This document shows positions 1 through 64,000 of a DNA stretch of 64,000 nucleotides, in pieces (within the stretch, counting starts at the first letter, position 1; each line of letters starts with the position of its first letter). A model generated the notes under the pieces. The model made no database searches, was not told where the DNA came from, and saw only the letters and a program-made list of their open reading frames with translations. A program made the position numbers and the translations under genes. The stretch is from Bacillaceae bacterium IKA-2 (GTDB lineage: Bacteria; Bacillota; Bacilli; Bacillales; Anaerobacillaceae): contig CP134492.1 of NCBI GenBank assembly GCA_031761875.1, positions 2,790,001 through 2,854,000 of the forward strand. The letters are read 5' to 3'.

Positions 1-1514
1 ATCATCATGGCTAATAATTGTTCAGTTACGGTTTGCCGATCAGGTCCAGATGAAACAATTTTCTTTTCGGCAATTCCCATAAAGTCGTCTTTTTTAATTT
101 CAATATCATCTAGGCTAGTGTCACGAACAGCAAACGTAACTTGTCCAGTTTTTACGGTAGCCAAGGAATCAATCATTTTGCGGGCGTTTGTTTCAAGATC
201 AGCACTTGGATTAAATGCTAATAATGCTGCCAATCCTTGTGGAACAGTTTTGGATGGGACAACCATAACCTCCTCATCTACAACTGATGCAGCTTGCTCT
301 GCCGCCATAATGATATTACTATTATTTGGTAAGATAACAATCTTTTTGGCACCAACTTCAGAAATTGCTTTTACAAAGTCTTCTGTACTCGGATTCATTG
401 TTTGACCGCCTTCAATAACAATCCCAGCTCCCAAGCTTTTATAGATTTTCGAAATCCCTTCTCCCATAGCAACAGTAATAATTCCAAATTCAGCTTGTTT
501 TTTTGGGATTACAGGCACGTTTTCATAAACAGCCTTTGTTTCTTCTAGTAAATGTGTGTGTTGTTCACGCATGTTTTCAATTTTAACATTAATTAAGCTA
601 CCGAAATTTTGGGCATGAGTGATGACATCACCTGGCTGTTCGACATGTATATGTATCTTTAGCAAATCCTCATCCGAAACAACTAGTAATGAGTCGCCGT
701 GATTACTTAATAAATTCCGAAATGCAGTTTCATCAAAAGGTTTTTTTTCAAGTTTATCCTTTTCGAACCTAACCATAACTTCAGTACAATAACCAAACTC
801 AATATTTTCTGTAGCCATATGGCTTTGTGCACTCAGATGATGCTCTACCTTCACGAGCTCGTCCATTGTTGTTGCTTCAGAATGATCGATGAGTTTTTCA
901 CCTTTTAATACAGCTAAAAATCCTTCATAGATGATCACAAGTCCCATACCACCTGAGTCAACAACACCAACTTCTTTCAGGATCGCTAAAAGATCTGGAG
1001 TGCGCTCTAATGAAGCTTTTGCTTCAGTTAATGTAGCTTCCATAATCGTAATAATATCGTCAGAGTGTTTGGCTACTTCTTGTGCTTTTTTTGCAGAATC
1101 TTTAGCCACAGTCAAGATTGTGCCTTCTACCGGTTTCATTACAGCTTTATATGCCATAACAACACCAGCAGAAAATCCATCAGCAAACTGTTTTCCATTA
1201 AGAGTTTTCTTGCCTTCAACAGATTTAGAAAAGCCTCTAAAAAGCTGTGATAATATTACGCCTGAGTTGCCCCTTGCCCCCATTAATAAACCTTTTGCAA
1301 AAGCAGTGGCTAACACACCAACATGATCTGTTCCTTGATTTCTTACTTCTTTTACTCCTGATGTAATTGACAAATTCATATTTGTCCCTGTGTCACCGTC
1401 TGGAACAGGAAAGACATTTAACGAATCCACTAATTTAACATTTTTCGCTAAATTATTAGCGCCTTCTATAAACATTTGGGCTAATCTTTTACCCTCTAAG
1501 CTCTTCACTGTCAC
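1..1514 (-). CDS. fakA: Fatty acid kinase ATP-binding subunit FakA (YloV), 3' end cut by window edge
   Basis: This is the ATP-binding subunit that, with a FakB lipid carrier, phosphorylates free fatty acids to acyl-phosphates for phospholipid synthesis. The visible 504 residues begin with a DhaL-type kinase domain: PDGDTGTN at residues 38-45 (Mg-ATP-binding aspartates) and GARGNSG at 79-85. The rest is the FakA middle and C-terminal part. The B. subtilis homologue has about 553 residues, so roughly 50 are missing beyond base 1. I chose the GTG at 1514 because AAGGAGGA lies 6 bases upstream; a second GTG follows two codons later. It sits 24 bases after yloU, as in B. subtilis, and is probably co-transcribed with it. 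Confidence 0.93.
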   Translation of the reverse strand, partial: MTVKSLEGKRLAQMFIEGANNLAKNVKLVDSLNVFPVPDGDTGTNMNLSITSGVKEVRNQGTDHVGVLATAFAKGLLMGARGNSGVILSQLFRGFSKSVEGKKTLNGKQFADGFSAGVVMAYKAVMKPVEGTILTVAKDSAKKAQEVAKHSDDIITIMEATLTEAKASLERTPDLLAILKEVGVVDSGGMGLVIIYEGFLAVLKGEKLIDHSEATTMDELVKVEHHLSAQSHMATENIEFGYCTEVMVRFEKDKLEKKPFDETAFRNLLSNHGDSLLVVSDEDLLKIHIHVEQPGDVITHAQNFGSLINVKIENMREQHTHLLEETKAVYENVPVIPKKQAEFGIITVAMGEGISKIYKSLGAGIVIEGGQTMNPSTEDFVKAISEVGAKKIVILPNNSNIIMAAEQAASVVDEEVMVVPSKTVPQGLAALLAFNPSADLETNARKMIDSLATVKTGQVTFAVRDTSLDDIEIKKDDFMGIAEKKIVSSGPDRQTVTEQLLAMM

Positions 1515-1538
1515 GTGTGTTCCTCCTTAAACTTTATA

Positions 1539-1901
1539 TCATAGGTTTGTAACCTTGACTCCTTGAACAAAGATATTTACCGAATCAACAGTTATACCCA
1601 ACATTTGTTCTAACTGATATTTTACTTTTGTTTGAACGTTATTCGCTACTTCAGAAATTTTGGTGCCATAACTAACAATAATATACATATCGATATGAAT
1701 TTCTTCCTCTTCTTCACGAATAATAACGCCTCTAGTAAAATTTTCTTTTCTTAGCAGTTCACTTATTCCATCTTTAAGTTGCTTTTGGGATGCCATTCCT
1801 ACAATACCGTAACAGTCTATTGCAGCACCACCACCAATAACAGCCACAACTTCTTTCGAAACATCAATTACACCTAATTGTGTTTTCATCTTAATCGGCA
1901 C
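1539..1901 (-). CDS. yloU: Asp23/Gls24-family protein YloU
   Basis: A small cytosolic protein of the Asp23/Gls24 (DUF322) family, about 120 residues, the family's usual length. The exact role is not known; members are linked to envelope stress, and YloU is always next to FakA. Visible family features are the GGGAAIDCYGIVGMAS block near the N terminus, HIDMYIIVSYG in the middle and VDSVNIFVQGV at the end. A GTG at 1901 with AGGGGGA about 7 bases upstream is the best start; a TTG two codons upstream sits too close to the ribosome-binding site, and an ATG at 1889 is possible. It is divergent from rpmB. Confidence 0.9.
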   Translation of the reverse strand: MPIKMKTQLGVIDVSKEVVAVIGGGAAIDCYGIVGMASQKQLKDGISELLRKENFTRGVIIREEEEEIHIDMYIIVSYGTKISEVANNVQTKVKYQLEQMLGITVDSVNIFVQGVKVTNL

Positions 1902-2047
1902 GATCAAATCCCCCTTTAGAGTTTATATTCATGGCTAATTCACATTTTACTATATTTAAGCTTTTTTTAAAAGAAAACAGTTATCTACAAGTAAAACTTT
2001 CATTTTCAGCTGTCAAGTATCTTTCCTTGATAAAGTTTCAATAGCTC

Positions 2048-2076
2048 TTGCATTCTCTATTTTATTATGCTAATAT
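2048..2076 (+). promoter_or_regulatory. SigmaA-type promoter for rpmB
   Basis: TTGCAT (2048-2053) and TAATAT (2071-2076) are separated by exactly 17 bases, 61 bases upstream of the rpmB start. The match to the vegetative consensus is good. Promoter activity is inferred. Confidence 0.7.
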
Positions 2077-2136
2077 TAGCAAGTATTTATAAGATGAATT
2101 CGAGTGTCATCTCATGGTTTATAAGGAGGTGCAAAC

Positions 2137-2325
2137 ATGGCACGTAAATGTGTAATCACTGGTAAACAAGCTCGTACAGGGAACAAACGCTCACACGCAT
2201 TGAACAAGACGAAACGCAAATGGGGCGTAAACGTCCAAAAAATTCGAATAATGTTTAATGGCAAGCCACAACGTGTGTACGTTTCTACTAGAGCTTTAAA
2301 ATCTGGCAAAGTAGAGCGCGTTTAA
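2137..2325 (+). CDS. rpmB: Ribosomal protein L28 (bL28)
   Basis: Component of the large ribosomal subunit. The 62-residue length and the sequence ([10 protein letters not shown] start, the [12 protein letters not shown] block, [14 protein letters not shown] end) are typical of L28. AAGGAGGTG lies 7 bases before the ATG. It is one of only two plus-strand genes here and is transcribed alone: its promoter is at 2048-2076 and a terminator follows at 2374-2401. It is divergent from yloU-fakA and convergent with spoVM, exactly as in B. subtilis. The first cysteine of the zinc-binding pattern of some L28 proteins is present (Cys5), but the later cysteines are missing, so this is the C-minus form. 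Confidence 0.97.
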
Positions 2326-2373
2326 TAAAAAACGCTTTAGCTATTAAAGCTTGGCAATTTTAAAAACGCAAAC

Positions 2374-2401
2374 AAAAAAGCACCCTTTCTGGTGCTTTTT
2401 T
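2374..2401 (+). terminator. Bidirectional terminator between rpmB and spoVM
   Basis: A stem AGCACC/GGTGCT is flanked by A-tracts on the left and T-tracts on the right, so it can end rpmB (plus) and spoVM (minus, stop codon at 2403-2405). Confidence 0.8.
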
Positions 2402-2402
2402 G

Positions 2403-2483
2403 TTAACCCTTTTTAAATGAATTTAAAATTATTCTTACAAATCCACCTAAAAACTTGGGTAGCTTAATCGTATAAAATTTCAT
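2403..2483 (-). CDS. spoVM: Stage V sporulation protein SpoVM (26 residues)
   Basis: A 26-residue amphipathic peptide that binds the convex forespore membrane and anchors the SpoIVA ATPase, starting spore coat assembly. The translation begins MKFYTIKLPKFLGG and ends NSFKKG; the length equals B. subtilis SpoVM, and the first 14 residues match it as I recall it, including the helix-shaping Pro9. A strong GAGGAGGGAG ribosome-binding site precedes the ATG by about 5 bases. Location between rpe and rpmB is the conserved one, but thiN, which lies between rpe and spoVM in B. subtilis, is absent. The family is expressed under sigmaE; I could not assign a clear sigmaE promoter here. It is short enough to be missed by automatic gene calling. 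Confidence 0.95.
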   Translation of the reverse strand: MKFYTIKLPKFLGGFVRIILNSFKKG

Positions 2484-3000
2484 AAATCTCCCTCCTCAAA
2501 ATGGGATTTGTCGTTTTCAGCACTCTAAATGAATAAAGTATAAAAATCCTCAGTTAGTATAAGTGCGTGTTAAAAAAGGTGGATAATCAAAGCTAACAAA
2601 GGGTTTCGCTCACTTAATTACCGGACTTTTAGAACATCCTCTATAAGTATATTCAGTGTTTCCGAAATAGTACCTATTTTTATTTACCTCCTAATGAATT
2701 TAAAACACTTTAATAATTTTATTTAGTAGTTTATCTAGTCCTTGTTCTCTACCATATTATTATGCCAGAGGGGATTGAATAAGTACCCAACTTTGGTGAT
2801 AAATTCAATTATTTATAAGAGACAGTTGGTTAGGGCGGTTAAAAGCTTTTTAAATGAAGTTGGAATGTTGGAAAGTAGAAAGTTGGAAAGGAAGTTCAAA
2901 AGCTTTTAAGTGCCAATTGGTTTAGCTTTTGGCTTTAGCTTTGGCTTTAGCTTTGGCTTTGGCTTTCCAACTTTCCAACTTTCTACTTTCTATTTTACTT
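2484..3000. other. 517-base gene-free gap between rpe and spoVM
   Basis: The gap holds the spoVM leader, AT-rich sequence without an open frame of note, a ribosome-binding-site-like AGGAGGT (minus strand, near 2689-2697) with no start codon behind it, and a family-1 inverted repeat at 2857-2999. In B. subtilis thiN occupies this position. Confidence 0.7.
2857..2999. repeat. Dispersed inverted repeat, family 1 (copy 1), with 12-bp tandem core
   Basis: The 20 bases at 2871-2890 (GAAAGTAGAAAGTTGGAAAG) are repeated as a perfect inverse at 2971-2990, and extra GTTGGAA units extend both arms. Between them is a conserved core with TTCAAAAGC and CCAATTGGTTTAGC, then about two and a half copies of GGCTTTAGCTTT (2931-2966). 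Three related copies occur in the window. Confidence 0.85.
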
Positions 3001-3645
3001 CTAGCCCCTAATTATTCTAATTGCGTCTCCACGGTCTTTCTCCTTGAAAACTGCTGAACCTGCCACTAACACATTGGCACCTGCTTCTACACAAAGTTTG
3101 GCCGTTTCATTATTGACACCACCATCTACCTCAATATCAATTGATAAACCTTTTGACTTTGCCATTTCACTTACAGCATAAATTTTAGTCAACACCTGTT
3201 TAATAAATTTTTGTCCACCAAATCCTGGATTAACAGTCATTAATACTACCATATCAACGTCATCAATAACATGCTGAATCGTATCTACCGGTGTCGCTGG
3301 ATTTAAGACAACACCTGCTTTTACTCCGTGCTCTTTTATTATCTGAATCGTTCGATGAAGATGGGTACAAGCTTCGACATGAACAGTAATGATATCAGCC
3401 CCAGCTTTAGCAAACTCAGGAATATAGATGTCTGGATTTTCAATCATTAAATGCACATCTAATGGCAATGTCGTGATCGGACGAATTGCCGCGACGATTA
3501 ATGGTCCAATTGTAATATTGGGAACAAAATGCCCGTCCATTACATCGACATGAATATAATCTGCCCCCCCTTTTTCAACGTCTTTAATTTCTTCTCCAAG
3601 TCGTGCAAAATCTGCTGATAGGATCGATGGTGCAATTTTAATCAT
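3001..3645 (-). CDS. rpe: Ribulose-phosphate 3-epimerase
   Basis: Interconverts ribulose 5-phosphate and xylulose 5-phosphate in the pentose phosphate pathway (cytosol). The 214-residue (beta/alpha)8 barrel shows the metal-site motif [12 protein letters not shown] with His32, Asp34 and Asp37, DVHLMI with His65, and the phosphate-binding EVDGGVN near the C terminus. The ATG at 3645 has GGAGGT 6 bases upstream; the frame stays open 36 bases further but inside rsgA and without a ribosome-binding site. It follows the rsgA stop by one base, so the two are almost certainly co-translated. The B. subtilis enzyme is about 217 residues long. Confidence 0.96.
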
Positions 3646-3646
3646 C

Positions 3647-4528
3647 CTAGTACCTCCGCTTTTGTTGTTTAATCTCATCAAAAAAACTTAAATAATCTTT
3701 ATAACGATAACTAGATATTTCGCCTAGAGCAACGGCTTCTTTTACAGAACATTTAGGTTCTGACACATGCGTACAGCCTCGATATTTACAGGACTGGGAC
3801 CGCTCTCTCATTTCCGGAAAGTAATTCGAAAGGTCTTCTGCTTCTATCCCAACGAAATCTAACGAGCTAAAACCTGGTGTATCAGCGACTAATCCTGTAC
3901 CTATCGGAATTAATTCCACATGTCTCGTTGTATGTTTTCCTCTTCCTAAATGTGTTGAAATTTGATTTGTTTCAATATTTAATTCAGGATTTAATGCATT
4001 TAAAAGTGATGACTTGCCAACACCAGACTGACCAGCAAAGACACTTGTTTTTCCATTTAAAAAGGGTCTGACCTCTTCAATTAATTGTTCAGTATAAATT
4101 GATGTTTGCAAAACTGGATACCCTAAACCTTGATAATCACGAATATACTGATCAATCTCAGCGCGCCGCTCTTCATTAAGTAAGTCAATTTTACTTACAC
4201 AGATAATCGATTCAATATTATTTGCTTCAATATGAACTAAAAATCGATTTAAAAGAAGCGTACTAAACTTAGGTTCCATTGCTGAAAAAACTAAAATCGC
4301 TTGTTCAACATTAACAATTTGTGGGCGAACAAGTTCATTATAACGATCTTTTAATTCTAAAATATAACCATCTGTTTTGTTTTCCGCTTCAAAGTAAACA
4401 ATATCACCAACTAAAGGTGTTATCTTTCTTTTACGAAAGTTACCTCTGGCTCGACATTGGTATAACTCACCATTACTTTCTACATAATAAAATCCACTTA
4501 ATGCTTTGATAATCTTACCTTCAAACAT
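3647..4528 (-). CDS. rsgA: Ribosome small subunit biogenesis GTPase RsgA (CpgA)
   Basis: A circularly permuted GTPase that checks late maturation of the 30S subunit. An OB fold comes first (about 1-65), then the GTPase motifs in permuted order: SKID (G4) at 112-115, GQSGVGKS (G1) at 166-173, DTPG (G3) at 216-219. A zinc finger follows with Cys247, Cys252, His254 and Cys260. At 293 residues it matches the family. GGGGGA precedes the ATG by 4 bases. It lies after prpC-prkC, as in B. subtilis, where CpgA is a known substrate of PrkC and PrpC; this supports a functional unit. An 18-bp palindrome separates it from prkC. Confidence 0.96.
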
Positions 4529-4539
4529 CGAATCCCCCT

Positions 4540-4575
4540 TAATAAGAAAAGCGTAAGGCGCCTTACGCTAGACAT
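4540..4575. repeat. Family-3 repeat fragment with perfect 18-bp palindrome
   Basis: GCGTAAGGCGCCTTACGC (4551-4568) is a perfect palindrome, preceded by AGAAAA and followed by TAGACATTGAAAAGC. This has the AGAAAAGC...GCTAGACA layout of the elements at 44014-44072 and 51769-51970. It may also act as an mRNA hairpin between prkC and rsgA. Confidence 0.6.
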
Positions 4576-4609
4576 TGAAAAGCAAAATCGCATTGAGATG
4601 CTTTTAAAG

Positions 4610-6625
4610 TTACTCGTTATCAACCGCTTGTTGATACGTTTTTAGATGCGTTGAATAATCTTCCCCATTAATGAGTACTTTTACCTCCGCAGTATCAGTT
4701 GGATTAATTGTCACTGGAACCTTAAAATTCGTTGTTTCACTAATTTCCTTTTCATCAAGATAACGGACATGGTCTAAGGTGGTAGAATCATTATAAGTAA
4801 TTGTCACAACATAAATCTGATTAGCTAATTGGTCTTCCTCTGAAACAGGAACCTCAACTTCAACAAAAGTTGATACAGGTTTTAATTCCGGTTCTGGCTC
4901 TGGCTCTGGTTCTGGTTCTGGTTTTGGCTCTGGCCCAAGAGAGAAGATAACTTTAATGACATCACCTTTACTAACATACATATTCCTTGAAGGGTTTTGT
5001 TCAATTACTTTTCCTTCTTCAATTCCATCTGAATAGCGGTCTCCAAAATCACTTGACAATTCATTGTCTTGCAAATATTCGATGACGTCTTCACGATTAT
5101 AACCTTGCAAATTGTCTAGCCTTATCAAAGGTGCAACACTATACGTGATAATCACTGTAGTTTCCTCTGGTACGACCATTACACCAGATTGAGGAATTTG
5201 TGAAATGACCGTATTTTCTGGATGATCATCTGTTGCTTCTTCATTTTCGATAATATTTTCAGCTTTAAAGCCAAGATTAATTAAATTACGGCGAGCTAGA
5301 TCTTTATTCTGAGTGGTATAATCGTCCATTTCAAGTTTTTCTTTACCCTCACTTACAAGAACGGTAATAGGCGTATTCACTTTAACAATTCGCCCGCCTA
5401 CAGGATTATGACTAATAACAAGACCTGCTTCTATTTCATCATCTGGTCGCATCTCTTTATCAACAATAAGATCTAAATCAGTCAGTAGTTGGAATACTTC
5501 CTCATATTCCATCCCTATCAGATCCCCTGGAATGGTTACTTCATCAACGTGAAATAATTTTGGAATAATAGAAAAAGCTGCTAAGACAGAGGAGAAAATT
5601 AAAATTAGTGCCACGATCATTATTACTGGCCATTTTTTTCGTTTCTTATCTTTTTTTAGGTTATCGTCCCCACTGTTAGGATCTGTTTCTTTGATGATTG
5701 TATTTTCAATATCTTTGCCATTAAATAGACCTTCTTTAATAATCGGAAGCGCTCTTGTTTCTTCTTCACTATCTTTTGGGGTAACAAATTTTTCTTCGTT
5801 AAAGCGACTAGGATTTAATGCTGTATTTAAATCAGCCTCCATATCGCTAACGTCATTGTACCGATGAAGCGGATCTTTTGCTGTTGCCTTTAAAATAATA
5901 TTTTCAATACTTTGTGGCAGAGTTGGATTATTTTCCCGAGGTGATGGAACGTCCATTTGCAGATGTTTAATTGCAATGGAAACAGCGGTATCACCTGAAA
6001 ATGGGACCTTTCCTGTAACCATCTCATATAATACAATTCCTAGCGAATAAATATCTGATTTTTCGTTAACGTTCCCTCCTCTTGCTTGTTCTGGTGATAA
6101 ATAGTGAACAGAACCCATCACTGTGTTTGTATGTGTTATTGTCGCCGCAGTCATGGCCCTGGCAATTCCAAAATCAGTAACTTTGGCTTCACCCTGTTTA
6201 CTTATTAAAATGTTATGGGGCTTAATATCTCGATGAACGATATGATTTTCATGAGCGTGGGAAATAGCCGAAGTAATTTGTTCCATGATATCGACAGTTT
6301 CTGTGAGAGATAAAGTGCCCTTTTGGCCAATAAGTTGCTTTAATGTCGGGCCTTCTACATATTCCATGACAATATAATATAAATCGGCTTCTTCACCTAC
6401 ATCGTAAATACTGACAACATTAGGATGAGATAAACTTGTAGCGGCTTGAGCTTCCCTCCTGAATCTGCGAATAAATTCTTCATCATCGGAAAATTGTGGT
6501 CTTAAAACTTTTACCGCAACATGACGATTTAAAATAACATCATAGGCTTTGTAAACACTTGCCATACCACCGCTACCAATGGTTTTTAAAATTTGATAAC
6601 GATTATTTATTTTTTTATTTATCAT
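4610..6625 (-). CDS. prkC: PASTA-domain Ser/Thr protein kinase PrkC
   Basis: A membrane kinase that senses cell-wall muropeptides in the PASTA family and phosphorylates growth, wall and germination proteins. The 671 residues show the glycine loop GSGGMASVY (17-25), Lys39, the catalytic HRD (131-133), DFG (151-153), a Thr-rich activation loop (about 160-170) and SPEQ (177-180). A transmembrane helix is at about 333-354, then three PASTA domains (about 362-427, 430-497, 500-564), a Pro-Glu tract (565-581) and a C-terminal extracellular region. The ATG at 6625 overlaps the prpC end by 11 bases; the longer open frame upstream is prpC in another frame. Kinase and phosphatase are thus translationally coupled. 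Confidence 0.96.
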   Translation of the reverse strand: MINKKINNRYQILKTIGSGGMASVYKAYDVILNRHVAVKVLRPQFSDDEEFIRRFRREAQAATSLSHPNVVSIYDVGEEADLYYIVMEYVEGPTLKQLIGQKGTLSLTETVDIMEQITSAISHAHENHIVHRDIKPHNILISKQGEAKVTDFGIARAMTAATITHTNTVMGSVHYLSPEQARGGNVNEKSDIYSLGIVLYEMVTGKVPFSGDTAVSIAIKHLQMDVPSPRENNPTLPQSIENIILKATAKDPLHRYNDVSDMEADLNTALNPSRFNEEKFVTPKDSEEETRALPIIKEGLFNGKDIENTIIKETDPNSGDDNLKKDKKRKKWPVIMIVALILIFSSVLAAFSIIPKLFHVDEVTIPGDLIGMEYEEVFQLLTDLDLIVDKEMRPDDEIEAGLVISHNPVGGRIVKVNTPITVLVSEGKEKLEMDDYTTQNKDLARRNLINLGFKAENIIENEEATDDHPENTVISQIPQSGVMVVPEETTVIITYSVAPLIRLDNLQGYNREDVIEYLQDNELSSDFGDRYSDGIEEGKVIEQNPSRNMYVSKGDVIKVIFSLGPEPKPEPEPEPEPEPELKPVSTFVEVEVPVSEEDQLANQIYVVTITYNDSTTLDHVRYLDEKEISETTNFKVPVTINPTDTAEVKVLINGEDYSTHLKTYQQAVDNE

Positions 6626-7376
6626 CGCTATCACCATGCTGCTCAGAATTATTATAAACAAGAGCGATAGAAATATTATCTTCGCCACCACGCTCATTTG
6701 CTAATGATATTAGATCGGTAACCTTTTCAACTAAACTCGTATCATTTTTTAGAGCCTGGAACATTTCTTCATTTTTGACTTTATTTGAAAGACCATCTGA
6801 ACAAAGTAATAGATAACTTCCTCCATCCCAGTCGATCGTTTCTATGTCTATTTTAATCGTTTTTTCTGTACCTAGCGCTCGAAGTACTACATTTCGACGA
6901 GGGTGATTTTCGGCCTCTAAAGCAGTGATTTGTCCTGAACGAACTAATTCACTTACTAAAGAATGGTCTTCTGTTTTTTGTGCAAATGATTCCCCGTTCA
7001 TTAAATAAGCACGGCTATCACCAATATTTGCATAGGTAACAAAATTATCTGTGCATACGACAGCCACTATCGTTGTACCCATTCCCATATATTGAGGATT
7101 TTCTAGTGCATGTTGATAAATCAAAGTATTTACATTAGTAATCGCATCCAGCAGCCATGATTCAATGCTTGTCGGTGTTGATAAACTTGCTGTCTCATAC
7201 CATTTTTTTGTTAAAATTTCCATCGTCATTGAGCTAGCAACGTCACCTGCTTGGTGTCCCCCCATGCCATCTGCAACGACAGTTAACAATAAGCCATCCT
7301 TATTATAAATAAAGCCGCCATTATCCTCATTATGAGACCTGATTTGTCCTACATCTGACTTAAATGCTACTTCCAT
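6615..7376 (-). CDS. prpC: PP2C-type protein phosphatase PrpC
   Basis: Removes phosphate from PrkC and its Ser/Thr-phosphorylated targets. The 253-residue protein has the full PP2C metal-site set: RSHNEDN near the N terminus, DGMGGH with Asp36-Gly37, SDG with Asp194, and GGEDN with Asp233. It starts 3 bases after the rlmN stop, with GAGGGG inside the end of rlmN as ribosome-binding site, and its last codons overlap the start of prkC. The order rlmN-prpC-prkC-rsgA-rpe is the conserved Bacillus arrangement. Confidence 0.97.
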   Translation of the reverse strand: MEVAFKSDVGQIRSHNEDNGGFIYNKDGLLLTVVADGMGGHQAGDVASSMTMEILTKKWYETASLSTPTSIESWLLDAITNVNTLIYQHALENPQYMGMGTTIVAVVCTDNFVTYANIGDSRAYLMNGESFAQKTEDHSLVSELVRSGQITALEAENHPRRNVVLRALGTEKTIKIDIETIDWDGGSYLLLCSDGLSNKVKNEEMFQALKNDTSLVEKVTDLISLANERGGEDNISIALVYNNSEQHGDSDDK

Positions 7377-7379
7377 CCG

Positions 7380-8447
7380 TTATCCCCTCGTTTCTTCTTT
7401 ACGTTCCTTCGCCCTTAATTGTCCACAGGCAGCATCAATGTCGTGTCCTTGCTCGCGACGAATTGTGACATTAACACCATGGGCTTTTAATATTTTTTCA
7501 AATTTAAATATTTGCTCTTTAGGTGTTCGTACAAAGTTTCTTTCAACAACATCATTGACAGGAATTAAATTAACATGACACTTTATCCCTTTAATTAATC
7601 TTGCCAGTTGTTCAGCATGCTCTGGCTGGTCATTTACACCTCCAAATAGACCGTACTCAAAAGTTATTCTTCGGCCGGTTTTATCAATATAGTAGCGCAC
7701 GGCATCCATTAGCTTTTCTATCGGGTAGGCTTTATTTATTGGCATTAATCCAGTTCGTATTTCATTCGTTGAAGCGTGGAGTGAAATAGCAAAGTTAATT
7801 TGCATTTTTTCATTAGCAAAGTCATAAATCCTTGGAATGATTCCACTTGTTGAAACAGTAATATGCCTTGCGCCGATGTTTAAACCTTCATCATTATTAA
7901 TCGTTTTCAGAAAATTTACGAGTGCGTCGTAATTATCAAACGGCTCGCCAATTCCCATGACGACAACAGAGTCAACTCGGCCGTCCGCATCGTCTAAAGA
8001 GCGTTGAGCTTCGAGCACTTGAGCAACAATTTCCCCTGCTTCAAGGTTCCGCTTTAAGCCTCCTAGCGTTGAAGCGCAAAAAGTGCAACCGATGAGACAA
8101 CCTACTTGGGTTGTCACACAAACGCTATTCCCGTAATCGTGACGCATAACAACCGTTTCAATTGAGTATCCATCTTGGAGTTGAAATAAAAACTTAATCG
8201 TTCCGTCTTTTGATTCTTGTTTTGTGATTGTTTTTAATGTTGTTAATATAAAATCATTCGCCAACTTAGCTCGCAAATCCTTTGACAAATTTGTCATTTC
8301 TGCATATGATGTGATTCTTTTTTTATAAAGCCAATCAAAAATTTGACCAGCACGGAATTTGGGCTCGTTATTGTCTATTAACCATGATTCTAAAGTCTTA
8401 AATTCCATACTGTAAATCGATGACTTAATTTTTTCTGTTTCACTCAT
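7380..8447 (-). CDS. rlmN: Dual-specificity RNA methyltransferase RlmN
   Basis: A radical-SAM enzyme that methylates C2 of adenine 2503 in 23S rRNA and adenine 37 in some tRNAs. The iron-sulfur cysteines form CLIGCTFC (Cys117, Cys121, Cys124). The methyl-carrying C-terminal cysteine is in AACGQLRAK (Cys341), and GIGEPFDN is the GGEP-like SAM-binding motif. At 355 residues it is close to the B. subtilis homologue YloN (about 363). It begins 12 bases after rsmB and ends 3 bases before prpC, so it is part of a long translation-related operon. Confidence 0.97.
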
Positions 8448-8459
8448 TGTTGATACACC

Positions 8460-9812
8460 TCAATACTTTATTTTAGTCAAGCTAGCAATATAAAAGCCGT
8501 CTGTTTGAAAATCTGATGGTAGTAATTGAACCGTCCCCTGATTGCAAAAGTCTTGAAGCTTTTTAGGTAACCGTTCTTTTAAGCTTATATCTAACTGAAA
8601 ATCACTGTTTTCCTCAAGAAAATTTTTGACAACTAAATCATTTTCAGCAGCATCGATTGAGCACGTACTGTAAACAAGTCGGCCGCCTTTTTTCAATAGT
8701 GGCGCCACTGCTTTTAATATTGCTTTTTGTATCGTAGTAATACTATCTATATCTTCGACCTTTTTTTGCCATTTTATATCTGGTTTTCGACGAATAACTC
8801 CTAAACCTGTACAAGGGGCATCTACTAAAATACAATCAAAGCTTTCTCCTGCAAAGGTTTCCCCAGCCAGGCGACTATCTGTTGCTTTAGTTTTGATAAT
8901 TGTTAATTTTAATCTTCTCGCTTGTTCTTCAATAAGGCTAACTTTATGCTCATGAAGATCTAGTGCATAAACCTCGCCTTCATTGTTCATCCTTTCTGCA
9001 ATATGGGTCGTTTTCCCTCCAGGTGCAGCACAACTATCCAAAACTTTATTGCCAGGTTTAGGGTCAAGGGCTCTTGCTACTAGCATCGAACTCTCGTCTT
9101 GGATTGTTAGCCACCCTTCTTTATACAGCTTTGTATTGGGAAGTGAACCTTTAGTAATTTTTATCGCGTCTGGTGAAAGATCTCCACTTTCGGCAATTAC
9201 TTCTTCTTGAGCTAGTTTCTCAATCACTGAATTTACGTCTGTGGCGATTATTTTATTAATCCTGGCAGTAACGCTTGGCGGAATCGAGTTAACTTCACAT
9301 ATCGCTTTTGTTTTTTCAATACCAAACTGCTCTATCCACCGCTCTACTAACCATACCGGGTGACTCAACTGAAGCGACATTTTTTCAATTGGATCTTTGA
9401 CTTTTTCAAGGGTAGGAGTACCTTCCCTAATAAACGAACGTAACGTTCCATTGACCATCGCTGAAATTCCCTTATGGCCTTTTTTCTTAGCAAGTTCAAC
9501 TGCCTCATGGACAATTGCCCGTTGGGGAACTCGATCTAAATAAATGATTTGATATAATGAGAGTTGTAGCAAAACCTGAACCCACGGATCAAGCTTCTTT
9601 AGTCCACCTTTAACAAATTGACTTAAATAATAATCAAGCGTATTTTTTCTTTGAATTGTTCCATAGACAATTTCTGTTAACAGCCCTACATCTTTGTCGC
9701 TTAACTGTTCTCTTTTAATTGATTGGTTTAAAAGTAAGTTTGAATAAGCTTGATTTTTTTCGATTTGCAATAAAATATCTAACGCAACTTCGCGCACATG
9801 TTTTTTTACCAT
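8460..9812 (-). CDS. rsmB: 16S rRNA (cytosine-967-C5) methyltransferase RsmB (Sun)
   Basis: Methylates C967 of 16S rRNA with S-adenosylmethionine. An N-terminal NusB-like RNA-binding domain (about 1-140) is followed by the Rossmann methyltransferase domain with DSCAAPGGKT (motif I), VDAPCTG (motif IV) and the catalytic cysteine in YSTCS (motif VI). At 450 residues it is full length. It starts 2 bases after the fmt stop, with GGAGAA overlapping the fmt end, and so is tightly coupled to fmt. No anomaly was seen. Confidence 0.96.
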   Translation of the reverse strand: MVKKHVREVALDILLQIEKNQAYSNLLLNQSIKREQLSDKDVGLLTEIVYGTIQRKNTLDYYLSQFVKGGLKKLDPWVQVLLQLSLYQIIYLDRVPQRAIVHEAVELAKKKGHKGISAMVNGTLRSFIREGTPTLEKVKDPIEKMSLQLSHPVWLVERWIEQFGIEKTKAICEVNSIPPSVTARINKIIATDVNSVIEKLAQEEVIAESGDLSPDAIKITKGSLPNTKLYKEGWLTIQDESSMLVARALDPKPGNKVLDSCAAPGGKTTHIAERMNNEGEVYALDLHEHKVSLIEEQARRLKLTIIKTKATDSRLAGETFAGESFDCILVDAPCTGLGVIRRKPDIKWQKKVEDIDSITTIQKAILKAVAPLLKKGGRLVYSTCSIDAAENDLVVKNFLEENSDFQLDISLKERLPKKLQDFCNQGTVQLLPSDFQTDGFYIASLTKIKY

Positions 9813-9814
9813 AG

Positions 9815-10756
9815 TTATTCTCCTAACTTAGTCCCGACTATTAAGTCGCCTCCTGCACCTCTTAAAAACTCCTCTGTACTGATCCGTTTTTTTCCTGAGG
9901 GTTGCAAGTTTGTTATTTTGATGTGAGTTTGATTGCCTGTGCTAACAGTAAATCCATCGGGTTCGATCGTAACGATTGTGCCCGGCTCTGCTTCTTTATT
10001 TCCAGCTACTTTTTCGACCCACCAAACTTTCAATGGCTGATTATCGAGTAAAGTATAAGCAACTGGCCAAGGATGCAGACCACGAATTTGATTGTAAATA
10101 GCTTCGCCAGTTTTTCCCCAGTCTATCTTCTCTTTTTCGCGACTTATATTTTTAGCAAATGTCACTTTTTCTTCGTCTTGTTTAATTGGAATCAATTTTC
10201 CTGCAATAAGGTTGGGAATTGTATGTGCTAATAGTTCAGCACCAATGACACTTAATTTATTATGTAATGAACCAACGTGATCTGCTTCTAAAATATCAAC
10301 CTTTGCTTGTGTTAAAATATCCCCAGCATCTAACTTTTCAACCATATACATAACTGTTATACCAGTTTCATTTTTGCCATCGATGATTGCTTGATGAATT
10401 GGCGCGCCACCGCGGTATTCCGGCAAGATTGAAGCATGAACATTTATACACCCATACTTTGGAGTGTCAAGCAGTTCCTTTGGTAAAATTTGTCCAAAAG
10501 CCGCAGTTACAATTAAATCAGCTTTTAAAGCTAACACTGCTTTTAGATCTTCTGGGTTCTTTAATTTTTCAGGTTGAACAACCATTAAACCATGTTTTTC
10601 GGCTTCTACTTTTACCGGTGGTGGTGTCAGTTGTTTTTTTCTTCCTTTCGGTCGATCAGGTTGAGTCACAACTCCGACGATTTCATACCCTTCTTCTATT
10701 AAACGCTTCAGTACAGGAACAGAAAAATCAGGGGTACCCATAAATACAACACGCAT
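9815..10756 (-). CDS. fmt: Methionyl-tRNA formyltransferase
   Basis: Adds the formyl group from 10-formyltetrahydrofolate to initiator Met-tRNA. The 313 residues include the N-terminal GTPDFS motif, the catalytic stretch [15 protein letters not shown] (Asn and His of the formyl-transfer site) and DAGDI, followed by the C-terminal tRNA-binding OB domain. GAGGTG precedes the ATG. In B. subtilis the gene just upstream is def (peptide deformylase), the functional partner of Fmt. Here def is absent and a 255-base gap with a family-1 repeat separates fmt from priA, so a deformylase must be encoded elsewhere. Confidence 0.97.
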
Positions 10757-10828
10757 ATAAACACCTCTTTCTTTTATAGAGATTATTCAAAAAGATCGAT
10801 TTTCACCTTTTTGATTATTTAGATTCTT

Positions 10829-10999
10829 GAAAGTTGAAAGTAGAATGTAGAAAGTTGGAAGGTTGGAAAGGCAGTTCAAAGGCTTTAAGTGAAGTTAAAA
10901 AGATCGTTAGGAAGGTCAAAGTCTTTTCCGTACAATTGGTTTAACTTTTGATTTTTAGCTTTTCCTTTCCAACTTTCAACTTTCCATCCTTCCAACTTC
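10829..10999. repeat. Dispersed inverted repeat, family 1 (copy 2)
   Basis: Left arm at 10829-10874 is rich in GAAAGTTGGAAGG-type units; the right arm at 10964-10999 holds the inverse (CCTTTCCAACTTTC). The core AGTTCAAAGGCTTTAAGTG and CAATTGGTTTAAC is clearly related to copy 1 at 2857-2999. It fills the fmt-priA gap, the place where def lies in B. subtilis. Confidence 0.8.
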
Positions 11000-11011
11000 T
11001 TTATGCCAGTT

Positions 11012-13426
11012 TCACATCATTACATACGGATTCATATCAATTGAAATCTGTAGATTTCCTTGTTGGATTTCTCGTCTATAGTTTTCGATCACTTCTTTTA
11101 AGACATCCACTAACAGCGGTTCATTTTTGTATTTTATCATGCATTGATAGCGATATCTATCTTTTATCCTAGGTATCGAGCATACTACTGGGCCTAGAAC
11201 GATCGTCTTATTCGAAAGTGATCGTCTTATAAAGGCTGTAATTTTTTCTGTTGTGTCAATAACCTTCGTTAGTTCAGGATGAGACACTTGAATAACTGAG
11301 ACGAAATAATAGGGTGGATAGCTTTGACGTTTTCTAATCCCCATCTCTTTTTCAAAAAAACCAATGAAGTCATGGTTGCGAACTAGTTCAATACTATAAT
11401 GTTCAGGCGCATATGTTTGAATGACTACTTCCCCTGGTAACTGATGACGACCAGCACGTCCACTTACTTGAGTTAAAAGCTGAAACGTTCGTTCACTTGC
11501 ACGAAAGTCGGGGAGATTTAGCATCGAATCAGCAGCTAAAACGCCAACTAAAGTAATGTTTGGAAAGTCCAAGCCTTTAGCGATCATTTGTGTACCGAGA
11601 AGAATGTCAGCCTTTCCCTCGGCAAAGGCTGTTAAAAGCTTTTCATGGGACCCTTTTTTTCTTGTCGTATCTACATCCATTCTAATTACTCTCGCATCAG
11701 GGAAAACTTTCGTAATTTCCTCTTCAACTTTTTGCGTTCCAGAACCAAAGAAACGAATATGCTCACTTTGACAATTACTACACTTTTTAGGCATCTGTTC
11801 TTGATGACCACAGTAATGACATTTAATTGAGTGGGTTGTTTGATGGTAGGTTAATGAAATATCACAATGCGGGCATTCAGCTACATACCCACAGTCTCGA
11901 CACATTATAAATGTTGAATACCCTCTGCGATTTAAAAACATGACACTTTGTTCACCGCGTTCGAGTCTTAGTGACAGCTTTTCATATAATGATTTTGAAA
12001 ACATCGAACGATTACCGAGCTTTAATTCTTCCCGCATATCGACAATTTCAACAGCAGGAAGGCTTACATCGTTTACACGTTCTAAGATCGATAGTAATTG
12101 ATAAACACCTTTCTTCGCCCTTGCGTAGGTCTCTAAAGAAGGGGTTGCACTGCCTAAAATTAATGGACACTTGTAATAGCTTGCCCGTTCTATCGCGACA
12201 TCTCGGGCATGATAGCGGGGATTTTCTTCTTGCTTATAGGTTGATTCGTGTTCTTCATCAATAATTATGATACCAATGTTTTTAAATGGCGCAAATATTG
12301 CCGATCTCGCCCCAACAACAACTTGAACGACACCGTTTTGAATTTTTCGCCATTCATCATATTTTTCACCTATGGAGAGGGCGCTATGAAGAACTGCTAC
12401 AAGTGAGCCGAAACGCTCTTTAAAACGTTGAACCATTTGTGGTGTTAACGATATTTCCGGGACAAGGACAATCGCCTCCTTACCTAAATCAATTACTTTA
12501 GCGATTGATTGTAAATAGATCTCGGTTTTACCGCTCCCAGTCACCCCGTGAATCAAAAATGTTTGGTGCTGATTGTTATTAATTGTCTCATAAATAGGCT
12601 CGATTACCTTTTGCTGATTTTTCATTAAGACTAAGGGTGTCGTTCGTTGAAACTCTCGATTAGCATAAGGGTCTCGGGAAACTTCTACTTCACTCTCCAT
12701 GAGTACAGCTTTATCGACAAGCGATTTTATTGTACTTCTGCTAGTTTCTGCTTGTTCAATAAGGTCTGATATTGTAATTGAATGCGGATTTTTCAAGAAA
12801 AATTCAATGAGTTGTTTTTGTTTCATAGCTCGATTTCCAAGCTCTTTAAGTTGCAATTGTAGTCGCTCAGATTGGATCGGATTGACAACTTTAACGGTTT
12901 TATGGGTAACCTTATCTTTGACAACATAAATAACTTCTAAGAGGCCAGCCGTTACTGCTTTTTTTATATACGGGATCAATTGTTGACCGTTTGCCACTAA
13001 TTCATCCCACTGAACGGCATTCTGGTCCAAAAACCAGTTTTTTAGCTCGCTAGGAAGTTTGTCCAAATTTCGAGCGTCTATTAACTGTACTTCCTTTTTA
13101 TACTTTGCCCGAAGCGCAGAGGGTAACATTGCTTGATAAGCAGTTATTTTATAACAAAGTACTTTTGTTGTTAACCAATCTCCTAGTTGAAGCAGTTCTT
13201 CGGTTATGACAGGAGTCACATCTAAGACAGTTTCAATTTCCTTTAATTTAGTGAGCTTAGTTTCTACACCCACTGCAACAACAAAGCCCTGAACTTTCCT
13301 AGGCCCGAATGAAACGACTACTCTCATTCCTTTTTCAATAATCGTTTGTAGGTCGGTAGGCACTTTATAATCAAAAAGACGATCTGTTCCTCCAGATGGA
13401 ACGTCAACGACTACTTGAACAATCAT
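11012..13426 (-). CDS. priA: Primosomal protein N' (replication restart helicase PriA)
   Basis: A 3'-5' DNA helicase that reloads the replisome at stalled forks. The 804 residues begin with the 3'-fork-binding domain, then a superfamily 2 helicase core with Walker A GVTGSGKTE and Walker B DEEH. A zinc-binding insert follows, with cysteines in CRDCG, CPHC, CHYC and CSNC (eight in all). The C-terminal part carries motif VI with GRAGR. Its ATG overlaps the coaBC stop by one base (TAATG), as expected for coupled genes. Length matches B. subtilis PriA (805). Confidence 0.97.
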   Translation of the reverse strand: MIVQVVVDVPSGGTDRLFDYKVPTDLQTIIEKGMRVVVSFGPRKVQGFVVAVGVETKLTKLKEIETVLDVTPVITEELLQLGDWLTTKVLCYKITAYQAMLPSALRAKYKKEVQLIDARNLDKLPSELKNWFLDQNAVQWDELVANGQQLIPYIKKAVTAGLLEVIYVVKDKVTHKTVKVVNPIQSERLQLQLKELGNRAMKQKQLIEFFLKNPHSITISDLIEQAETSRSTIKSLVDKAVLMESEVEVSRDPYANREFQRTTPLVLMKNQQKVIEPIYETINNNQHQTFLIHGVTGSGKTEIYLQSIAKVIDLGKEAIVLVPEISLTPQMVQRFKERFGSLVAVLHSALSIGEKYDEWRKIQNGVVQVVVGARSAIFAPFKNIGIIIIDEEHESTYKQEENPRYHARDVAIERASYYKCPLILGSATPSLETYARAKKGVYQLLSILERVNDVSLPAVEIVDMREELKLGNRSMFSKSLYEKLSLRLERGEQSVMFLNRRGYSTFIMCRDCGYVAECPHCDISLTYHQTTHSIKCHYCGHQEQMPKKCSNCQSEHIRFFGSGTQKVEEEITKVFPDARVIRMDVDTTRKKGSHEKLLTAFAEGKADILLGTQMIAKGLDFPNITLVGVLAADSMLNLPDFRASERTFQLLTQVSGRAGRHQLPGEVVIQTYAPEHYSIELVRNHDFIGFFEKEMGIRKRQSYPPYYFVSVIQVSHPELTKVIDTTEKITAFIRRSLSNKTIVLGPVVCSIPRIKDRYRYQCMIKYKNEPLLVDVLKEVIENYRREIQQGNLQISIDMNPYVMM

Positions 13427-14631
13427 TAATCATTTTCCTTTATCATTTTTTCTATTTCATTTAATAAGTTTATCGCAACGTCTTGTTTACTCATTAATGG
13501 CAATGCGATACTTGTCTGATCTTTTTTGAAAATAGTGACAATGTTCGTATCTCCTTGAAAACCTGCTCCGGATTCAGTAATGTTATTAGCGACAATCATA
13601 TCTAAATTTTTCTTTATTAACTTAGCTCTTGCATAATGTTCAACTTGTTCACTTTCAGCTGCAAACCCAACGAGATACTGATTTTTTTTTTGTTCCCCTA
13701 ACGTCTGTAAAATATCTGTTGTACGTTCCATTTCAATAGACCAATTATTAGGCTGTTTTTTAATTTTTTCGATACTAACTAATTTAGGACGATAATCAGC
13801 CACTGCAGCCGATTTTATAACAACATCGGCGTCACTATAGTACTCAATTACTTTTTCATACATTTCAGCCGCCGAAGTTACCTTTTCTAGTTGAACATTA
13901 CTCGGTGCTTTAATACTTGTAGGCCCAGAAACTAAAATTACTTTGGCACCGCGTTTCGCCGCTTCTTCAGCAATGTTATAACCCATCTTACCCGAAGATC
14001 TATTTGTGAAATAACGGACAGGATCGAGCTTCTCTTCTGTGGGACCCGCTGTTACTAAAATTGTTTTTCCTTTAAGATTCGAAATATCCTTTTGAAAAAA
14101 GCTTTCCATACGATTGATGATGTCTTCCGGCTCCATCAGTCTTCCTTTCCCCACATAACCGCAGGCCAAATAGCCTTCTCCTGGTTCTAGAAAATGATAG
14201 CCATACGTTTTTAAACGATCCATATTTGCAACAACCGCCGGATGCTCGTACATATTAACGTTCATGGCTGGAGCGATGAATACACTTGAGGTTGTTGCAA
14301 GTAACATTGTCGAGATTAGATTATCAGCGATACCGTTAGCCACTTTACCAATCATATTTGCTGTGGCCGGAGCGACGATAACGGCATCCCCCCAGTCAGC
14401 AATATCAATATGAGTAATTTTCGAAGAATCTTTTTCTTCAAACGTTTCTATGTATACAGGTTCTCTTGAAAGGGCCTGAAAAGTGAGCGGGGCGACGAAT
14501 TTTGTTGCGCCCTCAGTCATTACAACTTTTACAAGCGCACCTGCTTGTACTAATTTGCTTGTTAAGGTAGCCGCCTTATATGCCGCTATACCTCCACACA
14601 CACACAATAGAATTTTTTTTCCTTTAAGCAA
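13426..14631 (-). CDS. coaBC: Bifunctional phosphopantothenoylcysteine decarboxylase/synthetase CoaBC (Dfp)
   Basis: Catalyses two consecutive steps of coenzyme A synthesis. The N-terminal flavoprotein decarboxylase (CoaC, about 1-185) shows GGIAAYK, PAMNVNMYEHP and the ACGYVGKGR loop with its active cysteine. The C-terminal CTP-dependent synthetase (CoaB) shows TAGPTEEKLDPVR, NRSSGKMG and AAVADYRPK. At 401 residues it is full length (B. subtilis YloI about 406). Translation starts at a TTG, with GGAGGAGA 6 bases upstream. It precedes priA without a gap and is separated from rpoZ by 252 bases holding a terminator-like hairpin and a family-1 repeat. Confidence 0.96.
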   Translation of the reverse strand: MLKGKKILLCVCGGIAAYKAATLTSKLVQAGALVKVVMTEGATKFVAPLTFQALSREPVYIETFEEKDSSKITHIDIADWGDAVIVAPATANMIGKVANGIADNLISTMLLATTSSVFIAPAMNVNMYEHPAVVANMDRLKTYGYHFLEPGEGYLACGYVGKGRLMEPEDIINRMESFFQKDISNLKGKTILVTAGPTEEKLDPVRYFTNRSSGKMGYNIAEEAAKRGAKVILVSGPTSIKAPSNVQLEKVTSAAEMYEKVIEYYSDADVVIKSAAVADYRPKLVSIEKIKKQPNNWSIEMERTTDILQTLGEQKKNQYLVGFAAESEQVEHYARAKLIKKNLDMIVANNITESGAGFQGDTNIVTIFKKDQTSIALPLMSKQDVAINLLNEIEKMIKEND

Positions 14632-14654
14632 TTAAATCTCCTCCAGAAAAATTA

Positions 14655-14735
14655 AAATATGAGTTTGGTAGTTGGTTAAGAAGGGGAAAAGCAGAAAGTA
14701 TGCCTTTCCAACTTTCTACTTTCTGCCTTTTTTTA
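14655..14735. repeat. Dispersed inverted repeat, family 1 (short copy 3)
   Basis: GCAGAAAGTA (14691-14700) and its inverse TACTTTCTGC (14717-14726) enclose CCTTTCCAAC, the family-1 arm motif, with TAGTTGGTTAAG upstream. This is a compact form of the element lacking the long core. Confidence 0.65.
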
Positions 14736-14737
14736 TT

Positions 14738-14774
14738 AAAAAAAAAGAGGGCGACTCATTTAAGCGCTCGTCTC
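14738..14774 (-). terminator. Possible terminator after rpoZ
   Basis: On the minus strand GAGACGAGCG...CGCCCTC can form an interrupted stem directly followed by nine T. The stem is imperfect, so the call is tentative; it would separate remA-gmk-rpoZ from coaBC. Confidence 0.45.
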
Positions 14775-14883
14775 CATCCCATTATACATTAACTAGTGAA
14801 AAACCTTTATTATTAGGTTTTATTCTCTAAGTAATCATTCACTGGGAGGTCAGACACCCTTTTGAGTCATCCCCTTTTACGTT

Positions 14884-15096
14884 TTACTCTTCTTCTTCGC
14901 GACGTTTAAAAGTAAGCTGCCCTGAAGAAATTTCTTCAAGTGCTCTACCGACTGGTTTGTATGATTTTGGTTTTTTAATTCTTAAATCTCTTTCTTTCGT
15001 GTCTTTTAGGTAACGTGCTCGTTTCGAAGACACAGTCACTAACGTGTACTTCGAGTCAAGTATTGTTAATAAATTATCGATTGATGGATATAGCAT
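14884..15096 (-). CDS. rpoZ: RNA polymerase omega subunit
   Basis: Small subunit that helps assemble and stabilise RNA polymerase by clamping the beta' subunit. The 70-residue protein has the family pattern: [10 protein letters not shown] start, the [14 protein letters not shown] block and the [12 protein letters not shown] helix, ending in an acidic tail. Its ATG directly follows the gmk stop codon, so the two are coupled, as in B. subtilis (gmk-yloH). No anomaly was seen. Confidence 0.95.
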
Positions 15097-15729
<633 letters not shown>

Positions 15730-15751
15730 TTACTTTGGATTTCACTTTAAT

Positions 15752-16012
15752 CTAGTCATCAGAAGCATCATCTTTATTTGATAAACGTTGCGCAACCGTT
15801 TCTGGTTGAACAGCAGACAAAATGACATGGTCACTATCGGCAATAATAACAGCTCTTGTTCTTCTACCATATGTAGCATCAATAAGCATGTTTCTCTCTC
15901 TTGCCTCTTGAATAATTCTTTTTATCGGAGCGGATTCTGGACTAACAATAGAGATAATTCGATTTGCTGAAACAATATTCCCAAAACCGATATTTATAAG
16001 TTTAATGTTCAT
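15752..16012 (-). CDS. remA: Extracellular matrix regulatory protein RemA (YlzA)
   Basis: DNA-binding activator of biofilm matrix operons in B. subtilis, also linked to osmoprotection; it assembles into rings that wrap DNA. The 86 residues contain the conserved [19 protein letters not shown] start and [16 protein letters not shown] in the middle. It sits between yicC and gmk, as in B. subtilis (yloC-ylzA-gmk). Binding sites for RemA were not looked for beyond this locus. Confidence 0.95.
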
Positions 16013-16090
16013 TGGTTTCCCCTGCCCATCTATGTATTATAACCAGAACTTCGGTTATTTTAACATCTTTTTCTTTATATTGCTAATAAA

Positions 16091-16230
16091 ATTAATTTCA
16101 TAATGGTTATTTCGCGCCACACCAAGCTATATCTAGTTGAAATAAAACATTTTTAACTAGGGAGTTGAAATGAACCGTTTTCAACTTTGTAGCTTGATGT
16201 AGCTAATATATTGATATTATGAAATTCATT
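16091..16230. repeat. MITE-like inverted repeat, family 2 (copy 1)
   Basis: Ends ATTAATTTCATAAT (16091-16104) and ATTATGAAATTCATT (16216-16230) are inverted copies. The interior carries GCGCCACACCAAGCTATATCT and TAGTTGAAA, which match the arms of the element at 48720-48834. The 140-base unit fills most of the yicC-remA gap and has no coding capacity. Confidence 0.75.
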
Positions 16231-16242
16231 ATATAAAGATGA

Positions 16243-17130
16243 TTATTCAATATTTTGGACTTGTTCTTTCATTTTTTCTAGTTCTGCTTTTATCTCTACT
16301 ACTTGTCTATTAATATGAATATCGTTAGATTTTGAGCCAATTGTATTGGCTTCTCTATTCATCTCTTGAACGAGAAAATCAAGCTTTCTTCCGACAGAGG
16401 CTCTGGTTACTGGGACTAAAATTGATAAAAATTGCTCTAAATGGCTATTTAACCTTGTTATTTCCTCATCTACATTTGCTTTTTCAGCAAAAATAGCTAC
16501 CTCAGTTAAGATCCTACTTTCGTCAACATCTAATTTACCTTCTAAAAATTCATTTACTCTATTAATTAACCGATTACGATAAAAATCAACTACTTGCGGC
16601 GCATATGTTTTTACATCGGTTACTAACATTAGTAGCCTCTCCACTCTTTGCTTTAAATCAGCAACAAGACTCTCGCCTTCCTTTTGACGCATTTGTAAAA
16701 GTTGAACAACTGCTTTTTCAGTTGTTGTAACAATTTGCTCTACAAAAGTCTCAGATTGGTTTTCTTTTTCCAACACAGTGACAACATCAGGGTGAAGTAT
16801 CATATTTTCTAATGACAACTGCTGATTTACACCAAGTTTTTCTTGAGCTTTAGAATGAACTTGATAAAATTCAGTCAATAAATCCCAATCAACTTGCAAT
16901 TTCCTTTGCGCTAGTCCTTCGCCTTCGACTGCTAGAAATACATCCACCTTACCACGTTGAACATACTGACTCACTTGTTTTTTTAGTTTGTCTTCTAAAA
17001 ATAAAAATTGTCGTGGCATTCGAATCGTTATTTCTGAAAAGCGATGATTCACTGACTTCATTTCAACATTAATCCGATAATTTTCATTTTCCATAAATGC
17101 TTGACCATACCCTGTCATACTTACTATCAT
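16243..17130 (-). CDS. yicC: YicC-family endoribonuclease (YloC)
   Basis: Member of the YicC/YloC family, recently described as endoribonucleases. The 295-residue protein starts with the family signature MIVSMTGYGQA, has MKSVNHRF near residue 25 and ends with a conserved domain containing GRKLDFLVQEMNREANT and HINRQVVEIKAELEKMKEQ. Length matches B. subtilis YloC (about 291). It begins the yicC-remA-gmk-rpoZ group; a terminator at 17201-17266 separates it from the Ca2+ ATPase upstream. Confidence 0.93.
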   Translation of the reverse strand: MIVSMTGYGQAFMENENYRINVEMKSVNHRFSEITIRMPRQFLFLEDKLKKQVSQYVQRGKVDVFLAVEGEGLAQRKLQVDWDLLTEFYQVHSKAQEKLGVNQQLSLENMILHPDVVTVLEKENQSETFVEQIVTTTEKAVVQLLQMRQKEGESLVADLKQRVERLLMLVTDVKTYAPQVVDFYRNRLINRVNEFLEGKLDVDESRILTEVAIFAEKANVDEEITRLNSHLEQFLSILVPVTRASVGRKLDFLVQEMNREANTIGSKSNDIHINRQVVEIKAELEKMKEQVQNIE

Positions 17131-17200
17131 AATATCACATCCACTTATTTATTCTAACCAATTTTACCATTTTCAACAAGTAGAGCAAATATAACAACCT

Positions 17201-17266
17201 AAAAAGGCCAATTTCAGAAATATCTACTAACAAATCAAATAGATATACCTCCCAATTGGCCTTTTA
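17201..17266 (-). terminator. Terminator after the Ca2+ ATPase gene
   Basis: AAAAGGCCAATT (17202-17213) pairs with AATTGGCCTTTT (17254-17265); an inner ATATCTA/TAGATAT pair extends the hairpin, and T residues follow on the minus strand. Confidence 0.8.
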
Positions 17267-17296
17267 AAATGCTAAGTTTACTTTCTTGAATGAAAT

Positions 17297-20005
17297 TTAT
17301 TTTCTTCTAAAAATATAAAACCCTGCTAAAGCAATTGTCGGTATTGAGGCCATACTTAACACAAGTAGCCATTCTCTAATATTTAAACCAACTGTATGGA
17401 ACACAGTCTGTAATGGTGGATAATAGATGACAACTAGCATTAGCGCAGTTGATGACAATACCGCTATAACTAAGTAAAGGTTTTGGAATGGATTACGGTG
17501 AAAAACAGAATGCTCACTACGACAATCAAAGACATGAATAAGTTGTGCCATAATTAGCGTTGCAAAAGCAACCGTTTGAGCCCTAATTAATTCTTCTGGA
17601 TGTTGTGATAACGTCAACCAAAAGGCAATCAAGGTGACAACACCAATCATAAAACCGCGGCTAATAATTTTCCAAACTAGACCGCGAGCTAAGATGTTTT
17701 CCATAGGATGGCGTGGACGCCGTTTCATTACATCACCTTCGGCTTGGTCTAAACCTAGTGCCATAGCGGGCAGCCCATCTGTGACAAGATTAATCCATAG
17801 TATTTGAATAGCTACTAATGGTAGTGGCATTCCAAGTGACATCGCAAATAGCATAACTAAAATTTCCCCGACATTGGAAGCAAGCATATAACGAATAAAC
17901 TTGCGAATATTATCATAAATATTTCGGCCTTCTTTTATTGCTGCCTTTATCGTTGCAAAGTTATCGTCACTAAGTACAAGTGAAGACGCTTCTTTGGCGA
18001 CATCAGTACCTGTTTTCCCCATCGCAACTCCTATATTTGCAGCTTTAATTGCTGGGGCATCATTAACGCCGTCACCAGTCATCGCGACAATATGCCCTTT
18101 GGCTTGGAGAGCTTTAACAATTTTTAATTTATGTTCAGGAGAAACACGAGCGTAGACATATATATCTTCAACAACTTCTTCTAAATCTTTGACACTCATT
18201 TTTGCTAGCGTATTTCCATCGATAATTTTCCCGTGCTCTGGTAGGATATTTAACTGTTTTGCAATAGCTTTGGCTGTAACAATATGATCTCCGGTAATCA
18301 TAATTGTTTTTATTCCCGCTTCGCGACATTCTAAAATTGAATCTTTCACTTCCGGTCTCGGTGGATCAATCATTCCTTGAAGACCAATAAAAGTTAACTT
18401 GCTTTCAGCGTCTTCCTCGCTTTGAAATGTAATTTTTGAATCTACTTCCTTATAGGCAATTGCAATTGTTCTCAATGCTTGGGACGCCAATTCTTCAATA
18501 GAGTCACTAACAGCTTTTTCTCTTTGGGGTGACAAAGGGAGTCGTTTTTCTCCCCATAAAATATGCTCACTACGCCTTAATAAAACATCTGGTGCTCCCT
18601 TTGTAACAACGATGCGTTTTCCATCGCGTTTTCTTTCGATAATAACACTCATCATTTTCCTTGTTGATTCAAATGGGAATTCATCGACTATACGATATTC
18701 ATTAAGAATATTCTCACGTTCAATTCCAGCTTTATGAGCTGAAACAATTAATGCCCCTTCTGTCGGATCGCCATCAATGGTGTATTGCAACTTTACTTTA
18801 CTAAAAAGACCTTCCTTCACTTCCTTTTTGATGATCTGTGCATTATTACAGAGCGCTCCAAAGGTTAAGAGCTGTAACAATGCTTTTTCTAGCTCTACAT
18901 CTAATGGTTTTTCATTCTCGTGAAATTCACCTTTGGGCTCGTATCCAGTTCCCGAAACGGTCCAGATTTTCCCACCTGACCAAAGTTTTGTCACTGTCAT
19001 CTTATTTTGCGTTAGTGTTCCTGTTTTGTCTGAACAAATAACCGAGGCACAACCTAACGTTTCAACAGCAGGTAATTTACGAACAATTGCTTTATGCTTA
19101 ATCATTCGTTGCACGCCTAGCGCTAACGCGACTGTCACAATCGCTGGTAATCCTTCCGGTATAGCCGCAACAGCCAAGGAGACCCCAGCTAAAACCATCG
19201 TATACGCATCCTGTCCTTGATATACACCAATAACAACAACTAACACTGTTAATAATAGCGCTGCAACAACTAAAATTTTCCCTAATTGCTCTAACTTTCG
19301 CTGCAGTGGTGTAACTTGTGTTTCTGCTGATTGTAACAGGTGAGCAATTTTTCCCATTTCCGTTTTCATCCCAGTTGCAATAATAACCCCAATCCCACTG
19401 CCTTGGGTAACCATAGTGCCCATAAATGCGATATTCTCTTGGTCACCAACGGAAAGGTTGTGCCCTGGTAAAACAGCCGCTGTTTTTTGAACTGGCACTG
19501 ATTCACCCGTTAAAGCACTTTCCTCTATTCGGAGTCCCTTTGATTCAATAACGCGAATATCTGCACCAACACGATCTCCACTTGTCATTTTAACAATATC
19601 ACCAACAACAACATTACTAGACAGACACTTTGACCATTCCCCGTCGCGTTTAACCATCACTTGCGGAGCTGAAAGTTCCTTTAAGGCATCTAAAGATTTT
19701 TCCGCTTTTCGTTCTTGAATAAATCCTAAAACTCCATTTAAAAGAACGATAATAATAATTGTAATGGCATCAATATATTCTCCTAATATTCCTGAAATCA
19801 ATGTTGCTACTAATAAAACCATTACCATAAAATCTTTAAATTGTGCTAAAAATAAGAAGAATGAAGGAATCCGCTCACCCTCATCTAACTTATTTAGCCC
19901 AAATTGATGGATCCTTTTTTCTACCTCATTTTCTGATAAACCATTAATAAAATTTGAACCTGTCATTTTTTCAATCTCTTTTATTTCTCGCTCATACCAT
20001 TTCAT
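17297..20005 (-). CDS. yloB: SERCA-type Ca2+-transporting P-type ATPase (YloB)
   Basis: A P2A-type ATPase that exports Ca2+; in B. subtilis YloB is linked to sporulation and spore resistance. The 902 residues contain the N-terminal cation-ATPase domain, TGES (166-169), the ion-site PEGLP in transmembrane helix 4 (283-287), the phosphorylated DKTGT with Asp326, TGDGVNDAP, and about ten membrane segments with the [13 protein letters not shown] block of helix 6. The ATG at 20005, preceded by GGTGGAGA, fits the family start better than the one five codons upstream. The sequence closely resembles B. subtilis YloB along its length. It is divergent from rqcH. Confidence 0.95.
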
Positions 20006-20062
20006 GTCTCCACCCCACATGCATCATTTAAACTGCTGACTTGTCCTTTACAAACTACTTTA

Positions 20063-20091
20063 TTCAGACAAGTCCCAAAAAATGCTATACT
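20063..20091 (+). promoter_or_regulatory. SigmaA-type promoter for rqcH
   Basis: TTCAGA (20063-20068) and TATACT (20086-20091) have a 17-base spacer and lie 33 bases upstream of the rqcH ATG. The -35 hexamer matches the consensus in four of six bases. Confidence 0.55.
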
Positions 20092-20124
20092 GATTGTTAT
20101 TACACGATAATGGAGTGAATTTAT

Positions 20125-21834
20125 ATGTCATTTGACGGAACGGTCACAAAAGCAGTAGTAACTGAACTTCAAAGTACGTTACTTTCTGGACGGATCACAA
20201 AAATATATCAGCCTTATAAAACTGAACTTATTTTTTCAATTAGAGCCCAGGGTAAAAACCAACAGTTGCTCCTTTCTATTAACCCTAGTTTTGCAAGGTT
20301 ACATTTAACGAACGAAAAATTAGAAAATCCTTCTCAACCACCAATGTTTTGCATGCTCCTTCGTAAACATTTAGAAGGCGGCATTATCGAAGAAATTACG
20401 CAATTAGAGTTAGAGAGAATTGTCACGATAAAAATAAAAAGTAGAAATGAGCTAGGTGATATTAGTTATAAAAAGCTAATGGTTGAAATTATGGGTCGTC
20501 ATAGTAACATCGTCCTCCTAGACGATAACGATGACAAAATTTTAGATAGCATCAAACATCTTTCTCCACTAGTGAATAGCTATCGAACGATTTTGCCTGG
20601 CCATACTTACAAACTGCCGCCAGAACAAGACAAACTAAACCCATTAATAGTAGATGAGGAAACATTTATAAAAAAAATTGATTTTAATTCCGGTAAACTT
20701 GATGGTCAAATCGTCAATCAATTTTCCGGGTTATCACCACAAGTCGCAAAAGAAGTTCTCTTTCGAGCAAAGCTTGCAAACCAAGAAACACTTAGAAATG
20801 CCTTTTTTGAGGTAATAGACCCAATCAAAAACAATCAGTACCAACCACAAATAACAATTACAGACAAAAAAGAATATTTTTCTATCGTTGATTTAAGTCA
20901 TTTAAAAGGTACTGCTACTCATTTTCCTTCTGTTAGTGAGCTCCTGACACGTTTTTACTTTGGAAAAGCAGAACGAGATCGCGTCCACCAACAAGCTAGC
21001 GACTTAGAGAAATTTCTAAAAAATGAATATCAAAAAAATAAAACAAAATTAAAAAAATTAGTCCGTACACTTGAGGATGCTGAAGCAGGTTCTAAGTTTC
21101 GAAAGCTCGGCGAATTAGTAACCGCATCTATTCATCAAATAAAAAAAGGCCAAAAAGAAATTGAAGTCGTTGATTTCTATAGCGAATCAGGGGAAACGAT
21201 CATGGTCCCTCTCGATCCTCGAAAAACACCAGCAGAAAATGCTCAAACTTATTTTAAGAAATACAACAAAGCCAAAAATTCGTTACAAGTTGTCCAAGAA
21301 CAAATTGAAAAAACAAAAATAGAACTTGTTTATTTAGAAGGGCTTTTAGCACAAATGGAAACAGCAGCACCGAAAGATATTGCTGAAATTAGAGAAGAAC
21401 TAGTCGAAGAGGGTTATATACGTAAACGGAACAAAAAGAAGCTGAAAAAGAAAAAAGAAATAAAACCAGTTCTTGAACAATATAAATCGTCAACCGGCGT
21501 CGAATTTTTAGTCGGAAAAAATAATAAACAAAATGAATATTTGACTAATCGCTTAGCTCGCCAAAACGAAACTTGGCTGCATACGAAAGATATTCCTGGT
21601 TCACACGTCGTAATAAAAAGTATTGACCCCGATGAAACGACATTAAAAGAAGCCGCGATAATTGCCGCTTATTTTAGTAAAGCACGATTGTCAAGCTCAG
21701 TCCCTGTTGATTACACACTAATTAGACACGTAAAAAAGCCAAGCGGTTCAAAACCAGGCTACGTTATTTATGATAATCAAACAACTATTTTTGTAACACC
21801 AGAGGAAGAGCTTGTCAGGAATTTGAAAGTTTAA
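20125..21834 (+). CDS. rqcH: Ribosome quality control protein RqcH (NFACT family, YloA)
   Basis: Binds 50S subunits carrying stalled nascent chains and recruits alanyl-tRNA to add alanine tails that mark the chains for degradation. The 569 residues show the NFACT-N domain (about 1-180, with MGRHSNIVLLD at 123-133), a helix-hairpin-helix segment (about 195-220), long coiled coils (about 280-340 and 385-420) and a C-terminal NFACT-R domain with WLHTKDIPGSHVVI. The tRNA-contact residues known in B. subtilis as Asp97/Arg98 appear here as Glu97/Arg98. Older annotations call it fibronectin-binding protein. It is transcribed alone on the plus strand and ends at a strong terminator. YlmH, a proposed partner in the same pathway, is at 45023-45796. 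Confidence 0.95.
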   Translation: MSFDGTVTKAVVTELQSTLLSGRITKIYQPYKTELIFSIRAQGKNQQLLLSINPSFARLHLTNEKLENPSQPPMFCMLLRKHLEGGIIEEITQLELERIVTIKIKSRNELGDISYKKLMVEIMGRHSNIVLLDDNDDKILDSIKHLSPLVNSYRTILPGHTYKLPPEQDKLNPLIVDEETFIKKIDFNSGKLDGQIVNQFSGLSPQVAKEVLFRAKLANQETLRNAFFEVIDPIKNNQYQPQITITDKKEYFSIVDLSHLKGTATHFPSVSELLTRFYFGKAERDRVHQQASDLEKFLKNEYQKNKTKLKKLVRTLEDAEAGSKFRKLGELVTASIHQIKKGQKEIEVVDFYSESGETIMVPLDPRKTPAENAQTYFKKYNKAKNSLQVVQEQIEKTKIELVYLEGLLAQMETAAPKDIAEIREELVEEGYIRKRNKKKLKKKKEIKPVLEQYKSSTGVEFLVGKNNKQNEYLTNRLARQNETWLHTKDIPGSHVVIKSIDPDETTLKEAAIIAAYFSKARLSSSVPVDYTLIRHVKKPSGSKPGYVIYDNQTTIFVTPEEELVRNLKV

Positions 21835-21849
21835 TTTATGAATTAGCCC

Positions 21850-21890
21850 AGAACACCCGTGACTTCAGTCATGAGAGATTCAGAAAGTAC
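21850..21890 (+). other. Hairpin resembling an IS200/IS605 right end (solo)
   Basis: CGTGACT TC AGTCATG (21858-21873), framed by ACCC and AGAGATTCAG, looks like the right-end hairpin of IS200/IS605-type elements, which is also the guide-RNA scaffold of TnpB. No tnpA or tnpB frame is nearby. The identification rests on remembered pattern only. Confidence 0.35.
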
Positions 21891-21921
21891 AATTGGTAAG
21901 AATTTAGCTAAAAAGCTTTGC

Positions 21922-21972
21922 AAAAAAAGAGAAAGGATTGTGGCATAAGCCACAATCCTTTCTCTTTTTTAA
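21922..21972. terminator. Bidirectional terminator between rqcH and the ABC exporter
   Basis: AGAGAAAGGATTGTGGC and its perfect inverse enclose a four-base ATAA loop and are flanked by A- and T-tracts. It serves rqcH (plus) and the convergent ABC genes (minus). Confidence 0.92.
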
Positions 21973-22012
21973 GTTACTGCGAAGATCCGCACGGCACATG
22001 ATAAATTGTCTA

Positions 22013-23830
22013 TTAACCTGCATCCACCACTTCAAATTGCGCTGTTACTAATTTATAGTACTCTCCTTTTTGCGCCATTAACTCCTGATGATTTCCCGTT
22101 TCCAAAATGTTTCCTTGTTCCAAGACGATGATATTATCGGCTTCACGGATTGTTGAAAGTCGATGGGCAATCATAATTGACGTACGATCCTTTAATAATG
22201 TTCGTAATGCTTCTTGAATAATTTGTTCCGTCTCTGTATCAATGCTTGCTGTTGCCTCATCTAAGATTAAAATTTGGGGATTGGCTAAGAGTGCTCTAGC
22301 AAAAGATAACAGCTGTCGTTGACCAACTGAAAGAATATTGCCCCGCTCCTCTACCTCAGTATCATAGCCGTCTTTTAATTGTTCAATAAACTTATTTGCC
22401 CCTACTGTCTCACAAGCTGAGATTACTTCCTCAAGTGTTGCGTCAGGCTTACCAAAACGGACATTGTCAATAATCGTTCCCGAAAAAATAAACGTCTCTT
22501 GGAGTACAGTGCTGACCCGTTGTCGCAAACTATCCAGCTTGATATCTTTTATATTATGTCCATCTACTTTTACCTGCCCACTTGTTGGATCATAAAATCT
22601 AGCAACTAAGTTTACAATGGTTGTTTTTCCTGATCCTGTATGGCCAACAAGCGCTACAGTTTGCCCAGCTTTGATTTCTAAATTAATTTTATTTAACGCT
22701 TTTCTCGTTTCATCATAAGAGAACTCAACGTCTTCAAATTTGATATGACCCTTCATTTCATTAAGTTCAATGGCCTTGTCACTTTCTTTGACAGAAGGCT
22801 TTTCATCTAAAAACTCAAAAATCCTTTCTGACGAAGCCATCCCTACTAAAAGTTGGTTATAGACTTGGCCGAGTCTTGAAATTGGTTCCCAAAACATCCC
22901 TAAGTAAAAGGCAAATGAAACGAAAATTCCGATATTAATGACATTTCCTTGAATTAACGTTACCCCGTACCAAATTAAAACAGCAGTACCGATTGCGTTT
23001 GACATTTCTACAAAGGGTCTGAACATGGCATTTTTTTGCGTTGCATCTCGCCATGCTAAATAATTGTCTTCATTCATCGCATTAAAAAAATTAATATTTT
23101 CCTGTTCTTGTGTGAAAGATTGCGTTACACGAATTCCTTGGATACTTTCATTTAAATGAGAGTTAATTTGTGACTGCTTTAATCGAACTAACTGCCATGA
23201 ACGTCTAATTTTTTGTCTTAAACCAGTAGAAATTAAGACCATTAACGGTAAAATAATCATTACTGCTAGCGTTAATTGTGGGCTCAGCACAAATAAAATA
23301 ACGATAATTCCACCTAGCATTAGTAAGTCCATTAATAGATTAATAACACCATTTGTAAATAAATCTTGCAGTGAGTTTACATCATTAGTAATCCTTACTA
23401 AGATTGAGCCTGCCGAGCGCTTATCAAAAAATTTATGTGACAAACGTTGAATATGTTTAAATAAACTTTGCCTCAGGTCAAAAATAACGTATTGCCCAAG
23501 TTCGTTCATCCAACGAATTCGATACGTATTCGCTACCCATGACAGCAAATAAAGAGCTGCTATTAAAATAACGACTTTCATTAAGGCTTCTGAGTCCCGA
23601 TCATAGATGACATTGTTTAGTGCGACTACCCCAATTAAAATTGGCGTTGTTAAGCGGACTGCTGTTGATATGATCATCGCCATTATTGCTAAAGGAAGTA
23701 ATTTTTTTGAATATGGCTTCATGTAGCCGAATAGTCGTGTCATTTGCTTCCAGTTAAAAGGTTTTTCAATAATTGAATCATTTGCATAACGGAACCGATT
23801 TCGTTGGTCTGATTGTTGATTTTTACTCAT
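22013..23830 (-). CDS. ABC exporter half-transporter, subunit with canonical catalytic glutamate
   Basis: Type IV (exporter) ABC protein with an N-terminal six-helix membrane domain (about 40-330) and a C-terminal ATPase domain. Walker A is GHTGSGKT (396-403) and Walker B is LDEAT with the catalytic Glu525. The signature motif is LSVGQ (500-504) instead of LSGGQ. The partner gene upstream has the complementary defects, so the two proteins should form one heterodimer like BmrC/BmrD or YknU/YknV of B. subtilis. Substrate is unknown; drugs or lipids are typical. The start overlaps the partner's stop by 4 bases (ATGA). The symbol is left blank because orthology cannot be settled by eye. Confidence 0.88.
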   Translation of the reverse strand: MSKNQQSDQRNRFRYANDSIIEKPFNWKQMTRLFGYMKPYSKKLLPLAIMAMIISTAVRLTTPILIGVVALNNVIYDRDSEALMKVVILIAALYLLSWVANTYRIRWMNELGQYVIFDLRQSLFKHIQRLSHKFFDKRSAGSILVRITNDVNSLQDLFTNGVINLLMDLLMLGGIIVILFVLSPQLTLAVMIILPLMVLISTGLRQKIRRSWQLVRLKQSQINSHLNESIQGIRVTQSFTQEQENINFFNAMNEDNYLAWRDATQKNAMFRPFVEMSNAIGTAVLIWYGVTLIQGNVINIGIFVSFAFYLGMFWEPISRLGQVYNQLLVGMASSERIFEFLDEKPSVKESDKAIELNEMKGHIKFEDVEFSYDETRKALNKINLEIKAGQTVALVGHTGSGKTTIVNLVARFYDPTSGQVKVDGHNIKDIKLDSLRQRVSTVLQETFIFSGTIIDNVRFGKPDATLEEVISACETVGANKFIEQLKDGYDTEVEERGNILSVGQRQLLSFARALLANPQILILDEATASIDTETEQIIQEALRTLLKDRTSIMIAHRLSTIREADNIIVLEQGNILETGNHQELMAQKGEYYKLVTAQFEVVDAG

Positions 23831-25596
23831 ATACTCACCTTCTTACTTTCAGCATCAAGAATAGCTTGGCGATCTTGAAATTGTATATTGTAAATACGAC
23901 TATAAATACCTACTTTATTCGCTAACAGATCTTCATGTTTCCCTCTTTCTTTTATTTCTCCGTCCTCTAAAACGAGAATTTCATCCGCATGCATTAAAGA
24001 AGAAATACGGTGTGCGATTATAAACGTCGTTCGACCCTTCATCACTTCAAGAAATGCAGCTTGGATTTTTGCCTCAGTTTCCATATCTACTGCACTTGTC
24101 GCATCATCCAAAATTAAGATACTTGGATCAATTAAAATAGCTCTTGCTATAGCGATACGTTGTTTTTGCCCTCCTGAAAGCCCCATTCCCCGTTCACCAA
24201 GGATCGTGTCATATCCATTTGCTAGCTCGATAATAAAGTCATGGGCATCTGCACGCTTTGCGGAAGCGATAATTCGTTCCATTGTTGCATCAGGAAACCC
24301 GTATGAAATGTTATCTTTAATCGAACAAGAAAATAAAAACGATTCTTGTAAAACGACACCGATGTTTTTTCGTAATAATTGAACTGAGTAATCTTTAATA
24401 TTCCTTCCATCAATAAGAATTTCACCTCCACTGGTTTCATAAAAACGAGAAATTAATTGTGTAATACTCGTTTTCCCCGATCCAGTAGCACCAATTAAAC
24501 CGATGACCTTGCCCACTGGTGCGTCAAAAGAAATATCTTTTAAGACCATTTCAGCTTCCGAACTGTAACTATGTTGAACGTTTTTGAACTGTACATGCCC
24601 ATCTAATCGGTCGACGATTATCGGCGTCTCACTATCCTTAATATCCTCATTTTCTTCAAGTACTTCAATTAAGCGTTCTCCTGAAGCTTTCGATTGTGAA
24701 AATGTATTGATAATAAATCCTAAATGCATTAAGGGTCCAATAATATACCAAACTAAACTAAAAAAGGCGACTAATTCACCAGGTGCAAGTTGTTGATTAA
24801 TGACCATAACGCCACCAAAACCTAGCAGCATGACGACGCAAATTTGCCCGATAAGTTCCATTAATGGGAAGTACCTTGCCCATATATTAGCTGTTGTAAT
24901 GTACTGATCTTTATAATCTCCATTATTATCAACGAATTTATTAATCTCAAAATCTTCTCTTGAGAGTGATTTAACCGTATTCATGCCACTAATATTTTCT
25001 TGTACTTTCGTTGTTAGTCTAGCGAAAGACTTACGTATACCCGTAAAGGCTGGATGAACTTCTTTATCAAAACGATAAACAACAATAATTAAAAAGGGCA
25101 TTGCGGCCAGTGTTAATAGTGCCAATGGAATACTAAAATAAAGCATAATTCCAAAACTCAAACCAACAATCAATACTAAGTTAATAAGTTGCGCAAACCC
25201 GAAAGATAAAAAGAAACGGAAGCCTTCAACATCTGCAGTTAAACGTGACATAAGATCGCCTGTTTTTGCATTATCATAATAACGAAAAGGTAAGAATTGC
25301 AATTTTTTATAAAGCTCATTCCGTAGCTCATAAACAGTTCTGATTCCAAACAAGTCCCCATAAAATTGATGAAAATATGTTGCTGTTCCTTTAATAACCA
25401 TTAATAAAATAAATCCAATTGAAACATAAGGTACTAAGTGAAAATTACCACCGATAATTACATTATCAATCGTTATTTTTAAAATGATCGGATAACTTAC
25501 AGTAATTGCTGTTACGAAAAATAAAAAAAATATCGACCCTATAAAATAGTTTTTATATGGCCAATAAAATTGTTTGAGCTTGGCAAATGTATTCAT
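23827..25596 (-). CDS. ABC exporter half-transporter, subunit with degenerate Walker B
   Basis: Partner of the following gene. A membrane domain (about 1-310) precedes the ATPase domain with Walker A GATGSGKT (369-376), a canonical signature LSGGQ (473-477) and Walker B LDDAT, where Asp498 replaces the catalytic glutamate. In a heterodimer, this Asp site pairs with the partner's altered LSVGQ, giving one degenerate and one active ATP site, the layout known from BmrCD and TM287/288. The 363 bases upstream hold palindromes that may bind a regulator. It is separated from the pyr transcript by a strong terminator. Confidence 0.88.
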   Translation of the reverse strand: MNTFAKLKQFYWPYKNYFIGSIFFLFFVTAITVSYPIILKITIDNVIIGGNFHLVPYVSIGFILLMVIKGTATYFHQFYGDLFGIRTVYELRNELYKKLQFLPFRYYDNAKTGDLMSRLTADVEGFRFFLSFGFAQLINLVLIVGLSFGIMLYFSIPLALLTLAAMPFLIIVVYRFDKEVHPAFTGIRKSFARLTTKVQENISGMNTVKSLSREDFEINKFVDNNGDYKDQYITTANIWARYFPLMELIGQICVVMLLGFGGVMVINQQLAPGELVAFFSLVWYIIGPLMHLGFIINTFSQSKASGERLIEVLEENEDIKDSETPIIVDRLDGHVQFKNVQHSYSSEAEMVLKDISFDAPVGKVIGLIGATGSGKTSITQLISRFYETSGGEILIDGRNIKDYSVQLLRKNIGVVLQESFLFSCSIKDNISYGFPDATMERIIASAKRADAHDFIIELANGYDTILGERGMGLSGGQKQRIAIARAILIDPSILILDDATSAVDMETEAKIQAAFLEVMKGRTTFIIAHRISSLMHADEILVLEDGEIKERGKHEDLLANKVGIYSRIYNIQFQDRQAILDAESKKVSI

Positions 25597-25959
25597 TAAG
25601 TTCCTCCAACATTCTTGGTGACTGTTTTTTCAAAAATATTTTGATGCTTCTCCATTTATAGATGTTAATTTTCTAAAAATAATAAAAACATCGATAACAT
25701 ATAATATATCGGTTTCCGAAATAAATTTCTAGTCTTAAATTATCGATAATATCGCTTTTTTCAGCCGTATCCTAGCTTCTAACCTATTCTAACAGGAATT
25801 TAAGCATAATTCCTTTTTATTTCTCTTTTTTCACTATACATCTAGTGGAAAAGTAGGCCAAGAGGCTTTTAATTTCTCCAAAAAAAAAAAAAAAACTAGC
25901 TAAACTTAAAATGTCCACTTTTTAGAGTACATTTTAAGTTTTGACTAGTTTTTTTAATT
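25597..25959. other. 363-base gap upstream of the ABC exporter
   Basis: No gene was seen. The gap holds two palindromes, CGATA-N10-TATCG (25692-25711) and ATTATCGATAAT (25739-25750), that could be operator sites, and the terminator at 25880-25957. I found no convincing -35/-10 pair. Confidence 0.5.
25880..25957. terminator. Strong terminator ending the pyr operon and methyltransferase gene
   Basis: A long interrupted stem (ACTAG then AAACTTAAAATGT pairing with ACATTTTAAGTTT then ACTAGT) is followed on the minus strand by 16 T, and the other side also has a T-tract, so it may work both ways. Confidence 0.9.
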
Positions 25960-26616
25960 TTAAAATTTTGCAATCGTAATAATCGCTAAATTTTCTAACA
26001 TATCGATGTTTTGAATATCTTGTGCGCCTTTTTCAGTAAGATAACTTGTTAACTCATCTGTTGAATAGCGGTGTCTACTCGTTGAAATCGTCGACCATTG
26101 TAGCAATGTTTTTTGTTCAAAGCCTGAAATCTGATGTTGCTCGCAATAACGTTTTGCTTCTTCTTGAGACATTTTTAACGATGGATTAAGCATAGCAATG
26201 ATCCCATTCTTTTTTGTAACTCTAACCATTTCGTCCATAGCAACCGTCGGTTCAGGTAGTAAGAATAAAACACATAGTGAAACAGCAATATCAAATTTAT
26301 GATCTTCAAAGGGAAGATCGCATGCATCGGCAACTAAAAAGCTAGCTTTTTCAGCTGCGTCATTATCTAAGAACAGTTGCTGACTTGCCTTAACCATTTC
26401 CGAAGAAAGATCAATACCAGTAACATGATCAGCACAACTTGCTCCTCTAAGCAAAAAACGGCCTGTTCCACAACCTACATCCAAAACATGCTTTTGATCC
26501 CAATTTCCCGTAGCTTCCTTTAGTTTTTCATGAATCTGACTAAGCCATTCTGTCTTCGCCATTCCATCAAAAAACCGAACTAGTTCATCAAACTCTTTGC
26601 CATCCATTTTCCTCAT
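25960..26616 (-). CDS. Class I SAM-dependent methyltransferase, substrate unknown
   Basis: A 218-residue Rossmann methyltransferase of the UbiE/Methyltransf_11 type: motif I VLDVGCGTGRF (about 41-51), the acidic strand end TGIDLS, and LPFEDHKFDIAVS with following LLPEP (motifs II-III). Nothing in the sequence reveals the substrate. GGAGG lies 7 bases before the ATG. It follows pyrE by 80 bases with no clear terminator between and ends at the large terminator, so it probably rides on the pyr transcript. B. subtilis has sulfur-assimilation genes (cysH operon) after pyrE instead, so this is a lineage-specific addition. Confidence 0.85.
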   Translation of the reverse strand: MRKMDGKEFDELVRFFDGMAKTEWLSQIHEKLKEATGNWDQKHVLDVGCGTGRFLLRGASCADHVTGIDLSSEMVKASQQLFLDNDAAEKASFLVADACDLPFEDHKFDIAVSLCVLFLLPEPTVAMDEMVRVTKKNGIIAMLNPSLKMSQEEAKRYCEQHQISGFEQKTLLQWSTISTSRHRYSTDELTSYLTEKGAQDIQNIDMLENLAIITIAKF

Positions 26617-26696
26617 TACCTTGCCTCCATATCATACTGCAGGTTTCCGAACACTAACCCGTCCTCGAAGTTAGGCATCTCCAAGAAAATAATGCC

Positions 26697-27306
26697 TTAA
26701 GATAGCCAGTCTAATGATGCAGGGTTATTGCGCCATTTTTTAAGTTTCTCGATATCTTCAGCATTAATTAGCTCTTGTTGTTTGGCGACTTCGATTAATG
26801 TTAAATAATCAGTAATCGTGTAGTAGCTTAAGCCAGCGTCCGCTAATTGTTTCTTACCTGTTTCTAAGTCATATGTAAAAATAGCGACAACTCCTAGCAC
26901 ATTGGCACCCACTTGTACCAGTGCATCTGCTGTTGTAATGACACTACCACCTGTTGATATTAAGTCTTCGACAATGACGACATTTTGTCCTGCTTTTATT
27001 AGACCTTCAATCTGATTTCCTTTTCCATGTTCCTTTGCTTTTCCACGAACATAGACCATTGGTAAGTTTAGATTATCACTTACCCATGCTGCATGGGGAA
27101 TTCCTGCAGTTGCCGTACCAGCAATTACGTCAACTGTAGGATAGTGAGTATTGATTAATTCTTCTAAGCCTATCGCTATTTTTCGACGCACGATCGGAAA
27201 CGAAAGTGTTAAGCGGTTATCACAGTAAATTGGTGAACGGATTCCTGACGTCCACGTAAACGGGTCATTAGGCCGAAGGTGAACTGCTCCGATTTCAAGT
27301 AAATGA

Positions 27307-27326
<20 letters not shown>
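26697..27326 (-). CDS. pyrE: Orotate phosphoribosyltransferase
   Basis: Joins orotate and PRPP to orotidine 5'-phosphate, fifth step of UMP synthesis. The 209 residues show the [21 protein letters not shown]-terminal block and the PRPP loop [13 protein letters not shown]. The ATG at 27326, with GGAG 8 bases upstream, matches the family start (MKQ...); six extra codons upstream are in frame but inside pyrF. It overlaps the pyrF end by 20 bases. Last gene of the classic operon. Confidence 0.96.
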
Positions 27327-29715
<2,389 letters not shown>

Positions 29716-29719
<4 letters not shown>

Positions 29720-32700
29720 GGCAACATCACCACTGCATTTTCTTCTTTAAATGATGGCATCGCTTCAGACGCAAAGGTTATTAATTCTAACACTCTAAGT
29801 AAAGCTTCAGCTGTATCCATACTAGTTAAGCAAACAACGCCATTTTCAACACTTTCACGACGGATTTTAAAGCCATCCCTAGCTGGTTGTTTTCCTTTTG
29901 TTAATGTATTGATAACAAATTGAGCTTGACCTTCACGAATCACATCTAACAAATGCGGCTTATGGGCACCAATTTTATTAACAATTGTAACTGGGATATT
30001 ATCCTCTTTAACTCGATTTGCCGTTCCTTCTGTCGCTAAAATATGATAGCCGATCCGGTGAAAACGACGGATTAACTCTAATGCATCTTCTTTATCTTTA
30101 TCGGCGACAGTAAATAATACAGAGCCATGGGTAGGAATTTTCATCCCTGAAGCTACCAATCCCTTATAAAGAGCTTTTTCTAAAGAATAATCTCGACCCA
30201 TAACTTCTCCGGTAGACTTCATTTCTGGTCCTAATGTTATATCTACATCACGGAGTTTCGCAAATGAGAACACAGGTACTTTTACGCAAACTTGTTTACC
30301 TTCTTTTACATATCCTGTTTGATAGCCTAGATCCTTTAACTTAATTCCTAAAATCGCCTTAGTCGCTATATTTGCCATTGGTACCCCGGTAATTTTACTT
30401 AAAAACGGGACAGTACGGCTTGAACGTGGGTTTACTTCAAGAACGTAAACTTCATCTTCGTACAAGACAAATTGAATATTTAATAAACCAATAATATTTA
30501 AACCTTTTGCTAAAGTAATCGTCCGTTCAATTACTTTTCGCTTCGTTTCTTCAGTTAAGCTTTGTGGCGGATAGACAGCAATCGAGTCACCTGAGTGAAC
30601 ACCAGCTCTTTCAATATGCTCCATAATCCCAGGAATAACGACTGTTTCTCCATCACAAATCGCATCAACTTCAATTTCTTTTCCTAATAAATAACGGTCA
30701 ATTAAAACCGGGTGCTTCGGATTAACCTTTACGGCATTTTTCATATAACGAAGTAACTCTTCCTCATAATAGACAATTTCCATTGCACGACCACCTAAAA
30801 CATAAGAAGGTCGAACTAAGACTGGGTAGCCAATTTTTGTAGCGATTTCAACTGCCCCTTCAACACTAGTAGCTGTACGCCCGAGCGGTTGCAGTACATT
30901 AAGTTCTTGTAAGGCTTGTTCAAACTTATCACGATTTTCGGCACGATCCATGTCACTAAGTGATGTGCCTAAAATTTTAACTCCTCTAGCTTCTAGTTCA
31001 TCAGCTAAATTTATCGCTGTTTGGCCACCGAATTGAACAATGACACCAAGGGGCTTTTCATGATTAATAACGTGCATAACATCTTCAACAGTTAGTGGTT
31101 CAAAATATAATTTATCTGAAATACTAAAGTCTGTCGAAACAGTCTCTGGGTTATTATTAATGATAATTGACTCGTAACCTGCTTCTTTAATAGCTAAAAC
31201 TGTATGCACGGTTGCATAGTCAAATTCGATTCCTTGACCAATCCGAATTGGTCCTGAACCCAAGACAACAATACTTTCTTTATCCGTAATAATCGATTCA
31301 TTTTCTTCTTCATACGTACCGTAATAATAAGGAGTTGCTGAAGCGAATTCAGCAGCACATGTATCAACCATTTTATAAACTGGGATAATTCCTGTTTTAT
31401 GACGGAAATCATAAACTTCTCGTTCCGATACATTCCAAAGTTTTGCAACTGCATCATCGGAAAACCCTAATTTTTTTCCGTCCTCAAGTACGTCTTTGTT
31501 AAATGGTGCTTGTTTTAAGTTTTCTTCATACTGAATGATACCGTTAATTTTATTTAAGAAGAAACGGGTAATCTTCGTTAGTTCATATACTTGTTCGACA
31601 GTATAACCGCGACGGAAAGCTTCACCAAGGATAAACAAGCGCTCATCATCGGCTTTTTCAAGACGACGCTCAAGGTCTGCTTTCGTAAGCTCCTTCAGCT
31701 TTACCATTTCTAAGTGCAGTGCATCTAGTTCTAGAGAACGAACTGCTTTTAGTAGCGACTCTTCTAAATTTCGCCCGATAGCCATTACTTCACCCGTGGC
31801 CTTCATTTGTGTTCCAAGCGTACGATTCGCCGCTTCAAATTTATCAAATGGCCAACGTGGAATTTTTGAAACAACATAATCTAAAGCAGGCTCAAAACTT
31901 GCGTACGTTGTTTTTGTAATTGGATTTATAATCTCATCTAAAGCATATCCAACAGCAATTTGTGCGGCAATTTTAGCAATCGGATAACCTGTTGCCTTTG
32001 ATGCTAATGCCGATGAACGACTTACGCGCGGATTAACTTCAATAATATAGTACTGGTAACTAAACGGATCTAAGGCAAATTGTACGTTACAACCACCTTC
32101 AATTCCAAGGGCACGAATAATTTTTAAAGATGAGTTACGTAAAAGTTGATACTCTCTGTCAGAAAGCGTTTGACTAGGTGCTACTACAATTGAATCACCT
32201 GTATGAACCCCTACTGGATCAATATTCTCCATGTTACAAACAACGATCGCCTGATCTTTTTTATCTCGCATTACTTCATACTCAACCTCTTTATAACCTG
32301 CAATACTTTCTTCAATTAAACATTGAGTAACTGGGCTATATTTCAAGCCACTTGTAACGATCTCAATTAGGTCTTGTTCATTATAAACGAGTCCACCGCC
32401 TGTTCCACCTAATGTATAAGCAGGACGTATAATAACTGGATAGCCAATCTCGTTAACAAATTCGTATGCTTCCTCAAGATTATGAATGATCGCACTAGGT
32501 GGAACTGGTTCATTCAATTCATTCATTAAATTTCGGAATAAATCACGATCCTCCGCTTGCTCGATAGCCGAAAGTTTTGTTCCTAAAAGCTCTACATTAT
32601 ACTCAGCTAAGATCCCTGACTTATCCAATTCAACTGCCATATTTAAGCCTGTTTGTCCACCTAATGTTGCTAGCAAACCGTCTGGGCGTTCTTGTCTAAT

Positions 32701-32931
32701 AATTCGACTAACAAACTCATACGTAATTGGCTCAATATAAACTTTATCAGCCATAGACGCATCCGTCATAATTGTAGCTGGGTTTGAATTAATTAAGATA
32801 ACTTCATAACCTTCTTCTCTTAAAATCTGACAAGCTTGAGTCCCTGCATAATCAAACTCTGCCGCTTGGCCAATTACAATTGGGCCTGATCCAATTACTA
32901 AAATCTTTCTAATATCATTTCGTTTTGCCAT
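29716..32931 (-). CDS. carB: Carbamoyl-phosphate synthase large subunit (pyrimidine-specific)
   Basis: Makes carbamoyl phosphate from ammonia, bicarbonate and two ATP. The 1071 residues, the same as in B. subtilis PyrAB, comprise two homologous ATP-grasp halves. Each half begins with a GSGPI(V/R)IGQ nucleotide motif (near residues 12 and 560) and has the VNPR(V/S)SRSS metal-site stretch. A C-terminal allosteric domain of about 130 residues follows. It sits 4 bases after carA and overlaps pyrK. Control is through the PyrR attenuators upstream. Confidence 0.98.
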
Positions 32932-32935
32932 GATA

Positions 32936-34026
32936 TTACCCCCTAACTACAGTTTTTAACTCAATATTTTGTTTCATTAATTCCATAAAATCTTCAAATA
33001 AAACATTTGCATCTTCTGGTCCTGGTGAAGCCTCTGGATGATATTGAACACTAAAAGCAGGAAAGTCGAGATGTCTAATTCCTTCAACAGTACCATCATT
33101 AACTGCGACGTGTGTGATTTCTAATCTTGTATTAGCGATTGAATTGGTCTCCACTGTATAGCCGTGATTTTGTGCCGTAATCGCAATTTTGCCAGTTGCT
33201 AATTCTCGTACTGGATGATTTGAACCACGATGGCCAAACTTTAGCTTTGTTGTAGTAGCACCACACGCTAATGCTAGTAGCTGATGTCCTAAACAAATCC
33301 CAAAAATAGGCACTTTACCTAACAATTCTTTTAACGTTTTCACTGACTCAGTAACGCTAGCTGGGTTTCCAGGTCCATTACTTAACATAATTCCATCTGG
33401 ATTTAGTCGTAAAATTTCTTCACTGCTAGTATCAAATGGGACAACGATCACATCGCAACCCCGATAGTTTAAATCTCTTAAGATCCCTTTTTTCATTCCA
33501 TAATCGACCAAGACCACGCGCAGGCCACGACCCGGACTTGCATAAGAATCTCTTGTCGATACAAGTGCTACTTGGTTCTCGATTAATGTCAATGTTTTTA
33601 ACTCAGCAACAACTTCTGCAACGTTGACATCGATCGCGCATAATCTACCACGTAGTGTTCCATGCTCACGGATCATTCTCGTCAGCTTTCTTGTGTCAAT
33701 TGCTTCTAAGCCTGGTATATCATTAGCCTTCAAAAGTTCATCAATCGTTTCTTCACAACGCCAATTACTTGGAAATTTAGCTGCTTCTTTGACAATAAGT
33801 CCATTTATTGATGGCTTGATCGATTCAAAGTCATCACGATTAATTCCGTAATTACCGACTAAAGGATATGTTAATGTAACAATTTGTTTGCAATAAGAGG
33901 GGTCCGAGAGAATTTCTTGATAGCCTGTCATACCTGTATTAAAGACAACTTCTCCTGATTTTACATCTTCACTCCCAAAAGCTTTTCCTACAAATACCTC
34001 ACCATTTTCCAAGATTAACTGACGTT

Positions 34027-34030
<4 letters not shown>
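32936..34030 (-). CDS. carA: Carbamoyl-phosphate synthase small subunit (glutaminase)
   Basis: Releases ammonia from glutamine and channels it to CarB. The 364 residues (same as B. subtilis PyrAA) contain the class I glutamine amidotransferase triad: nucleophile cysteine in [11 protein letters not shown] and the His-Glu pair in [11 protein letters not shown]. The ATG at 34030, with AGGAGGAG 8 bases upstream, is clearly the start and overlaps the pyrC stop by 4 bases; eight in-frame codons upstream belong to pyrC sequence in another frame. Confidence 0.97.
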
Positions 34031-36386
<2,356 letters not shown>

Positions 36387-37709
36387 TTAGGTTGACGTAG
36401 GTTCACTTTCTTCTAATTCTTCTTTAAACATTGCTTTTAAATCAACAGTTTCTCTACCTGGTAAGATAAGATTTAAAATAATACCAATAATCGTTGCTAA
36501 TGCCATTCCGGGAATTTGAACATTTTCCGAAACTTGGATGAATGCTCCACCAATACCAATAACAAGGATTACTGAGGAAATAATTAAGTTGCGTTTTTTT
36601 CCAAAATCAATTTTATTTTCAATTAACATTCTTAACCCACTTGAGGCAATGATACCAAATAATAGGATCGATACCCCGCCCATTACCGCTGTTGGGATAG
36701 TTGAAATTAGGGCACCTACCTTACCTACAAATCCAAACATAATTGCTAATACAGCAGCTCCACCAATAACAAAGACACTATAAACTCGAGTTAATGCGAT
36801 AACACCAATATTTTCACCATAAGTTGTATTAGGTGGTCCACCAATAAATGATGAGATCATTGTTGCTACCCCATCTCCTAAAAGAGAACGGTGTAATCCT
36901 GGCTTTTTAATAAAGTTTTTTCCGACAATTTTGCTAAGAACCATTTGATCTCCAATATGTTCAGAGATTGTTACGACGGCAATTGGAACCATAATCGCAA
37001 TAATTTCCCACTGAAACGATGGGGCATAGGTAACAAATGGGATGATGAAATCAGGCATTGCAAACCAATCTGCCTCTCTAACCGCCGTCATGTCAATCAT
37101 TCCTTGCCAAAAAGCAAATGTGTATCCACCAACGATACCGAATAAAATTGGGATAAGTCCAAAAAATCCTTTGAAAAACATTGAAGCCACTACTGTAATT
37201 GCTAATGTTACTAAAGCAACTAAGATAAATGTGGAATTATATAACTTTGGTTCAACTGTTAAATCGTACATAGCCATATCAATTGCTACACCCGCTAAAC
37301 CTAAACCAATAACCATAATAACTGGTCCAACGACGATTGGTGGTAAAATATTCATTAACCAGTTAACTCCACTTGTTTTAATCAGTAACGCTACTACACC
37401 ATACACTAAGCCCGCTACGAAACTTCCGATCATCGCTCCTTCTGGACCACCTAGGGCCGAAGCTGCGATAATCGGGACAATAAACGCAAACGAAGAACCT
37501 AAATAGGCCGGTACTTGACCTTTTGTAATTAATAAAAAGGCAAGTGTTCCTAAACCACTAGATACAAGCGCAACCGCTGGGCTTAAACCTACTAAGTATG
37601 GCACTAAAATTGTTGCCCCAAACATCGCGAATAAATGCTGTATGCTAAGTGCTAGCCATTTACTAAATTTTGGAATTTCATGAATTCCCACTTCTTTATT
37701 GTTGTTCAT
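36387..37709 (-). CDS. pyrP: Uracil:proton symporter PyrP (UraA/NCS2 family)
   Basis: Membrane uracil importer. The 440 residues have the NCS2 features: QHLFAMFGATILVPYLVGL near the N terminus, about 14 membrane segments with the half-helix region, and the GGPPNTTYGENIG motif with VTISEHIGD before it (substrate and proton site). The ATG at 37709 has AGGGGG 8 bases upstream and lies after the attenuator; an upstream in-frame ATG overlaps the terminator. It sits between pyrR and pyrB as in B. subtilis. Confidence 0.96.
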   Translation of the reverse strand: MNNNKEVGIHEIPKFSKWLALSIQHLFAMFGATILVPYLVGLSPAVALVSSGLGTLAFLLITKGQVPAYLGSSFAFIVPIIAASALGGPEGAMIGSFVAGLVYGVVALLIKTSGVNWLMNILPPIVVGPVIMVIGLGLAGVAIDMAMYDLTVEPKLYNSTFILVALVTLAITVVASMFFKGFFGLIPILFGIVGGYTFAFWQGMIDMTAVREADWFAMPDFIIPFVTYAPSFQWEIIAIMVPIAVVTISEHIGDQMVLSKIVGKNFIKKPGLHRSLLGDGVATMISSFIGGPPNTTYGENIGVIALTRVYSVFVIGGAAVLAIMFGFVGKVGALISTIPTAVMGGVSILLFGIIASSGLRMLIENKIDFGKKRNLIISSVILVIGIGGAFIQVSENVQIPGMALATIIGIILNLILPGRETVDLKAMFKEELEESEPTST

Positions 37710-37745
37710 AGTTAGTTCCCCCTGGTAATCTCTATTAATTTTATG

Positions 37746-37852
37746 CAAAAAACCTCCTTTCTACACAAAGAGGTACGTTCGTCCACTTGATTGTGGTTTT
37801 AAAACCACAATCAAGACAGAGGAGATACCCCTTGCTAGTCTCTCTGGACTAG
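37746..37852 (-). promoter_or_regulatory. PyrR attenuator 2 (pyrR-pyrP)
   Basis: Minus strand. The binding hairpin CTAGTCCAGAGAGACTAG (37835-37852) carries the consensus PyrR loop. AAGGGGTA just after it can pair with TACCTCTT, the 5' arm of the terminator ACCTCTTT...AAAGGAGGT plus T6 (37746-37774). A perfect 30-base palindrome (37786-37815) lies in between and would cap the antiterminator. Confidence 0.92.
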
Positions 37853-37853
37853 T

Positions 37854-38429
<576 letters not shown>

Positions 38430-38444
38430 TTAAGAATTATCCAG

Positions 38445-38552
38445 GAAAAAAACCTCTCACCAAAGATGAGAGGTTTTTGAGTATACGATCGTGTAGCAGA
38501 TTATAAAACTTCTGCCGCGCATCTCTATTTCCTTCTCAGTCTCACTGGACTG
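38445..38552 (-). promoter_or_regulatory. PyrR attenuator 1 (pyrR leader)
   Basis: Minus strand. The binding hairpin CAGTCCAGTGAGACTG (38537-38552) is followed by an alternative stem region with a GCAGA/TCTGC hairpin and a terminator AACCTCTCATCTTTGGTGAGAGG with T-tract (38445-38477). This controls the whole operon. Confidence 0.92.
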
Positions 38553-38583
38553 TAATTAAAGGGAGTATGTTCTTGTCCATTAA

Positions 38584-38612
38584 ATTATGACAAATTTCAA
38601 CATCGAAGTCAA
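38584..38612 (-). promoter_or_regulatory. SigmaA promoter of the pyr operon
   Basis: Minus strand TTGACT (38612-38607) and CATAAT (38589-38584) with a 17-base spacer. The -35 box overlaps the rluD stop codon, so the promoter starts exactly where the upstream gene ends. Confidence 0.8.
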
Positions 38613-39532
38613 TAAGAAGTTTTGCGAATCTCCTCTAACAAAAAATTGAATTCGGCAGGAACATCCTTTTCAAATGAGAGTCTTTCTCCACTGATAGGAT
38701 GTGTGAAGCCTATAGCAGCAGCATGTAGAGCTTGTCCTTCGATTGGAAGTTTTAACGTCCGTTGCGGACCGTACTTAGGATCCCCAGCTAATGGATGATC
38801 AATATACTTTAAATGAACACGGATTTGATGAGTTCGACCAGTTTCAAGCTGACATTCAAGCAAAGTAAAATCCTTTAATCTCTCAATAACTGTAAAATGC
38901 GTTACCGCATCGCGACTATTATCATCGGTTACCGTCATCCTTTGACGATCTTGTTTATCTCTTCCAATCGGAGCATCAATCGTTCCTTGATCGTGGGCAA
39001 TTACGCCGTGAGCAATTGCTTTATAAACACGTGTGGTTGTTTTAGCCTTTAATTGATTTACTAATGATTCATGTGCTTTATCGTTTTTAGCTACCATTAG
39101 GAGACCAGAAGTATCTTTATCGATACGATGAACAATACCAGGACGTAATACTCCATTTATTCCAGATAAATCTTTACAGTGAGCCATCAACCCATTGACT
39201 AAAGTGCCTGTAAAATGGCCTGGTGCTGGATGAACAACCATCCCTCTAGGTTTGTTGACAACTAAGACATGTTCGTCTTCATAAACAATATCCAAATTCA
39301 TTTCCTCTGCTTCAACATCTAATAGTTGTGGTTCAGGTATTTCCAGATTGATTTTGTCTCCTATTTGGCTCCTATAATTACTTTTTACCTTTTGACCATT
39401 TACAATTAGGTTCCCTGCTTTCATCCATTGCTGTACTTGAGTACGAGACCAATCATTTTCTTCAGAACTAAGCCACTTATCTAACCGCTCATTTTTTTCA
39501 TTTTCAACAATAATCCATTCAAATTGCTCCAT
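38609..39532 (-). CDS. ylyB: RluD/YlyB-family 23S rRNA pseudouridine synthase
   Basis: RluA-family pseudouridine synthase, expected to modify 23S rRNA. An N-terminal S4 domain (about 13-75, with RLDKWLSSE) is followed by the catalytic domain with HRIDKDTSG (active-site aspartate) and ETGRTHQIRVHL. The 307-residue length matches B. subtilis YlyB. Exact target uridines cannot be told from sequence. It overlaps lspA by 14 bases; order lspA-ylyB-pyrR is conserved in Bacillus. Confidence 0.93.
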   Translation of the reverse strand: MEQFEWIIVENEKNERLDKWLSSEENDWSRTQVQQWMKAGNLIVNGQKVKSNYRSQIGDKINLEIPEPQLLDVEAEEMNLDIVYEDEHVLVVNKPRGMVVHPAPGHFTGTLVNGLMAHCKDLSGINGVLRPGIVHRIDKDTSGLLMVAKNDKAHESLVNQLKAKTTTRVYKAIAHGVIAHDQGTIDAPIGRDKQDRQRMTVTDDNSRDAVTHFTVIERLKDFTLLECQLETGRTHQIRVHLKYIDHPLAGDPKYGPQRTLKLPIEGQALHAAAIGFTHPISGERLSFEKDVPAEFNFLLEEIRKTSY

Positions 39533-39995
39533 TAGTTTTCTCCCTTTTCTTACTTTCTTCTAAAAATATTTGGATCATATAAAATCCAACCCCCATTACT
39601 AACGCCATATCTGCTACATTAAAAATCGCAAAATTATATCTGAAAATATAAACATCGATAAAGTCAACAACTTCGCCACGAAATAATCTGTCGATAAAGT
39701 TCCCAATTGCTCCACCTAAAACTAAACCTAAAGCAATTCCTAATAAAAGACTTTCTTTTGCGTATTTTTGTATGTAGTATACAACAATAACAAGTACAAA
39801 TAATGTAACAATATAAAATAACCACATTTGTCCTTGAAGTATTCCAAATGCAGCGCCTTTATTTCGGTGCGAAGTAAAGTATAGTAAATTTTCAATAATA
39901 TGAATTCGTTGGCCCAAATCCATTTCCATGACTACCTTCCATTTCGTAACCTGGTCTAAAATTATTACAAGAAATGCAATTATGTACGATTTCAC
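39519..39995 (-). CDS. lspA: Lipoprotein signal peptidase II
   Basis: Inner-membrane aspartyl protease that cuts prolipoproteins before the lipidated cysteine. The 158-residue protein has four membrane helices, NKGAAFG (46-52) and the catalytic pair Asp102 (GNFIDR) and Asp129 (FNVADM), the same numbers reported for B. subtilis. The start is a GTG with GGAGGAA 6 bases upstream. It is followed by ylyB with a 14-base overlap. Confidence 0.96.
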   Translation of the reverse strand: MKSYIIAFLVIILDQVTKWKVVMEMDLGQRIHIIENLLYFTSHRNKGAAFGILQGQMWLFYIVTLFVLVIVVYYIQKYAKESLLLGIALGLVLGGAIGNFIDRLFRGEVVDFIDVYIFRYNFAIFNVADMALVMGVGFYMIQIFLEESKKREKTNGAI

Positions 39996-40077
39996 TGCCG
40001 TTCCTCCGCTTCCTATGTTGCTTGTCTCTTTAGCATTTTAGCATAGGTAGACTTTTTCAACAATGTTAACTAATTAA

Positions 40078-40285
40078 AGTGCAGAAGAAGTTGGAAAGAT
40101 AGATCAAAAGGTTTTTAAGGATAGTTGGTTAGTTGATTACCCTTTAGTTGAGGGAATTCAAAAAAATTTAAGACCTAATGAGCTTATTTTGACTTTGATC
40201 TTTGATTTTGTTCTTCCTAACCAACTAGCCACTAACCAACTAATCTGCTTTTCCTTTCCAACTTCCACTTTTTCTAGCTCTTCAC
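40078..40285. repeat. Dispersed inverted repeat, family 1 (copy 4)
   Basis: AGAAGTTGGAAAG near 40086 and CTTTCCAACTTC near 40254 form the outer arms; GATCAAAAGGTTTTTAAGG resembles the family core, and an inner pair TAGTTGGTTAGT/ACTAACCAACTA (around 40122 and 40232) adds a second stem. It fills most of the 313-base ylyA-lspA gap. Confidence 0.75.
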
Positions 40286-40297
40286 ATATTTAATTAA

Positions 40298-40984
40298 TTA
40301 CTTTTCTTTATCATCACTATCTTCAAGTCGATCAAGTTGATCCATAAAGTGCTCATAATGTACATTCCGTTGAAAAGTAACTGTTTCATCGCCTTTGTAA
40401 CCATTTATATCTGTTGAAGCAAAGGCTTCTAATTCTTCGACATAACCAACTAGCTCTTCACTGTTATTTAAACTTGAGTCTTCAAATACCATTGAATTGT
40501 CATTAAACGAAGCGACAGATTGCCAAGCATCTTCTGCATCAAATTCTGTTTCTCGATCATTTTTATCAAAATTATATTTATCAAAACCTTTTAGAACATC
40601 TTCTTCAGCTGGACGTTCTTTTGAAATGTGCGTTTCTTTACTATGCTCGATTACTGTTTTGGCTGTTGGATTTGCCTCTAGCCGTTCTACAGGAATTTCT
40701 TTTCCTGAGACTTCACAAATACCGTAAGTCCCATTTTTAAATTTTTCTAAAGCTGCTTCCACGTCTTTTAGCTCTTGGTTAATATGCTCAAATAAAGCAA
40801 TATCTTTTCCTCTTTCATACGTTTCTGTTGCAGTGTCTGCCGGGTGATTGTCGTATTGAGACAACTCACCTGTTGAAGAAGACATCGATTTATTCAAGTC
40901 ATAATGATCATCTTCCTTAATCCTCGCCTCTAAATGAAGTTTTTCGGCTAATAAGTTTTCTCTTATATTATCATATTTACCCAT
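40298..40984 (-). CDS. ylyA: YteA/YlyA-family DksA/TraR-like protein
   Basis: A 228-residue DksA/TraR-fold protein of the YteA group; B. subtilis YlyA was reported to affect sigmaG-dependent transcription by binding RNA polymerase. The coiled-coil (about 5-95) contains NHPADTATETYERGKD, followed by the finger-like GTYGICEVSGKEIPVERLEANP. Only one cysteine remains of the four-cysteine zinc finger, so metal binding is unlikely, as in much of this group. The ATG at 40984 has GGAGG 8 bases upstream; the long in-frame extension upstream runs toward the ileS terminator and lacks similarity. The tail beyond residue 150 is acidic and variable. Confidence 0.9.
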   Translation of the reverse strand: MGKYDNIRENLLAEKLHLEARIKEDDHYDLNKSMSSSTGELSQYDNHPADTATETYERGKDIALFEHINQELKDVEAALEKFKNGTYGICEVSGKEIPVERLEANPTAKTVIEHSKETHISKERPAEEDVLKGFDKYNFDKNDRETEFDAEDAWQSVASFNDNSMVFEDSSLNNSEELVGYVEELEAFASTDINGYKGDETVTFQRNVHYEHFMDQLDRLEDSDDKEK

Positions 40985-41167
40985 TTTACTGGCCTCCTTT
41001 AAGAACATTCGCTTCAGAAATAGTTTGTCCTTTCGTTGATGGATTAGACAAAGCAAAGTATGTAAAAAATCCTTTTGCTTGAAGTCCGTAAAGGACAAAA
41101 TCAGCGCCAACGAGTAGATTAACGCTATGATTTTTTCTGCTTTTTGAACATCCCCTTGAAAGAAAAC

Positions 41168-41210
41168 AAAAAAAAGCAAAACACATGCTTAGGCATGTGT
41201 TTTGCTTTTC
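41168..41210 (-). terminator. Terminator after ileS
   Basis: A perfect 17-bp stem (AAAAGCAAAACACATGC and its inverse) with a 4-base loop is followed by T residues on the minus strand. Confidence 0.92.
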
Positions 41211-41225
41211 TTGTTCTATGCAAAC

Positions 41226-43985
41226 TTAGTAATGATTTTTGACGATGTCAGCACAGTTTGTGCAAAGACTTGAATGCTCCACATCATTGCCGACAGTTTC
41301 TGAAACTACCCAACAGCGTTCACATGTTTCTCCAGCTGCTGGCTCAACAACAATAGCGATCTCATCAAACTTTTGTGCTGCTTCTGGTGCTTTTTGTAAA
41401 TCTCCAGCTAGTTGTACCTTAGATACGATAAACAATTTTTCTAAAGCTCCAATTGAAATAAGTAGTTGTTTTACTTTTTCATTTGGATAAAGACTGATTG
41501 CTGCTGCTAATGATTTTCCAATTATCTTTTCATTTCTAGCGATTTCTAAAGCCTTTAAAACATCATCTCGTAATTTAATAACTTGATCCCACTTCAATTC
41601 GATTTCTTCATCAAATACCGAGATGTCAACATCCGGCATATCAGTTAACTGAACACTTTCGGCTTCTACACCTGGAATAAACGGCCACACCTCATCGGCA
41701 GTATGTGGTAGTATCGGCGTTACAAGCTTTGTTAATGCAACTAAGACCTCATACATAACCGTCTGAATAGAGCGACGACTAAAATCGTCTTTATGTTGAA
41801 TATACAATGTATCTTTAGCGATATCCATATAAAAAGAACTTAATTCAAGTGAACAAAAATTATGAATTTTATTGTAAACCCCTGCAAATTGGTAATGATC
41901 ATAATTTTCCTTTACTTCTTTAACAAGCTTATTTAGTTTAATTAAGATATAACGATCTAGGTCTGGTAAATCCTTAACATCGACGCGATCCGCGGTTGGA
42001 TCAAAGTCATGAAGATTTCCTAACAGGAAGCGGAATGTGTTACGAATTTTTCGATATACTTCTGCTACTTGCTTTAAAATTTTATCATCGACACGGACAT
42101 CGGCTTGATAATCCGCTGAAGAAACCCATAAACGTAAAATATCTGCTCCTAATTGCTTCATAACATCATTTGGAACGACGACATTCCCTAACGATTTGCT
42201 CATCTTTTTGCCTTTTCCATCCAGTACGAAGCCGTGGCTCAGTACGCCTTTATAAGGTGCTTCGCCTGAAACTGCTACTGAAGTTGATAAAGATGAATTA
42301 AACCAACCACGGTACTGGTCAGAGCCCTCTAAATAAAGGTCAGCAGGACGTTGTAAGTCGTCACGCTCTACTAAAACAGATTGATGTGACGAACCTGAAT
42401 CAAACCAAACATCCATGATGTCCGTTTCTTTCGTAAATGTTCCATTAGGGCTTTGTGGTGATGTAAACTCTTTAGGGAGCAAGTCTTTTGCTGCCCATTC
42501 AAACCAAATGTTAGATCCATACTCTCTAAAAAGCTTGGAAACATGTTCAATTGTTTCGTCTGTAATAATTGGTTCATCATCTTCACCGTAAAATACCGGA
42601 ATCGGAACTCCCCAAGCGCGCTGTCTTGAAATACACCAATCACCGCGATCACGGACCATATTGAAAAGTCTAGTTTCACCCCATGCAGGCACCCACTCAA
42701 CTTCTTTGACCGCTTTTAACAACTCTTCACGGAAATCTTTAATGGATGCAAACCATTGAGCTGTAGCTCGGTAAATGACTGGTTTCTTTGTGCGCCAATC
42801 ATGTGGATATGAGTGAGTGATAAATGAAAGCTTTAACAAAGCCCCTACTTCTTCCAATTTATCTGTGATCGGCTTATTTGCTTTATCATAAAATAACCCT
42901 TCAAATCCTGGAGCTTCATTAGTAAAGCAACCTCTATCATCTACTGGGCACAAAACATCAAGATTATATTTTTGACCAACGATAAAGTCATCTTCACCGT
43001 GACCTGGTGCTGTATGAACACAACCTGTACCTGCTTCTAATGTTGCATGTTCACCTAATACCACTATTGAATCTCGATCGTAGAAAGGGTGAGTTGTTTT
43101 TACCCCTTCAAGTTCGGCACCCTTAACTTTTTTTATCACTTCATAGTCATCCCACTCAAGTTCTTTAACAAGATTTTCGATAAGACCGGAGGCTACTAGA
43201 TATTTTTCACTATTTACTTTGACAACTGAATAATCTAATTGAGGATTTACACAAATCGCTAAGTTAGCAGGAATTGTCCATGGTGTCGTTGTCCAAATAA
43301 CAATTTTTTCATCACCTGTCAAAACTCCTTTACCATCATTCACATTAAAAGCAACGTAAATAGACGCTGAACGTTTATCTTGATATTCAATTTCTGCCTC
43401 TGCTAAAGCAGATTCAGATGAAGGCGACCAATAAACAGGTTTTTTACCCTTGTAGATATAACCTTTTTTCGCCATATCACCAAAGACTTGAATCTGTTGA
43501 GCCTCATATTCTTTATGAAGCGTAATATAAGGATTTTCCCAATCACCACGTACACCGAGACGTTTAAACTGTTCTCGTTGACGGTCAACTTGGTTTAGAG
43601 CATATTCTTCACAAAGTTTACGAAATTCAGCTACGGTCATTTCTTTTCTATTAATTTTTCCGTTTTTTGTAAGTGCTGTTTCGATCGGTAATCCATGCGT
43701 ATCCCAACCCGGTACATAAGGAGCTTGGAAGCCAGACATTGATTTATAACGAACAATAAAATCTTTTAAAATTTTGTTAAGTGCATGTCCAATATGAATA
43801 TCTCCATTAGCGTACGGCGGACCATCATGTAGGATATAAAGCGGACATCCTTCAGTTCTCTCCTGAACACGTTTGTAAATATTTAATTGATTCCACTTTT
43901 CTTGAGTTTGTGGTTCTCGATTCGGTAAATTTCCACGCATCGGAAATTCAGTCTTTGGCATTAATAACGTTTCTTTGTAATCCAT
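41226..43985 (-). CDS. ileS: Isoleucyl-tRNA synthetase
   Basis: Class I synthetase that charges tRNA-Ile and edits valine. The 919 residues (B. subtilis 921) carry the HIGH motif in DIHIGHAL, the KMSKS motif in [12 protein letters not shown] and the C-terminal zinc site CERCW...CTNC. The ATG at 43985 begins [20 protein letters not shown], the family start, with GGAGG 8 bases upstream; the longer open frame before it runs into the leader repeats. Expression should depend on uncharged tRNA-Ile through the T-box upstream. Confidence 0.98.
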
Positions 43986-44013
43986 GTCATTTTCCTCCAT
44001 TTTTTTAAAGTAA

Positions 44014-44072
44014 TACGAAAAGCAGAAGCTAGGTGTTGGAGCTAGACAATACGAAAAGCTGAAGCTAGACAA
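44014..44072. repeat. Family-3 repeat remnants in the ileS leader
   Basis: Two tandem degenerate units of ACGAAAAGCNGAAGCTAG, each followed by GCTAGACA, lie between the T-box terminator and the ileS start codon. They share the AGAAAAGC...GCTAGACA layout with 51769-51970. Confidence 0.6.
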
Positions 44073-44074
44073 AT

Positions 44075-44340
44075 TAAAAAACCTTCTCTGCCCTAAATAG
44101 GGACGAGAAGGTTAACCCGCGGTACCACCCTGATAAACAGTATTATCTATTGAATACTGATCACTTGAAATTCGTAACGTGAATGAATCGTCACAGCCTA
44201 CTGAAATAAAAAATTGTTCGGTGTGAAGCTCAAGGGTGATTTTCCTTTTTACAGCGCTATATCAGGCTTTCACTGTTCCTGACTCGCTAAGATAACTAAG
44301 TATGTAAAAGTACTATCCCTTTCGTCGCCTTATTATACGT
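44075..44340 (-). ncRNA. T-box riboswitch controlling ileS
   Basis: Minus strand. The T-box AGGGTGGTACCGCGG (44131-44117) is followed by a terminator AACCTTCTCGTCCCTA...TAGGGCAGAGAAGGTT with T6 (44113-44075). Stem I begins near 44335. The likely specifier codon is ATC (44240-44238) in GGAAAATCACCC, an isoleucine codon, which fits the gene. Read-through needs uncharged tRNA-Ile. Confidence 0.93.
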
Positions 44341-44354
44341 TCCTAATGAACCGT

Positions 44355-44383
44355 ATTATATGAAAAAACGTGCTAAACGTCAA
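44355..44383 (-). promoter_or_regulatory. SigmaA promoter of ileS
   Basis: TTGACG (44383-44378) and TATAAT (44360-44355) with a 17-base spacer directly precede the T-box leader. It is one of the best promoter matches in the window. Confidence 0.85.
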
Positions 44384-44391
44384 GTTGATGT

Positions 44392-44892
44392 TTAACCTTC
44401 CCTAACTGCTTCTTCTCTTTCTTCATACTTAGCTCTGCTTAAATCATCCCAATCATCATTCCCAAGCATTTCCATCTGCGCTTCAATAAGCATTTTAAAG
44501 CGTATTTTATAAACAGATGCTTGTTTTTTCAGTTCCTCAATTTCTAGTGCAATCTTTCGAGATTTTGAAAGTGAGTCATTAATAATTCGATCTGCATTTT
44601 TTTCAGATTCCTTAATAATAAGTTGTGCTTCTTTTTGAGCATTGCGTTTTACACCTTCAGCTGTTTCTTGAGCAATCAAAATTGATTTATTAAGAGTTGA
44701 TTCAATATTTACAAAATGAGCTAGTCTTTCATCAAGATCGACAACTCTATCTGCTAACTCTTTTTTTTCACGATGAACTATTTCGTAATCTTTAATAACC
44801 TGATCTAAAAATTCATTTACTTCATCTTCATCATAACCACGAAAACCTCTGTTAAATTCCTTGTTATGAATATCTAATGGTGTTAAAGGCAT
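44392..44892 (-). CDS. divIVA: Cell division/polarity protein DivIVA
   Basis: Coiled-coil protein that binds curved membrane at septa and poles and places Min proteins. The 166 residues begin with the membrane-binding domain MPLTPLDIHNKEFNRGFRGYD (up to about residue 55), followed by two heptad-rich segments. B. subtilis DivIVA has 164 residues. GGAGGTG precedes the ATG by 7 bases. It is the last gene of the ylm cluster, followed by the ileS promoter. Confidence 0.97.
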   Translation of the reverse strand: MPLTPLDIHNKEFNRGFRGYDEDEVNEFLDQVIKDYEIVHREKKELADRVVDLDERLAHFVNIESTLNKSILIAQETAEGVKRNAQKEAQLIIKESEKNADRIINDSLSKSRKIALEIEELKKQASVYKIRFKMLIEAQMEMLGNDDWDDLSRAKYEEREEAVREG

Positions 44893-45022
44893 TTTGTGCC
44901 ACCTCCAAAATTAATCAAAAAGTATAAAATTAAGCTATTAACTACGTATTTAAATTAAAACTTACTCGTTTACTTACTTACATTTCGACATAAAAAGAAT
45001 AATTCCTGCATAAAACTCTATT

Positions 45023-45796
45023 TTATTTTCGCAGACCGACAACAATTCTCCATTTATCTTTTTTAGTTTTTCCTTGAATAGTTACAATTTTACTTCTACC
45101 TAATCCCCGAACTGATAAATAGTCTCCATTTTGAAGTTGATATGCTTGTTGTTCTACAATCCTCCAATTAACTTTGACCCGTTTACTATCAATATATGGT
45201 GTGATTTTCGACCTAGACAATTGATAAATTTCAGCAAGTATTACGTCTAGGCGTAAAGAACTAACCGTTACACTTTTCTCTTGCCAGTCCTCCATTGGAA
45301 CTATTAAATTATCAAGAGGGATCCTTGCTAATTTAACAGGTCCTCGACCAATCGATTGAAGGTTTGCTTCGACAAAACTACTTATTTCAGCTGCAACAAC
45401 AATTTGGATAAGCTGTTCTTGTATATAAATGTCACCAAACTTTTCCCTTTTTAAACCTAAGGCCATCATCGAGCCTAACAAGTCTGGGTGTGTCAATTGA
45501 ACAAACTTGTGTGGATATTCAACAATATAGGCAGCTAAATGAAATTCCTCATCTACATTTTCAAGATATGGCGGATAGATAAGGGCTCTTTTACGCTCTG
45601 CATCAGATGATCCACCAAAAAAGGCAATTAAAACATCGGGATCGTCACCAATTACTATCGCAACAATTTGTTGCTGACGAGGGTCCAAAAAATCTGTTAG
45701 CTTATGTATAAAGCGATCTTTAACTATTTCTTTCCATTCCACTACTTGGTCAACAAATGGTCGCTCCTCAGCCCGAAAATGTTCATAAATGTTCAT
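45023..45796 (-). CDS. ylmH: S4-domain RNA-binding protein YlmH
   Basis: A 257-residue protein with an N-terminal globular part and a C-terminal S4 domain (about 182-240, with RLDVILAEIYQLSRSK). B. subtilis YlmH has been reported to bind stalled 50S subunits and to be able to replace RqcP in alanine tailing by RqcH; in pneumococcus the gene is linked to division. The ribosome-binding site is weak and the gene starts 14 bases after ylmG, so coupling is likely. RqcH itself is encoded at 20125-21834. Confidence 0.93.
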   Translation of the reverse strand: MNIYEHFRAEERPFVDQVVEWKEIVKDRFIHKLTDFLDPRQQQIVAIVIGDDPDVLIAFFGGSSDAERKRALIYPPYLENVDEEFHLAAYIVEYPHKFVQLTHPDLLGSMMALGLKREKFGDIYIQEQLIQIVVAAEISSFVEANLQSIGRGPVKLARIPLDNLIVPMEDWQEKSVTVSSLRLDVILAEIYQLSRSKITPYIDSKRVKVNWRIVEQQAYQLQNGDYLSVRGLGRSKIVTIQGKTKKDKWRIVVGLRK

Positions 45797-45810
45797 TTCA
45801 ACATCAACAT

Positions 45811-46071
45811 TTAAAACATCGCAAATAGAGCACTTACACCATAAGTAGCAAATCTTAAAGCGATAATTGCGACGATCGGCGAGATATCAATCATTCCTAA
45901 AGGTGGAATGATTTTTCGGAACGGCGCTAAGTATGGTTCCACAACTGAAGCAATAAATTGACCTATTGTTGATTCCCGAGCATTTGGAAACCAAGACATT
46001 AAAATATAAGCGATAACTACATACGAATACAAAAACAATAATTGAATAATAATACTTTCTATCGTAGCCAT
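45811..46071 (-). CDS. ylmG: YggT-family membrane protein YlmG
   Basis: An 86-residue protein with two hydrophobic segments (about 5-25 and 60-83) joined by WFPNARESTIGQF and EPYLAPFRKIIPP, the YggT signature. The molecular role is unknown; homologues in plastids affect nucleoid and thylakoid organisation. It lies between sepF and ylmH as in B. subtilis. Confidence 0.92.
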   Translation of the reverse strand: MATIESIIIQLLFLYSYVVIAYILMSWFPNARESTIGQFIASVVEPYLAPFRKIIPPLGMIDISPIVAIIALRFATYGVSALFAMF

Positions 46072-46101
46072 TTAAACTGATCACCCACTTTAAAATATTT
46101 T

Positions 46102-46164
46102 AATGAATTTCATAATACAGATTCAGATACAAATGAACTAAATTAATGTGGTTATGAAATCCAC
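46102..46164. repeat. MITE-like inverted repeat, family 2 (short copy)
   Basis: AATGAATTTCATAAT (46102-46116) followed by ACAGATTC, and GGTTATGAAATCCACT at the right end, match the outer arms of the 48720-48834 and 16091-16230 elements. The interior is deleted. It abuts the sepF stop codon. Confidence 0.65.
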
Positions 46165-46590
46165 TTATTCAGAAGTAATATCTGAAATTGTTCCTGCGAC
46201 ATCAACGTTATCAGGAGTACAAAGAAAAATATTTGCTCCTAACTTTTGAATATCGCCTCCTATAGCATACACTGTTCCACTCAAAAAATCGACAATTCGT
46301 TTTGCTTGGTCAAGACTAATTCGTTGCAGGTTAATGACAACTGCTTTACGGTTTTTTAAATGATCAGCAATATCCTGTACCTCATCGTAAGTTCTAGGTT
46401 CGAGTAACATTACTTTTGCAGATTTTTGGACACTTTGTAAGCTCACAACATTTGCTTTTTCAATTTTTTTATCTTGACCTCGAGTTATATAATCTTCATC
46501 TATCTCTTGCCAATCATTTTGATTTTGAATAGCTTCAATATCGTCATCTTCTAGCTCAAAAAAACGCTTAAATTTTGCTTTTAAGCTCAT
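46165..46590 (-). CDS. sepF: Cell division protein SepF
   Basis: Polymerising protein that tethers FtsZ filaments to the membrane. The 141 residues start with an amphipathic membrane-binding helix ([11 protein letters not shown]), then an acidic linker and the FtsZ-binding domain (about 55-135) with [20 protein letters not shown] and the GG at 112-113 needed for ring assembly. B. subtilis SepF has about 152 residues. GGAGAGAAG precedes the ATG. Confidence 0.96.
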
Positions 46591-46655
46591 TTTTCTTCTC
46601 TCCTTTACGTTATAAAAGCAGGCACTGGCGTTTAGTTCACCGGTGGATTTTACCT

Positions 46656-47333
46656 TTACGTTTCACTTCCTACTAACGAACTGCCAATTCTTATAAATGT
46701 TGCTCCTTCTTCAATGGCAATCTGGAAATCATTTGACATTCCCATTGATAATTCTTGGCAAGGGGCGTAGGGCACTTGAAGGGCTTGGACTCTTTGTTGA
46801 AGTTCCTTTAGAGACCGGAAATATTGCCTGGTCTCTAAAGGGTCTTCAACGTGCGGAGCCATCGTCATTAATCCGACAATCTCAATAAAGGGATAAGACT
46901 TTAAGTCATTAATAAAACCAATTAGTTGAGACGGATCAATACCATGCTTCGATTCTTCTTTTGAAACATTTACTTGAACAAAACATTTTATTTTTTTGTT
47001 TGTTCGTTTTTGAATTTCTTTTGCTAAAGAGAGACGGTCTAGAGAATGAATATACTCAAATTGGTCAACCATCTCTTTTACTTTTCGTGTTTGAAGGGTG
47101 CCGATAAAGTGCCAAGTTCCTTCTCCTTCAAGAACTTTCCTTTTTCGTACGCCTTCCTCAACTCTATTTTCCCCTATATTAGTGAGGCCTGCTTCAAGTG
47201 CTTCTTTTGCCCTTTCATCACTAACGTATTTTGTTACGGCAATAATTTGGACACTATCTCGATCCCTTCCAACCCGCTGACAGGCGGCTGTGATTCCCTT
47301 TTCTATTTTTGCTAAGTTTTCTATCACTGTCAA
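46656..47333 (-). CDS. ylmE: PLP-binding YggS/PROSC-family protein YlmE
   Basis: Pyridoxal phosphate homeostasis protein with an alanine-racemase-like barrel. The 225 residues have the PLP lysine in IIAVTKYVS (about residue 35), [27 protein letters not shown] and the end VRIGSS-type motif ([10 protein letters not shown]). No racemase C-terminal domain is present. The start is a TTG with AGGAGG 9 bases upstream. It lies between ylmD and sepF as in other Bacillus. Confidence 0.94.
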
Positions 47334-47430
47334 CGTAAATTACCTCCTAAGACATTGTAAAGAAAATAACGGTTCAAAAATGATGAGGATATTTTATGTC
47401 AACAAAGTATGATACAAAATAGACCATCGA

Positions 47431-47470
47431 ATAAATTTCATAATATCAATTAATTAGCCATATCTTGGAG
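47431..47470. repeat. Family-2 half element
   Basis: AAATTTCATAATATCAATTAATTAGCC followed by ATATCTTGG matches the inverse of the right arm at 16186-16230. Only one arm is present. Confidence 0.5.
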
Positions 47471-47474
47471 ATAC

Positions 47475-48299
47475 CTAATCCATTCGTCCAATAAAACTCA
47501 TCATTCTACCTGTTTGTTGCTTCCGACGATAAGAGTAAAATAAATCTTTTTCTGTATACGTACAGAAATTTGATTTAAAAATATGATCTGGTTTTATTCC
47601 AATATTTAGTAATAGTTGTACGTTTAATTCCTTTAAATCTAATAAATATTTACCTCGGCCATTTTTCTTAAAAGGCATCAGTGAACCCTCTGGCAAAACT
47701 TCGATAACTTTACTGATCACAAAGTCATCCACTTCATAGCATTCTTTGGAAATTGCAGGTCCGATTGCAACGTATATCGAATTTAAAGGGATTTCTTCCT
47801 CGTCTGTCCACTTTCGAACCATTTCCGGTCCGATTTTAGCAACAGTTCCCTTCCAGCCCGCATGTGCTAAGCCAATAATTGTGTTTGTAGTCGAATAAAA
47901 ATATAATGGCACACAATCTGCATAAAGGCTTGCTAAAAGGATATTATTTTCTTTTGTGAATAACCCATCACAACCCTCAATTGCACTTTTAATTTGTAAC
48001 GTACCACTTCCACAATCTTTTTGGCTAACTTTTTTTATATTACTCCCATGAATTTGCTCTGAAAAGACCCATCTATTTAATGGGAATTGGAGTTCGTCTG
48101 CTAGCTTTTTTCGATTTTCTATTACAGTACTATCTTCATCTTGAACATGCAATCCAAGGTTTAAAGAATCATACGCCTCTATACTATACCCTTTTGATCT
48201 CGTTGAAAATCCGACAATAAGTCTATCATCAAGCACTTTTAACGGCTCCAGCGTTAGAAATGGGTGACTATCTAAAACAAAAGCCTCATTTTTCAACAA
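47475..48299 (-). CDS. ylmD: YfiH/LACC1-family multifunctional purine nucleosidase-type protein YlmD
   Basis: Member of the laccase-domain (Cu-oxidase_4, YfiH/LACC1) family; bacterial members have been reported to act on purine nucleosides. The metal-site residues are visible: EQIHGSN, ADCVPL and GLAHAGWKGT. About 274 residues. The start is uncertain: no ATG is near, and TTG codons at 48299 or 48296 sit best behind AGGA; a GTG at 48305 is too close to it. The neighbour is ylmC upstream and ylmE downstream. Confidence 0.9.
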   Translation of the reverse strand: MLKNEAFVLDSHPFLTLEPLKVLDDRLIVGFSTRSKGYSIEAYDSLNLGLHVQDEDSTVIENRKKLADELQFPLNRWVFSEQIHGSNIKKVSQKDCGSGTLQIKSAIEGCDGLFTKENNILLASLYADCVPLYFYSTTNTIIGLAHAGWKGTVAKIGPEMVRKWTDEEEIPLNSIYVAIGPAISKECYEVDDFVISKVIEVLPEGSLMPFKKNGRGKYLLDLKELNVQLLLNIGIKPDHIFKSNFCTYTEKDLFYSYRRKQQTGRMMSFIGRMD

Positions 48300-48398
48300 A
48301 GACACTTCCTATTCTTTATGCTTTTACCTATTCTAACATATTTTTCAATTTTCAAGTAGCATTTTAGAGGGTCCTGCAAGGAGCAAGGATTCATTTAA

Positions 48399-48641
48399 TT
48401 AGGATTCCTCAATACGAACTAAAATTACATCAGAACCTATCTTAACAATATTTGCCCACGGTATGCTAATTTCCGTTTCTCTCCCCCCTAAAAATGTAAG
48501 CATCTTTCCTGTTCCACCAATAATAATTGCTTCGACAGCACCTGTTTCTAAATTAATGTCTAAATCACTAATATGACCTAGTACCTTCCCGTCAGAAATA
48601 TTTACAATATCTTTTGATTGAATTTCTGAAATTTTCAACAT
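48399..48641 (-). CDS. ylmC: PRC-barrel protein YlmC (YlmC/YmxH family)
   Basis: An 80-residue PRC-barrel protein. Visible are SEIQSKDIVNISDGKVLGHISDLDI-type features, GRETEISIPWANIVKIG and an acidic end. YlmC/YmxH proteins accompany sporulation genes but the function is unknown. The ATG at 48641 has GGGGGAGA 5-6 bases upstream; five in-frame codons upstream are not needed. It follows sigG, separated by a terminator and a family-2 repeat. Confidence 0.9.
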   Translation of the reverse strand: MLKISEIQSKDIVNISDGKVLGHISDLDINLETGAVEAIIIGGTGKMLTFLGGRETEISIPWANIVKIGSDVILVRIEES

Positions 48642-48719
48642 GATTATCTCCCCCATTTCAAATTAGGCTTAGTACATTTATATGTACTAGCGGGAAATAT
48701 ATTTATTATAATATTAATA

Positions 48720-48834
48720 AATGAAATTCATGATTCCAAAACTAGCCACATCATTCTACATCTAGTTGAGGATGTTTTAATTCAACTAGATGTAGAATCC
48801 TAGTGGCGCAGAATCTGCATTATGAAATTCATTC
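48720..48834. repeat. MITE-like inverted repeat, family 2 (full copy)
   Basis: Outer ends ATGAAATTCAT and ATTATGAAATTCATT enclose a perfect inner pair, TCTACATCTAGTTGA (48755-48769) and TCAACTAGATGTAGA (48782-48796), with a 12-base loop. The whole 115-base element folds as one long imperfect hairpin and has no coding capacity. Confidence 0.8.
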
Positions 48835-48845
48835 TATTAAACAAA

Positions 48846-48876
48846 GAAAAAAGAGGTAACCCTATAGGGTTACCTC
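48846..48876 (-). terminator. Terminator overlapping the end of sigG
   Basis: A perfect palindrome GAGGTAACCC-TATA-GGGTTACCTC (48853-48876) touches the sigG stop codon and is followed by six T on the minus strand. Confidence 0.9.
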
Positions 48877-49663
48877 AAGCTTTAGCATGTTTATTCATTT
48901 GTTGTATCGCTGCTTTTTCTAGCCTTGAAACTTGTGCTTGTGAAATACCAATTTCATCAGCAACTTCCATTTGCGTTTTACCCTGGAAAAACCGCATCGT
49001 CAAGATCATTTTCTCTCTCTCGTTTAAACGTACCATTGCTTCTTTTAAAGCAATTTCTTCCACCCATTGAATATCTTTATGCTTGTCATCACTAATTTGA
49101 TCCATTACATAAATTGGATCACCACCATCATTATAAATTGGTTCAAATAATGACACTGGATCTTGAATTGCATCAAGGGCAAATACAATATCTTCCTTAG
49201 GAACATTTAACACTTTAGCAATTTCTTGAATTGTTGGCTCACGATCACGCTTTTTTTCACTCATTAAAGAGTCTCTAACTTGTAATGCTTTGTATGCAAT
49301 ATCTCTTAAAGACCTTGAAACTCGGATTGGATTGTTGTCGCGTAAATAGCGCCGAATTTCACCAATAATCATTGGTACTGCATAAGTGGAAAACTTTACA
49401 TTTTGGCCTAAATCAAAATTGTCAATTGATTTCATTAATCCAATACAACCAACTTGAAATAAATCATCAACATACTCCCCTCGATTGTTAAAACGCTGAA
49501 TAACACTTAATACCAAACGTAAATTTCCACTAATTAACTTTTCTCTTGCTGAGATTTCACGACCACTTTGAAGTTCTTCAAATAATTGACGCATTTCTTT
49601 GTTTGTTAGCACTGGTAGCTTAGCTGTATCAACACCACAAATTTCAACTTTATTTCGTGTCAA
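48875..49663 (-). CDS. sigG: Late forespore sigma factor SigmaG
   Basis: RNA polymerase sigma factor for late forespore genes. The 262 residues carry region 2 with GCIGLMKSIDNFD and FSTYAVPMIIGEIRRYLRD, region 3 and the region 4 helix-turn-helix (TQMEVADEIGISQAQVSRLE). It begins MTRNKVEICGVDT, the sigmaG signature, at a TTG with GAGGAGGG upstream. A sigmaF/sigmaG-like promoter is at 49699-49727. The gene is 290 bases after sigE, as in B. subtilis. Confidence 0.97.
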   Translation of the reverse strand: MTRNKVEICGVDTAKLPVLTNKEMRQLFEELQSGREISAREKLISGNLRLVLSVIQRFNNRGEYVDDLFQVGCIGLMKSIDNFDLGQNVKFSTYAVPMIIGEIRRYLRDNNPIRVSRSLRDIAYKALQVRDSLMSEKKRDREPTIQEIAKVLNVPKEDIVFALDAIQDPVSLFEPIYNDGGDPIYVMDQISDDKHKDIQWVEEIALKEAMVRLNEREKMILTMRFFQGKTQMEVADEIGISQAQVSRLEKAAIQQMNKHAKA

Positions 49664-49698
49664 TTCTTTCCCTCCTCACAGGAGTTGTGTACAAAAGT

Positions 49699-49727
49699 AA
49701 GTATCTCCACAGGTGGAAAAAATATGC
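49699..49727 (-). promoter_or_regulatory. Candidate forespore (sigmaF/sigmaG) promoter for sigG
   Basis: GCATA (49727-49723) is followed after 14 bases by GGAGATACTT (49708-49699), close to the sigmaF pattern GYATA / GGNNANAMTR; read as sigmaG it is GCATA with a 17-base gap to GATACTT. In B. subtilis this gene is sigmaF-dependent with sigmaG autoregulation. Confidence 0.65.
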
Positions 49728-49953
49728 ATTACTATAAATGTTGTAAAATTTAACATTATGCTGGAACCTGATACATATAGGATTACTAACAAAAAAAATG
49801 CTAAATTTTAAGGATTTTTTTTAATGGAAGTGAATCTAAGCCCTCCAAAATCCCAAATTCAACATTTAAAATTACGTTCAAGTTCGAAAAGAAGGATAAT
49901 CAGGACGACAGTGACCCCCCTTGCGAAAATTATCTTTCTTTTGAACAGCCTCA

Positions 49954-50673
49954 TTAAACCATTTTATTAAATTCTTTTCTTAACCGCTTAATAATTCTCT
50001 TCTCTAATCTTGAAATATATGATTGGGATATTCCTAACAAATCGGCTACGTCTTTTTGGGTTTTTTCTTCGTCTCCCGCTAGTCCAAAGCGGAGTTCCAT
50101 AATTTGTTTTTCTCTTGCATTAAGAGTAAATAATGCCTTAATTAGCAATTTCCGATCTACCTTCTCCTCAATTCCTTTTGTAATAATATCTTCTTCAGTA
50201 CCTAATACATCAGATAAAAGAAGTTCATTTCCATCCCAATCAATGTTTAGTGGTTCATCAAAGGAAACCTCTGAACGAATTTTATTATTTCTCCGTAAAT
50301 ACATTAAAATTTCATTTTCGATACATCTTGATGCATAAGTTGCTAGTTTAATTTTCTTTTCTGGATTAAATGTATTAACTGCTTTAATTAAACCGATTGT
50401 TCCGATGCTAATCAAATCTTCAATGTTAATACCTGTATTTTCAAATTTTCGTGCGATATACACGACTAAGCGTAAATTTCGTTCGATAAGCATTGAACGG
50501 ACTGCTTTGTCTCCAGTTGGTAACTTACTTAATAAATGCTCTTCCTCATCTTTAGATAGTGGTGGCGGTAGGGCTTCACTTCCTCCTATGTAATAAATTT
50601 CATCTGCTTTTAAACCCAACTTCATTAATAGTTTGTACCACATTAGTGTCAGTTTTAATTTCAGTTTAACCAT
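49954..50673 (-). CDS. sigE: Mother-cell sigma factor SigmaE (pro-form)
   Basis: Early mother-cell sigma factor, made as an inactive precursor. The 239 residues (same as B. subtilis) start with a hydrophobic, basic pro-sequence of about 27 residues ([20 protein letters not shown]), cut off by SpoIIGA. Region 2 contains [14 protein letters not shown] and [17 protein letters not shown]; region 4 ends [11 protein letters not shown]. The ATG at 50673 has GGGGGA 6 bases upstream; the longer in-frame stretch overlaps spoIIGA. It follows spoIIGA by 35 bases. Confidence 0.98.
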
Positions 50674-50708
50674 TATGTTCCCCCTATAAATTGCGATAAT
50701 ATCAGTTG

Positions 50709-51635
50709 CTACGCTAAGTGCTTCTTTCCTTGAGCAAACATCTGTGGATGAAGAATACATTGGAAATCTCCATCAGAAGATAAATTTGTGAAATTCAAAC
50801 CGACAATAACATTTCGACACTCTAATGTTTCGCCGACTTTTAATGTAATAACTACTTTTTCTGGCTTAATCCCTATAATAAATTGGTTTTTTTGACCAAT
50901 TCCGCGATAAGGAATAATACAGAGTTTTGATTCCCATTTTTCCCCAATAGGCAAATCAGGATTACCAATCATTTCAGGATTTTTCGCTTGGTAAACAAGT
51001 TCACTTGGGAATTTGTCTTGAAGTTCATTCATATCAATAATCATAACAGGTCTTTTTGTAAGTGGATCTTGAAGTTGGTTGCCACTATCAATTAATCCCT
51101 TTAACTGTATATGTAGATCGATAATATAAAGTTCTACATGAACAATTTCATCACATTTTAATTTTCTTAATTGAATTTGCTCTACTCTTTTTTTAGCAAA
51201 AAGCCAGATAGCTGGAAAACCAAGTATCACGAAAAGCCAACTAATGGGTGTTCCAAAACCAGTTGATTTCGTTGTTACTACTCCATTGAAAATTACCATA
51301 TCGTTATTAAAAAAATAATGTAATGCAATTAACCCTCCTCCACAAATGAAGCTCACGAAATAGAAACCAAATAAATTTTCGATGAAATATGAAAATCGCT
51401 TAAAACCAAATGTAGTAACAACAATACAACAAGAAAAGAGTAGTTTGAAAATAGGATGATAATAAATTGCACTTAATGGTGTTAATAATAAAAATACACT
51501 ACTAGCTGCTAGGAACGCTCCTAATAAAAGACGCTTTTTGATTAGATTTCGTTTTAAGAATAAGGAGGTTAAAACTAACAGTAAAAGATCAATCCAAAAA
51601 TTTAGAAACCATATGACATCTATATAAATAGCCAT
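50709..51635 (-). CDS. spoIIGA: Sporulation sigmaE-processing peptidase SpoIIGA
   Basis: Membrane aspartyl protease that activates pro-sigmaE after a signal from the forespore (SpoIIR). Five hydrophobic segments occupy about residues 1-150; the cytosolic protease domain has the single active-site aspartate Asp183 in LIDSGNQL, the same number as in B. subtilis. Length 308. AAAGGAG precedes the ATG. Transcription should start at the Spo0A-dependent promoter at 51681-51714. Confidence 0.96.
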
Positions 51636-51680
51636 ATGCGCTCCTTTCTTAAAGCTTAAAGCTTAAAGGAATTTGAAACT

Positions 51681-51770
51681 AGTATATATCAAAACCTATC
51701 TATAAGTCTGTCAGTTTATGCCGATAGAAAAGCAGAAATTTTAAGACTTTTGCACAAAAATTGTCGACAG
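51681..51770 (-). promoter_or_regulatory. spoIIG promoter: 22-bp spacer plus Spo0A box
   Basis: Minus strand CTGACA (51714-51709) and TATACT (51686-51681) have a 22-base spacer, the unusual distance known for the Spo0A-activated spoIIG promoter of B. subtilis. TTGTCGACA (51761-51769, read on the plus strand), a near-consensus Spo0A box, lies about 90 bases upstream of the expected transcript start. A weaker TCTGTCAG at 51707-51714 overlaps the -35. Confidence 0.8.
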
Positions 51771-51970
51771 AAAAGCTCGAGCGCCTTGGTAGCTGCGAGT
51801 ATGTTGGAGACTTACCATAAAGAGGCGCCTTTTGCCTCTGCATGATAAGTTGAAACATTCGAGCAGCTAGGCGCTGAAGCTAGACACAGAAAAGCTCGAG
51901 CGCCTTGGTAGCTGCTCGAGCTAGACATAGAAAAGCGGAAGCACCTTGGTAGCAGCGACAAACGTTGGAG
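51769..51970. repeat. Family-3 extragenic repeat cluster (three units)
   Basis: Unit A (51769-51894) starts AGAAAAGCTCGAGCGCCTTGG and ends AGGCGCTGAAGCTAGACA. Unit B (51887-51928) has the same two ends with the middle deleted. Unit C (51929 on) has only the start, AGAAAAGCGGAAGCACCTTGG. Similar units are common between genes in Bacillaceae genomes, as I recall. Confidence 0.8.
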
Positions 51971-51995
51971 GTTAAATGTTTAAACTGTCAAAACG

Positions 51996-52055
51996 AAAAA
52001 AAGACTAACTTATAAGTGCCTGCCATTGGCAGTAAACACTTATAAATTAGTCTTT
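51996..52055 (-). terminator. Terminator after ftsZ
   Basis: AAAGACTAACTTATAAGTG and its near-perfect inverse (with an inner TGCC/GGCA) form a long stem followed by seven T on the minus strand. Confidence 0.92.
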
Positions 52056-52071
52056 GATCCTAATTTAAAAC

Positions 52072-53199
52072 CTAGCGATTTCGACGATTCCTTAAAAAAG
52101 TCGGGATATCTAATGTATCAACTGATTCTTGTTGTTGAGGTTGAGGTTGTCTTTCTACGAAAACAGTTTCATCTTGCTGTGTAGATTGTTTTTTTCCAGC
52201 AACAGGTTTTCCGGAACGCTGCGGCTTTGAAGGTGCTACGTTTTCTTCATCGTCAAAACCTGTAGCAATTACTGTAACAATAATTTCATCTTTTAAATTC
52301 TCGTTAATAACTGATCCGAATATCATATTAACTTCTTGATCAGATGCGCCAGAGACAATTTCTGCTGCTTCGTGCACTTCATAAAGACTTAAGTTTGATC
52401 CACCAGTAATGTTCATTAAAACACCTTGAGCCCCGACAATTGAAGTTTCTAGTAACGGACTAGAAATTGCTTTTTTGGCAGCTTCAGTAGCTCGGTTTTC
52501 GCCTGTGGCCACACCGATTCCCATTAGTGCGGAACCTTTGTCACTCATTATTGTTTTTACATCCGCAAAATCAAGATTAATTAATCCTGGAACGGCTATT
52601 AAATCAGATATTCCTTGAACACCTTGTCTGAGAACGTTATCCGCCTCACGAAAAGCTTCCAACATTGGTGTATTCTTATCAACAATCTCTAACAAACGAT
52701 CGTTAGGAATAACAATTAACGTATCTACCTTTTCTTTTAAAGAAGCAATTCCGCCCGCTGCTTGACTAGAACGTTTACGGCCTTCAAATGTAAAGGGACG
52801 TGTAACCACACCAACTGTTAAAGCACCAATTTCTCTAGCAATTTCAGCGATCACTGGCGCTGCTCCTGTACCAGTTCCACCACCCATACCAGCAGTGATG
52901 AAGACCATGTCAGCTCCAGCCAACAATCCTTCTAATTGTTCGCGACTTTCTTCAGCAGCTTTTTTCCCAACATCAGGATTAGCACCAGCACCTAATCCAC
53001 GCGTTAGTTTTCCACCTAACTGTAATTTATGCTCAGCCTTTGATAAATGAAGAGCTTGAGCATCCGTATTAACTGCAATAAATTCTACACCTTGTAGCCC
53101 GTTCTCAATCATTCGGTTAACAGCGTTACTTCCTCCGCCACCAACACCAATTACTTTAATTCTTGCTAATTGATCCATATCCATTTCAAAATCTAGCAT
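52072..53199 (-). CDS. ftsZ: Cell division tubulin homologue FtsZ
   Basis: GTPase that forms the Z ring. The 375 residues show [13 protein letters not shown] (17-30), the tubulin signature GGGTGTG (106-112), and the T7 catalytic loop NLDFADVKT (about 208). A variable Gln/Pro-rich linker and the conserved C-terminal peptide DIPTFLRNR for FtsA/SepF binding follow. GGGGGACC precedes the ATG. It follows ftsA by 51 bases and ends at a strong terminator. The protease gene bpr found after ftsZ in B. subtilis is absent; spoIIGA follows. Confidence 0.98.
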
Positions 53200-53250
53200 A
53201 TAAGGTCCCCCAATCGGTCATATCTAAAAAATTTATTTTCATCGTCATAG

Positions 53251-54531
53251 TTATTCAAAAAATACTTTTAACCATTTTGAAACTTTTTGCTTTACCGCTT
53301 TGCCTTCTATTACTTCTTTCTTTTTTGCAGAAACACCTTTTTTTTCTGTCTTTTTAGCAGGCTGAACTGTTCCTAAAGTGGCTGCAACTTCTTTGCCTTG
53401 AATTTTACCATTTTTATGAGCAAATTGGATTAATCCAACTCCCGTCGTGTACTGCGGCTCTCGTACCCCAATGTAGTCAGGGCTTGCAATCCTTACACTG
53501 TTTTGCAATATTTCCATCGCTAAATCCAGTAAACCCTGTATTTTTGCACCACCACCAGTTAACACGTAGCCACCTGGTAAATCTTCATATCCAAGCCTAT
53601 AAACCTCATTATCTATCAACTGTAACATTTCTGCTAATCTAGGTTCAATAATAAAAGAAAGATCATACTGTGAAAATTCTTCTTTTAAATCACTGCCGAT
53701 CTTTAATACTTTAAATATTTCTTCTTTTGAAGCTAATTCTATTTGGGCATGACCATACTTTACTTTCACACGTTCAGCCTCTTCAGTTGATATTCTAAGA
53801 CCAACAGAAATATCGTTTGTGATATGGTCTCCTCCAATCGGTATGACTGTAGTCGCTTGCAAACTACCTTGTTCAAAAACAGAAACAGTCATTGACCCAC
53901 CACCAATATCTACCAAAGCTACTCCTAAGCCTTTTTCATCTTTTGACACGGCAACCGAACCAGCTGCTAAAGGTTGCAAACAAATATCAGCAATGCTTAA
54001 ACCTGCTCGCTCAACACAACGTAATAAGTTATGTAAGATTGTTTTTGATCCTGTAATAATTGTTCCTTCCATTTCTAAACGAACACCTATCATACCCCTT
54101 GGATCGTTAATTTCATCTAGTCCATCAACAATAAATTGTTTTGGGATTACATCAATGATTTCTCTATCAGGTGGAATAGAAAATACTTGCGCCGCATCAA
54201 TGACTCTCCTAATATCTTCCTCACCAATTTCACGGTCCGGACTGGATACTGCGACAACCCCATGACACGGTTGGAGCTGAGCATGGTTACCAGAAACACC
54301 GACAATAACATTTTCTAAGGACATACCGATCATTTTTTCGGCTTGTTCAACTGCTCTACAAATCGAGCGAACAGTTTCATCAATATCAACAATAGAACCT
54401 TTTTTAATTCCTTCTGATTTTGAATTACCAACCCCAATGATGTTTAATGACCCATTTGTAATATCTCCAACAATAACTCGAACATTAGATGTACCGATGT
54501 CTAAGCTAACATAAGTCTCCCGGTTGTTCAT
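53251..54531 (-). CDS. ftsA: Cell division protein FtsA
   Basis: Actin-like ATPase that anchors FtsZ to the membrane. The 426 residues have the phosphate-1 motif SLDIGTSNVRV, the SHS2/1C domain (about 85-165), phosphate-2 VDIGGGSMT and the adenosine motif YVLTGGGAKIQG. The end (VSKWLKVFFE) is the amphipathic membrane helix. A perfect AAAGGAGGTG lies 7 bases before the ATG. Two overlapping promoters (sigmaA and sigmaH type) lie 130-180 bases upstream. Confidence 0.97.
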   Translation of the reverse strand: MNNRETYVSLDIGTSNVRVIVGDITNGSLNIIGVGNSKSEGIKKGSIVDIDETVRSICRAVEQAEKMIGMSLENVIVGVSGNHAQLQPCHGVVAVSSPDREIGEEDIRRVIDAAQVFSIPPDREIIDVIPKQFIVDGLDEINDPRGMIGVRLEMEGTIITGSKTILHNLLRCVERAGLSIADICLQPLAAGSVAVSKDEKGLGVALVDIGGGSMTVSVFEQGSLQATTVIPIGGDHITNDISVGLRISTEEAERVKVKYGHAQIELASKEEIFKVLKIGSDLKEEFSQYDLSFIIEPRLAEMLQLIDNEVYRLGYEDLPGGYVLTGGGAKIQGLLDLAMEILQNSVRIASPDYIGVREPQYTTGVGLIQFAHKNGKIQGKEVAATLGTVQPAKKTEKKGVSAKKKEVIEGKAVKQKVSKWLKVFFE

Positions 54532-54658
54532 ACTTTGGCACCTCCTTTAATAAATAAGCTTGTCTTAAATAATACTCTAATTTTAGGAACTAATCTTTAG
54601 GAAATATTAGGTAAAAAAAAGTGTTATTGGAAATTCTTAGAAACTATCTTAAAATAAA

Positions 54659-54687
54659 ATATTACTAATTAATAAGTTACTATTCAA
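54659..54687 (-). promoter_or_regulatory. SigmaA-type promoter upstream of ftsA
   Basis: TTGAAT (54687-54682), a 17-base spacer and TAATAT (54664-54659). Its -35 box shares bases with the -10 of the sigmaH-type promoter next to it. Confidence 0.6.
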
Positions 54688-54708
54688 CAAAAACTTTTCA
54701 TTTCCTTT
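54680..54708 (-). promoter_or_regulatory. SigmaH-type promoter upstream of ftsA
   Basis: AAAGGAAAT (54708-54700) matches RNAGGAWWW at every base; after 11 bases GTTGAATAG (54688-54680) matches RNNGAATWW except the last base. B. subtilis ftsAZ is known to have a sigmaH promoter used at the start of sporulation. Confidence 0.75.
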
Positions 54709-54815
54709 TTTAAAAGATAATTTTTTCAATTACTTTATGAAATCCTTAGCTTCACCTATACTTATGACTAAAATTTTCACTTTCGTAAATTGTACGTTCA
54801 AAAATCTCGCTACTA

Positions 54816-55166
54816 TTAACTTTCTTTTCTTGACGTCCATTTAGAGAGAAGTATCCGCCGAATTACCGCAATATTATTAAATAAACGGACCCCAAAAGCA
54901 AAAATAGCAGCTAAATATAAGTCTACACCAAGATGAACGCCTAGAAAAGCTAAACCTGCTGCAAGGAGTATATTTGAGAAAAAACCTGTGACAAATACAT
55001 GTTCATCAAAAGTATTTTGAAGGTGGGCCCTGATCCCTCCAAACAACGTATCAAGAGCAGCCAAAACCGCAATTGATAAATAGCTAGAATAAGCATCAGG
55101 TATCCGAAACTCTGTCCAAAATCCAAGGAGAAGTCCAATAAGTAGCCCAATTACTGGTAACCACAT
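54816..55166 (-). CDS. sbp: Small basic membrane protein Sbp (DUF1290)
   Basis: A 116-residue membrane protein with three or four hydrophobic segments and the family block YLSIAVLAALDTLFGGIRA (about 30-50). Its function is not established; it is always found between the ylxX-type gene and ftsA. GGGGGAG is inside the end of ylxX and the start lies one base after that stop. B. subtilis Sbp has about 121 residues. Confidence 0.92.
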   Translation of the reverse strand: MWLPVIGLLIGLLLGFWTEFRIPDAYSSYLSIAVLAALDTLFGGIRAHLQNTFDEHVFVTGFFSNILLAAGLAFLGVHLGVDLYLAAIFAFGVRLFNNIAVIRRILLSKWTSRKES

Positions 55167-55167
55167 T

Positions 55168-55866
55168 TTAAGACTCCCCCTTTACAGGTCGTAAGTTACG
55201 AATACGTAACGACTCATCATACCCTGGCAACACAACAAAATTTATTGGTGTCGAGGTTAAACTTAAATTTTCAATAGCAAAATATTCGATTGATTGAGAG
55301 ACAATCATTTCATGATGGAGTTTCTCGGCATCACTAGCTAAAACTTTTACTTTTAGTGGTAATTCAGGAATTCTTTTTGCATTTACATGAGTAACACCGT
55401 TAACATCTCGAATTGCCGATGTTGAGATAATTCGCTGATTGCCAATGGCAATTTCTTTTGCATTGTAAATATTGAGTTCATTAATCAATATCCATAATAA
55501 GTGTGGTGGTACCATCTTCGGAATATAGCCATAATCCGTGTGTATTGAATTAATTTCAATAATAATCCCTTCACCACTTACTGGGGTAAGGCCTGCTTGT
55601 TTTTTTAAATCATTTACAGCATTAACCATTACATCCTCAAGATTATCTTTTCCTTTTAATTGGTTTAACAATAAAAGTTGTTTTTCAATTTCTTGATTTA
55701 GTTCTTGCTGTCGCTCCTTTTCAATACGGGAATCTTGCCGTAATTCTAGGATATCTCTTGTATCACGAACAATCGGTTCATTTGTTGTCTTAAACTGTAG
55801 CGCAATCATAAATCCAATAATTGTTGTAACGATTGCAAATATAATCATTCGATCCTTGACAATCAT
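55168..55866 (-). CDS. ylxX: DUF881 membrane-anchored protein YlxX
   Basis: One N-terminal membrane helix (about 8-24), a coiled coil (about 45-75) and the extracytoplasmic DUF881 domain with VSGEGIIIEI, LWILINELNIYNAKEIAIGNQRI. The function is unknown. I placed the start at the ATG at 55866, which overlaps the ylxW stop; a GTG one codon earlier or an ATG at 55848 (AAGGA upstream) are alternatives. It is a tandem paralogue of ylxW. Confidence 0.9.
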   Translation of the reverse strand: MIVKDRMIIFAIVTTIIGFMIALQFKTTNEPIVRDTRDILELRQDSRIEKERQQELNQEIEKQLLLLNQLKGKDNLEDVMVNAVNDLKKQAGLTPVSGEGIIIEINSIHTDYGYIPKMVPPHLLWILINELNIYNAKEIAIGNQRIISTSAIRDVNGVTHVNAKRIPELPLKVKVLASDAEKLHHEMIVSQSIEYFAIENLSLTSTPINFVVLPGYDESLRIRNLRPVKGES

Positions 55867-56567
55867 CACCCTCTATCTGATAAGTAAGGATCCATTATAA
55901 TCAAATCCTTTTTTTCAATTTTCACTTCAATTTGGTCATAAAGTAATTGGTCTTTTACCCCACCAGGTAAATTCAACGAGTCATGAAGCTTGTCCGAATC
56001 ACCAATAGCCGTAATAACAAATGGAGCAAAGGAAGTGTTCCCATCGATGCGAATGACGGGACCTACACATTGAATATAGGAACGATGTGAAATTCTTTGA
56101 CCGTTAATAGCAATTGCTTCTGCTTGGGTGACGAGTAATTCATGAATAACTTTTTGAATATGTAGTTCATGGACTATATAAAAATTTGGATTTTCACCAT
56201 CAGGGACATATTGTGCGTCAGTTAAAGTTACTTCAATGCCTGTCCCTTGGATTCCAATAGCTCCAGTCGCCATACGAAGTTTTTCTAGATCCTCGACTAA
56301 ATTAAAATATGTTCTTTCTTGTTCAGCTACCACTTCTTCTATCGTGTTAATTTCAGCTTGAATGGTTCGTAATTCCTCTGCTAAATTCCGATTAACTGAT
56401 TGTTCAAATAAAACTTGATTTCTTAATGTGTCCTCTTTCTTCCATTGTCCTTCAGTGATCATCTGACTATTTTGACCTTCATTTGCAAATTGGTATGACA
56501 AAGCACTAATAAAGCCTGTGATTATCAAAATAAACGAGAGGAGTACATGTTTACCCTTCACTTTCAA
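55866..56567 (-). CDS. ylxW: DUF881 membrane-anchored protein YlxW
   Basis: Paralogue of YlxX: one membrane helix (about 8-25), a coiled coil (about 45-85) and a DUF881 domain with GTGIEVTL, YIVHELHIQKVIHELLVTQAEAIAINGQRI-type sequence. Function unknown. No ATG is near the beginning; the TTG at 56567 with AGGAGG 9 bases upstream is the best start, a GTG at 56561 is possible. It overlaps divIB by 17 bases. Confidence 0.88.
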   Translation of the reverse strand: MKVKGKHVLLSFILIITGFISALSYQFANEGQNSQMITEGQWKKEDTLRNQVLFEQSVNRNLAEELRTIQAEINTIEEVVAEQERTYFNLVEDLEKLRMATGAIGIQGTGIEVTLTDAQYVPDGENPNFYIVHELHIQKVIHELLVTQAEAIAINGQRISHRSYIQCVGPVIRIDGNTSFAPFVITAIGDSDKLHDSLNLPGGVKDQLLYDQIEVKIEKKDLIIMDPYLSDRG

Positions 56568-57330
56568 TTTCTTGTTCCTCCTCGGGATCAAATAATTCGA
56601 AATACGGATTAATTTTCATATGAATAATCCCTTTGTTATGCGGATCTAACTCACTAACAATTGCAGAATAGGGAGCTATTTTTTCTGAAAAATGTCGGAT
56701 TGTTGAACTAACTTGAAAGCCATCATTCATATATAGGGTAATTCTTAAAGGGTCTAATTCTTCAGGTGTAAAATAAATTTCTGAAATGCGATGAATTAGA
56801 CCTTCTGGTAGTTTGCTTAATTCAGCAGCCATTTCAGCTAACTCGCTCCCATTACTCCAACCCATGAGTAGAGGTGCATCTGTTGGAAAGCCCGTTACTG
56901 TATCTGTTGCTAATAACTTTCCTGACTCTAGTATCGGGGAAAACTTCCCATCTGTCACTAAATATGCGACCCTTGTATATTCCTCAACATTAATAATTAC
57001 AGTATAAGGAAATTTCCTGTTAATAGAAACACCACTAATTTGAGTGAGCGATGTGATCTCTGCTTTAATTTCTTGCTTATTTACACCCCAGAAGCTTGTC
57101 TTATCAGTTAATTTACTGGCTCTTACTATTTCCTCATCAGTCAAATAGCGATTTCCTTCTATTTTGATAACCTTGACATCACTTAGCGAAGACTGAAAAT
57201 AAATAACTGTAAGCAATAAAAGGAAAAAAATTGATAAATACAGAATCAAAGCCCGGTTTGCCCTTTGTTTGCGCTCACTTTTAAGTTTTGGTATTCGATC
57301 TTCGAGAGTAATAACCTTCTTCTGATCCAT
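56551..57330 (-). CDS. divIB: Cell division protein DivIB (FtsQ)
   Basis: Bitopic divisome protein that works with DivIC and FtsL to control septal wall synthesis. The 259 residues have a basic cytosolic N terminus (1-26), one membrane helix (about 27-46), a POTRA domain (about 50-120 with VKVIKIEGNRYLTDEEI) and the beta domain. The acidic tail (DPEEEQEIESEG) is typical. A promoter-like sequence lies about 40 bases upstream, since a 437-base gap separates it from murB. Confidence 0.94.
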   Translation of the reverse strand: MDQKKVITLEDRIPKLKSERKQRANRALILYLSIFFLLLLTVIYFQSSLSDVKVIKIEGNRYLTDEEIVRASKLTDKTSFWGVNKQEIKAEITSLTQISGVSINRKFPYTVIINVEEYTRVAYLVTDGKFSPILESGKLLATDTVTGFPTDAPLLMGWSNGSELAEMAAELSKLPEGLIHRISEIYFTPEELDPLRITLYMNDGFQVSSTIRHFSEKIAPYSAIVSELDPHNKGIIHMKINPYFELFDPEEEQEIESEG

Positions 57331-57367
57331 AACAACCTTCCTTCATTGTATGCTATGCCACAGTAGT

Positions 57368-57397
57368 ATTATAAATCAGACTGAAGTCCTTATTCAA
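57368..57397 (-). promoter_or_regulatory. SigmaA-type promoter for divIB
   Basis: TTGAAT (57397-57392) and a perfect TATAAT (57373-57368) with an 18-base spacer, 37 bases before the divIB start. Confidence 0.65.
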
Positions 57398-57602
57398 CTA
57401 CCAAATCCTTAGTCTTTCCTATCCTATCAAGAATTTGATCTAAACATCTATAGGAGATGGAAAAAAATTCCGCAACCAAAGCATTCGAATCTCTTCGTTG
57501 GTTCGCTTCTTAGGTGTCTTGATCTACTCGGCTCTGGTCACCCTCCTGTTTGGATATTTACTTATAGAATTAAATTGAACAATAATTGACTAGTTTTATT
57601 AT

Positions 57603-57634
57603 AACATTACAACATTACAGTATTACAACATTAC
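57603..57634. repeat. Tandem repeat of 8 bases, four units
   Basis: AACATTAC, AACATTAC, AGTATTAC, AACATTAC in direct succession. Such short repeats may vary in copy number by slippage. Confidence 0.8.
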
Positions 57635-57693
57635 ATCAACAATATAGTACTATCTTAGCTATTGCAACAGCTGTCACAAAGTAATTTAACCTC

Positions 57694-57717
57694 AAAAACG
57701 GCATACGAATATGCCGT
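57694..57717 (-). terminator. Terminator after murB
   Basis: ACGGCATA and TATGCCGT with a four-base loop, followed by five T on the minus strand. Confidence 0.85.
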
Positions 57718-57767
57718 CTTCATCTTTTTATAGCATGACTATTAGGCTATTACATATAAATGAAGTA

Positions 57768-58676
57768 TTAATGCTTGTTCCCTATTAACTCAACTTCTGT
57801 TTCTAACTTCACTTGAAATTTTTCATAAACACGTTTTTTAATATAGTCGATAAGCTCTAAAACATTTTCCGCTGTAGCTTCACCAATGTTGACAATAAAA
57901 TTAGCGTGTGCTGTTGATACTTGTGCTCCACCAATTATATGGCCTTTTAAACCAGCTTCTTCAATCAATTTCCCAGCATGATAAGAAAATGGGTTACGAA
58001 ATACACTGCCACAGCATGGATAATCCCAAGGTTGTGTCTTTTTACGATATTCCTTATTTCTTTGAATCTCTGCTACAATAACATCTTTATTTCCGTGTTT
58101 TAATTGAAAGATTGCTTCGATACAAAACCCATGGTCTCTTTGCAACCTTGAAGTCCGATATGAAAACTCCATTTCATCCTTATTATACCATTTTTCCGTA
58201 CCATCTTGATAAACAATTCTTGTCTTTATCAAGATATTTGAGATATCCGATTTATGAGCACCCGCATTCATAAATACCGCTCCCCCAACTGAACCTGGGA
58301 TACCACCAGCAAATTCTAAGCCCGATAGCCCTTGCTTACTTAGAATTGTTGCAAGTTTAATTAAGGAATAGCCTGCTCCTACTCGAACTTCATCTCCATT
58401 AACTTCTAAGTGATCTAGACCGGCGCTAATTTTGATAACTACTCCATCTATACCTGCATCAGATATTAATATGTTTGAGCCACGACCAATAATAAAAACT
58501 GGAGTCTTACTTTCATTTGTTATTGAAAGAGTTCTCATTAAAGCATCGATATTTTTCGGAATAACAAGTAGATGAGCCGGACCGCCAATTTTCCATGTAG
58601 TATGGTTAGCCAAGGGTTCGTTCTCCTTAACTTGGCCGACGTTTTCTTCTTGAAGTCTTACTTTAAGTCGATCCAT
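57768..58676 (-). CDS. murB: UDP-N-acetylenolpyruvoylglucosamine reductase
   Basis: FAD enzyme that reduces UDP-GlcNAc-enolpyruvate to UDP-MurNAc with NADPH. The 302 residues (B. subtilis 303) have NHTTWKIGGPA, GRGSNILI for FAD, the active-site region with CCGSVFRNP and a C-terminal substrate domain; this is the short, type II MurB. The ATG at 58676 with GGAGG 5 bases upstream is the start. It follows murG by 18 bases. Confidence 0.96.
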   Translation of the reverse strand: MDRLKVRLQEENVGQVKENEPLANHTTWKIGGPAHLLVIPKNIDALMRTLSITNESKTPVFIIGRGSNILISDAGIDGVVIKISAGLDHLEVNGDEVRVGAGYSLIKLATILSKQGLSGLEFAGGIPGSVGGAVFMNAGAHKSDISNILIKTRIVYQDGTEKWYNKDEMEFSYRTSRLQRDHGFCIEAIFQLKHGNKDVIVAEIQRNKEYRKKTQPWDYPCCGSVFRNPFSYHAGKLIEEAGLKGHIIGGAQVSTAHANFIVNIGEATAENVLELIDYIKKRVYEKFQVKLETEVELIGNKH

Positions 58677-58694
58677 AAAAACCTCCAAATTAGC

Positions 58695-59789
58695 TTATTT
58701 ATTAGTTAGTTGTTTAATAAGTTCATAAATCTCTTTAGCAGCTTCTGGCTTACCAAGCTGCAAAGAAGCTTTATGCATTTCATTCCACTTTGTTTCATTT
58801 AACATTAATTTGTCAACCTCTTTTAAAAGTACGGTTCCTGACATTTCTTTTTCCAACTTAATGACTGCTGCTCCTTTGTCACTTAATGCCCGCGCATTTT
58901 TTTCTTGATGGTTATTTGTAACATAAGGACTTGGCACTAAAATACTCGGTAATCCAATCGCCGTTAACTCAGCTAGCGTTGTCGCTCCAGCACGGGTGAC
59001 AACTAACTGCACATTTTTCAGTACTTCTGGCATGTTATGAATAAATGGCTCAATTTTTATATTCAAAGGATTTCCTTGTTTTTCCACCTCGGCAATAACT
59101 TGATTATAATGGACTTCACCAGTTACGTATAAGAATTGATAATTTCTCTTACCTACCTCTTTTAGCACTTCTAAAAAAGCATCATTAATTGGTCTAGCTC
59201 CTCTACTTCCACCGACAATTAAAACCGTTTTCTTATTTTTGTTTAAACCCATTTCTGTTAGTCGGTCTTTTTCTTTAACGAGTGCCGCTTCCGTTGCTCT
59301 TGGATTTCCTGTCAGGAGAACTTTTTCACTAGGAAAAAAGGAGCGTGATTCATCAAAAGAAATCGCGATTTTATTAACATAGCGACTTAAGAATTTGTTT
59401 GTAAGCCCGGGAACACTATTTTGTTCATGGATAATAGTAGGAATACCCAACTTAGCCGCTGCATAAACAACTGGTCCACATACATAGCCACCAGTGCCAA
59501 TTACAATATCAGGCTTAAATTGCTTAATGATTTTTTTTGAAAGTGTTACACCTTTAAGAAAGCGGATCACTGTCTTTAAATTATCTATTGAAAGTTTTCT
59601 TTTGAAACCCGTAATATTGATTGTTTTAAAAGGAATTCCTTCCCTAGTGACGAGCGTACTCTCCAAACCTTTCTCAGTACCAATATATAAAAACTCAACT
59701 GTTGAATCGATTTTTTTTATTTCATTTATTAACGCTAAGGCAGGATAAATATGTCCACCTGTACCTCCGCCACTCACAATTATTCTCAT
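58695..59789 (-). CDS. murG: UDP-GlcNAc:lipid I transferase MurG
   Basis: Adds GlcNAc to lipid I to make lipid II at the inner membrane face. [12 protein letters not shown] (7-18) is the first glycine loop, HEQNSVPG and [10 protein letters not shown] follow, and the UDP-GlcNAc site is [10 protein letters not shown]. The ATG at 59789 begins [13 protein letters not shown] as in the family (364 residues); in-frame codons upstream lie too near the ribosome-binding site GAGGTG. It lies between spoVE and murB as in B. subtilis. Confidence 0.96.
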
Positions 59790-59821
59790 TAAATCCATAC
59801 ACCTCTGTTTCACTTAAACTT

Positions 59822-60922
59822 TTAATACCGTGCGTGCTTACTTATATTCAACAAAACTCCTACTGCAACGAGCATAAGTGTTAATGAGGAACCACCATAG
59901 CTTAAAAATGGTAATGTGATTCCGGTTACTGGCATAAGACCAATAACTACACCGATATTAATCATCACTTGTATCGCAATCATTCCAATAATACCGATTG
60001 ATAATAGGCTCCCAAATAAGTCAGGTGCCCCGAGAGCAACGCGAATCCCTCTCCATAGCAATATACTAAATAGAAAAATAACAAACGTTCCACCAATAAA
60101 CCCTAATTCCTCTGAAAGAATCGCAAAAATAAAGTCAGTTTGCGGTTCCGGTAGATAGAAGAATTTTTGTCTACTTTCCCCTAACCCTAATCCCATTAAC
60201 CCACCTGGCCCAATCGCATACAACGATTGAATAATTTGAAATCCACTTCCTAATGGATCTGACCACGGATCTAAAAACGATGTTATTCGTTTTATCCGAT
60301 ATGGTGCAGAAATTATTAAGGCAACAAAACCTGCTAAACCGAGAAGTCCAAGCCCAATAAAATGACTTGACTTGGCACCAGATACATAAATCATAATAAT
60401 ACAAGTGCCTACCATTACTGCACCAGTACCCAAATCCGGTTGAAGCATGATCAAACCAAAAGCTAACAAGACTAAAGAAAGCGATGGCAATAAACCTTGT
60501 TTAAACTTCGTAATACTCTTTTGATTTTCCGATAAGTACTTTGCTAAAAAAGCAATCATCGCAAACTTCATAAATTCTGAAGGTTGTATCGAGAAAGCTC
60601 CAACTCCTAACCAGCTTTGGGCACCACCTCTAACTAGACCCACCCCTGGTATTAAAACGAGAATCAGTAACAAAAAACAAATCATAATAATCAGTTTCGC
60701 ATATTTACGCCAAAACCAGTAATCAAGATTCATAATCGTAAACATAGCAATTAAACCTAATCCAGCAAAGAAAATCTGCCTTTTCGCAAAAAAGAAGGCA
60801 TCATCAAACTTATACGTTGCCCAAACAGCACTTGCACTATATACCATGATCATACCTATTGTCAGTAAGACGAGTGTTGTTATGATTAAAATAAAATCTG
60901 GTGTTGATTTCCCTTTAGGCAA
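59822..60922 (-). CDS. spoVE: SEDS glycosyltransferase SpoVE (FtsW family)
   Basis: Polytopic peptidoglycan polymerase of the SEDS family, needed in B. subtilis for the spore cortex. About ten membrane segments; conserved blocks are MVYSASAVWA, SIQPSEFMK, QPDLGTG, GSGFQIIQSLYAIGPGG, FAILSEELGF and LPFLSYGGSS. A TTG start at 60922 with GAGGTG 7 bases upstream gives 366 residues, the same as B. subtilis SpoVE; an ATG five codons earlier has no ribosome-binding site. Position between murD and murG marks it as spoVE rather than ftsW or rodA. Confidence 0.93.
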   Translation of the reverse strand: MPKGKSTPDFILIITTLVLLTIGMIMVYSASAVWATYKFDDAFFFAKRQIFFAGLGLIAMFTIMNLDYWFWRKYAKLIIMICFLLLILVLIPGVGLVRGGAQSWLGVGAFSIQPSEFMKFAMIAFLAKYLSENQKSITKFKQGLLPSLSLVLLAFGLIMLQPDLGTGAVMVGTCIIMIYVSGAKSSHFIGLGLLGLAGFVALIISAPYRIKRITSFLDPWSDPLGSGFQIIQSLYAIGPGGLMGLGLGESRQKFFYLPEPQTDFIFAILSEELGFIGGTFVIFLFSILLWRGIRVALGAPDLFGSLLSIGIIGMIAIQVMINIGVVIGLMPVTGITLPFLSYGGSSLTLMLVAVGVLLNISKHARY

Positions 60923-61002
60923 TGTGGAACACCTCATCCATATTGAATTTGGGCAAGCCCTATTACCTATGTGTATGCTTATTTTAAAGAAAATATGACC
61001 TG

Positions 61003-62358
61003 TTATTTCTCTAGTTTATAAACAGCTTCTATAAACGCATCGCCTCGCTGTTCAAATGTTTGAAACTGATCCCAACTTGCACAAGCCGGCGAAAGCAGAA
61101 TGACATCCCCACTTTCAGAGTTTAGATAGGCAATATTGACTGCTTCAGTGACATTGTTGACAATTTTTATAAAAGTCAACCCTGCTTTTCTAGCGGCTGT
61201 TTGAAGTTTATAGGCTGTTTGTCCGAATAAAACAACACCTTTTACATTTTTTAATGTCGGAATTAATTCATCAAATTCATTGCCACGGTCTAAACCACCT
61301 GCAATCAGGATAATTGGCTGATTAAATGCTACAACGGCTACTTTAGTTGCCAACATATTTGTAGCTTTCGAATCGTTATAAAACTTTCGCTCATTGATTT
61401 CTGTTACAAATTGGGTACGGTGTTTTACACCAGCAAATGTTGATAAAACATCTACAATCCGTTCTGTATTAGCTCCAGCTAACTTAGCTGCACAAATAGC
61501 AGCTAAAATATTTTCGATATTATGCATACCTGGGAGAACAATTTCCGCTATAGAAATAACTTTCTGATTTTGGTAATAAATATCATTATCACGAATGTAT
61601 GCTCCATTTTCGACTATATTCTTAACAGAAAATGTCGTTTTTTTAGCACAAACAGCTTCAGATAACCTCATAACTTCATCGTCATCTTCATTTATTACGC
61701 AATGATCTTCACTAGTTAAGTTAGCAAATATTTTTGCTTTTGCTAACCCATATTCATGCCTTGTCCCATGGTAATCTAAATGGGCGTCAAATAAGTTTAA
61801 AAAGACGGCAATCTTCGGGTGAAACTGTTCTGTCCCCATTAATTGAAAGCTAGAAACCTCCGTGACAAGGACATTTTCTGCTGTTGCCGATTCGGCTACT
61901 TCACAGACAACGGTACCAATATTACCAGAAATTAACGGTTGTCGCCCACTACTCATAAGCATTTCGTAAATAAGTGTTGTTGTCGTCGTTTTTCCATTTG
62001 AACCAGTGATTGCAATCATTTCAGCTTCTGTAATCATTGAAGCTATATCAATTTCCGTAATAACTGAAATGCCTTTTTCGATTGCCTTTTTAATGAGTGG
62101 ATTCGAGTAAGGTATCCCTGGATTTTTTACAACTAAGTCAAAGTTTCGTTCAAACAATTCAAGTGGGTGCCCACCACAAATAACTTCCACACCTAACTCT
62201 TGTAATTGAGACGCCTCTAGATTATCTTCTATTGATTTTTGATCATTGACAACCACTTTTGCACCTAACCTATGAAGAAGCATACTTGCTGCTAACCCAC
62301 TTTTGGCAAGGCCAATAACGAGAACTAATTTATTTGCATACATTTGTTTATTTTTCAT
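61003..62358 (-). CDS. murD: UDP-MurNAc-L-alanine:D-glutamate ligase MurD
   Basis: ATP-dependent Mur ligase adding D-glutamate. The 451 residues (same as B. subtilis) show the N-terminal UDP-binding domain with [10 protein letters not shown], the ATP loop [11 protein letters not shown], the [12 protein letters not shown] block, the ligase-specific HRTQF and the C-terminal NDSKATN. The start overlaps the mraY stop by 4 bases. Confidence 0.97.
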
Positions 62359-63335
62359 TTAATCCACACCTCTAAATAAATTCCTAGTACGGCACATAAA
62401 AGCCCAACTAGCCAAAAAGTAACAACAACACGCCATTCAGACCAACCTGATAATTCATAGTGATGGTGGAGAGGGCTCATTTTAAAAATACGCTTCCCTC
62501 TCGTCTTGAAAGAAATGACTTGAATAATAACAGATAAAGTTTCGATTACGAATACTCCACCAATAATCACTAAGAGAATTTCCATTTTAGTTAAAATTGC
62601 CACTGCAGCTATCGCTCCACCTAAAGCTAGTGAGCCTGTATCTCCCATAAATACTTTTGCTGGATGAGCATTAAAGACAAGAAATCCTAACACAGCACCT
62701 ACAACAGCAACACTAAATAAAGCAATATCAATTTGACCGCTACTAAACGCGATAACACCATATGCTCCAAAGGCAATCGCCGCTGTCCCTGCTAATAAGC
62801 CATCCAATCCGTCTGTTAAGTTCACGGCATTTGATGCCCCAACAAGCATGATGATAACTAATGGTAAATAAAATATACCAATATCAATCGCGACATTTGT
62901 TCCAGGAATCGCAAGCTCTGTGGAGTAGTCTAATTGTTTGATAACGATATAAAAAATTGCGGCTATAATTAATTGGCCGATTAATTTTTGTTTCGAAGTT
63001 AGTCCTAAATTACGTTTTAAGACTACTTTAATAAAATCATCTAAAAAACCTAATAATCCAAAGCCAACAGTAGCAAATAGTAGTAAGTAGACTTCTACCG
63101 ATAAGACTGAAAACTGGCCAACCATCACAAGAGTTGCAACCACAATCGCAATGACAATCAGCACACCACCCATTGTCGGTGTTCCGCTCTTTTTCTGATG
63201 AGATTTAGGTCCTTCTTCTCTTATGCTTTGACCAAATTTCAAGTTACGTAAAAATGGGATAATTAGCGGAGATAAGATCACACATATTAAAAATGAGACA
63301 GCTAATGTAAAAAATAATAGTCTTTCCTCGGGCAT
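62355..63335 (-). CDS. mraY: Phospho-MurNAc-pentapeptide transferase MraY
   Basis: Integral membrane enzyme that links phospho-MurNAc-pentapeptide to undecaprenyl phosphate, giving lipid I. The 326 residues have ten membrane segments, TPTMGG near residue 53, the catalytic aspartates in GFLDDFIK, the NLTDGLDGL motif and [11 protein letters not shown], ending with the MSPLHHHYE motif. B. subtilis MraY has 324. AAGGGGGA precedes the ATG. It lies 17 bases after murF. Confidence 0.97.
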
Positions 63336-63352
63336 AGTCCAATCCCCCTTTC

Positions 63353-64000
63353 CTAAATATATAGGTCTGTGGCGATCGTTTCTAGCTTCATCCCTCGTGA
63401 AGCCTTTATAAGAACGACACTTCCTTGATTTAATAAGTTTTTTAAGTCTTCAACGACTTCTTGTTTTGTTTTATAAGATCTTATTTCTATTTTATCATTG
63501 TTTTTTTCTAATAATACCTCACTTATCCAACTTCCCTTTTCTCCTACCGTGATTAGATGGGTAATCGGTGCAGAAATGACCGCTGCAACAGAACGATGAA
63601 GTTCTTTCTCTTTTGGCCCTAATTCATACATATCCCCTAATACAAGAATTCTAATCTCGAAATCCGCTAACTCCTTTATAGTTTCAATCGCCGCCTTCAT
63701 GGAAGTAGGACTTGAGTTATAGGCGTCATTGATAATGGTTGATCCATGAACCCCGGATTTTCTTTCCATTCTCATGCTTGTTAAGATACAATCTTTTAAA
63801 CCTAATTGAATTGTATGTTCGCATAGTCCCAAATATTTTCCCACCGCAATCGCAAACGTAGAATTTTTGACATTATGTTTTCCTAAAAGAGAGAGTGTAT
63901 AGCTATCTGTATCATTTATTTTGAAAATAGTTTTGTCTGCTTTTTGTTCTAATCCTGTAATTTGATAATCATTATCATGATTATAACCACATCTCAAAAA
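63353..64000 (-). CDS. murF: UDP-MurNAc-tripeptide:D-alanyl-D-alanine ligase MurF, 5' end cut by window edge
   Basis: Adds D-Ala-D-Ala to the peptidoglycan precursor. The visible 215 C-terminal residues include [27 protein letters not shown] and [17 protein letters not shown], all typical of MurF. The frame is open through the right edge, so the start and the ATP loop are outside. In B. subtilis murF lies far away next to ddl; having it before mraY is the ancestral dcw-cluster order seen in other Bacillaceae. Confidence 0.93.

Follow-up and report, generated by a model that had tools for sequence, protein, structure and literature searches.

A genus-wide MITE-like family in Bacillaceae bacterium IKA-2 and its relatives, with candidate deletion scars and apparent arm-to-arm copying across its hairpin

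Introduction

Four related sequences with inverted ends lie in gene gaps of a 64,000-nucleotide stretch of Bacillaceae bacterium IKA-2 (assembly GCA_031761875.1, contig CP134492.1, positions 2,790,001 to 2,854,000; the window), raising the question of whether they are remains of a mobile element or conserved regulatory structures of the ylm and yloC operons. An earlier note on the window had read them as a MITE-like element in several stages of decay. The explanation that we consider probable is a genus-wide MITE family, with scars left by deletion from one end to the other and with copying between arms across its hairpin.

Materials and methods

The genome under study (G000) has a 4.42-Mb chromosome, of which the window is G000:C1:2790001-2854000. 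Together with six relatives (G001 to G006) it makes up all seven genomes examined of the genus, and also of the whole GTDB family; three of the seven are incomplete or contaminated drafts, and G003 is an 80% complete draft. The 80 elements of G000 that were read were picked from search listings and are not a census. The G003 sample is a contiguous, unselected 940 kb in which all elements number 87 (52 duplicated), or 86 distinct elements (51 duplicated) if identical or overlapping ones are counted once. Elements close to locus ends were left out of the counts.

Results

Four copies in the window

The four sequences lie between genes that we take, from their sequence and order, to be yloC, remA, sepF, ylmG, ylmD, ylmE, sigG and ylmC:

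16089-16231, 143-bp copy in the gap between yloC (stop 16243) and remA (start 16012), with ends AAATTAATTTCATAAT and ATTATGAAATTCATTA
46101-46166, 66-bp copy in the sepF-ylmG gap, internally deleted as read from the sequence
47429-47464, left-end remnant in the ylmD-ylmE gap, consisting of GAATAAATTTCATAAT and some 20 bp of the inner arm
48719-48834, 116-bp full copy in the sigG-ylmC gap, with an intact core stem TCTACATCTAGTTGA / TCAACTAGATGTAGA

The earlier note had placed full copies at 16091-16230 and 48720-48834, and these are indeed two near-complete copies whose edges move by one or two bases. Its short copy at 46102-46164 is real and internally deleted, with edges corrected to 46101-46166, and its half element at 47431-47470 is a left-end remnant bounded by 47429 and 47464. 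Terminal inverted repeats, which it had ascribed to all four, are found at both ends of three copies (16089-16104/16216-16231, 46101-46116/46151-46166 and 48719-48734/48819-48834), whereas the remnant has a left end only (47429-47444). The inner TCTACATCTAGTTGA / TCAACTAGATGTAGA pair, likewise said to be shared, is exact in the 48719 copy only: the core of the 16089 copy differs, being a double stem of the 143-bp size class, and neither the 46101 copy nor the 47429 remnant has such a pair. Three of the four do lie within 2.8 kb (46101-48834), and the right end of the 46101 copy overlaps the sepF stop codon (46165-46167).

Compared with shuffled sequences, the 16089 and 48719 copies fold far better (z -6.42 and -8.99, respectively), and no significant difference is seen for the 46101 copy (z -1.29) or the 47429 remnant (z 0.14). 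Rfam has no family at the places of the window copies at its gathering threshold. Exact 4-bp duplications are found at the edges of none of the window copies, the flanks being ATTT/ATTC (46101), TAAT/TATT (48719) and AATA/TATA (16089).

Other features of the window are a T-box leader (44096-44334) and PyrR binding sites (37743-37864 and 38443-38566), all recognized by Rfam and ordinary. Another dispersed repeat consists of runs of a GGAAAGTTGGAAAGT-type unit in both orientations (2789-2990, 10837-11002, 14701-14738 and 40088-40276). A 30-bp sequence, ACAGAAAAGCTCGAGCGCCTTGGTAGCTGC, occurs at 51767-51796, 51886-51915 and 51927-51956, two copies being identical and one 80% so; a similar stretch adjoins a solo end in locus L031.

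A dispersed family confined to one genus in the sample

A genome-wide search with the terminal repeat, which the earlier note had proposed as a check, bore out the dispersed nature of the element. The 14-base end ATGAATTTCATAAT was found, with at most one mismatch, at 151 + 142 places in G000 compared with 4 + 5 for the reversed pattern, that is, 293 end matches against 9 in the control. A BLAST search with the 48719 copy returned at least 42 places with E below 1e-22, query included (40 of 229 first-look candidates were scored). An alignment of 30 copies puts the edges at GAATGAATTTCATAAT and ATTATGAAATTCATTC; G003 subfamilies have the ends GAGTGAA... and ...CATTA. The elements are non-coding and mostly 115-119 bp long, within a range of 42-150 bp, and carry 16-bp inverted ends.

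Both ends in exact form, separated by 72-100 bases, occur 24, 9, 6, 153, 5, 42 and 8 times in G000 to G006, respectively (control 0). This paired-end pattern, which is strict and would miss diverged relatives, is present in all seven genomes of the genus and in none of 390 others sampled from the order (397 genomes drawn). For another strict pattern, the sole match in a collection of named genomes, which may lack own or near records, was Anaerobacillus arseniciselenatis; the genus is probably Anaerobacillus. The plasmid and phage collections gave no match to the element. Over the first 700 kb of G003, copies of subfamily A (30) have a mean pairwise identity of 0.90 and copies of subfamily B (27) one of 0.84; the subfamilies differ between species.

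Between co-directional open frames sit 48 of the 80 G000 elements, a count that is no guide to avoidance of open frames, as the elements contain stops. Tandem pairs of elements 4 bp apart were seen twice (G003:C1:715863 + 715985 and L026:1501 + 1622); in the G003 pair an identical ATCT precedes the first copy, separates the two and follows the second.

Target duplications and empty sites point to mobility

An exact 4-bp repeat brackets 37 of the 80 G000 elements, compared with 0-6 at sixteen other offsets, and 52 of the 87 elements in the 940 kb of G003, compared with 0-3 at other offsets. The target resembles TANNTA, the flanks of the 37 duplicated G000 copies having T 29, A 33, N, N, T 30 and A 28; these flank counts are separate from an earlier target table that was symmetrized by adding reverse complements.

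The window sites were then compared with the corresponding gaps in the relatives, as the earlier note had also proposed. The yloC-remA gap has no end sequence in five of six relatives, G006 having a different element there, and the sepF-ylmG gap measures 25-26 bp in five of six, with G004 also carrying an element. The ylmD-ylmE gap is 141 bp in G000 versus 13-15 bp in all six relatives, and in the sigG-ylmC gap the element or its end sequence is absent from all six. Because these sites are mostly empty in relatives, we regard the window copies as mobile insertions and not as conserved regulators. The mobile reading put forward in the earlier note is thus supported by genome-wide copies, by window sites that are not conserved across the genus and by a target duplication that is real for the family taken as a whole.

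One G003 insertion (634753) is common to G005, and locus L113 of G001 aligns there with its own element; therefore some insertions are old. A comparison of filled and empty sites between G003 and G005 offered a single usable site, filled in both; the lack of a filled and empty pair is counted against our explanation. A DDE-type transposase supplied in trans would, we infer, cut at the ends and insert with a 4-bp stagger.

Search for an autonomous partner

No end pair (at most two mismatches in 13) was found around transposase genes of the PF01609, PF00665, PF13546 and PF13701 families in 106 loci of the seven genomes, examined together with flanks of about 1.5-2.5 kb; some of these loci contain the same gene. 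They comprise 30 of 159 PF01609 and 30 of 107 PF00665 loci, 20 more representatives chosen by frame length, and all 9 PF13546 and 17 PF13701 loci. Solo ends in G000, inspected by eye with flanks of 1.5-2.5 kb, gave no partner either, and looked like decayed elements or chance matches. Two candidates were rejected by eye: in L285 an old element contains an insertion sequence and the other end is a chance match that falls within a gene, and L273 is a solo right end beside a fragment of an rve-family gene.

G003 has the most elements, yet in this 80% complete draft PF01609, PF13546 and PF13701 are all without a match and rve has two. The drafts G003 and G005 have no PF01609 match and two and no rve matches, respectively, yet the most exact-end elements (153 and 42). 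G004 has 130 PF01609 and 75 rve matches but five exact-end elements.

Size classes

The 80 G000 elements fall into groups of 35 at 115-119 bp, 14 at 75-79 bp, 9 at 140-144 bp and 6 at 105-109 bp, the others being spread over 42-150 bp. Short forms are duplicated as well (7 of 15 at 70-79 bp and 3 of 6 at 80-89 bp). Short direct repeats mark the ends of some inner deletions, as at the ACTAG junctions of L052, L162, L166 and L190; others have one junction common to several copies, and forms that share a junction may represent a subfamily that multiplied after reaching its present length. In part, the same may hold for the 77- and 143-bp forms, in place of independent decay. The series of deletions that the earlier note took for decay fits the observed classes of about 117, 143, 105 and 77 bp, together with still shorter forms and with the 15-bp palindrome as the end point.

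A second core stem, GTTGAAATGAACCGTTTTCAAC or its complement with variants, was observed in the 140-144-bp class, at 16089-16231 of the window and in L035, L045, L046, L156, L157, L177, L183 and L191. It is possibly a product of template switching.

Solo palindromes as candidate deletion scars

Except at its centre, the core of the end, ATGAAWTTCAT, reads the same on both strands, and therefore the two inverted ends can equally be aligned as near-perfect direct repeats of each other. Deletion between them, by slippage across the hairpin in replication, would leave the 15-bp GAATGAAWTTCATTC inside the old target duplication. The corresponding pattern AATGAAWTTCATT occurs 70 times in G000 (once in the reversed control) and 6, 4, 8, 3, 0 and 0 times in the other six genomes (controls 0-2), whose ends partly differ, so that this is no fair count of scars for them.

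We read 55 of the 70 solo palindromes, leaving 15 unread. An exact 4-bp repeat lies at the edges of 29 of the 55, compared with 0-3 at other offsets and, in 1,000 shuffles of the partners, a mean of 2.1 and a maximum of 7. At the centre, 32 of them have T and 23 have A, and deletion would give either. A possible partner end lies within 175 bp of six of the 55, among which L164 and L166 are plainly ends of longer elements; with the six set aside, 27 of 49 retain the exact duplication. In the 29 duplicated cases the target reads T 16, A 22, A 18, T 14, T 23 and A 24: the first T is present in 16 of 29 scars versus 29 of 37 elements, and A at the second duplicated base in 18 of 29 versus 10 of 37. 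The scar target is thus similar to, and not identical with, that of the elements. Most of the 70 solo palindromes of G000 look like scars of element deletion.

Several observations count against the explanation that we favour. Exact duplications are lacking from 26 of the 55 palindromes, and 8 of the 55 lie within open frames of at least 80 aa, where a 19-bp insertion is unexpected; three of these eight have the duplication. In the 940 kb of G003, where a wider pattern was used, four scar-like sequences lie outside elements, one with a repeat, beside 87 elements, and the G003 ends are almost as palindromic as those of G000 despite this near-absence of scars. The smaller number there may mean that the insertions are younger (exact repeats at 52 of 87 versus 37 of 80 elements) or that a host factor differs.

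Palindromes that are perfect, number about 70 in one genome and, among those read, mostly lie between open frames could also serve some DNA-binding regulator as operators and have nothing to do with the elements, and the cases that lack an exact duplication agree with such a role. Against it, 29 of the 55 are bracketed by an exact 4-bp repeat right at the element edge, with a similar target preference, and the palindromes are far fewer (0-8) in each of the other six genomes; we consider operators very improbable. Another alternative is that the scars were made by the transposase, through aberrant excision or joining of ends, and not by replication slippage. The junction exactly at the ends, the retained duplication and the abundance of scars in a single species, which might reflect an enzyme or host factor of that species, all suit this proposal. 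The scar is, however, the product expected of deletion between the ends in their direct-repeat form, and some further internal deletions likewise have short direct repeats at their junctions (the ACTAG cases above), which makes a transposase origin unlikely in our judgement. Slippage, the route that we prefer, resembles nearly precise excision of Tn10, in which the stretch between short repeats close to the two ends of the inverted-repeat element is deleted and a remnant stays behind. The likeness lies in the deletion between end repeats; the difference is that here the product is a 15-bp end palindrome, formed many times in one natural genome.

Covariation and arm copying in the hairpin core

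Pairing in the core was examined in 99 copies that are 110-125 bp long and come from the seven genomes and from L091, with gapped cells set aside. Standard pairs of the named structure are present in 92.8% of cells. Changes on both sides of a pair affect 234 cells versus 77.3 after shuffling, and the covariation score is 0.215 versus 0.088 shuffled and 0.027-0.053 slid, numbers that are inflated by kinship among the copies. As a control within genomes, whole right arms were shuffled among copies, the counts being of cells and not of events. Compensated core cells numbered 21 in G000 (39 copies) compared with 5.2 shuffled (maximum 12), 14 in G003 subfamily B (35 copies) compared with 1.1 (maximum 5), and 4 in G003 subfamily A (39 copies) compared with 0.28 (maximum 4, so that the observed value was reached). 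One-sided core changes outnumber the compensated ones, with 48, 30 and 19 cells, respectively, and are counted against our explanation.

If the structure were selected as RNA, the transcribed strand should show more GU wobbles than AC mismatches. The 24 copies that lie between co-directional open frames (genes called crudely) have 17 GU versus 27 AC; 11 of these copies are oriented with transcription and 13 against it. Neither measure supports RNA selection.

In 3 of 165 copies (G003 142261, G003 707942 and L054 of G000) the two inner arms match without a difference over 24-27 nt, the usually unpaired loop included, the next longest match between inner arms being 18. Between copies, oriented and with the three converted copies excluded, 1 of 9,234 comparisons reaches 19, a cut-off that was chosen after the first results. 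The donor arm is clear only for G003 142261, whose right arm resembles left arms, and is unclear in the other copies. A hairpin would let one arm template the other by template switching, keeping or restoring the pairing and so mimicking RNA covariation. These identities suggest that copying from arm to arm happens in replication, which need not explain all of the compensation. Template switching has been proposed for RNA genes, with one arm copied from the other to give multi-base compensatory changes, in the part of a report available to us (PMC8794818); the setting there is RNA genes, and here a dispersed mobile element without sign of RNA selection.

The strong fold of two window copies, the compensatory changes over the 99 copies and the position of 48 of 80 G000 elements between co-directional frames would all be expected if the hairpins were conserved cis-acting RNA structures, such as attenuators, terminators or mRNA stabilizers, of the ylm and yloC operons. 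Against this stand sites that differ between species, 4-bp target duplications, a near-random orientation with no GU excess on the transcribed strand, and the lack of an Rfam match at the window copies at gathering threshold, and we regard it as extremely improbable. It is also conceivable, if somewhat unlikely, that transposition itself selects for the palindromic core, a hairpin being needed by the transposase, with compensation arising through point mutations. Such selection would account for named pairs holding in so large a share of cells across the 99 copies, but stepwise compensation does not readily give a normally unpaired inner loop identical to the other arm, as in three copies, and the duplicated 75-80-bp and shorter forms have no core, which suggests that the core may be dispensable, unless these forms shrank after insertion.

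Discussion

The element is short and non-coding, has inverted ends and a fixed 4-bp duplication, and exists as many dispersed, lineage-specific copies, all traits of a MITE. Correia, ERIC and BOX/RUP sequences are likewise short non-coding palindromic intergenic MITE-like repeats, and to our knowledge they differ from the present element in ends, target and host. We know of no target duplication at REP or BIME sequences. These are palindromes of 20-40 bp in the part of a report available to us (PMC3733652), whereas the element is mostly 115-119 bp long and has a 4-bp duplication. Closest in kind among the systems compared, as far as the available parts of two reports describe them, are the bcr1-bcr3 repeats of the Bacillus cereus group, interspersed MITE-like sequences of 100-400 bp that are often found in UTRs or operon gaps (PMC6542083, PMC3446304). 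The bcr1 repeat averages 39 and reaches 130 copies per strain, and its mobility is tied to a TTTAT motif (PMC6542083, PMC3446304). Here, too, dispersed MITE-like repeats are confined to one group of Bacillales, but the target is 4 bp within TANNTA instead of TTTAT, the ends are different and the host belongs to another genus, so that neither the TTTAT target nor the restriction to the B. cereus group that defines bcr1 applies.

No report of the family or of duplication-flanked end palindromes was found among titles and abstract openings of the open-access literature, outside which most subscription papers lie. A text search with the end sequences gave no paper on such repeats by title or abstract opening; one Bacillus thuringiensis paper holds both strings. 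The family is of the MITE kind and new, ordinary in its nature and instructive in its apparent decay.

Covariation usually passes for the strongest evidence that an RNA is functional, and palindromes that recur between genes are usually taken for the sites of a regulator. Both signals seem here to come from a mobile element and its decay, with the target duplications as evidence of origin; the 15-bp palindromes of G000 could pass for a regulator binding site. We propose, tentatively and as somewhat less than an even prospect, that the family is both maintained and destroyed by replication errors at its own palindrome, which would rewrite arms in a manner that mimics RNA covariation and collapse whole elements to duplication-flanked 15-bp palindromes. 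If this is true, the hundreds of dispersed copies would be a natural record of palindrome-driven mutation, and deletion would be strongly species-dependent, high in G000 and low in the G003 sample, hinting at a host factor. The family offers many natural replicates for the repair and deletion of palindromes in bacterial chromosomes.
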